Shown here piece after piece: positions 1 through 64,000 of a stretch of DNA of 64,000 nucleotides (positions are counted from its first letter, which is position 1; every line of letters begins with the position of its first letter). The notes beneath the pieces were generated by a model, which had not been told where the DNA came from, did not search any database, and worked only from the letters and a program-made list of their open reading frames with translations. The translations under genes were made by a program, and so were the position numbers. Source of the DNA: Apostichopus japonicus (lineage: Eukaryota > Echinodermata > Holothuroidea > Aspidochirotida > Stichopodidae); assembly GCF_037975245.1 (NCBI RefSeq), contig NC_092580.1:7848501-7912500 (forward strand), in the 5' to 3' direction.

Positions 1-959
1 CTATGAAAGTGAACGTCGCATCTATGACAAGTTAAAGCAGCAACAGATATGGGCCACATCACTTTGCAATATGAACACGTCTCTTAGATACTGGATGTCA
101 ATCCAGTTAACGTTCCATGCTACCATTCTATAGGTCACCAATGGGTCACGAGATCACTCTATTTACTAACGTGATTTTACCTCTTTCGGGAAGATATTAA
201 TCTTGTGCTGGAAGACACCGTTTTCCCTTCGAAGTATTTCTTGAAAGGAAAGATGAATGGTCGCTGTGGTGTTTGGTAACAGATTCACACTGGTTTCAAA
301 TTTAAGTAGGTCATTTATACTGTGAATAAATGATTCGGAAATATCACAGCTTGGAACGACTTTATTAAACAAATCAGAGAAAAAAGTGATAGCTCTAAGT
401 TCCATTTTAAAGACAATCATAAATTATTGCCTGCACGTGAAAAGACGAAATCTATGACTTTTACGACATACATGTTATTTATTCACTGCCAAGCTTAGAG
501 AAAGCCGTTTTTTAATTGTTCTTCTTGGACTATAGTGATAAACCCAATTCTTAAATCAAATCTAATAAAATATTTTGAAAAATGTTTCATGAATAAAGCA
601 ACTAAATATTTCCGATTATAAACCTTATCTGCTGAGTGTTTACCTTTGCGTGACTTGACAGGCAGTCAGCCCTTGTCTCTTGGCTTCGTTGTAGGCCTTC
701 TGGGCTTCTTCCTTCTCACGAAGAACGGTCTGATAAACCCGACCCTTAATGACCCTAGTGTAATTGATAGTATATGGAATAGTCATGGGAAAGAAATCTC
801 ACCGCATAGTAAGTAACGAGTATTGGCATATATTTAAAAAGAAAGTGGCAAATAAGTGCCATAAATACAAACGTAGTATAAAAGTTTCTTTGGGACGCAG
901 CTTAATCGTTCACACAGAGTATTGATACATAGTACTCACATTAAGAACTCTCTAGTAGT

Positions 960-1330
960 CTCTATGTAGTATCCACACAGGGGACTCACATGCATAAGTC
1001 AGTGTGGATATGTTTTAATGTCCATATAAGGTATTTCACATGATGAAGGAACCAACAAGGATATATGTTAAAGTGTCCACACAAGGTACTCACATGATGA
1101 AGGAACCACCAAGGATATGTGTAAGTGTCCACACAAGGTACTTACATGGAAAAGTCACTGGTGATGTTCAGCTAAACGCATATGGTAACATCATGAAGAA
1201 GTTACTAGTGAGGGGCTAGCTGTACTCACATGGTACCCACTTATGATGTGTTTAGCTGTTCTCACATGGTAGCCACATGAACAACTTACAAATGATGTAT
1301 GCCACTGTACACACATGGTACTTACATGAA
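960..1330. repeat. Degenerate CACATG-rich tandem repeat in intron 2 of gene A
   Basis: The words TCCACACAAGGTACTCACATGATGAAGG, CACATGGTACCCAC and CACATGGTACTTACATGAAG recur in a degenerate tandem pattern of irregular period. The repeat reaches into the 3' end of the VIT exon: the donor side of exon 2 (TTCAT/GTAAG) resembles the repeat word ACTTACATG, so part of the array may derive from the exon-intron boundary. Confidence 0.5.
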
Positions 1331-2339
1331 GAAATCACTGATGAAAGCTCCTTTTGATAATCTGAACCGAAAGTCTGAGTCTTGAGACACACTTGCTTGG
1401 TTCTCTATTTCTGTTATCACAGTTGTACTGACATATCTAGCTGTGATGGTTGTCTCCACGTTAATGCTGTGGATCCATGGTTCGGGGTTCGTGGATGTTA
1501 ACTAAAAATGAGTGGGAAAACAGACATGGTCCTAGTGTAAGCTTGAAGTATTCTTCTCCATCTTTACATGTTAAAGTAAGAAAGTAACTAAAAGTTTCCT
1601 AGACTAATTTTTCTCTAAAGATGGTTCTGTACTAAGTCAAAGGATTTGTTCTTACAGATTTAGGGTAGAATCAACGTAAGTCATGGACGTTATTAGATCA
1701 GACAACTATGGAAGCAAAAAAAAAGGTGCCATAGCCCTGTATGGCATGTGTGAAAACGTTTGGTCTTCTATCCATATTTGTAAACTGAGTAATGTGAAAA
1801 TATACGTTATGCCTATAACAGTGGGAATTATTGTTTTACATTTAATACAGAACGACGATAGCACTATGCGTGTCAGTGTGATGTAATATTACTATTTTAA
1901 TGTAATTATTCAAGCAACTATTTATAGGCCTATACTGAGTAATACGTTTCCGCTTGCATGACTCGATTTTATATCAGACGTGACACCTGACATTATAGAA
2001 CAATAGTCAGGAAATTCCATAACCAATATAATAAACATTAGGATTGATTCCATAGATGTATATAACATAAGGAGGTGAGAAGGTTAACAAAAGATCATTT
2101 AAACAGAACTATTTTGAAGAAAAACCCAGGCATCATAATATGCTCAATGACCTTAAGCTGTGACTCAGTTTCCTAAAACTGCGAAAGCCGACAATTTGCC
2201 AGCAACTCAACCACTTATATAACACAGATAGATCCGTTATAAACTCATACGTTGGTATTATGATATATATTTACACTATACTGTACTACTGTTATTCTTA
2301 TAAGTGCAACTGTCCTTTTAACTCCGAATGTAACCTGTG

Positions 2340-4519
2340 CATTTGCTTGATTTACTCCTAACTAATTTGCGCCATACTTACAGACGGTGTTGTTGTTATT
2401 CCTTGCAAAGGAGAGTCACCACTCCCACTTCCACTCCAAATTTCCTTAAGGAGAAAAAGAACAAAGAATTATATTTTTTGGTACAAATAAAAAAACAATA
2501 GACAAGTACATTTATGTATATCATTATCAGAAATATCTTTCCTAACTTCCTAAAAAATGATTATGCATCGGAATGACAAAAGAAGGATCCGCCATGGTGC
2601 CAACTACTTTAGGTACCCCGCTGCGGATACTTTAGGTAACATCACATAAATAGATATGCGCTACATACTTACAGAAGGCGTTGTTGTTATTCCTTGCCAA
2701 AGAGTGTCACCACTCCCACTTCCACTCCCACTTTCCTTCAGGAGAAAAAGAGCAAGGAAACATATTTTTCGGTAATACAAAACAGTAGACAAGTATATTT
2801 TTAAATACTTTTATCAGTAATATACTTCCTAACTTCCTAAAAATGATTATGCATCGGGGTGACAAAGCAAGGATCAGCCCGGGTGACAACTATATGTACT
2901 CCACTGCGCTGTACTTCAGACAACATGCCAGAGATAAGATATATGCGCCATATACTTACATACGACGTTGTTGTTATTCCTTGCCAAAGAGTGTCACCAC
3001 TCCCACTCGCACTTTCCTTAAGGAGAAAAGAGAAAAGAATCATATTGTTCGGTGCTCAAAACAATGAACAAGAACATTTATATATATTATCAACAGAAAT
3101 ATCTTTCCTAACTTCCTAAAAATGATTATGAATCGGGTGACACAAGAAGGATCCGCTGGGTGCCAACTATTCTAGGTACACTGTTCTAGGTACACATGTT
3201 ATATCACAGAAAGAGATATGCGCTATATACTTACAGAAGGCGTTCCGGTTATTCCTTGCCACAGAAAGTCACCACTCCCACTTCCACTCCCACTTCCACT
3301 CCCACTTTCCTTAAGGGGGAAAGAATAAATAATCACATTTTTCGGTGCTACAAACCAATAGACAAATATATTTATATATATATATCAGTATCAGGAATTC
3401 TTTCCTAACATCCTACACATGATTATGCAACGGGGTGACACAAGAAGGATCCAACTGGGTGCCATTCTAGGTACCCCGCTGCACTGTGCTTCAGGTTATA
3501 TCACAGAAACAAATATGCGCCATATACTTGCAGACGGCGTTGTTGTTATTCCTTGCCAAAGAGTGTCACCACTCCCACTCGCACTTTCCTTAATGAGTTA
3601 AACAACAAAGAATCATATTTTTCAGTGCTACAAAACAATAGACAAGTACATATATAAACACCCTTTATCAGGAATATCCTAAAAATGATGATACATCGGG
3701 GTGACAAAAGAAGGATACGCCTGGGTACCAACTATGTTAGGTACCCAGCTGCGCTCTTCTTCGTGTTATACCACAGAAAGAGATATGTACTTACATACGG
3801 CGTTGTTGGTATGCCACCACTCCCACTTCCACTTTCCTTAATGAGAAAAAGAACAAAGAATCATATTGTTCAGTGCTACAAAATAATAGACAGGTATATT
3901 TTTAAATACTTGTTATCATGAACATCTTTCGTAACTTTCCAAAAATGATTATGCGTCGGGACGAAAAAGAAAGGATCCGCCCTGATGCCAATTATTCGAG
4001 GTACCCTACTGCGCTGTATACTTCAGGTTATATCACGGAAATTAATATGCGCTATATACTTACAGACGGCTTTGATGTTATTTCTTGCAAAAGAGTGACA
4101 CCACTCCCAATTTCCTTAAGGAGAAAATGAGCAAAGAATCATATTGTTCGGTGCTACAAAACAATAGGCTAGTATATATATTAATAAATACCATGATCAG
4201 GAATATCCTTCCAACTTCCTAAAATTGATTATAAATCGGGGTGACAAAACAAGGATTCGCCCGGGTGCCAACTATTCTAGGTACCCCGCTGCACTGTGCT
4301 TCATGTTATATCACAGAAAGAGATATGCGCTATATACTTACAGACGGCGTTGTTGTAATGTCCTGCCAAATAGAGTCACCACTCCCACTCCCACTTTCCT
4401 TAAGGAGAAAAAGAACAAAGAATCATATTTTTCAGTGCTATCAAACAATAGACTAGTACATTTATAAATACTATTATCAGGAATATCTTTCCTCACTTCC
4501 TAATAACGATTATACATCA

Positions 4520-4520
<1 letters not shown>
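2340..4520. repeat. 280-bp satellite array, left copy
   Basis: Eight diverged tandem monomers. The landmark ATGATTATGCATCGGG-type word recurs near 2557, 2841, 3121, 3419, 3685, 3946, 4226 and 4505, giving periods of about 261-299 bp. Each monomer also carries AAGGATCCGCC, a GGTACC site, a TCACAGA(A)ATAGATATGCGC block, a CACTCCCACTTCC pyrimidine tract and a short (AT)n. The same monomer family forms the larger array at 42.8-48.7 kb. Small ORFs in it repeat monomer by monomer and are by-products of the repeat. Confidence 0.9.
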
Positions 4521-5930
<1,410 letters not shown>

Positions 5931-6159
5931 TGCAATGGAGGTAAACGACAAAGGCAAATGAATATATATAATTGCCTTACTCTAGAGATCAAACATGATG
6001 CTAACCAACTCGAAATCATTTGTGACTCCTAAAGCCGGATCTCGAAAGAGAAGGCAAAATATGTCACCATAAACAGAACTAGTATTGTTCGATACAGGTG
6101 ACAAACGCCTACTGTGGAATTACGACCTTCCTTACCGGTTTCGAACCTCTGGACATACA

Positions 6160-6245
6160 ATCAGCGTGCATAGCCTAGTGGTTAGGGTGTCCGCGTACAG
6201 AGCGGAAGGCCCGTGGTTCGAATCCTGGTGGAGGCTGAAAGTTTT
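6160..6245 (+). repeat. tRNA-like SINE head
   Basis: A box-like TAGCCTAGTGGTTAGG and B box GGTTCGAATCC are spaced as in a tRNA gene. The acceptor and T stems do not pair properly (the T-stem flanks CGTGG and CCTGG mismatch), so this is better read as the head of a tRNA-derived SINE than a functional tRNA. It is followed by a T-rich stretch and then (AT)n and (GGAT)n microsatellites. Confidence 0.5.
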
Positions 6246-6283
6246 TTCACTGTTCTTGATTTTCCAACTCATTACGATTTTCA

Positions 6284-6445
6284 TTTATATATATATATAT
6301 ATATATCTGTATATATATATATATATATTTATCTGTCTATATATCTATATCTGTCTATTGATGGATGGATGGATGGATGGTGGATAAATGGTGGATGGAT
6401 GGATGAATGGATGGATCGATGGATGGATCGATGGATTGATCTAGG
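6284..6445. repeat. (AT)n then (GGAT)n microsatellites
   Basis: Short AT runs at 6284-6352 are followed by GGAT tetranucleotide repeats with GTGGATAAAT and GATC variants to about 6440. The ORFs crossing this region take their YIYIYI and WMDGWMD strings from the repeats. Confidence 0.85.
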
Positions 6446-8238
6446 TTGTATATTTGCCTACTTTGTGCATCACTTTTCACATGAGGATATCGTAATGTTT
6501 ACGGGTCTATATAGCTCAGACGAAACTGGCCATGGCTTCTGTTATTCATCAAATAAGAGAGTTGAATCATTTAAACTTAGGGAAAACAACAATAACGCCA
6601 AACGATTCGTTCATGAAGAATCCACCCCTCCCCATATTACACTCGATATGTTCTATGATACGTCATATTTTATTTTATAGCTGCTAATTTTATTCTAGAT
6701 GATGGGGCTATTCCAATACCGTTAGATCCACGATTACAAGGTATTTATCAAAGGTATTTGTGTCTGCTTTCAATATATTATAAAGTTCACTTTAATACTT
6801 TACGGTTGTTTTGTCCTCATTCTATATCGACCAATCGTGATTATATATATATATATTTGAACAATGAACAAATAAGAGGAAAAAATATGACATTGAACAA
6901 AGCAAATGCTTAAGTTTGGCCTTCTTTTTCAGATTTTCGCATTATGCCTATACATGTACGACCAATGTCATTAGAGCTAAGGCCACATGGTATTTATTAC
7001 AGGCCGGAATTGGTGTATTAATTGTGTATAACATACGGGTATTCCAGTTCAATTTATCATCATACGTTAGCATCTCTCTTTCTTTGGAGCGCCAAACGTT
7101 CATGAATACAAATATTGGGGCGAATATCGCAGAACAGTTCGATTGGACCAATTGCAACGTTCAGTGACTATTGCCTCAATCACTTTATTGAAGTAGGAAA
7201 ACTTGTAAATACAAAGAGTCGCGCAAACCTTTTTTTATATCATGCAAATAGGAAATCAAAAATTGTCTAATAAAGCATAAAAGTATTGTCTGCAAGTTCG
7301 GCTGGGCAATGTTCATGCCACTGATTTAGGCTTTATTTTTAGAATACCTGCAATGACACAAAATATTACAATTTGGTGAAGGTTGGTCTTCAGTCATGAT
7401 AAGTTTGAGGTCAAGGTCTTTGTATAACCAGGCCATACACGATAATGATAATAAGAGTGTGACGTCACTACAGCATGAATGATAATGTTGACCACTGCCA
7501 ATTCTGTTTATTGATGAAGCATTTCGGTTAAACTAAGCCGTGTATAGTTGATAGACATGACATTACAACATTTACAAGAATGATTTGATCCAAAGATAAG
7601 CCATTACAAAGAATATAAATATGTCGGTAATTGCAATCATGTTTATTCAGTGGTATGACAATCAACAAACAAAGCAGTGAGAAGAAGAAGAGTAAATAAT
7701 ATCCATAATAAGGTTTGTGATTGCTTTAAACAATAAACCCTTTCTTAAATTAAGGAACTTTTTTAATGTATTTGTCCCCGAAAAATAAAATGAAAAGTAA
7801 TAAATCTACACTCGGATCCAGGGGAGGTGTGAGAGTATAATCCCGACGCCCCACCCCCTCCCTTCAACCCTATGAACATATAAGAATAAAAGTATAGTTA
7901 TTAGCACAAACTAGTGTTTAGACATAGGTATATAGACGTAATATATATAACCTACGTAAACCTAACGTCTATTTTTTTCTGCAAGGAGGAGGGGCTTGGA
8001 GGAGCCCCTCCCAATATGGAAGTTGGCTGTAACGATCCCAGGACCACTCCTCGCCTTAAAATCCTTGATATACCCTTACATGTTTTAAATATGTATATCA
8101 ATGACTCTCATTTAATGTTTCATCTTGTAAACATATCATTACAAATTAAACCGTAGTCTAAAACAACTAAAAAAAAAGAGACTTTGTAGCTAAACGAAAA
8201 TGTCAGAAATATATATTTTTTTAATTTGCTTTTTCTCT
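6446..8238. other. Intergenic region between ITIH genes A and B
   Basis: About 1.8 kb with no coding exon that I can support. It contains a short hairpin, GGAGGGGCTT with AGCCCCTCC, at about 7983-8010. The rest is AT-rich and unremarkable. Confidence 0.5.
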
Positions 8239-11200
8239 TCAAAAAAAGTCAGTCATTTCATCAAAAAGTTTAGGCACTATATATTGTTCTGTTTTCCCAT
8301 CAAGATAGACATCTGATCTTGCCCACCAACATTTGTAGCCACGGAGAGAGAACTTGTCTCGCTGGTACACGTAGGCCTTCTCCTCCTCCTCCTCCTCCTC
8401 CTCCTCCTCCTCCTCCTCCTCCTCCTCCTCCTCCATCTCCTCCTCCTCCTTGGTGCCGAAGTTCATCTTTGCCTGGATCTTTCCAGTCTTGGAGTTACGA
8501 GATTCATCCATTATCGTCAAAGCCTTTCTTTGAAATTGTCCTGTAAAGATAATGGGTCAGGAATATTATACAATTCTACACCTGGAGTTTTTAATATAAA
8601 ATACCAAGTCAACGTGTAACGATAGTGGAATAGTTTTCGGATTGAAGGAGGGGGGGGGATGGGAGTAGGGTTAATATACTTGGAAGTGTTATTAACCTTT
8701 TGAAATTCACCAGGCTGTTTCATTTTATACCCACTCCCCCCTCCTCCCTGCCCAATCACAAAACACCTTCTTACTGTATAATGGAAAACCATTATAGTAA
8801 GATCCATTGAATTTCCTAAAAAAAGAACACTTACCCACAATTCCATGGATCCGGTTTGAGAAGCCTTCTCCTTTAACCAGAAAGAAATCAAAGTGCGTAG
8901 GGTGGTCTTTCCAGATGAGTCGTTGAATATTCATAACGATGTCATTACCACGTGATATCGTGACCAGACCCTTGGCTTGTATAGCAACGGTGTATTCGCC
9001 AAGTATGATATCCCTCTTCTTTCTCCACGAGTAAGACACCTCAGAATCTACTAACACTTGCAGGGGTGCAATGGTTACCCTATGGTGCCCTAACTTCACC
9101 CCAATACGGTTAAAGAAGGTATTCTTTGTGGTACTGTTTGATGAATCTCCGTTCATTGTGAATGGCCACATCTTAGCGTTCACAAGAATGTCTGAGGAAT
9201 CAAGTTTATGCAGGGAGAAAGGTTTCTTTGACAAATTTACGAAAATTTCGGATTTTTTTAAATATTTAATCTAATGTACCTGGTTAACTTTAATCTCCTT
9301 GTCTCAAATATACGTGAACGAAGATTACATTGCATGTTGGTTATAGTTAATTTGTATAATTTTATATTATCCAATGGTTTATTTTAGCTTTCGAGATATA
9401 AACTCGTTTAATCCATGTTTCTTGAAATAAGAGCTATAGTCCACCTTTTACAACAATTAAAAATTTCTTGTTAGTTTCATCCACAATTCCGAATTCAGTT
9501 TGAAATAACATATGGTTCTTTTGAAACCAGGGCGTGACTATTTTGCGAGCACATGGGCCATACATACGGTTTGGGTTCCCTCAGTTAAACCTATATTAGG
9601 CAACCAAAACAGTCGTGCGATGATCAGGCCATTTTTATTGTATTTTGACTATATGCCAATCAACTACCTCTTTCGGGTGTAGGAAGGAGGGCATGGGCCA
9701 TGTATAAATTTTGTGGGGCCCCAATTAATCTTAAGCCAAACCAGTTAGGCGTTGTGTATATATCTGTGGCTTTACTTCATATTTACTGTCTCTTGATATG
9801 TTTATGTGTCGTCAATCGACTTCATTTTTATAGAGTCTTTAGTTTCGCTGAGGGTGTCTAAAATTATTTCAAACTCAGGCTAAAATTTGTCCTCGTTACT
9901 TACCCAAACGTTTGTCAGTCAGAAGATTAACAATGGTCCCTTTCTCACCGTGAACATCAAAGCAAATAGTTATATTGGTGTTTGGAAGATCAATCACAAA
10001 GTGCGGATCGCCAAATACTTTAAGGAGAATTTGAGAAAGGAGAATAAAGCATTAAATCATTTCTCAGACAAACTTGGAATTATAAGAAACAGTATTAGAT
10101 TGGCCATCTGCGTCAATTAATTATTTAATTAACTAATCATATTAACAAACTTACTCAGTCCATCATTAAAGAAGTATTTTTAATTTTGACAAAAATACCT
10201 GTCGAAATTTGATCAGTCCGACAGCTATATATGTATTCGTTGATTTATTCTTGTCAAAAAAAAATGCACAATTGAGGATAACATTTGGTTTTACTATTTA
10301 ACTTAACCCAGAAATATCCATCTTAAATGTCTTCTTTATTAATTAATTGATTTGTATTTATGTTTCTTTGTTTAATGTTGTCTTTCTCTTTCATACCACC
10401 TCCTAATAGTAGCGACGACATGATATTAATCTTATCATCCAATCTGTCTAATGTTTAAACTTGACCAAGTCGTTTTTAATAAAAACAAGAATTCTTTACC
10501 TCTTGAAAAAGCAGTGTGGTACCGACCAGTGAACAACTCCTCTGGTTCAGCTGAAATGATATTTAAACTACTGGAATGAAGTTTCAAGAAATTCAGTTCT
10601 CGATAATGTTGGCTTGGAGTGATAATGTCCGCCACAGACAATTTTCGTCCTCGCGTATAGGCTACGTCTAACCCTGGTTTAATTTTAAGACGAAGATAAC
10701 CGAACCATCACCCTTAACTTATGTCATGGATATATTCTTGATAGAGAAAACCCTTCTCCAATTCACACTCTCAGCCCTCCTCTTTCCCTCCCTCATCCCT
10801 TTAGGAAAGATAAGCTATGGAACATTATCTGACACATTTACGCAACTTACGTAGTCTGGCTGCCAACGCATGGGGGAAGCGTGGATCCTCGTATGGAGGG
10901 GTGTAGAAGAGTAGGGCAGAGAGTGGGGTTACCAGATGGTACTGCAGAGATAATTGCAAAGCTTCTTTTCTTAGTGATTCTATGAGCTTAGGGGAAGTCT
11001 CCAGCTGAATCTGTTGTAGTAGTTCCTTGATCATGAGGTGTGCCCATATTTTCTCCGTGTAGTCTTCGACCACATTAGGCATTGGTGGCATCTGTAGATT
11101 GGCATAAGTGAAAGAGAAGATAATTACTTGAATTACTTTTGCTCTTTGGGGACAGAAATAATTGCAGACTACCGACAAATACAGAATATTGATCAAAATC

Positions 11201-14200
11201 ACACAGAACAGCTGGTTTTCCATGTGGTAGCTTGTATAGTATACAGATCATGACTTAAGATCTCAAATGACTTTTCATGACAATCATCATGATATTAACA
11301 TCGGATTCCCTGATGGTGCTGCCACCCCCACCCACCCCCCCCTCCCTCATCGCCAAACCGATAAGTATATTTCATATTAGTACAGTATGTATTAGTAGGT
11401 ACAATTTTCTCAGTTCGCTTCTCACCTCCGCAATGTCTTGAGAGACAGGTACATTAATGAGCCCATCGGCGGAATTGGCATTGAGTAGACCAACCACAGC
11501 CGGACCATTAAAGTCGTCACTGATCTTCCCTGCAATTATGATTTCCTTCCCGTTGAAGATGCTAACGAATTCGCTCTGTGTTAGAGTCTCGCTCGGTATT
11601 GCCTCTTCCCCATACGTCACTCTTACGTTATATAACAATGGTGAAGCTACTTCTTGAAAGAATCCTTCCATCTGTGAGGCAGCGTGTTGTTCGTTGGTCA
11701 CCCTTCGATAAACTCCCTGGTTGCGTACCGCTAGACGGTATAGTAATTGCTCGTCTACGTCAGCTCCGAACCCGATACAAAACAAGACCGCGTTGCCGTC
11801 TATCGCATTCGTCACGGATTCCAAGATGACATCAGGACTGGTTTCACCGACGCTTGGGACGCCGTCCGTCATAAAAATAATCGCATCGAATGTTGAGCTA
11901 TCGTCATCAAATTCGCTGGCTGCTTCAAGTAAAGCATTGTTAATATCGGTACCTAAAATGAAACATGTAAACAGTACATTATGAAAATTAATCAATGTTT
12001 TCGTCATCAACATCACTTATCGACATCGCCATCGTCATTGTCATAATAATCGCCAATAGCAATACAAAACTAATTGATTCATATTGAAGATGATGTAGTG
12101 AAACCTTACCTCCTGAGGCGTGCAGCGCATCAACAAAGATATCCACTTCTTGAACGGTTTCCTTAGTCACGGGAACAGGTTTCGCCTTCCAGGCCTGTAC
12201 CTGACTAGAGAACAGTACCAGATTGAAGAGATCCCGTTCTCGTAGCTGCCCAAAAATCGCTTTCAGAGAAATCTTCGTCTGTGTCAACTTATCACCGACC
12301 ATGGACCCACTAAGGTCTATGACGAAAACGACCTTCTTTGGTGCAGGGGGCAGGTCTTCGGGAGAGATGAAGTGAGCAAAGTATCCATTATTGATCTAGA
12401 ACAATGAAAATTAATCAAAGTGAGACACCTAAATAGCAATGCTTTTCGTGTGCTTCGTATAGTAGAATAATATATGTCTGACGAGTCTTTTTCTCTTACA
12501 TTCGTATTGGACATAAGCGCCAAATGCATCGTTTTTCCCTGTAGCTGTGTTCTATATTTACAAAATGAGACCCGTGGTAGAGCGTGTTGAGTAGGGTGGA
12601 TTGGACGGGACGGGGTTGGGTGAGTTGAAACGTGGAGGGGAGGGGTGGGGCGTCGTGGAACGGCGGTGTGGAGTGGCCGGGGTGGGGTGGGGTGGTGCGG
12701 GGTGTCCCGTTATAGGGTGAAGGATTATGCAGTTCTATATTGAGATATGTCAGTCTATAGCCATTATTTCCCCTATTTGTTAGTTACCTCAATTCTTCCT
12801 TCCAGAGGTCGATGTACCAAATCGTATTTTACCACAAAGACTCCATTGATACCGTGTTCTGGATCAACTTGTCGCTGTTCATAAGCCGATGGGATGAATC
12901 GAACACTGGCTTTAATCATTCCTTCCTCGAAATTCTTCTCGATACTTGATTCTAGATCGTCGGTCTTCGGTATCCAGAAAGCGTTCAGGGATTTAAGACC
13001 CTGGGTTTCCATTAAAAATGCTTCTACCTTCAAGTCTTCCACAATCTAGAAGAGATATAAAAGAAAATTAGAAAGCCTGTAACGTCAGAAAGATGGTATA
13101 TATTTATAAAATGAAAGAACAAATATCAATTATTGTTGGGATGGAATTAATATCTGTGACACTATGTTATTTTCAATACAATCTCTCTAACACTATAAGT
13201 TCTATATATGAACAAATAACGACTAAAGAAACTAAAATGGATACTTCCAGTCGTAGAGGCTTTGTGATATCCTCTTAATCTCATGTGTGAGAGAACAGAA
13301 ACACTTTGGGCTTTGATATCTCCAACGACATTTGCGGCCAACTTGTTTGGTGCAGTGTTCTAACATAAAATTTCCCAATACTAGTTTTATAATATTTTAA
13401 CGGTTGAATCTCTACCTTCTTTACGATAGGATAATCCATAAGAAGAGCCTAGGTCAGGATCCTGGGACTTTCATATTAACGATCCCCCTCTTAGAAAGTT
13501 TCTTAATTTTTCCTTCAGTATGTTATGCAAACGGGAATTCATAGTTCCTCCCCCTATTTTTACCGGGCCCCGGATTCCGTCACAGCTACATCCTTTACCC
13601 TTCCCCTCTCCCTCCCCATCCCCATACCCCACCCCACCCCCTCATCCACCTGTGGTTCGTGGACTATTCAAATTTTCAAAAATCATCTTGACAGCTATTC
13701 ACCGATACTTTATATCAAATTCTATTTGAAAAAATTACACAAACCTGTCCAGGAGCAATGTGGACCCTATGCGTAAATTCACCATCCTCACTTCTGAGTA
13801 GCTCGTCGTAAGTGAGGTGAAACGTCACTGTTGATCCAGGGGCCACGTCCAGGTCAACTTGAAATTTCAATGGGCTTCCGCTTTGGGAATGTTAATTTCA
13901 AATATTTTGTTTAATGAAAAAATACTTATTAAAAATGAATTTGTAAAAATTCATATATTCGTCCTAAGATCAAAAGAGAACAAACGGAACAGTACATAAG
14001 GTGTATTTTGTAGAATGTTTAGTCGACATGAGATAAGAAGCAACATACTATTTAGGGCATAATCGAGTATCGGAATAAACATACATTAGAGTTCCGTTCT
14101 TAACTTAATCCAACACCTGACCCAAATAGATATATATATATATAGAAAGCAAGCAACATCCAGTTACCTAGAAAAGTTTAAAAAAGTGAAAATACGATAT

Positions 14201-17200
14201 TTCATTTCATCCAATGTGATTCACATGCATACCCACCCACGCTCCCGTAAATTAATATCTTTTCCCCCGAAAGAACAAATAGCCTGGGTTCAATGCATTC
14301 CTTCCTCTGTATCGTTAGTAGCCTTGTTAAATGAAAATATGGTGACGTGGTTCACAAATCTAATTGAATCGCATTTGGAACACCGTTGCTTCTAAGAATG
14401 TGTCGTATTGGGGTGTCGTATGGGTATGGGGATTCTTTGTATATGTACTTGAACTTCATAGCTTTTCGTGAAAACGACTTGGTACTGCGATATGTCTATT
14501 TAGCTTACAGAAAAAATGAGAAAGGAAGGAGGGGGCAGCGTCGAATACCCCGTTCCTCAAGATTTCCGAATCTAACCATAAGCTGAACGTATATATAACT
14601 TATGCACCCCCCCCCCCACCCTCCCACACACACACACCCACGCATACCTTCCCGAGCCCATTTTTCGTCAAACCTAAGTACATGTGATACTTTAATTCAG
14701 TGTTAATATGTACTGCTGAATAAATGACATCTAGGCCTATATTGATTCACTCTTTTCTTAAAACGTTCCGATTACTTCAACAGTACCATGACATCGCGGA
14801 AACTGTTAATCTATTGCCCGGACGCATATTTTTTTCCCCAGGACGAACGTGGGCATCGGCCAATCAAATCCCTGGATTCCAAACATGTGACGCTTTTTCA
14901 AAAAACATGTTCTGAATCTTTTTTCCTAGTTTTGACCCCAGATTATGAACGACAATCCAACTAGATCCCTAACCCACTTTCCAAACCCTAGCTCTAATTT
15001 CAAACGAATTTGTAAATTCCTGAAAAACCTGAAACCCTTATTCGTCCTAGGAATAACAATTAGGCTGCCCGGACACATACAGAAAGAATCAACTTGAATA
15101 ATAGGCAAAAGTGCACTCACTTGGTAATGAACTTGATTAAAGAAATTAACAAAAGCTGAGTTGTTCTCCTGTACTTAGTCAAGAATTTACTTTACCTTTC
15201 TCTTGCGTAACCAGCGCTCTGTTTCCGCCTCGTTGCGTTTGCAAATGCTGCTTGCGCAATCTTCTTGTCTATGATCTCTGCATGGTAAGGAACGCCGTCC
15301 ACGTCACTGTGAATTAATACACATTCGAAAGAATTACTGTTTCTCACAACGTTTCTTGGCATGAATTTCAATACTGAAATTGAATTTCAATAATAATTGA
15401 AATCAAATTTGAAATGGCGTTTTGATAAATCTCTATTGGATCCGATAATATAATTCATAACTTCATAAGCAATAAAAGAGGATTGCATTTTTCGATCTGA
15501 TAAAATGGATTTTCGTTAAACTTATCAGTCACGTAGCAAGGGTTATGAGCTAAATGATTTAATGAGTAAACTACTTTGACTACCCGTTAACATCTGTTCC
15601 ATATAGTGGTTAGATACACTGTGCATAAAGTTAATTAATAAGCCGCTTTGCTGTTTTCTCACATAACAGACTCATAACGAGTCACCCAATATTTAAGCGA
15701 GTCGACTCATTACCAGCCATTCCTGACTCGAGTCACCGTATTCTCTATGATGGAAAATGGAACTTCTCAAACTTGATCGGGTCACATTTGAAATTAAGTG
15801 ATACAAGTCATGACTTGTTACAACACGTCATAAACGGACGAAATATATCATATTATTAGGAGAGATTATAAATGTTATTCTCTGCTTTGATGATTTGAGC
15901 GTGGGTACTTGGACCATGAAGTGGCTAGTTTGTATGTAGTGCTATGTAACTTACATTGAAAATGCGGAAATATATGAATGTGGAGTTATCTTGAAACCGA
16001 ACGGAACTTCTCCCGTTTCATCTCCTATGTTCACGTAGACAGCTTCAACTGTGTTTTGGACGAATCGGGTTGTGATCAGTGACGTCACGTGAAGTTTATT
16101 CAACGTAATTGGCAGAATCTGAAATATTTGCATATATGAATATTCAATTTTGATCACGTTCCTTGCAGTGATACAAATAACGAAATTTGGTCAAAGGTTA
16201 ATCGATCTTTGTATATGACAGTTTAATATAAGCCAAGTGCAGTGAATAATTTCGAGGCATGTGTTAGTTTGGTCTTTTGATCTTGGGATAGAATAAAGTT
16301 CCTTTCAAGCAATTCTTATTAAAAATGACGGCAATCTACTCAGTGTCGATCTGTATTGTACACTTTGCATTGTGCAGTGCACATGTGCATATTCAACGAT
16401 TACAGGGAGTATCAGAAAAAAAGAGTCATTTGCAACTTTAATTGACCAAAATCGAAAAAGGAACGATGAAAATTGGCAAAAATGTCAATGGAGACATTTT
16501 AGTTTATTAGAATAAACCAATCATATAACTCCCTAAATACCAGTATATTTTATTTAATCATAAACGTTATTTTAGGCTCGTATCGTATAAAACATTCCCC
16601 AAGCCCCCCCACCCCCCCTTCTACATCCACCATTACAATTTTGTGAAATCGCCTTAGAAGCATTCATATCGGACACTAACTAAAATCTGTAAATTTGAAA
16701 TGTTTCAATACAATGGAAGGTACTATAATTTTTGTTTAGTTTATTTATGTATAGCCTATACATATACAACGTTTGTTTAAATGAACTACTTGGTTATATT
16801 AAAACAACCAATACCTGACTATCGCACGATTTAAGTATCCAATCACCAGTCAGACGTGTGTGGGTTTTGTGTGTATGTGTGTGTGTGTGTGTGTAGTGAG
16901 GGAATAGCTTCGGATATTTCAAGGTTACGTTCATACGCTATATATATGATATCTTGATGTAATTTTTTAAACACTGGATTTTCTCGCTGAACAACAATAT
17001 ATCAACACCGCTAATATTGATAATATTAAACTTTATAGTTAAAAATTAGTTTGTCACTGTGTTAACTTATTTGAAAAAAACTAGCCAATGAACACTATAA
17101 CTGAAAGCTAAAAGTCAAACAACTGTTTTAATTGACAATATATAACATTAAAATATAAACACAATTAAGAAGTTATCCTTATGTAACAAAGAATTACACG

Positions 17201-18393
17201 GTAAATTCATATAAGCTTTAAATTAGACTGCATGTACACGTACATTGGTTAGTTGAACTCATAAACCATCGGGATTGTCAATTATGAATCAAATAAATAT
17301 ATTCACTTATGAATGATGGATAGTTCTATTTTAGTTATACGTGTACATATGTATATACCACTGACAATAATCGGTGAAAAGGTGCAGACCAAACAAAATC
17401 ATACAAAAAATATGGAAATATATATTGTGGTTTAGCGTTAGGGGTGTTCAGCCCGTCTAGTGGACATATTTTGATTATACTGTGCCACAAACATAATCCT
17501 GTTTTATTTTAACCTTCAGTCCATGTTTGACACGACGCCAAGTAATATTAAATATTCAATATAAATATTCTTCAATGACGAAATTAAAGCGCAGACTGAA
17601 CACCTAATATCTTTGTCATGTCTTAACAATTTCTATTATGCTAAATTTTTGAGCGAACATTTATGATATCTTGTATTGAGAATGAGTTCAATTTGTCATT
17701 ATAAAAAACTAAAATCAAAATATGATGGTTATTTCAATACCTCTCTGGATATTTGTATACATGTTGAGACGTTTTCAGTGTGAAATAATTGGGGGTGTTG
17801 CTGAAAGGTGTCTCAGACCCCAGTCAAATGAGCCCCCCTCCCGCTTCCTATAAGCCTATGTCTAAACTTAATTTGTTTTATTGGCAAGTATTTAAAAATG
17901 AATAAAACAAAATTACTTGTCTTTATTTTGAACGGACAAATAAATGTTCTGACTAGACCGGGATTCGAACCCGAATATTATTTCAAGTCCTGAGGTGACT
18001 TTGAGGGGATTTTTCGAAACGTTGTCCTGCTTAATATATTAATAACTCATTGCATAAGAGTTTCAATGGTAGTCTGTACTGTTAAAAAAGGTGTTCACCG
18101 TCCAATTCATAACAAGGGTAAACTGTCCGTCCCACTCTCACCCACTCCCCCCGCCCGTTCTCTTATGTCCCTTGCAAAGACTCGCTTTCCCTTTATATGC
18201 TTGGTAGAGCATGCTGAAATTGACCATTATACTCTTCTTTTCATTTTCTTACATAAAGAAAGAGAGAGAGACTTACCTGTAAAGGTACCCCAACATCATC
18301 AACATACTGTGCGTCAGCAGTTAAGGAAAAGCCAAAACCAAAACTTGAAGATAGCAGAAAAGACAGCAGGGTTATTCTTAGAAGCGATTTCAT
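8239..18393 (-). CDS. Inter-alpha-trypsin inhibitor heavy chain-like protein (gene B, complete)
   Basis: Twelve exons in transcript order: 18393-18277, 16118-15955, 15306-15196, 13880-13745, 13045-12788, 12395-12110, 11952-11426, 11091-10851, 10673-10500, 10017-9904, 9191-8835, 8540-8239. They sum to 2787 nt (928 codons plus stop). All junctions are GT-AG and in phase, and the length is close to vertebrate heavy chains (about 890-950). Residues 1-21 are a signal peptide (MKSLLRITLLSFLLSS...). A VIT domain spans about 40-175. The VWA domain starts near 280 with MIDAS residues D289-x-S-x-S (DLSGSM), T359 (GTDIN) and D387 (MTDG). The motif GDPHFV at about 674-679 matches the DPHF site where this family is cleaved after Asp and esterified to chondroitin sulfate. 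The C-terminal ITI domain ends YIVPKLF. The predicted product is a secreted hyaluronan-associated matrix protein. Exon 9 (residues 614-671) is the least conserved and least certain exon. The poly-Glu run in exon 12 is unusual. Confidence 0.92.
8380..8451 (-). repeat. Coding (GAG)n poly-glutamate tract in ITIH exon 12
   Basis: On the coding strand, a GAG repeat encodes four Glu, one Met and eighteen Glu in the ITI C-terminal domain, about residues 860-882. It stays in frame and the downstream conserved block (VYQRDKFSLRGYKCWWAR) is intact. The complementary plus strand gives a spurious poly-proline ORF. Confidence 0.9.
12580..12712 (+). repeat. G-rich tract in intron 5 of ITIH gene B
   Basis: Dense runs of GGGG and GGTGGGG on the plus (template) strand, for example GGGGTGGGGTGGGGTGGTGC, making several overlapping G-quadruplex-compatible patterns. 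The sense transcript is correspondingly C-rich. Confidence 0.6.
13890..15190. other. Intron 3 of ITIH gene B
   Basis: About 1.3 kb containing a poly-C/CA-rich stretch near 14608-14640. No exon or element was recognised. Confidence 0.5.
16119..18276. other. Intron 1 of ITIH gene B
   Basis: About 2.2 kb, AT-rich, with a (GT)n run at about 16868-16894. Near 17957-17974 there is a tRNA B-box-like word on the minus strand (GGGTTCGAATCCCGGTC) without a convincing A box, probably a SINE remnant. Confidence 0.5.
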
Positions 18394-18544
18394 GGTGAAA
18401 CGACCAACGATGCTCTCACGGAATAGTTATTTTAACTAGTCTCAAACACAAACCCAACTTTAAACTTTCAAAGTGTCGCTATTCTCTGATACTTCATTTC
18501 GCCAAAAAAATTGTCCTGGTAGGGTAGGTAGTTGAAGTGAAACG

Positions 18545-18552
18545 TATTTATA
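18545..18552 (-). promoter_or_regulatory. TATA box of ITIH gene B
   Basis: TATAAATA on the minus strand, about 152 bp upstream of the start codon at 18393. If used, transcription would start near 18515-18522, giving an unspliced 5' UTR of roughly 125 nt. No competing TATA-like word stands closer to the ATG. Confidence 0.55.
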
Positions 18553-18559
18553 CACGCGA

Positions 18560-19723
18560 CTCACATTTATGCCTACGGAAGCCTTGGGTGGACGCTTGTA
18601 TAAGACTTGACTAAACTGTTAAAGGGTTTATGTTACTGAGTTAGTAGATCTGTCTGTTTCATCGGATGTAAATATCAGTCATCTTATGGTTTTCTGAATC
18701 CAATTGCCTTTTTTCCGGGAATGGGACGTTTCCTGTAATCCTGTCTGGCATATTACAAATGATTGATGAAAGATCTTTTACCTTTCGTAAAGGTATACAG
18801 ACTTAATGTCAACTTATATAGAGTACTACTTATTTTTCCTTTCATTCGACCTTGGAATAAAACCAGAAGAGACGAGCATTAGCATCCTAAAACAAATGGT
18901 TCGATTTTGCAGCCAAATTTCACAATAAGTGTTACATTAATACCACAAGAGATGTTTAAATCCATAAAACTGGTCTTCTTACTCTTATAACAACACAGCT
19001 GTTAACAGCAACATACTTAAATACTTAAACCACCGTCTTTTCCTGCATATGCACTAGGACTATTTTGCATGTATGAATCGGGTTGAACTATTATTTCCAT
19101 AAAATATTCGTGTAAAATGGTTATCGGCTGATTTAACACGTCATAGGGCCAAAAGATATATTTTGTCTAAACAGACACTGATTCTGCATCTGTTACGAAT
19201 TATAATATGGTTATGATGATTTTTAAACGCACATACTTACCGGTATCTGCTTGCAGGGTATATATAGGGGGAAAAGTAATCAAATTTGTATTATTTCTCA
19301 TAACTTTGTTACTATCGTTTTTCATTCTTTTTCGTTTTTCTATTTCTTCCTTTTTTAATTTACTTTATTTTATTTTACAAAAATTAAACACTAAAATAAG
19401 AGCTAAAGAAAAAAGTTGTTACGCAATGCTATACATGATAATAGTCACTTTTTTATGTGACACAAAACCTCTGAATTGTTCTTTTTAGTATATTACTAAC
19501 CATCCTGAGATATTATTATATAAAATAGTATTAAAGGGAAATAAATATGGAACTGAGGAGATTGAAAGCATGGCAACTAATCCATATAAGCACACCAGTA
19601 AATGTTATCAAGTACGAAGTCATCACCATTTTAATGTCGCCTTTTCATAATGATGTTAATCACTTCTAGAACAAAAATATCAAACAATTGACAAACAATT
19701 GATATTTTGCACAAATCAAAAGT

Positions 19724-19819
<96 letters not shown>

Positions 19820-19886
19820 ACCAGTCAGACACCATGCAAGTATTATAATCATAATCAACCTATAGCACCATAACGGCATCGTTCTT
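18560..19886. other. Intergenic region upstream of ITIH gene B
   Basis: About 1.3 kb between the gene B promoter and the left end of the TTAA element. No coding or RNA feature is supported. A long (AT)n run occupies about 19725-19816, just outside the transposon. Confidence 0.5.
19725..19816. repeat. (AT)n microsatellite
   Basis: About 90 bp of AT dinucleotides just outside the left end of the TTAA-flanked element. Confidence 0.95.
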
Positions 19887-19890
19887 TTAA

Positions 19891-19904
19891 AGGCCAGATT
19901 TCGT
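19891..19904 (+). repeat. Left terminal inverted repeat of the Kolobok-like element
   Basis: AGGCCAGATTTCGT immediately inside TTAA (19887-19890). Confidence 0.8.
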
Positions 19905-20425
19905 CTCTCAAACGACCATGTATTTTTATTTTCAATATTTTGATTGGTTGAAAAAATTGCTAACCGAAATGGTTTTCCTTTTACAGGAGTCATGGGTAAA
20001 AGTTACTAAAACATACATTTTTCATTTCTCATGATTTTCCTGTTAAAATTGTTAAATTAATATTAATATTACGTCGAAAAATATTAGAAGATTTTTTGTA
20101 ACAAAACATTTGATTTCAAACTTTAAAAGAAATTTCTCTTTAATCAGCATGATTTGCACCTGGCATTACCATTTACCGTAAATATCGCGTAATGAGCGCT
20201 ATAACCGTATCGTTACCGAGAAACCGTTGATGAAACACTGTACCATGTATGTGCATATGTATATGTAGGACAGCACATTACGACATATGCAGCACAACGA
20301 TCAGTTCGAATTCAACCATCCCTTAGCGTACAACAGCAACAGTATTTTTCACTGAGGACGGTTTAAACGTTGCATTATTAACCAAAGATTCCAGTTTCTT
20401 GGATTCTCGAATAGAATCTGAGCCG

Positions 20426-22591
20426 ATGTCTTGCAAGTGCCGTGGCACTTGTCAACGGGGTAAACCTACCAGGCGAGCCGGAGTTGGATGCCCGTGTAAA
20501 TCTTTTGGTTCGTTTTGCAATTATCATTGCAAATGTGGCACGAAAAAAAGACGTGTCTCAACAAAGCACTTGAGGTAGGTCTTATTAAACTGTTTGTGTA
20601 TTGATTCACAAACGCTTAAAGTCTCTACATAACTCCCTGCAATTTTGTACTAAAGAAAGATCTATTAAAAGTTAAAATTTGAGCTTATGAAACAATTCAT
20701 TCAGCCATCGGTACTGGCATATAGGGTAGCCTATAAGTATAACGGTCGTATATTGCAGTACACGAGTAATGCACGGTGACCAACGGATTCAAAGCCTGTG
20801 GAAATTGAGTTTGAGTTGTACTGACTGGCTAGGCTATGCTACCCCTGAGGCCGTAGTCTGTGACATTATGAAAATTACTGGCATCCTTTCGCGCACCAGT
20901 GATGTAAGCATAACGACATGCCATTTCCCCTCTAAATTTCGTATTAGGCTGTCGACTGACGTAACTGTGTTTTAATAATATAAGCCTAAGTGCTTCGACC
21001 ACAAAACTAGCTGCGCTGGATTAAAGGCAATATTGTTGAATTTGTAACCTTGCAGTAGATTGCCGACCATACCCAAATTACAGTATGTCAATGATTTTAG
21101 TCGGTGAAGTATGAAGTATACTTCATATGCCTAGGCTATAGGCATGTAACATAACAGTATGTACTGATTATAACTTTGAAACAGCTGCTAACCTTGAACA
21201 GCTTACACATTTTTTTTATGCAATCACTCTACAGGGTTCAATGAGGTTTAATTGCAGTCATCAGTAGTGTAATGATATGTTATTTAGATATCCCTAATAG
21301 GCCTACTGTTGTATTGCATCTTGACACTTACACGTACAGAAGCGTAACCATGCATTTCATTCAATTTTAAATGGTTTTACGTTTAGTTTTTTTCTTGTTA
21401 ATTAAAGCCCAATTAGGCGAGTGTTATGTCAACAAACTTCAACATACCAAAAACTTTCTCTTACATGCCGATAGGTACTGTAGCCTGGTTTCAAAGCACA
21501 TCTGACGAGGGAAGGACTGAAGAAGTTCAAGGGTCAGTTGAAGAAGCCATGGTTGAAAGCGCAGGCTCCATTTGCCATGAAGCGAATATTCAGGTAATGA
21601 ATTATATTTATTAATATACATTAAACATTCACACACTGTACTCGCAAGTAAGAATCATATTTACAGTCTTCTGAACAAAATTTATAGAACAAGCCAGATC
21701 TGCTAGTCAAAATCATATTGTCTTTTAAGGAGTAATTTATCCAGTATGACATAGCAACTTGGTATGCAAAATGGACAAAAGTGCAGGATTGTAAAGCTGT
21801 ATTGTACTTGAATACACACTGAAACATACAGTACTATTTGCAGTAGCATAGATAGGGCCAAGATTCATAAATCTTCAAATAGCTGCAAACAAAAAATGAA
21901 CACAAAACATTTATTTTCAGTATCCTATGAGATCCCCTTACTCTGTATTTCATTGCTTGCAGTAAACAATGTGTATCTCTGGTCATTGTTCATGTGTGGT
22001 ACCTACATGGCCCAATTGTTTGCAATATATTATCCAAATTCTGTGATGTGTACTCTGTGGTGAATTGCACTAGCTGGTGATATTTAAAGTTACATTTTTG
22101 TTTACCAACAGAGGTATGTGAAAGGCTTGTCCAGAGAGAGGTTTAAGGATGTTGAACGAAGACAACCAGATGCCATGAGTGATTTCATTCCACCACAAAC
22201 TACACAAGAAAACCAGCCTGCAGAGATTCCACCGTGGTGTAAGTGTACAAGTGTACCAAATGTAGTCAAATGCCAACAATCATTGAAAACAAGTGTTGTT
22301 GTAGGAGGATTGCTGCTTGCACAACAGAATCTCAAGCATTCAGAGACAATTGCTTGAATGCAAATGTTTTATCTGTCAACATGCAAGTGCGCGAGGATTA
22401 ACTGGCCAACGAAGAAAACAGATCAAACCGTCACTATATATAGGAACTATATTTACTGGAAGTTTGGACGTCTTGGCCGTGGCAACAGACTGGTCATCCC
22501 TGCTTGTTGTGTCATGAAAATTGGGCAGAGATTCCCATCAGCAGATGGGCAGTACAAGGGTTTTATTGCAGGAGACAACCTCCAAGATTAA
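20426..22591 (+). pseudogene. Cys-cluster plus P2X7-type ballast-domain protein, frame-disrupted
   Basis: Three exons can be proposed: 20426-20574, 21497-21593 and 22112-22591, with GT-AG junctions and matching phase. Exon 1 encodes an eight-cysteine cluster (CKCRGTC ... GCPC ... CNYHCKCG) of CXC/tesmin type, a likely zinc-binding DNA-recognition module. Exon 3 encodes the domain found at the C terminus of P2X7 receptors: PPWCKC, MPTIIENKCCC, FRDNCLNANVLSVN, YWKFGRLGRGNR, IPACCVMKIGQRFPSADGQYKGF. The reading frame is broken by an 8-bp tandem duplication (22241-22256), a TAA at 22399-22401 and a further shift in the TATATA run near 22433-22442. No P2X channel domain is present, so this is the stand-alone or transposon-borne form of the domain. 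The start codon and exon 2 are uncertain. Confidence 0.7.
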
Positions 22592-25500
22592 ACAAGTGGA
22601 TTGTTGCCAGGCTCCAAATTAATTCATTTTGCTAGTACACATTAACTTTACTGGTTGATTTACCTAAAAGACATATGCAGTTAAACCCCTAATTAATCCC
22701 CTTATCATTACCATCATTATATAATCATAAACACCTCATATCCACTTAAAACTATGAGATTAACAATATGTAACACTATTCTTGCTTGAAATGAAATAAA
22801 GTTTGCACTTTCATATTATGCCTTGATATGCATACATGTGACTCATATTCCAGTTATATAGGATTTGCATTTCTTGCTGGTAACATCATAACTTCAAACC
22901 TCCAAGTTCATGATATTGTAGGTGTGTGTTGTCTCCTTGGTAAAAGATAACCCTACTTTTAAAGGCCAAACCTTATGTGAGGTAAACATGGTAATATAGC
23001 AGGATGAATGTTAATATAGACTGCCCTGGTAAGCAGATGGTCCTAAAATTGTTATACATCAAATGTCATATTAAATTCAACAGGGTTTCAATCTGAAAGT
23101 CTTGATTTGGATGTTGAATTGTTTATATTGTTATGCCCTTGGCAATTACATAGTCCCCATTGTTTTTGTTTCTTCATTGAGGTCAATCTTTGAATATCTT
23201 GTAAAATACATATGTTATGTATTTCAAATATTTGTATCTGGCACATTAAAAGTCTTAAATCAGGCTATTCCCATTATAGGAAATCTCTTTTAAAAATATC
23301 ATATAAGTATCTTGTTCATACTATGAAGCAATTGCTTTACATCTCATAGGTATTTTGTGTTTGTGAAAAATTGTGAGCAGATTTCCTGTCAGTGGTGTTT
23401 CATCTTTTTCCTTTCCTTTTACATTGCACCTATTTGAAAATGCAACTATGAATGTTGATTTGCCTGAATATGCTATTATCCTTATTCTGTGATGTGAAGA
23501 TTCTGTGCCTCTATCATTCTCATTATACTGTATGGAGCTGCTTAAGAGTATAACAAGAGGTAACTTCACCAGTCACCTATAGATTCATTAACAACTTGGT
23601 CAGCAGTAATAACCAGCTCCATATTTATTAACACATAGGTTTACATATTGAATATTCTTTTTATTAGGATTGTGTGTTAATAGTATTGATTTTAAATGTT
23701 ATCATCTTAGCTAAAATTTACTGAACTCTTGAGTAAAAGGCAGTGAGCTTTTTCAAATTTAGGTGGTGAGAAATCGTCCTCATGTTTAACTGAACAAATT
23801 TTCATACATTTAAAGTCTACAAATTGTCAGTGGAGAGAAAATGCAATATAGCAGATTTTCTTCTGTCCATCTTTTTCAAGTTTGCATGTTTTTACACTTG
23901 TTAATCTAGGCTTATGAAAAATAAATCTATATAGAAAGTTGTACCCATGTCTGTCCAAAACAATTACGTTGAAGGCCTTATGTTTTTCTCTATTTATCAG
24001 GGAGGACACTAACACTCAGTCATCCATACATTTAGGTCCCAACCGTTCCTGCCAAAAACTGGGAAAGTACTAATTCCTACTAAAACTTGAGGACTAAGGA
24101 AGGTTTGCCTTGTTAGTACTACACTTAATTCCCTTGCATACAGCTGCCCCACTTTTCACTCTAAGCCCCCTATATTTCACAGCAATTATATTGTAGGCAT
24201 CAGGCTTTCCTCTAAATTATCATGGAAGACACTAAAACCCAGCGATCCATACAGTCCCATTCATGTCGAACCTTGAGAAAGTACTAATTCATGACCACAA
24301 AAGAGGGAGGCAGGATTGCTGGGAAAATTTGAAGAGTGGGCTAGTCATGGATTGGCCCAGCAGGTTCATGATATACTTGTACATTCCCCTATTATATCTC
24401 AAAGGACACTAAATATAGAGTTCCATGCTTTTGGGTGCCAATCATTACCACCAAACCTTGTCATATTTATTATTATTCTTAAAGTGGGGGGGATGGCAGG
24501 GGGACCTTGGGGTGGTGCATTGACATCATCAATGTCATTCTAAATATCTTGCAAAAACTGCCCAACCTTCTCAAACCCCCTCTATTAAATAGCAAATCTC
24601 AAATGTTTCTAGCATTATCTGAGTGATAGCTACAAGAGTCAATACTGAAGAATGATAACTCAAGACAGATCTTTACTATTACATACATTAATAAATCTGT
24701 ATTACTCTGCAACAACTGCATTGCTGCAATGTTATAAAAAAAAGAACAATGAATGACTCATCAATACTATGTTACACTGCCATAGCTCTGGATACAAAGG
24801 TTAGGGTATTTTAACGGCCTATGCATACTAAAAAAATATATAGCCTCATCTACATTTGACGGGGCTTGTGTGAGCCCATGGAACATAACATAAGCCCAGA
24901 GCTGGCCTCAAATATCAGCCTCCAGTTTGACTAATGTTTTGTGTTCATTCTTATTTCAACTAATGTCGGCATGAAGATAGTTAAAACAAATTTTGTGCTA
25001 ATTTAAATATTTAGCCTCTAGATTAAGCCAGACTTGGCCTCAATTTTTGAAATGATACAAACATAGAACAAAAAGTTTGCCCACAGATGACTCCACAAGG
25101 TGTGACATAGAAACAACATAGACAATGTGCTTTAAGTCAAGAAAGTTGCTGTTGCTAAGATAAAAAGTAAGAAAACATTTTCTAAATTCAATGTTTAATT
25201 CAAAAGATAAAAAATACAGTTTAAACCATAAAGTGATATTAAAGTGATGCCAAAAAATCAGGCAGAAGTTTATCACAAATTATATTGACAATTTTGAATC
25301 AATATTCCAAGGTCAAGGAGGCTATATAGAAAGATGTTTTCAGTTTGGCTCAAATGTCAAAATATTTAACATGTTGACAGTCATTCTACAAGCCCTTTAA
25401 GAATTACTCCAGGTGGAACATACAATGCACAAATAAAATGCATTACCCCATATGCCAGTGTTATTGACTTTTACAGTAGGTTTACAATACACAAGTACTG

Positions 25501-25658
25501 TAGTTATGTTCAACCCATGTAGAATATATTAATTCCATGTAAACCATAAATGTGTGCATTAGAGAATCACAATGAATGGTTAATACAAAACAATATATCA
25601 ATGTACAGAGAATATGAAGCTTATATATTTATGGGGGAAAGACAATGACAATAGTTGT
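22592..25658. other. Central noncoding part of the Kolobok-like element
   Basis: About 3 kb between the two convergent genes. No coding exon was recognised. A diverged threefold repeat built on GGA(A/C)ACTAA...CCATAC...AAAGTACTAATTC is visible at about 24000-24110, 24220-24310 and 24400-24480. The size suggests that one or more nested older insertions could hide here. Confidence 0.45.
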
Positions 25659-28600
25659 TTAATTTTTTTCAAAACGTGACTTGTGCTCCTGTAGTAATTG
25701 AGTAATACTGGGCTTCAGAACATTCGCTATATTTGACTGCAGAAGGAGCGGACTATTTGATGCTAATGAGACATGTTGTGAAAGATGCCCTGGTGTTGTG
25801 GCTCTCATGGAAAATATTCTTCTCATGAGTTGGGGGATGTAACCATAATCCTTGGCTACCTTCAACCGTTCAAGAGCTGCATATTCTCTGTCTGAATGAT
25901 AATTGTGGTCAATAGCAGACAACAGCATTCTTGTTACATAACCTTCAAATGAATATGAACATCGTTTACTAGCATACATCAACATATGGTTATGAAACGA
26001 TTCGAGATTACCAGTATGCTTAAAGTTATTGTAATATGGTAATATATTCAAGAATCGTTTGTTTGTCATGGCATTTCTGAGAGCAGCATGAGGTGAAGAA
26101 TCTTTCTTAAGCCATGGTTTATTCCTCTTCAATGGATCTAGTTCCCATGATGGCACTTACCAATGGATCCATCTATTGAAAGAACCCAGTCATGCTCATT
26201 GACTTTATGATGTAGCATTGACCACCACAATGTCTTAAGTTTTAACACATCACCAGTACATTCCCTTGAGCAATGCCAGAAATGATTACGAATGGCTGGT
26301 ATCCATAGACGTAGGTCTTCATTACCCTTCATTTGTGAAAGTGCAATGACCTTCTTAACAAAATTTTTGGCACCATGCCATACATCAATGCTATGCTCTA
26401 CATTTTCATATTTCTCACATTTTTTGATGAGTGCTGTGGTCTGGACATGGGCATCAGTTACAACCTCAGTAACATTTACATTTGCCATTAAATAATCTAG
26501 CCCTCTTTCGAATGCTAATCTTTCCATGTTTGTGCTTTTACCACCTGTTTCACGAAGATCAACAACATCTACATGCAGAATTCTTTAACCACTAGTGTCC
26601 ATGAAACTATATGTACAATATTGGGCCCAATGCCCTGGAGAATCTGTTCTCCCATCACCTGCAACACACAATTGCTGCTCCTTCCGAGATTTGAATAAAC
26701 TGCTCTGGTGAGTCCGCCATTCGTCTTTTACAGATGGTGTAACATATAGTCTTTGGACTTATTTCCAGATAAAACAACAGCTGAAGGAAAGTGAATATTA
26801 CCTGACAACATATTTGAAAAGCGTGGCTGTGATGCAACACACTTACATGACCATTACTACAGCTCCACTTAAAAATAACTGCAGTACCTATGGGATTGGT
26901 GCTGTAAACAAGTTCTTCACTGCATTTTGAACACTTTGCATCATAAACATTTTGCAATAATTTAGTGATCTCTCTTAGAGATACAATGCACTTTGCAAAG
27001 TCAATTTCATCAGATGGGGTAGCTTCTTCTGAATGTGGATGAACTGACTCGTCTTGCAGCATTTGGTCACATGACCCCGTATCGAAATGAAAAACCTCAG
27101 ACTCTGCTGTTTCTTCATCATCTGGTCTGTGGAAATATAAGTTCAAAGGAAGAGTTTGATGGACGGAACCATAGTGACAAACAATAAACATTTCTATCAA
27201 TTCTCTCATAAATCTCAATAATGGTTTTTAAGCTGTATGGTCAGGTCTCTATTACAGGCATATTTTGGTCACAATATGGTCCAAAAAAAGTGCACTGTAT
27301 ATTAGTATGACATGTTAACTTCAAAGGACGCATTGCCAGCAGTGGCATATGTAGCAATGATTTTCCACTTGGAGGAGTGAGGGGTGGACACTGGTGGGGC
27401 ACAGACCTCTGTCTGTATATCGGTGATGAATGACAAAGATATGTGTATTAATACTCAACAACCTTAGAACTGTCAGTCTCGAAATCCTTCATATGCTCTC
27501 CAATCCAATTTGTTTTTTAAGGGGCACAAATGTATTGTGGGGGAGAAGTTCCCCCCTCCCCCATCAGGTCAAGTGCACTGATTATCAGATTGTGCAGTCA
27601 ATGATAAATTTGTTCAATTGAAATCAGTGTTTGCTGGCAATAAGATATACAACTCTGTGCTATTGTCCTCTTGTTTACTTTTCACCACTAGTAGGAGATG
27701 ATTTCCTCATAGTTACAGTTTTTCTCAGGAAGACACATTTAATTGTCAAAGTATTTATTTTCTCATGTAATACCAGCTTCAGACCCATCTTACCATGTTT
27801 ACACACAGCTAAGTGTTAAGAGTTTCAAGTCTATTGTGTGTTCAATCAACAGGAAGGAATTACTTCATTGTGAGAATAGTGACTTCTGGTCAATAGCTTG
27901 ATTGGTGTATGATACTCATTACAGTAAGCTAATTGTAAAGAATCAGTCAGCTGTAACTAATCCCAGTGTGGGTTCTCCAATTTTTTTATGCTACCCTTCC
28001 CGATGATGATGGGCAATCTTAAAACAGAATCATACACGTTTTCCAAAATCACAAAATAATTATCATCCTATTAACACCCACACAGTGTTCTCAGTCAAAA
28101 CATGTCACAGATTAGGTATTGCGACTATTTGATCACGTTCAGAGTAAAATAAAAAGCGTTGGAATTAGGTTCTCTAAGGAATATAGGCCTAGATTTGTGT
28201 TTAAAGGGTTTGGATTAGTGATAATCGACATTCTTTCCTTAGTATTAGGAACTTAATTTTCCCCATTTTTCTCTGAATTTGAATGTCTTTGCAAAACTTG
28301 GTGAATTTTTTTTAAATAATACAGTAGTACTGAGTGAGAAGTTGTGTGTTTATTGGATTAAATATTTTGTGATTGGTCTGGTGGTGCAGGGTGGAATTGA
28401 TAAAACTGCACCCAATAATGAATAGGCCTACTCATCAAAGCAATTTACTTCGGCTTGGTGTGGCCGCTACCGTAATGTACAGTACCCAGCACTACTGTGT
28501 CTCTTAGTATTAGCCTAGGCCTAGACCTTCAAATTTGGTTCTTCAAGTACAGTACAGGTTTACTTGGAGTATACATTCAGATGAATTATGCTCCTTTGAG

Positions 28601-29267
28601 CTGTATCTGAACATATTCGCGGATCTGTGTATCAATTCAAGTGTAATTCAGTTTAAATATTTGAATAGAGAAGGATTTATTCCCTTAAAATTTATATCAC
28701 TATTCACAACAATCACCTAGATACACAACTTTCCTGCAGCCTACAGGTTGTTGAATACATATACACATAGCATATAGCTTCGCAGTTGTTTGGGTCCTAG
28801 CATAGCCTATTATCTAGGACCATAATAAAGCTAGGTAAGCCTATGTGCCCTAACCTAGTCACAGAAGCTAGGTCAAAGCCCAAACCGTTACTGTACTGTC
28901 GTGTACTCCCAATCATTCATGGGACAACTGCTTACTGTTTTGAAATTTGCAGTAATGCACTTGCCTAATCATTTGGTTACGTGTGAAAAAGAAATCTTAC
29001 CTATTACATAAACGACACAGTCTGTCGCTGTGATGTTTCAGTTGGTGGTTGGCAACGACGACTTCTTTCCAGCTTCACCATCTCCAGATGAAGTTTCAAA
29101 TTCTTTCTTTTGTTGTACCCAAGAAGGAAAAGAATCTAAAAGGTACACTCTTGTGCCCTCATGTTTGGCCGATCGAGACTATAAGCACGTTTCGCTGGAG
29201 GATTATCACTCGGAGGTCTTCCTCTTGGTCTTTTAGGAGGAGGTGTACCCGCTCTAACACTCTCCAT
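25659..29267 (-). pseudogene. Kolobok-like transposase gene, frame-disrupted
   Basis: The likely start is the ATG at 29267, opening MESVRAGTPPPKRPRGRPPS, which contains an AT-hook core (RGRP). After a frame break near 29136 the next recognisable part is 27218-26790, with KCSKCSEELVYSTNP and SCSNGH (a treble-clef-like cysteine arrangement), a donor-like site after FQICCQ and a conserved IHFPSAVVLSGN block in a shifted frame. Then 26527-26138 has VTDAHVQTTALIKKCEKYEN and DVWHGAKNFVKKV, and 26156-25659 has RFLNILPYYNNFKHTGNLESFH followed by MLMYASKR. The Asp of VTDAH and the Glu of LESFH are plausible catalytic acids of an RNase-H-fold transposase; this is an inference from family alignments I remember. 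Frame breaks near 29136, 26815 and 26140, plus a stop in the IHFPSA block, indicate a dead copy. Confidence 0.7.
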
Positions 29268-29484
29268 AGCTATAACGGACACTGTCAGAAAAATTATACT
29301 AAGCGAGAGTGCATATACAGGTCTAGTACTAGTAGTGCTGAGATGGGTACACAGTGTATACACTACAGTGTGTACAATATCGTACGCATATAGGCTATCG
29401 AAACTTTTCGGCAACGGTTTCCGAGCTTGGTAGTCCAATAACCGCGCATGCGCAGTGAATTAATTGTACCTCCCACCATAAATC

Positions 29485-29498
29485 ACGATATCTGGCCT
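29485..29498 (-). repeat. Right terminal inverted repeat of the Kolobok-like element
   Basis: The reverse complement reads AGGCCAGATATCGT, matching the left end with one mismatch. It is followed directly by TTAA (29499-29502). Confidence 0.8.
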
Positions 29499-29502
29499 TT
29501 AA

Positions 29503-31900
29503 GTTTCAACGACCTGAGGGTATTCGATAGTTATGAATGAATATCGTAAGTTTAAGGATTTTTAAAGACACGTAGGCCCAGTATCTATCAAATTGATTAA
29601 ACGTTTGGCATAGACTGGTTAGTGCATACTCCGACTTATATGTCATTGACCCCAGGGATAAACGGACAAAGCGGCAACCAACTCTTTGTCTTGTTGGTCA
29701 GTGCTAACGATTCTTTTTTTGCTGCTGCTGCATCTGGTAATGACTTATTTTGATTTCATGGTAGGTGTTTTACAACGCCAATAGAGCCCATCAAGCGGTT
29801 ACGGGCATTGCACAATTCTTTATAGGATGTGGGTAAATTTGTGGCCAGTCACTCGATGAAAATGACCCATCATTATATATAATAAGGGGATATCAAGATC
29901 AGAATCTTAATTTCATTTTCACTTTAACTTATTTCTAAACGGAAGAAGATTTTTTAACATTGCGTCCAGCGTTGGATACAAGCGGTCGAGAAATGTTTGT
30001 ATACTACGGCATACAGAGTATCGGCCAGGTGACTTTCCATTAAAAGTGAAAAAATGCTAGGCTGTTTTTATTATTTTATTAGTTACCTGTTAATATCAGC
30101 AAACACCGGAAAAACTCACCTGGTGTGCGTAGGTTGGATTAACAACCCACCTGCCTTACAAATGAAGACTGTTGAAAAACAGTTGTAACAATTTGTCAGG
30201 ATTGGTAATAAGCAATCTACAGGCACTGGGCGATACTGTCTGACAATCCACTGTTCAACATTAGCAACACGACGTTTGCAACAAGTTTATTACATGTATC
30301 TAACGCATAAATAAAACTAACGCCCAATTCAACAGGAGAGACGACATTTAGTCATTATAGGAATGTACAACTATATAAAGGGGATAAGACTTTAGAGAAT
30401 CTTCTTCCTTCCATGTACCATTTAAAAGACTTTCGGTCGGAGACATATTGTACCTAAGCTATGAAGAATTACGGGTGCTGTGGTCGAGTGGATAAAGGCG
30501 GTGGCATTTGAAGCAATGAGGATAAACAATCGGGAAGTTTCGGGTTAGATCCCCGGCTAAGATGGGATTTTCATCCAAGAGCAATCAACGGTTTTCACAT
30601 CTGAAATGACTTTCTAAATTAAAAACATTCCAAATTTGAGATAAAATGTTGAATTGGAAGCCACCCGACGTGTAAGTTGTAATCTATAAGCCCTTGCGTG
30701 TTTCTTCCACATTTGTGGCCGCTTAAGCGCCGTACTAAAAGTAGCTGCTGGTTATTATTATTATAAGATATTGCTTGATATAGATAATTCACGTTGTTCA
30801 CAAATAATTAGCCGTAAATACCCACAAAGCCTCAGTCTACTGTATGTATACATGTAATTACATTAAAGTATACAAATGCAGATGATGTTCAGTATACAGT
30901 TATCTGTCTTCCACTGCCATAACTCTAGTCATATCTTGTCCGCCACACGACATTCTGGTCCTCTACTCCCTGATTCTGATGCATAGTTAGACTATATATA
31001 CATAAAGCTATAAATTAGGTCATAACGCAAAACTGTGCTAATAACTACATTGAAGATTTGGAATGAGGTTGAATAAAGGTATAGGGGGATGTACACACCC
31101 TAGGCCACCCCTCCCCATTCCCCTCTCCCTTTCCCTCCCCCTCCCCTCCCGCCTGGATCCGCGCCTGTTCACGACATGTGATTTGGCGGGTCCTGACAAG
31201 GATCTCCATTGCTAAAAAAGTTATTTTCGGAGCTTTTAAAGGTACGTGTACTTATTCACATGTGAACTGACACTACATTCATATGTGATTGCGTGTCAAC
31301 GTGTATAACGGTGTTTGCATATAAATGAATATAGTATATTACCGTATGTTTTCTTGTTCTGAATAGTCGCATATTAAGCACAATAACCCTTCTTAAACAC
31401 AAACCTATGCCATATACCGCGTTGCTATCGAAGTCCCAGATATTATATCAGAATAAAGAAAGATAAGACATGATTGGTTTGCTAAGTATTTCTAATCCTG
31501 TGTATCAATTGATTGTTATGTCTGTGGTAAGAAACCGTCACATTATCTGCTCAATTACTTCCGTTTATCATGTTTATGATCGAAAAGTTGTTTCCAAATG
31601 TGGTCACCTTTTATTAACTTAATTTCATCCGAGTAACAATATAGAAATTCCAAGTACATTCACATTATAATATATATGCCTGCCATGGTGTGTAATGTTT
31701 CGGATAATCACATTATTAAATTAAGAATGCATCTTGCACGGTTTTGAGTTTATGTATGGGTAAAAAGAAGAGGACGCATATAGTCTATACACCAAGGGTT
31801 CTCAATTAATTTCCAACGCGGACCAGACGAAGAAAAAATAAGTTGTTGAATAGGTTGAGACAGAACCACTTCTCATGATACCTCAAGATGGATCCAGGTG
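29503..31900. other. Intergenic region
   Basis: About 2.4 kb right of the TTAA element. Apart from the tRNA-like sequence at 30475-30565 and a pyrimidine-rich stretch at 31100-31150, I see no feature. Confidence 0.4.
30475..30565 (+). repeat. tRNA-like (Ser/Leu type) SINE-like sequence
   Basis: TGTGGTCGAGTGGATAAAGG resembles an A box and GGGTTAGATCCCC a diverged B box, with a long variable-region-like insert between them. The B box differs from GGTTCGATCCC and there is no clean acceptor stem, so it is probably a SINE head or decayed tRNA pseudogene. Confidence 0.4.
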
Positions 31901-31904
31901 TAAG

Positions 31905-32065
31905 GTAGACCCGTAGGTATAGATGTAGGTATAGGTATAGGTGTAAGGTAGACCTGTAGGTGTAGGTATAGATGTAGGTACAGACCCCCGTAAGTTGGTA
32001 TATATGTAGGTATAGACCCCAGTAGTGTAGGTATAGATGTAGGTATAGACCCCTGTAGGTGTTCA
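31905..32065. repeat. GTAGGTATAGA minisatellite
   Basis: Tandem words GTAGGTATAGATGTAGGTA, GACCCC(C/T)GTA and AGGTAGACCTGTAGG recur over about 160 bp. The minus-strand ORF here (YLHLYLHY...) is a product of the repeat. Confidence 0.8.
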
Positions 32066-32944
32066 AGCCTGCAATGAATTATTACAAGACTGTCGGTCGA
32101 TTTATTTCCTTTTTTTCGCGTCCTATTACTTTCGGGAAAAAAAGTTAGGAACTGCTCATACTGCCAGTACGAGTGCTTTGGAGCATGCTATAAGAGGACA
32201 GTATCGAGTTGCGCAATATTTCAAAATTGTTCCAACTGCACATTTGATCTTTCATGAATATGCATTACGGTACCTCAGCATTTTTGCCTCAGGTATTTGG
32301 GGCAATTTTCCAATGTTAATACCACCCTATATAATGTTTTTCTCAACATATCACATAGATGCATAGGTCTATGTAAAGGTAAAGACTACTTACCCATTTC
32401 GAAGCTATATATGCTTCACATATATCCATGTGCACACATATATCCTTAACCTAAATCAAAACCATATCAACATAGTAACAATACATTTTTATGGTATAGT
32501 AATTATTTAAAGATAATTGTATAGTGCTGTGAACTTATTCTTAATAACTTCCTTTATACGTTGGCATATAGGCCTATTTGAAATAGCCAACAAAACAGAA
32601 ATGGTTCATCTGGACTCATCTCCTACGTCTGAACAATTTCCCCCTTAAATCACATACAGTAACTCTATTATTATTTAAGTTTCCTACCCATATTATTGTA
32701 TGAAAACATAAACATGCAATGTTGTATACTCTTGCTGTGTTCAATCCGGACCCGATATTAATATAAGATCGAGCTCTAAGAACTGCGTTTATGTACTGAA
32801 GTATCAAGAAAGTTGTCAGATCTATAATCTGTCACAGCTCTTAAACGAAGCCATTCATTGTGGTCTTTTGCATAATATGTTTCAACATCCCTAGAAAGGA
32901 AGGCTGCCACAGAAGCTGTCTGTCCCCAAAATAGCTTCATATTA
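32066..32944. other. Intergenic region
   Basis: No feature seen in these roughly 880 bp. Confidence 0.4.
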
Positions 32945-33200
32945 CCTGGCTTTTTCCTGGGGGCCCGGAAGCTATTTGGGATTGGTACGGCAAATCAGAG
33001 TGTGGCCATCTATCATCATTATCGGGGACGTTTGGTAGGTCAAACTACGCTACGCGCCACCATGGTTGGCGCGTAGCGTAATGTAGAAAATTTTGAAAAA
33101 ATGCCTCCCAGATTGCAGGAAATGGCACTTCCCGAGCTTGAAAACAAGACCCCTGCCATGCCAGAGTAGTTACATTAAGCCTACTTGCCGTCATCATTAT
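32945..33200 (-). mobile_element. Fragment of the same family as the 499-bp element at 42998-43496
   Basis: In reverse complement, this stretch matches about 43256-43490 closely: GGCAAGTAGGCTTAATGT, GGCATGGCAGGGGTCTTGTT, CCCATTTGC-type flanks and the central palindrome (33046-33080). The outer end here (CTGGGGGCCCGGAAGC) has diverged from the CAGGGGC terminus, and homology stops at CCGTCATCATTAT near 33188-33200. It is probably a truncated or related non-autonomous DNA transposon. Confidence 0.65.
33046..33080. repeat. Palindrome inside the dispersed element
   Basis: Perfect 14-bp arms TACGCTACGCGCCA and TGGCGCGTAGCGTA with a 7-bp spacer. It is present again at 43372-43406 in the related element, with the arms conserved. 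Confidence 0.85.
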
Positions 33201-33535
33201 CCCGCGGAAATGATGGGACACCCAGGCATGCTCGGGGAAGGGAGAAGTAGCCTGATTCCCCGAGAGAAGGGGACGAGGCCCCTGACAGAATGCGACGCCC
33301 AAAGTCAATGGGGAAACCTGTACTTACAATACTGGTGCTAGCGTCGCGATCTGAGGGAAAAACGGAAAGCCTCATAAATCGGCCATCCATGGAAGGAATG
33401 CCTTCGTGATTCCATTCATGATGGTTAGAATATAAAATCAGTGAAAAACACTTACAACTTTGGTCCTCATAAACAGATAAAACCGATTCACGAATTGCGC
33501 GTTAAAGCACTGCTATGCCGCGTATTTATGCATTC

Positions 33536-33680
33536 ACTGTAAAAAAAATGGGAAACCTTACACCCAAAATGTGAGGAATCCTGGTTTCCCGGTGTGGGTT
33601 ACTTTGGTGTTACACCCGAAAGAGCGTTAAGGTAATATCTTCTGTCGATGACCCAAATGAAGGGAAACCGAGAGGTCCAA
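33536..33680. repeat. GGAAACC-rich MITE-like fragment
   Basis: CACTGTAAAAAAAATGGGAAACC, GGTTTCCCGGTGTGGGTTAC and GTTACACCC words resemble the composition and end sequence of the element at 39866-40325. No clear second terminus was found. Confidence 0.35.
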
Positions 33681-33989
33681 TGATGGTGATTCTTATATTC
33701 CATGCACGAATCGTCATCACTACAACGATTCTCGAGCAATGACACGGCTTCTATCGTAATACACTAGCTCCGCCCCCTTGTTAATATTTCTTGCTTTGCG
33801 CGCGGGGGAATTTACAGACTGCACGTTGAAGTCATATGTACGTACGTATACCGTACCGAAACGTATGTAGACTATAGACGTGACGATGTACATGAAGCTC
33901 GCACGAAAAGGTAAGATCATTTGAATCTTTAATAATTTACCCTAAAAAATGAAATCGTAGTTAAAATTCTGAACTGTCAACACATTGAA

Positions 33990-34260
33990 ATGTGGTGTCA
34001 TGCACTGGTTGTGTTATATCTTGTTTAGCAAGCCGCATTATCACAAGCTTGCCACTGAGACATGCGATCAATTGCAAATCGACTAAACTATTAATGTCCA
34101 CGTTAGGCTAGCCAGGCTATGCCTTAGCTAACTAAGGCTAGTGATAATTGCTACTAGCCTAGCCTGAGTTAGCTTAGGCCTAGCCTAATTGTAAAGACAA
34201 GCGCATTCTCCAATCAGGCCTATTGTAGGGTAGAGTACCCAGAACTTGACCGCCACCCAG
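33990..34260. repeat. TAGGCTAGCC-rich low-complexity stretch
   Basis: Repeated GCTAGCC, AGGCCTAG and CTAGCCTAG words in both orientations over about 200 bp, a composition also seen in short stretches elsewhere in the window (for example 28500 and 28800). Confidence 0.45.
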
Positions 34261-34429
34261 AACCTGACCGCTAATTAATAAATAACAATTAATTGAACAA
34301 TCGTTATACATTTATGTGACTTATGTATTCCACTATATTTTTCACATTTGTTGCTGATGTTAAAGACCAATATCTTAGCCATTTTGATTACTAATACTGG
34401 TAAAATACTTAAATTCAAAAATGGAACTG

Positions 34430-34980
34430 ACTTTTTTTGGGAAAAATCTGTTTTCTTAAAAAGAAGTCTAAAAGGATTTCACACTAATTAAAATGTGGTA
34501 AATATGTAAAAATAACTGAAATCTTTTAGATTTTCTGACTGCTACTATTTAATGTGAAATTATTGAACACTTTCATTAAGGCATAAATTATAAATTGATT
34601 CAAGTACATGAGATCTTTTTGGGAAAATTCTGTTTTCTTGAAAAGAAGTCTAAAAGGATTTCACACTAATTAAAATGTGGTAAATATGTAAAAATAACTG
34701 AAATCTTTTAGATTTTCTGACTGCTACTATTTAATGTGAAATTATTGAACACTTTCATTAAGGCATAAATTATAAATTGATTCAAGTACATGAGATCTTT
34801 TTGGGAAAATTCTGTTTTCTTGAAAAGAAGTCTAAAAGGATTTCACACTAATTAAAATGTGGTAAATATGTAAAAATAACTGAAATCTTTTGGATTTTCT
34901 GACTGCTACTATTTAATGTGAAATTATTGAACACTTTCATTAAGGCATAAATTATAAATTGATTCAAGTACATGAGATCT
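34430..34980. repeat. Three-copy 182-bp tandem repeat
   Basis: The unit beginning TTTTTGGGAAAAATCTGTTTTCTT and ending GATTCAAGTACATGAGATC occurs three times. Landmark GGGAAAA positions are 34439, 34621 and 34803, an exact 182-bp period. Copies differ at only a few positions, so the amplification is recent. Confidence 0.95.
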
Positions 34981-35592
34981 GGGGTTGGTCATGTTCTGGA
35001 ACTAGAACTAAATTTAAATTGCAGTATTCAACCACTATATGGGAAATACTCACTGTAGCTGTGTTAGTACTGTTTTAACACCAATATGTGATCAATGTTT
35101 GAACACACAAATATGCCACGATGTTGGTTCCTAAATTATAGAAAAATTATTACATAATAGCTTAATTCTTCAAATGTCAATATCAAACTTGGCAACCATA
35201 CTGTATGTCTGATTTATTTAAACCTGTATTGGTATATATTTTTAGCAAGTCAACAGGTGCCAAACACTGAAACCTGGTACTGAGTTAACAATGCAGTGTT
35301 TTCTGCCTAGTTAGATGTGGCAGCATGAAACAAGTTATAAATTAATGGTCATACCAGACTGAAACTATGCACTTCAAAGAGGCAAGTAAATCACAAAACC
35401 TTGGTTTTCTGGTTATATTTGCATTCTCTTTCAGATTCATTTGTTATCCTCTGTCAAAACTGACCCAGTTATTCACTGACCCAGTAGCTCAACAGTGTTG
35501 GCAGCTTAGTTTTATGCCATATGGTAGTGAGTATAATGTTCAGTATTACCAAATATCTCAAAACCTTTTGTTTTCTCTTTTTGTATGATCAG
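34981..35592. other. Noncoding stretch before the SAMD3-like fragment
   Basis: No exon recognised. Upstream exons of the fragment, if any, should lie here or further left, but none could be supported. Confidence 0.35.
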
Positions 35593-37599
35593 GCAAAACG
35601 AGGAGAGGTCAACTGGAGTCTAATCATTCCTGATGGAGAAGACGACAAAACCCTTAAAGAACATACAGAGGTTATGAAGAAGGAATTTAAAAAAAAAAGC
35701 ACTCCAAACGTTGATCTTATCAAACAACGAATGGAAATAACCTATGCTCAAAGGCGTAAATTAATTAACTCCAAACCACTTATTGTTGAAGATCAAGAGA
35801 ATTACCCTGCATTGTTTTCGCCATGCGAAATTGGCAATGAATACAAACGTCTAACAGATACAGAACTTCACAAAAACTTTGAAAGCTCTTTAAGCAAGGC
35901 TGCAAGTAAAATCTTATCAGAAGTAAAACTAAAGCCACAACTTTTGCCAATAGTGATGAAGCACCTGCAAATTGAGGACAAGACTGTTGCTGCCTTTTAG
36001 TCCTGCCAGTTGTGTTCGGAAACGAAAGTTTCTTCAAACTTTACGAGGTAAGTGATCAACAAAATCATTGCAAAGTAGGTGATTTGTTTCTTCTCTAATT
36101 TCTAGACTTGTTACGAAGTTGCAAGGATCTAACACACTCATGTTGGCTTTTTACAATCTAAGGACAAAACATTCAAAATAGTACTTTAGGCAAGGTTTCT
36201 GCCAGAAAATTTGAAGGGGGGAGGGGGGGGGGGTGTTGAAGTCGGTGAACCAACTAAAAAAGAAAAATCAATAAAAAACGACAAATACCCAAGAAGAAAA
36301 ACTGACTCGTGCTGACTCGCGAGGGTGATCGCCAAGTATAGGCGTAGAGTCAGCATGAGATTTTGTCCCAGAATTCACTGTAGCAGTTTTCAGATTTAAT
36401 ATGTCATTTTGGTAAAAGCAAATAGATTATAAAGACTTGTTGATTCCTTGCCAGAGCCAAAAGGAATCTCAACCTATGCAGTCATGCTTGTGTGTGTGTC
36501 TGTGATCAAGGCTCAAAATAAGACCACACAAATGCGCACCCGCAAATGCGGGAAAAAACGGTTTGCGGGTGCACACAACAAAGGCAAACGAAAAGATTTG
36601 AGGGTCAAAAAAGAAACGTGTCCAAGAACAACTGACGGCTGCCTAGGCTCCTTATTATACAAACTTGTAGGATGGTCCAGTACGGAGCCTAGTCACGTGT
36701 CGGGTGTTTTCGGACACAGTTTATTTGCTGGTAAACAAACCTCTGTGCTGGCAGACAATGCTATTCCACCAGCAAAGTTTTGGGAGTAATAAAAACCTTA
36801 ATTCGAGCTTTGGTGACGCCGCTTGTAAACATAAGTGAACAATACAAGATCCAACCATTCTCATACTTGGTAGGTGGAATACCCCTAGTGAGTACATGAT
36901 CCTTATTGTTTTTGGTCAAGGTCAAAAAACCTACACTGGGTATGAACATTGCTTGTAAACGCTAATAATAATAATAATAATGTATGCTTTTATATAGCGC
37001 ATTACACATGAGTCTCAATGCGCTTTAAATCCATTACCACTGGTCATGGTATAACTTGTATGACCCACACTTACGTGGGTACATGGCTGCTGAGATCAGC
37101 ACCAAATTCACAAGTTACACCTCTGCAATTACAATTAGTTTTTTTTTTTTAAATCAACCAACTCAAAACCGAACATGGAAGCCAATGAATAAAATATCCA
37201 AACTCACTGAGTGTTTTATAACTTGTGGTTTTGCTTTTCTATTCGCAGGAAGAGACATCTCGAGATTATGTTGTGGACGCAGCAGAAAATGCGGATCCAT
37301 TTGTTGCAGTTATTGGGGTCATAATGAAGCCAAAGTGCTGTTATATCGTTGTTGAAAAACACATTGTATTTGACACTGCAAATGTTATTTCTGCGGCCAG
37401 CTCTTTGTTCGGACTCCTGTACGCCTGCAACATTCACTACACCACGACTACGCTTGTCACCTTCATTCAGAATTCCTGCATGAAATTGAGTGACAAACTG
37501 AAGACCCCAAGGAGAGTAAGGACATTAGAGAGTGAGTTAGTCTTTCTTTATCATGACTGGAGTACTTATGTGTTACTCTACTGTCGTACTATACTGTAG
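35593..37599 (+). pseudogene. SAMD3-like C-terminal region, fragment with a frame break
   Basis: Two exons are visible. Exon 35593-36047 encodes RGEVNWSLIIPDGEDD, TPNVDLIKQRMEITYAQRRK and YPALFSPCEIGNEYKRL; after a one-base break at about 35994-36000 it continues LVLPVVFGNESFFKLYE and ends at a GTAAGT donor. Exon 37249-37599 encodes DPFVAVIGVIMKPKCCYIVV and SLFGLLYACNIHYTTTTLVTF. From memory, this order of motifs is that of a large multicopy animal family annotated as sterile-alpha-motif-domain-containing protein 3-like; no function is established. The SAM domain and N-terminal exons are missing. The single-base break (four T where five would keep frame) argues for a pseudogene or an assembly error. 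Confidence 0.5.
36961..37060. repeat. TATATAGCGC dispersed repeat remnant with (AAT)n
   Basis: (AATAAT)n is followed by TTTTATATAGCGCATTACACATGAGTCTCAATGCGCTTTAAA. This word is a common tail of dispersed repeats in invertebrate deuterostome genomes (recollection, not checked). It lies in the intron of the SAMD3-like fragment. Confidence 0.45.
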
Positions 37600-37765
37600 C
37601 AGCAGCTCAGAAATTCTGCATGAAATTGAGTGACAAACTGAAGACCCCACGGAGAGTAAGGACATTTGATGAAAAGATTAGAGATTAGTGAGTTAGTCTT
37701 TCTTCATCATGACTGGAGTTCGTGTGTGCTACCTTACTATTGTACTATACTGTAGCAGCAGCCTT
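37470..37765 (+). repeat. Partial tandem duplication of the last SAMD3-like exon
   Basis: The stretch from CTGCATGAAATTGAGTGACA through GTACTATACTGTAGCAGCAG at 37477-37605 recurs at 37615-37763 with small changes and one short insertion (GATGAAAAGATTAGA). Two copies of about 140-150 bp. Confidence 0.85.
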
Positions 37766-39865
37766 CTTGTGTGATACTGTACGTCTCAATGCAAACTTAG
37801 TATCATATGACATGTGCTATAGCATCCTGGTCGTTGACTGACTGTCTTCCTATCCAAATAACATCACAAAATACTTTTCAATAAATCAGCATATTTCCTA
37901 AACAATTCTACACTAAAGAGTGGAAGTTTATTAATGTGACAAATGAGTTTTGTATGCACATTACAATAAGTATCCTGGTGACCTGTGATATTCATATTTT
38001 ATCGTTCAGTTTATATTGATTGGGACGGCTTTATTTAAATTAATAAATGTTTGCATGCACGTCGTTGGTATAAAAAAGCTTTATCAATCCTTATCATTTG
38101 TTGCCATCGGTAAATCAAATCTATGGCAGATACTGTACATGTATGTGCCTGATTATATAATGTCATATCTATCGAATCCATGATTAACCCTAATCATGCT
38201 GAATTTATTAGAGGGCAGGCTCCATGTTGGCTTCTATAAAGCTCTGCAGGAGCGGCCACGTGGGTTCGACCAATAGGGGAAAACAGTCGTTCTAGCCTAC
38301 CGCTACCATAATCTAGAATTTAAGCTAGGAATGCAAATGAGGGGCACTCATTCGGCATAGATATAGCATTTAAAAAACATGTCGCCTACAGCAAGATAAG
38401 GGTTAAAGCAAATCAGAATGTTATTTTCCTCATCAGTTTTCCTAAACCTGATTAGTTGTGTTACGTATTTACATTTTACTTGACAAAGATTTATCACTAT
38501 ACTTGTGGCACATTGCGTTTCGCAATTTTGCAACTAATTTTATAACAGACCATCATCTGATAGCTTATGGTAGAATATCTTTATTTCTTACTCTGGCAAT
38601 GTTACCTAATTTTAAGGATTAATTGCATAATTAACATGCAAAACAAACTTGCTGTTCCAACTTTTTACATGTTAGGTCCCGGATTGTGTCACAATCTTAC
38701 AGCGTTTTGTGTGATTGTGTTTACCACTCATTTAATGTGAGTGATTACATTAAACATTTTTGGTAATATGCAAAATTATCACGTTTTCCTGACAAGACGA
38801 GGTTCTAAGAAAAACGCAATGTGCCACTATAAACAAATATTGAAAAAATGGTCCTGCATGTAATAGGATGAAATATTGGGCTGCAAAGTGATTATTAAAT
38901 ACAAATAAAAACTTAGGACAACTTTTGTTGTACCGAGACAACTTTTGCGGCAAATCAGAAACTTTGTTATTTTCTTAATCAGTTATTATTCAACCTGTTT
39001 TCACATTTTTCTAACTATTGACAACTTGATTGTTTAAAATAAAGGTCTTTATTTTTCACCGCAAGTCTACCAGAAATTGACTTAACTGGTCAGCTTAATT
39101 GATGTATTGTATGGCACTTTAGGTCATATACAGAATTATCCATCCTGGGATGTAAAATTCTCTTGTGGGCGAGAAAAATGGATCTTTCAAAATAATGTAA
39201 TAAATAATTATAATTCATGTTGGTCAAGGGGGGGGGGGGTTATTACAAGTTCATTATTTGTATCAATTTATTACATTACAAGTAACTCCTGTCAAATTTA
39301 GTATTTAATGTAAGGGGGGTAGGGGACAGACGCACACTCCGAAACCACAGTCTATTTATAATCTTTAAATGGTCTTTAAAAGGATTACACAAATGCATGT
39401 GTAAGGGATTTACACAGTACAGCATATACCCATGGCTATTTGTATTTTTTTTATTCCTAGCACATGGTTGGTTGAGGTCAAATGTCATCAAAATATTAGA
39501 TCTATGATATTGTTATTGCTCTTCTCTAACTGGTGACTAGTTAAAAGTTACAATCTCTTTCACATATCTTGCTCAGGTAGTAATATGTAATATTTCACTT
39601 GCATATAATTAATATTTCGACTTTTAGTTCCTAACATTTCATGCTCAAGGCCTAACCCACTATATAGTTAAGAACGACAAATTGAAATAAGGGGGTGGGG
39701 GGGGGGCATGTATTACATGTGTATTTATTAAACATATATACTTATTATTTTGTTATAGTAATCCTACTGTGTTTCTTTTTATCAAAGCTTGTTTAAATCG
39801 TTTTTTGAAGTTGTGACAATAAATACAGTTGTTTTTTGAAAATATATTCTTTGTTACTTATTCAG
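37766..39865. other. Intergenic region
   Basis: About 2.1 kb, AT-rich, with short poly-G runs near 39228 and 39700. No gene or element is supported. Confidence 0.4.
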
Positions 39866-40325
39866 CAACACTGGGATAGTACATCCTGGTGTAGTTTACC
39901 CCAGATTTTGGTGAAACCTGTAGGTTACACCACTTCCTCGGTTGCAACTTTTGCTACCACCAGAAAGTGAGGAAACCTTTAGTTACCTCAGATACTGGTG
40001 TAATAGTCCCCAACTATTTAAGGAATGTATATTACCCCCCAAGCCGGGAAACCTCTGGTTTTCTCACTATCTTAGCCCTATCTTTACCCCTAAACTTGAG
40101 GAAACCAACAAACCCTTGGATGTGTGGAAATGTTAGGTTTCCCCAATACCTAAGGAAACAATACTACTTAACTTGAGGAAATCTAATTTTGACGAAAACC
40201 CCAAGTTTGAAGGAAACGTCAAGGTTTCCCTTCGGGTGCGGAAACCTGGTTACCCCAAAAACTGGTAGTAGCCTGGTTGCACCCACTTTTTGGGGTAACC
40301 TGACCCCTTTTTTTTTGCAGTGTTG
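39866..40325. mobile_element. Putative 460-bp MITE rich in GGAAACC words
   Basis: The stretch starts CAACACTG and ends CAGTGTTG, an 8-bp inverted terminus, and is filled with alternating GGAAACC, GGTTTCC and GTTACCCC words in both orientations, giving extensive fold-back potential. No target-site duplication is visible, so the termini are tentative. Confidence 0.4.
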
Positions 40326-40393
40326 CGAACTGGTGTTATACACTGATCTAAATATACTAGATCAAAGGCGCTATACCGTAATTATCAATAGAG

Positions 40394-42830
40394 GTGTCCG
40401 GTAGATCAATCAGCGATCGCGGTGCTGGTGTAGGTTTTTTTTTATGTGCGTTCTCCCTTGTCTGGTTTTGTACCCGATTAATCTTCTTAAACACATTTTT
40501 GAATTATGTTTCATTAGTTTTTGTCATATCATATTTTTCGGTGCTCTCTCTCCTTAATGTATCCTACAAGCTTGCATCCTCATATATTGCCAACAGGTTA
40601 AAGCAAGTTTTACCTCATTTGATTAGTTCTGATCAGTCAGGGTTTATGGCAGGAAGATTCATTGGGGAGAATATAAGACAGGTTTACACTATTACGAGTT
40701 ACACCGAGTTAAATATTATTCCAGGTCTCTTACTCTTAATTGATTTTGAAAAAGCATTCGACTCAGTTTCACATGAATTTATTTTCAAAACGCTAGATTT
40801 GTTTAATTTTGGGGAAGGCTTTAAAAGATGGATCTCAATTTTTCAAAACAATGCACAATCTTCAGTCTTAGTAAACGGCCACATGACCCGATTTTTTTAT
40901 ATTAAATCAGGATGCCGTCAAGGGGATGGTCTTTCGCCTTATATTTTTCTCCTGTGTTCTCAGATTTTAAACATTGCCATTAATAATTGTGTGGATATTA
41001 AGGGTATTATCATATGTGATATGGAATATAAAGTTTTACAATATGCCGATGACACAACTATTATTTTAGATGGCACTGAAAATTCTCTTTCACAAACTTT
41101 CAAGCTTCTGGAAAATTTCCATAATATATCTGGTTTGAAAATTAACATGGATAAAACTAGTGCTGTTTGGATACGATCCAAAAAAGATAGTGATGATGTT
41201 TTATGTAAGAATTTTAACTTATCTTGGGTTGGCGATAATATATTCAGTTACCTTGGGGTAACATTGTGTACACAACTGGATGTTATCGTGAATGTAAATT
41301 ATGTTACTACTATGCAAGCCATTACATAACAAATTCACCACTGGTCAAAGAGGTTTTTGACAGTTTTATTTAGAATAGTTGTGGTAAAATCCCTTTTGTT
41401 GCCAAAGTTGAACCATCTCATTCTTTCACTTCAAACTCCAAGTAAAAAAATTATCCAGGAGATTCCAAGTTTTATAACTTTGTATGGGGAGGTAAAGTAG
41501 ATAGGATCAGTAGAAATCGAATGGCGCTTCCCGTTATAAAGGGAGATGCTGGTATGATCCAATTTGAACCTTTCGAGAAGGCACTTAAGATCACTTTGAT
41601 TCGTAGATTGCTTAAATATTATTAGTGACAGTAAGGTGTATAATTTATATAAAGTGAATGCTCCTAATTGTAATTTTGATTACTCTTCTGGTACTGATTG
41701 GGATAGAGTTATTACAGAAAGTAAAAATACCTTTTGGAAAGGTGTTTTTTCAGCCTGGAAAGATTACACCGTTTCGCTTAAGCCCCAAAATATTCATGAT
41801 GTTTTAAGTTCCAGTATTTGGCACAACGAAAAAATTAAGGTGGGTAATACATGCATTTTGTATAAAGATTGGCAAAGACATGGTATATTATATGTTAACG
41901 ATCTGATAAACTCTAAGGGTCAGTTCTTATCCTATGATGAGATTTATACAAAATATGATGTGAGAACAAATTTTCTTCCCGTGCATGGTATTAAAAAAGC
42001 AATAGAGAAATCCTTTTCTGGTCTATTAGGCCATATAAATACTTCTCTTGCACTCCCATTTCAAGGCTTTCATATTAAAACTGTTTTTATGGATCCAAAA
42101 GGGTGTAAAAGGTTTTATAATATTTTATTAACAAACAATAAGGTCCAATATAAATGTATTCACAAATGGAACATGCTCTTGTCCCCAATTTTGTCTGAAG
42201 TAGATTGGTATAAGGTGTGCACATACAATTGGAAATGTACTTCTGAGGTGAAGCTCCGTTGGTTCTAATTCCGTCTACTTAACAGAAATTTAGGGACAAA
42301 TACTTTCATGGTCAAAATTGGCAAAACCATTGATCCATTGTGCACTTTTTGTGGGGTGGCAGATGAGAGTTAAATTCATTTATTTTGGGAATGCAGCTTC
42401 ACTCAGAAAGTATTGAGGGATTTTCAAATCTGGGTTCAAATTAAATTGAACATCAATATTGCAGTTAGTAAAGAGCTTGTTCTGTTTGGAAATTATTTGT
42501 ACAAAGACGTTGTGTTTAATAACATCCTTCTGGTTCTGAAATTTTGTGTTTACAAAAGTAAGGTTAAAAATGAGAAACCCTTCCTTTAACTATGGTAAAA
42601 TTGATTTAAAGAATTTTTATTTAAAGAAAAGTTTATGTACCAAACTAGTTGTAAGCAAAATGCTTTTGATATCAGATGGCATAAGTGGAAATCTTTATTT
42701 GAAGTTTAATGATTATTTGTTGTTGTCATTAATATTGACTATTGGTCATAAAGTATATGTTATTATGAATTGTACATTGTTTGGACTCTTGTTGGAATGA
42801 TGATAAGAAAAGAAAGAAAAAGAAAAATTT
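40394..42830 (+). mobile_element. 5'-truncated L1/Tx1-type LINE with broken ORF2
   Basis: The first open part (to 41329) contains reverse-transcriptase motifs in order: SYIANRLKQVLPHLISSDQSGF, LLLIDFEKAFDSVS, SGCRQGDGLSPYIF, VLQYADDTTIIL and GLKINMDKT. The catalytic YADD is intact. After a stop/frameshift region (41329-41636) the frame resumes with TFWKGVFSAWKDY, SSSIWHNEKIKVGN and HGILYVNDLINSKGQFLSY, the post-RT region typical of L1/Tx1-clade ORF2. A further stop follows at 42268. No endonuclease or ORF1 is present. The 3' end is an A-rich tail near 42800-42830, abutting a satellite monomer. Non-functional copy. Confidence 0.85.
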
Positions 42831-42997
42831 CGGTACTACAAAACAATAGACAAGTATATTTATATATATCATTATCAGGAATATCTTTCCTAACTTCCTA
42901 ATAATGGTTATGCATCGGGGTAACACAAGAAGGATCCGCCTGGGTGCCAACTAATCTAGGTACTCAACCGCGCTGTACTTCGGGTTATATCACAGAT

Positions 42998-43496
42998 CAG
43001 GGGCGTCGGAGCCGGTACGGCAGGTCCGGCGAACGCCGGACCAATATTCACGGCGCAAAAAAATAAAAAACAAATTGGACTAAGACAAAAAAAATGGCAG
43101 AAAATAAAGAACCAAAATGAAACATACTTCAATAATGTGTTTCAGAAGATTAATCTGGTACAAAAACAAACAAGGGAGAATCTTGTTTTCTCATATGACA
43201 CATGTGAACTGCTATTTCATGCAATCTGCGAGATATATTTTCATAATTTTCAATAATGATGACGGCAAGTAGGCTAAATGTGACTACTCTGGCATGGCAG
43301 GGGTCTTGTTTTCAAGCTCGGGAAGTGCCATTTCCTGCAATCTGGGAGGCATTTTTTCAAAATTTTATCCATACGCTACGCGCCAACCATGGTGGCGCGT
43401 AGCGTAGTTTGACCTGCCAAACGTTCCCCGATAATTATGATAGACGGCCACACGCTGATCAGCCTTACCAATCCCAAACAGCTTCCGATGCCCCTG
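42998..43496. mobile_element. 499-bp non-autonomous DNA transposon inside the satellite
   Basis: Termini CAGGGGCGTCGGAGC and, in reverse complement, CAGGGGCATCGGAAGC. It is flanked by CAGAT on both sides (42993-42997 and 43497-43501). Removing the element plus one CAGAT restores the satellite monomer. The termini resemble hAT-type ends, but the 5-bp duplication is short for hAT (8 bp usual), so the superfamily is left open. No coding capacity. Confidence 0.8.
43372..43406. repeat. Palindrome inside the 499-bp element
   Basis: Arms TACGCTACGCGCCA and TGGCGCGTAGCGTA around a 7-bp spacer, identical to the arms at 33046-33080. Confidence 0.85.
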
Positions 43497-46400
43497 CAGA
43501 TACAAATATGCGCCATATACTTACAGGCGGCGTTGTTGTTATGCCTTGCCAAAGAGAGACACTACTCCCACTTCCACTCCCACTTTCCTTCAGGAGAAAA
43601 ATAACAAAGAATCATATTGTTCGCGCTACAAAACAATTGACAAGTACATTTATATATATATCATTATTAGGAATATCTTTCCTAACTTCCTAAAACTGAT
43701 TATACATCGGGGTGACACAAGAAGGATCCGTCTGGGTGCCAACTAATCTAGATACCCCGCTGCGCTGTACTTCGGGTTATATCACAGATTATGCGCCATA
43801 TACTTACAGACGGTGTTGTTGTTATGCCTTGCCAAAGAGTGTCACTACTACCACTTTCCTTGAGGAGAAATGGAACAAAGAATCATATTTTTGACATGCA
43901 AAACAATAGATAAGTACATTTATTAGGAATATATATATATAATAATTATATTAGGAATATTATCAGGAGTATGCTTCCTAGCTTCCTAAAAATGATTATT
44001 CATCGGTGTGACAAAGAAACTATTCACCCGGATGCCAACTATTCTAGGTACCCCACTGCGCTATACTCCATGTAAAATCACAGAAATAGATATGCGCTAT
44101 AGACTACAGAAGGCGTTGTTGTTATTCCTTGCAAAGAGTGTCACCACTCCCACTTTCCTTTAGGAAAATGGAGTAAAAATCATATTGTTCGGTGCTACAA
44201 AACAATACACAAGTACATGTTATGATCAGAAACATCTTTTCTAACTTCCTAAATATGATTTTGCATCGGGATGGCACAAGAAGGATCCGCCTGGATGCTA
44301 ACTGTTCTAGGTACCCAGCTGCACTGTGCTTCAGGTTATATCACAGAAAAAGATATGCGCTATATACTTTCAGACGGCGTTGTTGTTATGCCTTGCCAAA
44401 GAGAGTCACCTCTCCCACTTCCAATCCCACTTTCCTTTTGGAGTAAAAAGCCAAAGAATCATATTTTTGGGATGCAAAACAATAGATAAGTACTTTTTAT
44501 AGATACCATTATCCGGAATATGCTTACTAGCTTCCTAAAAATGATTATGCATTGGTGTGACAAAGAGATTATCCACCCGGATGCCAACTATTCTAGGTAC
44601 CCCACTGCGCTATACTTCAGGTAACATCACAGATATAGATATGCGCTATATACTTACAGAAGGCGTTGATGTTATTCCTTGCCAAAGAGTGTCACCACTC
44701 CCTCTTTCCTTAAGGAGAAAAGAGTAAAGAATCATATTGTTCGGTGCTACAAAACAATGAACAAGTACATTTATATATGTTTTGATCAGAAACATCTTTT
44801 CTAACTTCCTAAATATGATTTTGCATCGGGATGACACAAGAAGGATCCGCCCGGATGCTAACTGTTCTAGGTACCCCGCTGCACTGTGCTTCAGGTTATA
44901 TCACAGAAAAAGATATGCGCTATATACTTTCAGACGGCGTTGTTGTTATGCCTTGCCAAAGAGAGTCACCTCTCCCACTTCCAATCCCACTTTCCTGTAG
45001 GAGTATAACACCAAAGAATCATATTTTTGGGATGCAAAACAATAGGTAAGTACTTTTTATAGATACCATTATCCGGAATATGCTTCCTAGCTTCCTAAAA
45101 ATGATTATGCATTGGTGTGACAAAGAAATTATCCACCCGGATGCCAACTATTCTAGGTACCCCACTGCGCTATTCTTCAGGTAACATCACAGATATAGAT
45201 ATGCGTTATATACTTACAGAAGGCGTTGTTGTTATTCCTTGCCAAAGAGTGTCACCACTCCCTCTTTCCTTAAGGAGAAAAGAGTAAAGAATCATATTGT
45301 TCGGTGCTACAAAACAATGAACAAGTACATTTATATATGTTTTGATCAGAAACATCTTTTCTAACTTCCTAAATATGATTTTGCATCGGGATGACACAAG
45401 AAGGATCCTCCTGGATGCCAACTGTTCTAGGTACCCAGCTGCACTGTGCTTCAGGTTATATCACAGAAAAAGATATGCGCTATATACTTTCAGACGGCGT
45501 TGTTGTTATGCCTTGCCAAAGAGAGTCACCTCTCCCACTTCCAATCCCACTTTCCTTTGGAGTAAAAAGCCAAAGAATCATATGTTTGGGATGCAAAACA
45601 ATAGGTAAGTACTTTTTATAGATACCATTATCCGGATAATGCTTCCTAGCTTCCTAAAAATGATTATACATTTGGTGTGACAAAGAAATTATCCACCCGG
45701 ATGCCAACTATTCTAGGTACCCCACTGCGCTATACTTCAGGTAACATCACAGATATAGATATGCGCTATATACTTACAGAAGGCGTTGTTGTTATTCCTT
45801 GCCAAAGAGTGTCACCACTCCCTCTTTCCTTAAGGAGAAAAGAGTAAAGAATCATATTGTTCGGTGCTACAAAACAATGAACAAGTACATTTATATATGT
45901 TTTGATCAGAAACATCATTTCTAACTTCCTAAATATGATTTTGCATCGGGATGACACAAGAAGGATCCTCCTGGATGCCAACTGTTCTAGGTACCCCGCT
46001 GCACTGTGCTTCAGGTTATATCACAGAAAAAGATATGCGCTATATACTTTCAGACGGCGTTGTTGTTATGCCTTGCCAAAGAGTGTCACCACTCCCTCTT
46101 TCCTTAATGAGAAAAGAGTAAAGAATCATATTGTTCGGTGCTACAAAACAATGAACAAGTACATTTATATATGTTTTGATCAGAAACATCTTTTCTAACT
46201 TCCTAATTATGATTTTGCATCGGGATGACACAAGAAGGATCCGCCTGGATGCCAACTGTTCTAGGTACCCAGCTGCACTGTGCTTCAGGTTATATCACAG
46301 AAAAAGATATGCGCTATATACTTTCAGACGGCGTTGTTGTTATGCCTTGCCAAAGAGAGTCACCTCTCCCACTTCCAATCCCACTTTCCTTTGGAGTAAA

Positions 46401-48745
46401 AAGCCAAAGAATCATATTTTTGGGATGCAAAACAATAGATAAGTACTTTTTATAGATATCATTTCCCGGAATATGCTTACTAGCTTCCTAAAAATGATTA
46501 TGCATTGGTGTGACAAAGAAATTATCCACCCGGATGCCAACTATTCTAGGTACCCCACTGCGCTATACTTCAGGTAACATCACAGATATAGATATGCGCT
46601 ATATACTTACAGAAGGCGTTGTTATTTTTCCTTGCCAAAGAGTGTCGCCACTCCCTCTTTCCTTAAGGAGAAAAGAGTAAAGAATCATATTGTTCGGTGC
46701 TACAAAACAATGAACAAGTACATTTATATATGTTTTGATCAGAAACATCTTTTCTAACTTCCTAAATATGATTTTGCATCGGGATGACACAAGCAGGATC
46801 CGCCCGGATGCTAACTGTTCTAGGTACCCCGCTGCACTGTGCTTCAGGTTATATCACAGAGAAAGATATGCGCTATATACTTTCAGACGGCGTTGTTGTT
46901 ATGCCTTGCCAAAGAGAGTCACCTCTCCCACTTCCAATCCTACTTTCCTTTTGGAGTAAAAAGCCAAAGAATCATATTTTTGGGATGCAAAATAATAGAT
47001 AAGTACTTTTTATAGATACCATTATCCGGAATATGCTTCCTAGCTTCCTAAAAATGATTATGCATAGGTGTGACAAAGAAATTATCCACCCGGATGCCAA
47101 CTATTCTAGGTACCCCACTGCGCTATACTTCAGGTAACATCACAGATATAGATATGCGCTATATACTTACAGAAGGCGTTGTTGTTATTCCTTGCCAAAG
47201 AGTGTCACCACTCCCTCTTTCCTTAAGGAGAAAAGAGTAAAGAATCATATTGTTCGGTGCTACAAAACAATGAACAAGTACATTTATATATGCTTTGATC
47301 AGAAACATCTTTTCTAACTTCCTAAATATGATTTTGCATCGGAATGACACAAGAAGGATCCGCCCGGATGCTAACTGTTCTAGGTACCCAGCTGCACTGT
47401 GCTTCAGGTTATATCACAGAAAAAGATATGCGCTATATACTTTCAGACGGCGTTGTTGTTATGCCTTGCCAAAGAGAGTTACCTCTCCCACTTCCAATCC
47501 TACTTTCCTTTAGGAGTAAAAAACCAAAGAATCATATTTTTGGGATGCAAAATAATAGATAAGTACATTTATAGATATCATTTCCTGGAATATGCTTCCT
47601 AGCTTCCTAAAAATGATAATGCATTGGTGTGACAAAGAAATTATCCACCCGGATGCCAGCTATTCTAGGTACCCCACTGCGCTATACTTCAGGTAACATC
47701 ACAGATATAGATATGCGTTATATACTTACAGAAGGCGTTGTTGTTATTCCTTGCCAAAGAGAGTCACTACTCCAACTTTCCTTAATGAGAAAAAGAACAA
47801 AGAATCATATTTTTCGGTGCTACGAAACAATGAACAAGTGCATTTATATATATATATATATATATCATTATCAGGAATATCTGTCCTAACTTCCTAAATA
47901 TGAGATTGCCTTGGGGTGACAAAAGAGGGATCAGATCCGGGTGCCAACTTTTCAAGGTACCCCGCTGCGCTGTACTTCAGGTAATATCACGTAAACAAAT
48001 ATGCGCCATATACTTACAGACGGTGTTGTTGTTATGCCTTGCCAAAGAGAGTCACCACTCCCACTTACACTCCCACTTTCCTTTAGGAGTAAAAGAATAA
48101 AGAATCATATTTTTGGGGATGCAAAACAATAGATAAGTACATTAAATAGATACCATTATCAGGATTATATTCTTCCCTAACCTCATAAAAATGATTATGC
48201 ATCGGGATGACACAACTAGGATCCGCCCGGGTTCCGACTATTCTAGGTACCCCGCTGAGCTATACTTCAGGTATCATCACATAAATAGATAGGCGCCATA
48301 TACTTACAGACGGCGTTGTTGTTATTCCTTGCCAAAGAGAGTCACTACTCCAACTTCCCTTCAGGAGAAAAAGAACAAAGAATCAATTTTTTTCGGTGCT
48401 ACAAACAATGAACAAGTAAATTTATATATATCATTATCAGGAATATCTGTCCTAACTTCCTAAAATGATTATGCATCGGGGTAACAAAAGAAGGATCCGC
48501 CAGGGTGCCAATTATTCTAGGTACCCCGCTGCAGAAAGGGATATGTACTATTTACTTACAGACGGCGTTGCTGTAATGCCTTGCCAAAAGAGAGACACTA
48601 CTCCCACTTCCACTCCCACTTTCCTCAATGAGAAAAAGAACAAAGAATCATATTTTCAGTGCTACAAAACTATAGACAAGTACATTATAAATACCATTAT
48701 CAGGAATATCTTTCCTCACTTCCCAAAAATGATTATACATCGATA

Positions 48746-49455
48746 ATAGCTAACATATTACGTTATCTGACTCACTCCCCTTTCACCCTTGCCCTGACCC
48801 TATACCTCCATCCCCCAAATGTGGTGTTTATTACGACTAAAATCGTCTGACCAACTGCCATTTCTATGCCTGAATCAATATCCAGTATCCATGCATATTG
48901 TCATATTGCAAACTTCAATTGAAAATAATAACAAACAACGACACCACGAATTTTACACGTTAAAAGATCAATAAATGTTTTCTTCGTACCTCTGGTTCCT
49001 CTATATGCCATGATAAAGGTGAACAAATCCCACGAAAAGTTGAGACGGAGAGGAGAATGAAGGAAAGTAAAAGAAACTTTATCCTGGAATAAACACAAGA
49101 CTTGAAAATTTAGTAGGAGCGAAATCATAATATTAACAATGAAAAATGAAGGTTTCCAAATTTGATTACTTTCGATCGGAATTAGTTCACAAAATTCAGC
49201 TGTAAAACTCGATTTTGTAAAATACTAGATATTCTAAATGTAAATTAAATTCCACACACAATTTATAAGCGAACTCAGTACACCAAGTCGTGTTTTATGA
49301 CGTAACATGGAATGACTGTTTAAAGCACGATCTATGCAACTGTCTTTTTAAATAATAAACTCTTAACAATAATCAAAGTTGAACATGTTTGCCTTCAGTT
49401 TTTAATATTCTGGAAAATATAGCTTTACAGACCTACATTATTATTCTAGTTATAT
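48746..49455. repeat. Right copy of the ITIH gene A 5' block
   Basis: Near-identical to about 4527-5235, including the region around ITIH gene A exon 1. Differences are small indels and substitutions, for example a 2-4 bp difference in TCCACACACAATTT. Confidence 0.85.
48990..49082 (-). pseudogene. Duplicated ITIH exon 1 with lost start codon
   Basis: A 93-bp copy of exon 1 of ITIH gene A (4772-4864). The leader sequence and the GTACG donor are preserved, but the first codon is ATA instead of ATG. With no following VIT exon nearby, this is a processed-by-duplication exon relic rather than a gene. Confidence 0.75.
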
Positions 49456-49459
49456 ATAT

Positions 49460-50095
49460 ATATTTTCTGAGGGATTAGGATATCGATACCAAGATTGATT
49501 CTACACTTCCATTCAGAAGTTTGAAGAGGACTTTGCTGTGAAAGTACAGTTTTCCAGTCTTTATTTCGGAGAAGGTGAAGAATTTCTGTCTCCGTTGAGG
49601 AAGTTCGTTACGCCAGGAGTTGGTGGCAATAAAGCTGATTTTGGACTGACTCTGGTAATATTTAGTCGGCGAGAAGTTCGACTTGTGCTTCACTCGATTG
49701 TGGCTGGAAGTCCGTCTTCTATTTTGGAGCATCGCCGGAAAGAAGGTGACTGCTGTTTCTGGGATCGCGAGAAACAGTGAATTTCGCGGTACAACGTACC
49801 GAGAATCGTCGTCATCAAGGTCGTGGCCGCTGAGGGATATCGCCGTTGGAAGAGACCAGCCTGTTTTAAAGTGTATCCTATCTTGTTAAGTTTGTGAGTA
49901 ATTTTCTATATATTTGTAATTACCACTTGTTGTTGTTGGTTCAAATTCCATTGTTCAATATAGTTTACGTTCTCATTCAAATTCTCTAGACTCGTCAATT
50001 TGTCTGTGTTCCTTACGGAAACGAACCCAGGCTTGTGTCTCGTTCAAAATTAATTATCAAGACCTCTCGCATTCCAACGTAGCAAAATATATGTA
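49460..50095. other. Insertion of about 630 bp relative to the left copy
   Basis: Sequence present here but replaced by (AT)n in the left copy (5232-5279). It is flanked by short AT runs on both sides. It contains overlapping ORFs on both strands (plus 49538-49780, minus 49475-49732) with no family that I recognise. It could be a retroelement piece inserted into, or excised from, the AT microsatellite. Confidence 0.55.
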
Positions 50096-50641
50096 TATAC
50101 ATAGATGAGAATTGTTGAGACTAGTGAAACGCTAGTAGCAGTTATTCAGAGTGTCACGCGTTGAGCGATCATACTTACCTTCACAATTGAGTTGATGCTT
50201 TTACGACCAAATTACATTTGCTCTTGGAGGCTCCACACCGGGCAAATGTGTGTTTATACCTTAAAATTACATGTTTAAGAAATGCACGAACTAACTTTAA
50301 CCACAAACCAGAACCAGCTATTTGAAAATACTTGGAATAGCTAGTAACGGACCTTTACATTTCTTCAAACTTGACATTTTTTCAAACGACAATCTAATAA
50401 AGATGTATGCGAAAAGCATCTTGGCTTACCACCAAGTTATTCTTGTTAATTTTTCAGGGGTCTGAATAATTGGGGCACAATTGTTCCTGACTTATATATA
50501 TTATCAAAAGATGTATCTTCCGTTTGCAGTTTCCCTTGTATAATGTCATCAGCATTTGAACTATTACAAGTTATATATATATAAATAAATATAAATTATA
50601 TATATACATACTAAATTACTATATATATATATATATATATA
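50096..50641. repeat. Right copy of the block following the AT tract
   Basis: Closely matches 5276-5830, from CATAGATGAGAATTGTTGAG through the terminal (AT)n run. Both copies end in an AT microsatellite. Confidence 0.85.
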
Positions 50642-50684
50642 TGAATATATTCATGGAGCATCACTTGAAGCTACCAGTTGTCTG

Positions 50685-50745
50685 ACGATCGCTAAAACGC
50701 GTGAAACTCCGAGTTACAACTACTAGTGTTCCACTAGTCTCAACT
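50685..50745 (-). repeat. Inverted copy of the GAGACTAGTGAAAC motif
   Basis: In reverse complement this reads TTGAGACTAGTGGAACACTAG and CGGAGTTTCACGCGTT, matching the direct copies at 5294-5342 and 50114-50162. The 50.1-50.75 kb interval is therefore flanked by inverted repeats of about 55 bp. Confidence 0.65.
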
Positions 50746-53040
50746 AGTATCAACATATATTCCGCTCTGTCCACTGGACATAGAGCACTCTGCGCCAAGA
50801 TAGACGCCAACCAACCAACTCTCTCCCCGTCTCTCCACCTCCCTCCACCTCCACCTCTCTCTCCATCTCTCTCTCTCTCTCTGAAAAATACCCCCTCAAA
50901 GTAGAAAATTAAAAATTTACACAGTAGCCTGAAGATTTATTAATTGTGCTACATTTGTTAGTGCTGTCTAAACAAATTGGGGTGTGATCAGAGTCACACA
51001 ACTGGGATATGGCTACTGTAGGTTTAGGTGTGCGTTTCTGTATTGAGTCGTACTCTGATCCTCCCCCCTATTCACCGGATGTTGGTAAAATAATATGATT
51101 GGAAATGTGTAATGCGCAGCCGCAGAATGCATATTACGACGTATGCTCAATTATCATGGATGCATGGCAATAGGGTGACAGTACTATGCTTTGCACAGCC
51201 ACTAGTGTTTGATATTACTACACCTAAGTTCAGACCATTGGACTGTCAGGACCTGACAATGGACGACCGGGACTTAAAAATGGAAAATTGATATTTTTAG
51301 ATACCCCAGCACCCCCTCGACAAATTGGCGCTTTTTTGGTGAAAATTGGAGTGGGTGAATGTTGGGGGTGGTGACCCCCTCCCCCCGTGCAAAACTTGGG
51401 GGGGCTTCTTCAAACTGTTTTTACCGGTCCTTTACATCCTATTGATGACGTCATACAAATTTCAGATCATTTGCATATTCGGTTTATTGATGAAAATTCA
51501 TTAACCTATTTTCTGACACTAAATTACTCTATATATTTGGAAACACAGACTTTTATACTTTGGAGCGTTACCATGGTTACTAGGTCAGTCCGATTTCCCT
51601 CATCTTTACAGGGTACAACCGCTGTGGTGTCCGGCCCTTTCCAAAATAGGATGAAACTTGTAGGTGCATTACTTCCCCGGGGTAATAGAGGGGTCGTTTT
51701 GAAAAAAATCTAAAACGGTCATAATTATTAGTGTTACTATGTACTGGAAAATCCTGACCATTCTACTTTGGAGCGTTACCATGATTACTAAGGTAGTCCG
51801 ATTACGGCCATCTTTGCAGGGTTCTCCCGCTAGGGTGTCCCCTTTCCAAAATAGAATGAAACTCCTAGGTGTGTCACATTTCCAGGTGGTAGGGGGGTCA
51901 TTTTGAACAAAAATGCGAAACATCCAGCATAAAGCCTCAGAAGCCTGAACCATGGAACGCCGGGAAGGCATAAAAAGCCCCCACCACTCCCCACACCTCC
52001 GAACCGCCAAAATAATCTCAGATTCATAATCAGCAACCCAATGCGTACCAGATGAGGTGTGATTTGTTTGTTTTTTGAAACACCCCCATTCGGGGCCCCC
52101 CCAATGGTTTTTCGCCCCCCACACCCAAACACAACACCCAATTCCAAAGTAGACTTCAGATTTGTAATCAGCGTGTCACGAAATACCAGAAGAGATACAC
52201 ATTTATCGCCTTTGCGACAAAAAGTTTTTTCACCTAAAAAAAACCATAAGTTGCAGTTTTAAAAAAAACCATAAGTTGCAGTTTTGGCCAAAATTGACCC
52301 AAAATCGATTTCGCCCAAATGACGTAACAGGGGGTAATCGATGCTCAGGAGCCCAAATCTACAACTCCCAGGTCCATATCTGCTTCTGTTCGGGAGATAC
52401 GTGGTCCCAGAGTACAAGATACAAATACGTGTTCTTTATAAGTGCAAAATTTGGAAAACCCCCTCTTTTCAGCCCCCTCTCTTGTCCTATCTGAAAAACC
52501 CATCAACATTAAAATTAGACGTGGAGTAGAAGACACCCTGGTCTTTGTTATACATCAATTTCGTGTTATTTCTGACCAGAAAAGGTTCTTTGTCTATATG
52601 ATTTATATTTGCGCCAAAAATAGGTGTTTTTGTCTTGAAAAGTTAAAAAAGTACCTATTTTTGGTACCCCTTCCTTTCCACTGAGGGTATGTGACAGGAC
52701 TGAATATTTGTTATGTGGGAGACGAGAGTTGTAGCTCCTTGTAGACAACTCATACGGTAGCATTAATTATCGGGAAGGGGGTATAGTCTATATGTTTTGG
52801 AGGCCCCGTCAAAATAGTTGTTTTTCACCGGTAGTAGCTACCCTATACAAGGACGCCTGGGCTGACGTCAGGATCAGATCCCGACGTCGAGATTTTATCC
52901 AGATCTAGTGCAAAGCACCTTATATAGCGATTCGGTGTTATACTTGTTGCATATGGTGTGAAAAAAATAAGCAAGACGAAGGGAAATGTGATATTGACAC
53001 CATTGCTACATTTAGCACCGAGCACTAGCTGAACTTACAA
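50746..53040. other. Noncoding region with small tandem duplications
   Basis: Includes a (CT)n-rich stretch at about 50820-50885. A pair of diverged copies of about 170 bp sits at 208-bp spacing, landmark TTTGGAGCGTTACCATG at about 51559 and 51767. A short tandem duplication of AAAAAAACCATAAGTTGCAG lies at about 52235-52283. ORFs here look incidental and come from the repeats. Confidence 0.5.
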
Positions 53041-53070
53041 TAACTCCCTCTCGAAGTAATGACAACATAC

Positions 53071-53265
53071 CGCTGATTTCATTTCTGATGTAGAAGGCTT
53101 GTCTACGTTGTCATCCTCATCCTCATCTTCCTCTTCCTCCCCCTCCTCATCATCATCACTGCTTTTTCCTCAATATCAAAAATGGTGTCATCCTCATCTT
53201 CCTCAATCTCCTCATCAATATCTTCATTGTTAGTCTCCGCTGTTGGACTCATTGCAGGCTAAAAT
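53071..53265 (-). pseudogene. Possible acidic N-terminal exon of an unidentified gene
   Basis: An acceptor-like CTATTTTAG precedes ATG at 53252. The coding stretch is extremely acidic (NNEDIDEEIEEDEDD) and, after a one-base break in an A run near 53160-53166, continues DDDEEGEEEEDEDEDDNVDK to a donor-like GTATG at 53070. Acidic openings of this kind occur in nuclear proteins and in several transposases; nothing identifies which. No further exon was found. Confidence 0.3.
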
Positions 53266-54326
53266 AGATTCAATAATGTGTCATAATTATATAATATTGG
53301 CCAAAATATTACTGCATGCAAACCATCAAATATGACTGAAAACACTTTTAATGAAGGTGATCACAAATAAGAACACTAACCATGCACTGTAGAGTGTACC
53401 ATATTTAATGGAATTAATTAAAAATGTTCTAACTATAAATTTTGGTAGGTTTGAGTGCTTTGCTATAGTTTCCTACATATTTGCCATTTCATTAAGTCTC
53501 CAATGAATATCATAGGGAAAGGTGGTGATATTTAGAACACTAATAAAGAAAGGGTACATGATCCCTTAAGTATGATATTATTTTCATAATACCACATATC
53601 TTTTTCATATCTTTGAAACATGGTGACTTCTCAAAATAATGACCATAATATTGTGCTTTCACACATATTTTCCAAATATATAGTACAGTACAGTGACAGC
53701 ACTGTTAAATAAATAATTCAAATCACATGTCCATCACACATATTCATCCTTGATCGATACACAATTCCCACACATCTCATCAAAATAAAAGCCTCCCACA
53801 TTTACCCCACAGAGTGCAGATGAACACAGGTGACAACTATCTGTATACAAGTCATTTCAAATGTGAATCCAATGACGTGCATGTAGTTTGTATGTTCATA
53901 AGTGATCCATGCTCAGTTTGTCAGTAGTACTACTGGTTTCCAATTTTTCAGTCAACAATCTATCATTGGTCATTGTGCAGTAGGTGACCCCACTTGATGA
54001 TAACGCACATTGCCAGCCAGTAACAATTATTGTACTTGTACTTAAAAAAAAAATCATAAAACATACAACTTAAAATAACAGCTGTCAAGGTCGCAAATTT
54101 TAAATTAGCTCCCATTTTTCCATTCAGAGGCTACAGTTTAAATTTTAAGACCAAAGTCCTGTTCAGAAACATGCGCTACATAAAATGAGCAGGATTACTA
54201 ATTGGTAGGCATTCTACAGCACTTAGTTTATAACTTTGCTTTACCTGATTGGGAACATCTTCTTCATCTTCATACTGTTCTCCTCTCAATATTGCATAAA
54301 GGACCTAAGGATGAAAGGAGAAGAAT
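53266..54326. other. Noncoding flank left of the second transposon
   Basis: About 1.1 kb without a supportable feature. Confidence 0.4.
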
Positions 54327-54506
54327 GTGATACATGTACTGTAGGCCAGTCAATATACTGATTGACCCACCACAAATTGCAACAGAAGGTTTTTCTTCAG
54401 TTTTGTTATCGGATATGTGTCTAAAATAACATATTAAAAGTCTAGAAAAATCTACGCAGGCGAAAGGCAAAATTTCAAGATGGCCGCCAAAATTCCAAAA
54501 TGGCCG
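54327..54506 (+). repeat. Left terminal inverted repeat of the Academ-like element
   Basis: Pairs with 61513-61702 over its length. It lacks a stretch of about 10-15 bp (TCACGATTTGGGGG) present in the right repeat. Confidence 0.8.
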
Positions 54507-54960
54507 ACCACAGACTCTCATTTTCATGATATCTACCCATCTGGTAAGTGATTTTTGCCGGTTTTGGTCAGTATTTCATGGTTTTCAGCAGCGCCAAAGC
54601 CAATGGAACACATGTCGAATCGATTGGACGGTACATTCCTGTACAAACATCCAAAATGGCCAATCACAGACTCTCATTTTCATATCTTCCCTTCTGGTAA
54701 GTGCTTTTTGCATGTTTTGAACTGAAAATCATGGTTTTCAACATCGCCAAAGCCAATGAAATGCATTTCGAATCGATCGGTCTTTATCTACCTGTACCAA
54801 ACTCCAAAATGGCCGCGAAAAAAAAAACAAGTTGAATACAACATTCAATTTCACCACATCTTTTGATCTGGTAAGTCTATTTTTTGAAAATGTTGAACAG
54901 CAAGTCGCATTGTTTTGAACACCGCCAAAGCCAAATCCGAAAATCCAAGAAAAAGAACAA
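54495..54960. repeat. Three-copy subterminal repeat of about 155 bp
   Basis: Units start with CCAAAATGGCC at 54495, 54651 and 54804. Shared blocks are ACAGACTCTCATTTTCAT, (A/T)TCTGGTAAGT and CGCCAAAGCCAA(T/A). It is present only at the left end, next to the terminal repeat. Confidence 0.85.
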
Positions 54961-55088
54961 AAATGACTCATTTCCCATGACCCATTATGTCCATGCAAAA
55001 TTCCATTGCCATAACTACTGGGAACATTCGGAATATCAGCCACACTCATGACATTTGGTTGGTATCCTACCTCTCATTGATCTTTGAA

Positions 55089-55620
55089 TTACATATCATC
55101 CATTCCATCTGTGTTCTCCTCAGACATGTTTGTGCAGATACCACGGCACTCTCCACAGCATGTTGAACAGTCCAGTCCAGCTTGTCGACAGGAGCATCGC
55201 ATACTCTGGCATCCCATTTTGCAGTTACATCGCACTATTTGTAGAAGTGTTTTGGGTGCAACCTCCATGTCGCATTGCACAGGCACCAATTTACCTTCCA
55301 CTGCTTTCCATCCGAAGATCTGAGGATCGAGGGTTGTGACTCCTTTCCACACTTGGACTTGGTGATATACACGGAGGCTGTGGAACTTCGCAGCAGATGA
55401 CGTAGGAGGCAAGTTCTCTGGTCGAACGCAACTAGCACTTGTAGCTACCTTCTGTTGGAAGCGTTCCAGTCTCAGTTTGTCCAATGTGTCGCCTGCTGAG
55501 CCTTTATACAGAGACACCAAAGCCGATTCGCCTGCCTTCGCCGTATCTTCCAATGTAGATCTTCCATCCAGGAATACCTTAGCCTGTGCTCTGAAGCAGA
55601 CGTCAGTACGGATTTGCTTC
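55089..55620 (-). CDS. CXC-domain tail of the Academ-like protein (frame-shifted continuation)
   Basis: Open frame directly downstream of the 1328-codon ORF. Read back into the upstream ORF it joins as ALKQIRTDVCFRAQAKVF, so the two are one gene separated by a one-base break at about 55619-55628 (GGACTGCTCTGA). It ends with a ten-cysteine cluster, CNCKMGCQSMRCSCRQ...CSTCCGECRGIC, of the CXC/tesmin type, a likely zinc-coordinating DNA-binding module. The break is a plain deletion or sequence error unless recoding is used; the local sequence is not a canonical slippery heptamer. Confidence 0.7.
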
Positions 55621-58600
55621 AGAGCAGTCCTTTTCCAAGGCCGAACAACCGAGACGTCGTGTCACAACCAAGGATGGCATGTGTGAACAAAATATTCTGG
55701 CAGACTTCTTCTCCCAAAACTCTCTGAACATGCTTGATGTTCCAGCATCGTGACTGCTTCTTTGTTCCAGTCTTCCCTTCTGGTCTGAAGAAGATATCTA
55801 AAGAATCCTCCGTAGTATGGAAACAGAGGAGTACAAGGAGGTCCGTGTCGTCACCTACAACGATAGTTTGATGACATCCTGCAGACTCTATGGCCGTCTG
55901 TACTATGAGTACATCAGCATCTCCTTCAGCATGGTGTGTTTTACATCCCATCTGCTCTAGATGTATACTCAGTAGCCGGATGAAACTCTGTTTGTTGTCT
56001 TTGTTGGACAGGAACTCCTCTTTCTTGGATTTCATAGGCATTGCCCCATTAAAATCTACTTTCGGTCCCTCTCGTCCACTTGTTCGGCGTTGATGAGCCC
56101 CGTCTTTTGTTGACATATCATTCTCATACCCATCGAACACAATGACTGCCTTCCCATACTTGCGTGTCACATAGTTGGTGTATCGCTCACATATGCCATC
56201 ATATGTTGAGCCACGCTGCCAAGGAATCCTATGTAATAGGGATCCACCATCCAGGACGTACTGGCTTTGACCAACAGGTTCAGTCATATCGTCTTGGATC
56301 AGACTCCAGATAGCATCTGCAAGTGCTGGTTTGTTAGCAGACCTCAATACTTGTTTGCCTTCAAACAATGCTGGTGGATAGCTGCATAGCTCAAACCTGA
56401 AAATCTCTTGCAGCTGATCGTTCCTTGTTCCCATCGTGACAAGTCGTTGGAATAGAAGTTGTGGATCGATGTTCACCGTATCATGGTTGATTTTGATGAC
56501 TGATGTGTTGAGTGTCACCGCCTGATCCTTCTTCCTGAAAGTGTGTTCCAGAACACTTTTCCCAACCATGGAATCCAGAATGCCTTGTCCTATATCCTTC
56601 ACTGTGTCTACGTTCACCCTGCCGTCTGCATTGATGCCAGTAACAATGTTGCGCAAGCCCTGGGCACCACTAAACGGATTCCGTGTTTCCAGGAACTCGA
56701 CCAACTCGCAGATATCTGCCATGTCTCTTTCCTGTCTGGCATTTGTAGTGTCTTTATGTTGCTCATTTGTGGTATAGTTTATACCGGTCAGCTGCTGCAT
56801 TGCATTGTTAACCTCGGAGCAATGAGGATGTGCCATCAACCAGATCAGTCGCTGGGTTTCCGTCATCCCACGGCCTCGTGTCAACCCTCCCGTTGTTTTC
56901 ATGCTGCGCATCAGAACTTGTTCGATGACCAGATCAGCCGAGAAGCCAGCCCATAGACGATCCGATCTGCGTACCACGTGTAGTCCTCCACTGAAATGTT
57001 GGAAGATATCTGGAGCTGTCTCGGAGAGCTTGACAAGGTATTGCAAATACACAGAAAGAGATTTTGTGTAGAGGTTATGTCCTGAAGCAGCAAGGTAGGG
57101 GAGCATCTCAACCATGGCCTGAATGTGGAGGTCCCATATGCCTAATCGCTCACCTTTGAGGAACTTGCGTAGGATTTGCACCATCTCCATGAACTGAAGC
57201 CAAAGTCTGGCTGTACGTGAGTTCTTCATGGACCTTTTCTTGGCCTCAAGTTGTCCGTGAATCCTGGTGAAGGCTTTTGAATCATGCACTTGACTGAAGG
57301 TTGTATTACCCGCTGACAACAGCTCATCGAACAAGATGCCCACAGCTTCGAGATCTGCTTTGCAGTCATCGTCTGGTTCGGAAGTGGATTCTGGTACAGT
57401 GTGATCCATGTTGCACTCTACTGGTATGTCCCCGGCAACACTAAAATCTCCTCTGTTTGCCCTATTGCTCTTAGCTTCGATGCAGGGCGTCTTGACACTG
57501 AATACGTCCGAGACAATTATGCCATCGAGAGCTGAATCAACCAGGAACAGACCTCGGACTGCTCGTTCAATTGCCTTCCCGGAGAGCATGTGGTTGACAG
57601 TGTTACTGGCATAGATTGTTTCCAACATCTCCTGCAGCCCTGATCCTGCCATCAGATGTCCAATGCAGCCGATAAAGCTCATCTCGGTATGAAAGCCTCC
57701 TAATCTCAAAACAATGCAGTGCAGCGGGCTGTTTGCTGGTTGGCTCCTGATCACTTGCAAGGCCTTCCACCACAATGGTTGGTCGAATGTTATGATGGGT
57801 GTCACGCCATACCGTTGAGCATGCTGGCCAATGAAATGAAGGGTCGAACTCACGCAAGACATGTTCCCCGGGTCCATATCTATCATAGGCAGAAAGACAA
57901 CGGAGGATTGTCCAGGGTGGTCACCTTTGTGTATCATTTGCATGAACCCAGACCATGCTGGCCTCGGAGAACGCACTGAGAAGGATAGTTGCCAGAGATC
58001 GTCGATCCGTGATGTTGGGTCATCTTTCTCGATGATTTGCAGCTTTTCATAGCAGAGAGTTCGGAGTCCATCGAACATTGGCATGAAGGGCACTATGTTT
58101 ACAGTACCGACTGCTGATATCTCGTCTGCGCTGACTGTACCTCTTGGAATATGTTGATTCCTCTTGATTTGTGGTGTGATGGCAGCAATCATCCCCATGC
58201 CATGGAAGGTACCCATCCCATCTATGGTTCTAACGTTATGGTCAACGTTATCTGCGACATACTGCACAAAATGTCCTGCTGTCAAGTTAGGGATGTCTGT
58301 CCCATCGGTAATTGCAGCATTTCGTCCGAATTTAGCTACTTCCGAATATGAGCTGCAAAAGCCAAGTTTACTCAGAGTGTCTATGAGGAACCTCGAAGCA
58401 AAATGATGATGGAGCTGTACATCAAGTCCAACTTGTAGAGGGGCTAATAAGACTCTTGGACGAGTAGCCTGCATAATCGCCTGCCCCAGTGAAGCTAACT
58501 TGAGTTGTCCTCCTTTGGATGGAAACAGGACATCCAGCAACATGCGCAGTGACTCTGGCAGATATGCTATACTCTCTTCAATTGACGACAGCTCCTCACA

Positions 58601-59605
58601 ACTCGGGTAATCATCCGTTGCCTGACTGACTGATTGGATGTCTGTTTTAATTAATTTTGCTGCTGTTTGTATTATTCTCAATTTGTCAGTTTCGGTGTTG
58701 TTTCCTTTAGATTGACAGTAGAAGTCTTGGAGAATTTTGGATGCATTATTCCTGAGGGTGACGACATTAGTCTTCCCGTTGATTTCAGCTACGACAATCG
58801 AGTCACTGAAGTGTTGTGTCAGCTGATCTTTCATGTAAGTGAAATTGTACGGCATGCACGACGAGTCGACCAAAAACTCCTGCATCTTGTCAATGAGATC
58901 ATGTATGGTTGTTTGCTCATCATCATTTTCTTGCAGGTATGTCGCCACTTTGAGGAACGCTTCCATCTGCGTAACATTCTGTGGTCTACCGCGCTTGGCT
59001 GGTGGGGGATCATTCACTTGGCGAAACTGTTGTGGTATTCTTTTGTTCGTTCTGAAGTTCACGCTACACACCTGATGATAAACTACATCAGCAGAGAATG
59101 GGTCATTGATGTTATTCAGTCTGCCTCTCACCGCATGTGACCATACATCTTCTCGTTCGTCACAGAGTGTTGTTATTTCACTATGGAACTGGTCTGTCTG
59201 GACACGCACCAGCTTATGCCCCTCTTTTGGTCTCCGGTGGTTGAATGTGTCTGGCCCGCCGCAAAATAAGCAATGTTCTTTATAAACAAATGGCGACCTT
59301 GCAGACCGCAAAATTCGTTGCTCGCCTGCTGATGTGCCAGTGTCAATAGCACTCTTTCTCTTTGAAGCAGCTATTTCATTCTCGTTGCAATAAACTTTGC
59401 GACATTCTTTGAGAACTTGTTGACCTGGCTCTGTGTGGATGTCATCCCCCCGTGATAAGCTTGCTCTGGCTATTCCTTCGCAACCTTTTTTCCGAAGTGT
59501 CACTATCGCTTCTGCCCCAAGGAAAGCCTTTTTACAGATTTTACACTCATCCATTATGCTTTCGTTTGCTGAGCCTGTAGGGAAGACAAAACAGAGGGAG
59601 GGCAC
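55619..59605 (-). CDS. Academ-like transposase with C-terminal PIN/XPG-type nuclease
   Basis: 1328 codons, intronless. The true start may be M18 (MDECKIC) at 59554. Residues 21-75 hold CKIC and CRKVYC; 112-180 hold CLFC...C148...H177..C180, probably zinc-binding. An AT-hook-like AKRGRPQN lies near 203-210. The central part has DNVDHNVRTIDGMGTFHGMG (452-471), MIDMDPGNM (574-582), TFDQPLWWKAL (606-616) and GGFHTEMSFIG (636-646). This acid-rich pattern is compatible with an RNase-H-fold transposase, but catalytic residues are not assigned. The C-terminal part resembles PIN/FEN/XPG nucleases: VLDGGSLL (D1119), VFDGY (D1158), EGDAD (E1227, D1229, D1231), GDDTD (D1252, D1253, D1255) and GCDTTS (D1315). 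All acids of the fold are present, so the nuclease could be active. Preservation of such a long frame suggests a relatively young copy. Confidence 0.8.
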   Translation of the reverse strand: MPSLCFVFPTGSANESIMDECKICKKAFLGAEAIVTLRKKGCEGIARASLSRGDDIHTEPGQQVLKECRKVYCNENEIAASKRKSAIDTGTSAGEQRILRSARSPFVYKEHCLFCGGPDTFNHRRPKEGHKLVRVQTDQFHSEITTLCDEREDVWSHAVRGRLNNINDPFSADVVYHQVCSVNFRTNKRIPQQFRQVNDPPPAKRGRPQNVTQMEAFLKVATYLQENDDEQTTIHDLIDKMQEFLVDSSCMPYNFTYMKDQLTQHFSDSIVVAEINGKTNVVTLRNNASKILQDFYCQSKGNNTETDKLRIIQTAAKLIKTDIQSVSQATDDYPSCEELSSIEESIAYLPESLRMLLDVLFPSKGGQLKLASLGQAIMQATRPRVLLAPLQVGLDVQLHHHFASRFLIDTLSKLGFCSSYSEVAKFGRNAAITDGTDIPNLTAGHFVQYVADNVDHNVRTIDGMGTFHGMGMIAAITPQIKRNQHIPRGTVSADEISAVGTVNIVPFMPMFDGLRTLCYEKLQIIEKDDPTSRIDDLWQLSFSVRSPRPAWSGFMQMIHKGDHPGQSSVVFLPMIDMDPGNMSCVSSTLHFIGQHAQRYGVTPIITFDQPLWWKALQVIRSQPANSPLHCIVLRLGGFHTEMSFIGCIGHLMAGSGLQEMLETIYASNTVNHMLSGKAIERAVRGLFLVDSALDGIIVSDVFSVKTPCIEAKSNRANRGDFSVAGDIPVECNMDHTVPESTSEPDDDCKADLEAVGILFDELLSAGNTTFSQVHDSKAFTRIHGQLEAKKRSMKNSRTARLWLQFMEMVQILRKFLKGERLGIWDLHIQAMVEMLPYLAASGHNLYTKSLSVYLQYLVKLSETAPDIFQHFSGGLHVVRRSDRLWAGFSADLVIEQVLMRSMKTTGGLTRGRGMTETQRLIWLMAHPHCSEVNNAMQQLTGINYTTNEQHKDTTNARQERDMADICELVEFLETRNPFSGAQGLRNIVTGINADGRVNVDTVKDIGQGILDSMVGKSVLEHTFRKKDQAVTLNTSVIKINHDTVNIDPQLLFQRLVTMGTRNDQLQEIFRFELCSYPPALFEGKQVLRSANKPALADAIWSLIQDDMTEPVGQSQYVLDGGSLLHRIPWQRGSTYDGICERYTNYVTRKYGKAVIVFDGYENDMSTKDGAHQRRTSGREGPKVDFNGAMPMKSKKEEFLSNKDNKQSFIRLLSIHLEQMGCKTHHAEGDADVLIVQTAIESAGCHQTIVVGDDTDLLVLLCFHTTEDSLDIFFRPEGKTGTKKQSRCWNIKHVQRVLGEEVCQNILFTHAILGCDTTSRLFGLGKGLL

Positions 59606-61512
59606 AGTTTCAGAAGTTCCCCTGGAACTGTTGTTAATTTTTGCGTGCTTAATATATTTGCAAAGTAGGGGTCAACTATGGCCATTAGCAGGTGGGGTGT
59701 TTCGTTATACAATACAGTTGTACAATACCTGTACTTAATATACTGTACAATGCTACTGTACACAGGTACAGTATGTACACAGCCTATTCATACATAAAAT
59801 TGGACTATGTCACACTATTGACATTTTTAGGGTATCATTTCCTAAACTTGGCCAAATGTGTGGTTGTAATAGTCAAAAAACGCAAATTTTGGCCATTTTA
59901 GGTAGCCATAACTTCACAAAACAACATCAGAGAAGCTTCATACTACAGAAACCTAGTCTATGGGATAGTTTCATTAGATTAATATTATTGTTAGCTGGTG
60001 GGATATGTATTTGCTGAGAAATATTACCTCAAACTTGACAAAATACAAAAAAATTACTATATCATTTTACTGCCGATTTGCGAAATTTCAAAGAATTTTA
60101 AATCCGTCAAGAATCAACGAATTTCGCTAAATTTTTTGAGTCGGTCGAGCAACAGCCTCCGGTGATTTGACACGGAATGACCCTGATGTCCAAGTTGAAT
60201 TCGGAAATACATGATTTGCCCGGGCTTCACGCACGTTGTCTTTTCTCCCGCCCTGGTTTTGAACAACTTTCCAAAAGTCACTTCGCGTATGTTCATAACC
60301 AATGCACTACCCCCCCCCCCCTCGACCCACGCCGAGAGTGCCCAACCGCTAGTTCCTCTGGATGATCACTGCATTGTAGTTTGTAAGCACAGGAAGGCCC
60401 CACAGGTAATTTACCAAAGAATTCACTTATTTGATCAGCCGATTAGCCTGAGCAAAACTCCCTGCCCCCTCCCATTATTTACCATCACCCGGGTACATCA
60501 CAACAATGTAAGCCTAGGAACACATACTGGATGCCACATGTTTCGGCTTCGACGAACTGATGCCTCCACATCTTAACCCATCCCAGCATAAGCCTATCAT
60601 TGTTTCGCAGAACTGGTACCAGTGTATTCATATATGGTAAGGGGGCCTAGCTATATCATTTCATTTCATTCTCCTTTTCATTTTGTCTTGTTCCTCGTGA
60701 AGCCCAAACACCCAAACTCCTGAGGCATCGTCATAGAATAGCAAAGGTCGCTAGTACATACTCACCGATTCCCTGTGGGCTCGACGTAACTCAAGAAATA
60801 ACCGAGACTGCGTTTCCAAGATCTTCAGTTCATCTTCAGAAGATGATCATACATGTATTAAGCAAGTTGAAGCTAGCAAACAGAAGTAGCACTTGCTAAA
60901 GTTTGGTAACTCTGTGTTATGTATGGTAGCAAAATAATCCCCCTATATATATTTTTTTTTATTGAATCCGATCTGGGATTGTGTATATGTGGAATGAGGG
61001 GGGGATTTTTCTTGGAGGCATAGCTGAGGGCCCATGATAGCCTCCGAGAGGGGAGCCTTAATGATTAACTCATCCAGCTGGGCTAGTAATCCAACCATAG
61101 GTTCCAAACTGACAATCGAATTCAGACTCATGATCTGGTCTATTTTTCGAGTGTCTCCCCAACGCGAAATGATCGAATGGGGGGGGGGGGGAGGGGAAGG
61201 GAGAGTGGCAATGCATGATGGCAATGCATGGGCATTGAAGCCCGGTTCTCTATTCCATCCCCAGAATCCAATTGAGGGTTATCACAATTCCTAGATATGA
61301 ATAAACAAGACATTTTTCCCCTACCCCGAAAAATCGGTAGTTGACTCAAATTCTGGGAGCCATATTGGCCCACAACTCACAAAGATGACAGTTGACGTTT
61401 TCAATTCTGGTATGAGTGTCTTCTCTTGTGTCGAAAACCCCCATTTCCGATTCGAAATTATGCAAAACGGATGAATAACAGTCAAATTATTGCGGAAATA
61501 AGAATTTCATAT
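59606..61512. other. 5' noncoding part of the Academ-like element
   Basis: About 1.9 kb between the big ORF and the right terminal repeat. It should contain the promoter. There are poly-C/poly-G runs at about 60309-60319 and 61181-61192 and a degenerate GTACAATAC...GTACAGTA repeat at 59700-59780. No exon is supported. Confidence 0.45.
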
Positions 61513-61702
61513 CCGCCATTTTGAATTTTTGGCGGCCATCTTGAATTTTCACCTTTCGCCTGCATAGATTTTTCTAGACTTTTTATATGTTATTCTAGGG
61601 ACTTTGCTGATACCGAAATCGAAGAGAAACCTTCTGTTGCAATTTGTGGTGGGTTGACCCCCAAATCGTGATAGATTGACTGGCCTACTGACCAATATCA
61701 CT
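61513..61702 (-). repeat. Right terminal inverted repeat of the Academ-like element
   Basis: Reverse complement of 54327-54506 with scattered substitutions and one indel. Confidence 0.8.
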
Positions 61703-64000
61703 TAATTAGAAGTACTCCCAGAGGTATAATTTTAAGCTAAAGTGACTATGTACAGATAATGTAGGTAATACTGTATTAATACTGACTGTTCCTCACATAG
61801 TGAGATTACAGATAATATATGAGTTGCCAACTATCAGATTCCAAAGTATAAAGTACTGTATGCATTAATTAATAATGATGACAAGGAACAATTAGGAAAA
61901 ATTGATGGGCAATTACACGGTAACAAAATTACCAAAATTTCTTACTTTTTGAAGTAAATAACCTAAATAAGAACAAAAGCTTTCTGTAATGAGTTGATGT
62001 GGGTGTCACATGAATGGTATGACCCAATGTTGTAGCCTTATAGTGATTATGATCACACACAATAACCTCTGAATAGCTCACTACATATGATCCAGGATAT
62101 ATTCCATTGTTGCTAAAAGAAATGACACTTAACAAAGAAAAAACTAAAGGATTTTGCTGTGCTCAGTGGGAGAACTATATAAGGGAAATGGGCGGGCATT
62201 TTCAAACCAGATTTTGTCCTTGTCCCCCAGGTGTCCCCCCTCCCCTCCTACAAATGAGATCTCATAAAATAATAGAGATGTGTGAAATATTGCCAAATGA
62301 TGCAATCAGTTTGTGTCTATGTATATAATTTTACTTCATTTTTTTCAAAATTTACAACATACTGTATTTACTGTAGATCCCTCCCTTTTATTATTGTTAT
62401 GTTATGACCCTGTTCCCAAAATTACACTTGCCCCATAGTTGCCCCGATACTGAGGCTGGTGTCACCACTGGATGTACTACTGGCATGTTTTTGAAGAATA
62501 TCCCATCCCTTCCATCCAAGATTCTTGCAGGGCCTTTGGAGAGGTACAGGGCCTAGCTAGGTTGACCTTTATTTGAGCTAAAAAAAGGCTGACCAGTACT
62601 GCTATTTCTCCAATGCTTAAATGCATGGTCCAAAAATTAAGAGTGCAGTTCTCTGAACAGTTGTGTAAACTGATGCACCACATGGCACAGTTCTGGCCTT
62701 TGCTGCTTTTAGGAATTCAACTGCCCCACCCAGCTTTTAGTTTAATTTGCCACCACAGAACAAGTTAAGCTACCAGGAAATTGTTAGTCTATCTATTCTA
62801 ACACCATTCAATTTTTGCTATAGAAAAATTTTCTATTTATATACACTTTTTTAAGAAAAAAAATCTGTTGTAATTTATTGGAACACAGCCTGGTTCAAAT
62901 GTTTGGACTAACTAAATGTTCCTTGCAAATTGCAATCATAACCTGAAGGTAGCATGGATATGAGATTGCAGTTTGTTCAAAGTTTGTTCCTGAAGGCAAC
63001 AGCTAGAGAAGCTTAATACAATGGTTGTGCTATAGAAAGCCATAGAACATATAATGCAAATATGAGCAACAAAGGCCCTGCTTTCTCTTGATACTTAAAT
63101 TTTTTAAGTGCAGTCATCCGTGTAACTTCAGGCCTAAGCCTCAGAAGATAAGTAGCATAATAACCAACAAAGAAGCCTCCAGTTAAAGTTCCAGAATTAC
63201 AGATGATCCACTTTGGTTGAATGAGAACGATATGATCACTGCCACATGTCTACACATAGATGTATGTTTCTAGAATATATACCAAAAGTGAAAATTGTAT
63301 GCCACTGCACTGGCAGTCATTGACTAAAACAACTACATGTAAGCAATAAAGATTACTGCTAAACATACGTCATTTGCATCTAATAGCAGCTCACAAATTG
63401 CTTGAAAATAATCAACTTTTGTTATCAAGTATGAGTCCTTTCTTCAGGTGTTTGCTTGATGTTTCAAGTAAGACTTTATTTCATGTAAAGTATGAATACC
63501 AGTCCCAGAATGGAGATATTTTGACATTCAGAAAAGTACTGGCGTACTACACTATTAAAGTCCTTATCTTGTGCTGAAAATAAACTGCATGTTCGTACAC
63601 AATAACAAGCCCAAATTGTCAACACCAATATGATGAGGAAGCCATGACATATTAATAAATCAACTTGGAAACAAACCCTCTCCCCCGCCTTTTCAGATAT
63701 GCCTAGTATAGTTTCACACATGAGCCAATGTGATAGTTTTACTCACTTGGGAAGCTTGATCTGCCATTTTGCTGACTGTACTACCTTTACGATGCTGAAA
63801 AATAAATGCAGAATACCTATGACAATACAGTATGACTGCCAACTATGATGGACTTATCAAGGAACAATAATAGGTTTGCAAATAGCAAGGATGCTAGACA
63901 TCTAATTAGGCAAATTACATTACTTAATTACTGCAAGACTGTCAAGACTGCAAGATTGTCATTGGCAGTAAGATTAAGCATTGCTCATATCAATTGTGAC
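61703..64000. other. Right-hand flank, no supported gene
   Basis: About 2.3 kb outside the Academ-like element. The only hint is a possible short exon at about 63747-63790 on the minus strand (ATG at 63767, MADQASQ, donor GTGAGT, acceptor-like TTTTTCAG before it), too short to call. Confidence 0.35.

Follow-up and report, generated by a model that had tools for sequence, protein, structure and literature searches.

The window (i.e., the 64,000-nucleotide stretch analyzed here) of the Apostichopus japonicus genome contains a 7,346-bp element (54342 to 61687) bounded by long, imperfect inverted repeats whose first bases are TAG. The left terminal inverted repeat (54342 to 54523, plus strand) starts with TAGGCCAGTCAAT, and its first base is shared by two other copies (i.e., C17 and C21); the right one (61496 to 61687, minus strand), placed by repeat comparison and by the ends of other copies, finishes with ...GGCCTA. 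An earlier note on this DNA had set the element inside long inverted repeats, and both pairs of arms are present (54365 to 54523 with 61496 to 61654, 159 nt, 83%; 54341 to 54357 with 61672 to 61688, 94%), although the ends of the element lie 15 bp inward of the coordinates in that note on each side. A subterminal tandem repeat with a period of 153 occupies positions 54490 to 54814 (plus strand), and a target-site duplication (TSD), CTG, flanks the element at 54339 to 54341 and 61688 to 61690. The genome-wide comparison of ends proposed in the note recovered the same TAG...CTA boundaries in other copies, with an adjoining TSD of 3 or 4 bp in all six copies for which both ends were read (CTG in the window, TAAT in C17, TTT in the short C21 copy, GGA in L054, ACA in L055, and ATG in L057); this count leaves out L056, whose ends were not located, and L009, L013, and L015, for which the stretch read includes only one end or neither.

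The main open reading frame lies on the minus strand (59671 to 55622; 1,350 codons from stop to stop) and encodes a Cys/His N terminus, a transposase-like core, and a nuclease, as had been read from the letters in the form of a single frame of about 4 kb. Its earliest start codon is a GTG at 59605, from which the residues are numbered here. However, many alignments of relatives start at residues 18 to 21 (one, that of L032, starts at residue 4), near an ATG at 59554 (residue 18), which is the likely translation start and gives a frame of 1,311 codons (55622 to 59554). On the basis of the alignment of relatives, the N-terminal motifs (59066 to 59545, minus strand) are C21-x2-C24 and C112-x2-C115 ... 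H177-x2-C180, the latter unchanged across four distant families; we infer that they may bind zinc. No Pfam or NCBIfam family exceeded its cut-off in the window protein. The relatives gave only subthreshold Pfam matches and two weak, unrelated-looking NCBIfam matches, each on a single relative (best E value, 0.0026). Pfam showed no helicase family in the main frame or its relatives, and the window protein alone had no meaningful match among solved structures. Some of the weak Pfam and NCBIfam matches are plainly spurious.

The long frame had 53 matches in its own genome, including itself, with identities of 34 to 100% (mostly 42 to 57%). The copies are dispersed and decayed, and one is a short, internally deleted derivative. 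Three distant families of this genome, which are only 22 to 25% identical, carry the whole domain order in single frames of 1,572, 1,551, and 1,552 codons. Two members on different contigs (i.e., L054 and L055) are identical at 8,390 of 8,392 positions; therefore, their family moved recently. Between the window and C17 copies, the differences at the three codon positions (45, 37, and 53 of 788, 788, and 789, respectively) show little sign of selection. No relatives were confirmed in viral and prokaryotic sequence collections, where a host XPG exon used as a query also found no match.

The transposase-like core (56891 to 58306, minus strand), delimited by alignments and profile comparison, contains three acids (D452, D608, and E895) that are unchanged in 14 of 14, 14 of 14, and 15 of 15 copies, respectively, counting only copies with a letter at the site and excluding the closest copy. 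These are the best candidates for a DDE triad. Profile to profile, the core is homologous to the frames of the same genome that contain DUF6589 (Pfam PF20231): hhalign returned 99.4% with an E value of 1.9e-21 for one comparison, while one reversed and seven column-shuffled controls all stayed at or below 0.5%, and the D, D, and E of the core are in register with those of the DUF6589 frames. DUF6589 is also the sole Pfam model that matches the core of the relatives, albeit weakly (best E value, 0.0074). The one DUF6589 frame that was read downstream holds a nuclease-like region, which differs from that of the window protein in having a glutamate in place of D1119; the stretch read ends before the GCD motif. 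None of the positions of the DUF6589 frames was among the genome matches to the window protein. The earlier description of an acid-rich, RNase-H-like core thus stands for the acids, which are invariant, and gains a homology, while the RNase-H fold itself is putative: the core profile (A4) matched no solved structure, and single-sequence structure models were too poor for use (mean pLDDT, 36.8 for the core and 37.3 for the nuclease). An apparent match between profile A4 and the nuclease profile (A3) was discarded as an artefact of a single row (L024) that extends into the nuclease.

The nuclease domain (55622 to 56263, minus strand) is predicted to be of the EXO1/FEN type. Among profiles A1 to A5, only A3 gave a meaningful match to solved structures, with nothing meaningful for A1, A2, and A5. 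It matched five EXO1 sequences, including human EXO1 at an E value of 1.5e-6, with the VFDG, A-D, ED-TD, and GCD..S..G.G segments aligned and the first aspartate of the nuclease falling outside the alignment; chains of FEN1, XPG, and GEN1 were not matched at E values up to 10. The motifs follow the order typical of FEN/XPG enzymes (i.e., D, D, E/D-x-D, D-x-D, GCD, and then a G-x-G-K turn). Counted as for the core, D1119 (18/18 copies), D1158 (16/16), D1229 (16/16), D1253 (18/18), and D1315 (16/16) are unchanged, while D1231 and D1255 are each kept in 16 of 18 copies, and most of these acids are retained between the families that are only 22 to 25% identical. The PIN/XPG-type nuclease reported in the earlier note, with its acids, is upheld as one of the EXO1/FEN type. 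In motif order, acids, and profile match, the domain resembles EXO1, FEN1, XPG, and GEN1, but it differs from them in being fused to a transposase-like core and in lacking a match to Pfam XPG_I. This model exceeded its cut-off at six places in the genome, none of them at these elements; the one place read (C10) matches human XPG.

Beyond the nuclease, a C-terminal open frame (55092 to 55661, minus strand) in a shifted register encodes a ten-cysteine CXC cluster (55128 to 55229, minus strand), as had been noted. The Tesmin/TSO1-like CXC model (PF03638) matched two of seven members (best E value, 0.0019), the window member not being one of them, and its matches on full-length relatives were below the curated cut-off of 23.5 bits. 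The two frames of the window overlap by 40 bases, and the closest copy has one more base than the window at the nuclease/CXC junction (55626, minus strand), where it is in frame, but it carries a stop. The overlap, together with tblastn frame changes hereabouts in several copies, could point to a functional break (i.e., a programmed frameshift or an intron yielding two protein forms). We tracked the frame of each locus to the CXC cluster and dropped this reading, which is highly improbable, since the loci proved mostly unbroken or variously broken: among the 22 other loci, a single frame spans the GCD motif and the CXC cluster in 12, another 6 read through the junction without a shift (4 of these are interrupted later and 2 end ahead of the CXC cluster), and 3 show other kinds of break near the junction. 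For three of the breaks beyond the junction, an unbroken near relative served as the reference: L039 and L042 have each lost a single base, at different sites, while no break could be placed for L041 within the stretch compared. Because 12 of the 22 loci and the three distant families keep single frames, the CXC tail is, to judge from the reading frames, part of the same protein as the nuclease and core, the fusion is real, and the break is private to the window copy. The attachment of the CXC cluster to the same polypeptide, asserted in the earlier note, thus agrees with the single-frame relatives, whereas its label "intact-looking" needs qualification: the element is near complete, with ends and TSD, but not intact.

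The references for the AcademX lineage of the Academ superfamily are Kapitonov and Jurka (2010) and Kojima (2020). AcademX nucleases go by the name XPG; in the collection of papers searched, none pairs Academ with XPG and none mentions DUF6589. In one published account, AcademX elements are given TSDs of 3 or 4 bp and AcademH elements 9 or 10 bp, a difference linked to the encoded nuclease or helicase, respectively (PMC10045372). Since its TSDs and its nuclease fit this description, we regard the element as very probably an autonomous DNA transposon, slightly damaged, that belongs to the nuclease-carrying, AcademX-like lineage, in keeping with the Academ assignment made in the earlier note; it also shares with AcademX a several-kb length and inverted repeats, and with AcademH only the superfamily. 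The novelty implied for the fused architecture is not borne out, given that the same account already names an Academ lineage with a nuclease (PMC10045372) and that the design recurs in several families here; the window element is one further member of a known lineage. The placement in Academ draws on the length of the TSDs, the ends, and the architecture. That the only Pfam match to the core of the relatives is a weak one, to DUF6589, would suit another or an unnamed DDE superfamily that gained a FEN-type nuclease independently, a reading that we consider improbable in view of the TSD length and nuclease, both of which are those given for AcademX. A long frame with only one break might also be expected of a domesticated host gene; the inverted repeats, the TSD, the dispersed and decayed copies, and the internally deleted derivative make that extremely improbable.

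Cut-and-paste elements normally depend on one nuclease. Taken as a whole, the data are probably best explained by an AcademX-like transposon, for which we propose a two-site mechanism. In it, the N-terminal Cys/His motifs and the CXC tail would bind DNA (at the ends or at the target), while the putative DDE core (D452, D608, and E895) would nick at the TAG ends and join them to target positions 3 to 4 bp apart, and the nuclease would act in cis, cutting the other strand or trimming flaps at the excised ends or the gapped target. The protein would thus contain two metal-dependent active sites, which would share the cuts for which other cut-and-paste elements use one site plus a hairpin or host enzymes. 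The second nuclease could plausibly cut the intermediates of transposition, which would amount to the altered processing implied in the earlier note; a true division of labor between it and the core is a more tentative proposal, to which we give somewhat less than an even chance. Alternatively, the DDE core may make all the essential cuts, as those of other superfamilies are generally known to suffice alone, with the nuclease serving as an accessory that clears flaps after gap filling, resolves repair intermediates, or only binds DNA. The variation of D1231 and D1255, each in 2 of 18 copies, and the glutamate of the DUF6589 frame favor such a role, while the retention of most acids across highly divergent families and a fusion to the core that is kept in four distant families, and recognizably in a DUF6589 frame, speak against it; we consider it a realistic possibility, though short of an even chance. 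Still more speculative, and on balance unlikely, is a joint reading of the two-site mechanism, in which the DDE and EXO1/FEN-type sites divide first- and second-strand cleavage, the nuclease sets the 3- to 4-bp stagger, DUF6589 represents the core of this transposase family as well, and the two-nuclease arrangement is old and widely distributed.

These elements offer a clear, alignable case in which a transposase and a flap/exonuclease-type enzyme are joined in one protein. Several of the families here keep unbroken frames, and one or more of them transposed very recently; therefore, the part of the second nuclease in transposition is open to testing. The homology also suggests that Pfam DUF6589 is an Academ-like transposase core, which would give this unnamed family an identity, and a nuclease-like region lies downstream in at least one DUF6589 frame.

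The transposon spans window positions 54342-61687 (7,346 bp), with long imperfect inverted repeats at its two sides, terminal bases TAGGCC...GGCCTA, and CTG flanking both sides; the earlier note had recognized the element but overextended it by 15 bp at each side. We searched the genome (671.6 Mb in 35 contigs) for copies and relatives. A copy on contig C17 (L011/L012; TAG...CTA ends; TAAT duplication) carries insertions and has lost the sequence matching window positions 58207-61202; a short copy on C21 (~265 bp) consists of the two ends joined and is flanked by TTT. In other families of the same genome, L054, L055, and L057 exhibit TAG-type ends with duplications of GGA, ACA, and ATG, respectively. 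A 3- or 4-bp duplication thus adjoins the TAG ends in all six copies read at both ends, a count that leaves out L009, L013, and L015 (one or both ends missing from the stretch read) and L056 (ends not found). The termini of these copies match those of the window element.

The main frame (59671-55622, minus strand) holds the Cys/His motifs, the transposase-like core, and the nuclease; a CXC-containing frame (55661-55092, minus) overlaps it. The start codon is likely the ATG at 59554, since the alignments of many relatives start at residues 18 to 21 (counted from the GTG at 59605); that of L032 starts at residue 4. A genome search with the CXC region as query yielded 257 candidates, 150 of them scored as matches, some within long open frames. 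Four of these places were fetched (L054 and L055, one family, 1,572 codons; L056, 1,551; L057, 1,552), and each carries the Cys/His motif, core, nuclease, and CXC in that order in one frame, with 22% (L054), 23% (L056), and 25% (L057) identity to the window protein. The fused architecture read by the earlier note is thus real. L054 and L055 (8,392 bp each) are identical at 8,390 of 8,392 positions and lie on different contigs (C8 and C18), which indicates recent movement of this Academ-like family. A third frame of 1,572 codons, on C19, is among the CXC-search matches listed. In L019, L020, and L030, the coding sequence is split in two at a shared position (between residues about 735 and 751) by ~500 bp; this stretch is either an intron or an insertion, and the window copy lacks it.

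We traced the frame from the GCD motif, which precedes the CXC tail, in 22 loci besides the window. The motif and CXC share one frame in 12 of them (L017, L018, L019, L028, L030, L034, L043, L051, L053, L054, L056, and L057). Six others keep the frame at the junction (L020, L039, L041, and L042 are broken further on; L022 and L023 end ahead of CXC), and three (L021, L026, and L029) are broken close to it. The closest copy, L011 (94.3% identity; 2,950 aligned bases), carries an extra base relative to the window at 55626 and is in frame at the junction, but contains a stop. Since the window's one-base change occurs in none of the 22 loci, the break is private to this copy, and the element, previously described as intact-looking, is damaged.

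Within the core, D452 (14/14), D608 (14/14), and E895 (15/15) are invariant in the copies with a letter there, although these counts, made with the closest copy left out, are not independent, several of the aligned copies being closely related. The four-family alignment likewise shows D452 and D608 unchanged; E895 is missed there solely through a one-column gap in L057; by eye, L057 also has a glutamate four residues after the aligned D891. The RNase-H fold of the core is putative: the core profile (A4) matched no solved structure, and both predicted structure models were unusable.

The nuclease profile (A3; seven sequences) matched human EXO1 in a structure library (E = 1.5e-6), with the VFDG...K..R, A-D, ED-TD, and GCD..S..G.G segments in register. 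Five EXO1 sequences were matched in this search, and none of the FEN1, XPG, and GEN1 chains. The first aspartate, D1119, lies outside the EXO1 alignment, yet it is invariant in 18/18 copies. The Pfam XPG_I model did not detect the nuclease domains of these elements in the genome search. Because EXO1 is matched by profile and motif without XPG_I detection, we assign the domain, on profile and motif grounds, as an EXO1/FEN-like nuclease distant from the classical members, in keeping with the PIN/XPG nuclease of the earlier note. The AcademX nuclease was reportedly described as XPG by Kojima in 2020.

Two relatives weakly matched Pfam DUF6589 (PF20231; E = 0.0074 and 0.049). Compared profile to profile, the core and the DUF6589 frames aligned over 491 columns (probability, 99.4%; single-comparison E = 1.9e-21), both profiles being shallow and that of DUF6589 comprising four frames of the same genome, two nearly identical; one reversed and seven shuffled controls reached at most 0.5%. 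D452, D608, and E895 face D, D, and E. The DUF6589 frames of this genome, where 8 of 9 matches to the Pfam model lie over the cut-off, include L061/L063 (C13:2870400-2873900), L059, L060, and L062, and have a core homologous to the Academ-like one. The C13 frame, the sole one read downstream, is followed by a nuclease-like region (A3 match, 97.5%; six shuffled controls, at most 0.7%) with E opposite D1119; the stretch read stops short of any GCD motif. Given the core homology and this downstream region, DUF6589 looks like a transposase domain.

According to PMC10045372, Academ duplications are 9 to 10 bp for AcademH and 3 to 4 bp for AcademX, a difference tied to the encoded helicase or nuclease, respectively. 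The window element shares with AcademX, as described there, the 3- to 4-bp duplications and the encoded nuclease, so that the Academ assignment, which the earlier note had made, appears well supported, and the architecture fits this already named lineage. The present analysis adds the exact ends, the lesion private to this copy, distant relatives that hold the whole order in one frame, and a tie of DUF6589 to this transposase type. In the mechanism that we propose, DNA binding would fall to the Cys/His motifs and the CXC tail, cutting and joining at the TAG ends to the DDE core, and second-strand cleavage or flap removal to the nuclease. That distant families have kept both sets of acids speaks for the importance of both active sites.

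Elsewhere in the window, the plus strand carries two presumably LINE-type frames (40394-42268), one of 311 aa with a reverse-transcriptase-like YADD motif and, after it, one of 210 aa. A 214-aa minus-strand frame (11372-12016) resembles, by eye, a portion of an inter-alpha-trypsin-inhibitor heavy chain/VWA-type gene. Long tandem arrays occupy 2374-4518 and 43959-48532 (periods, 280 and 274), and a tRNA match above the Rfam gathering score lies at 6164-6236 (plus).
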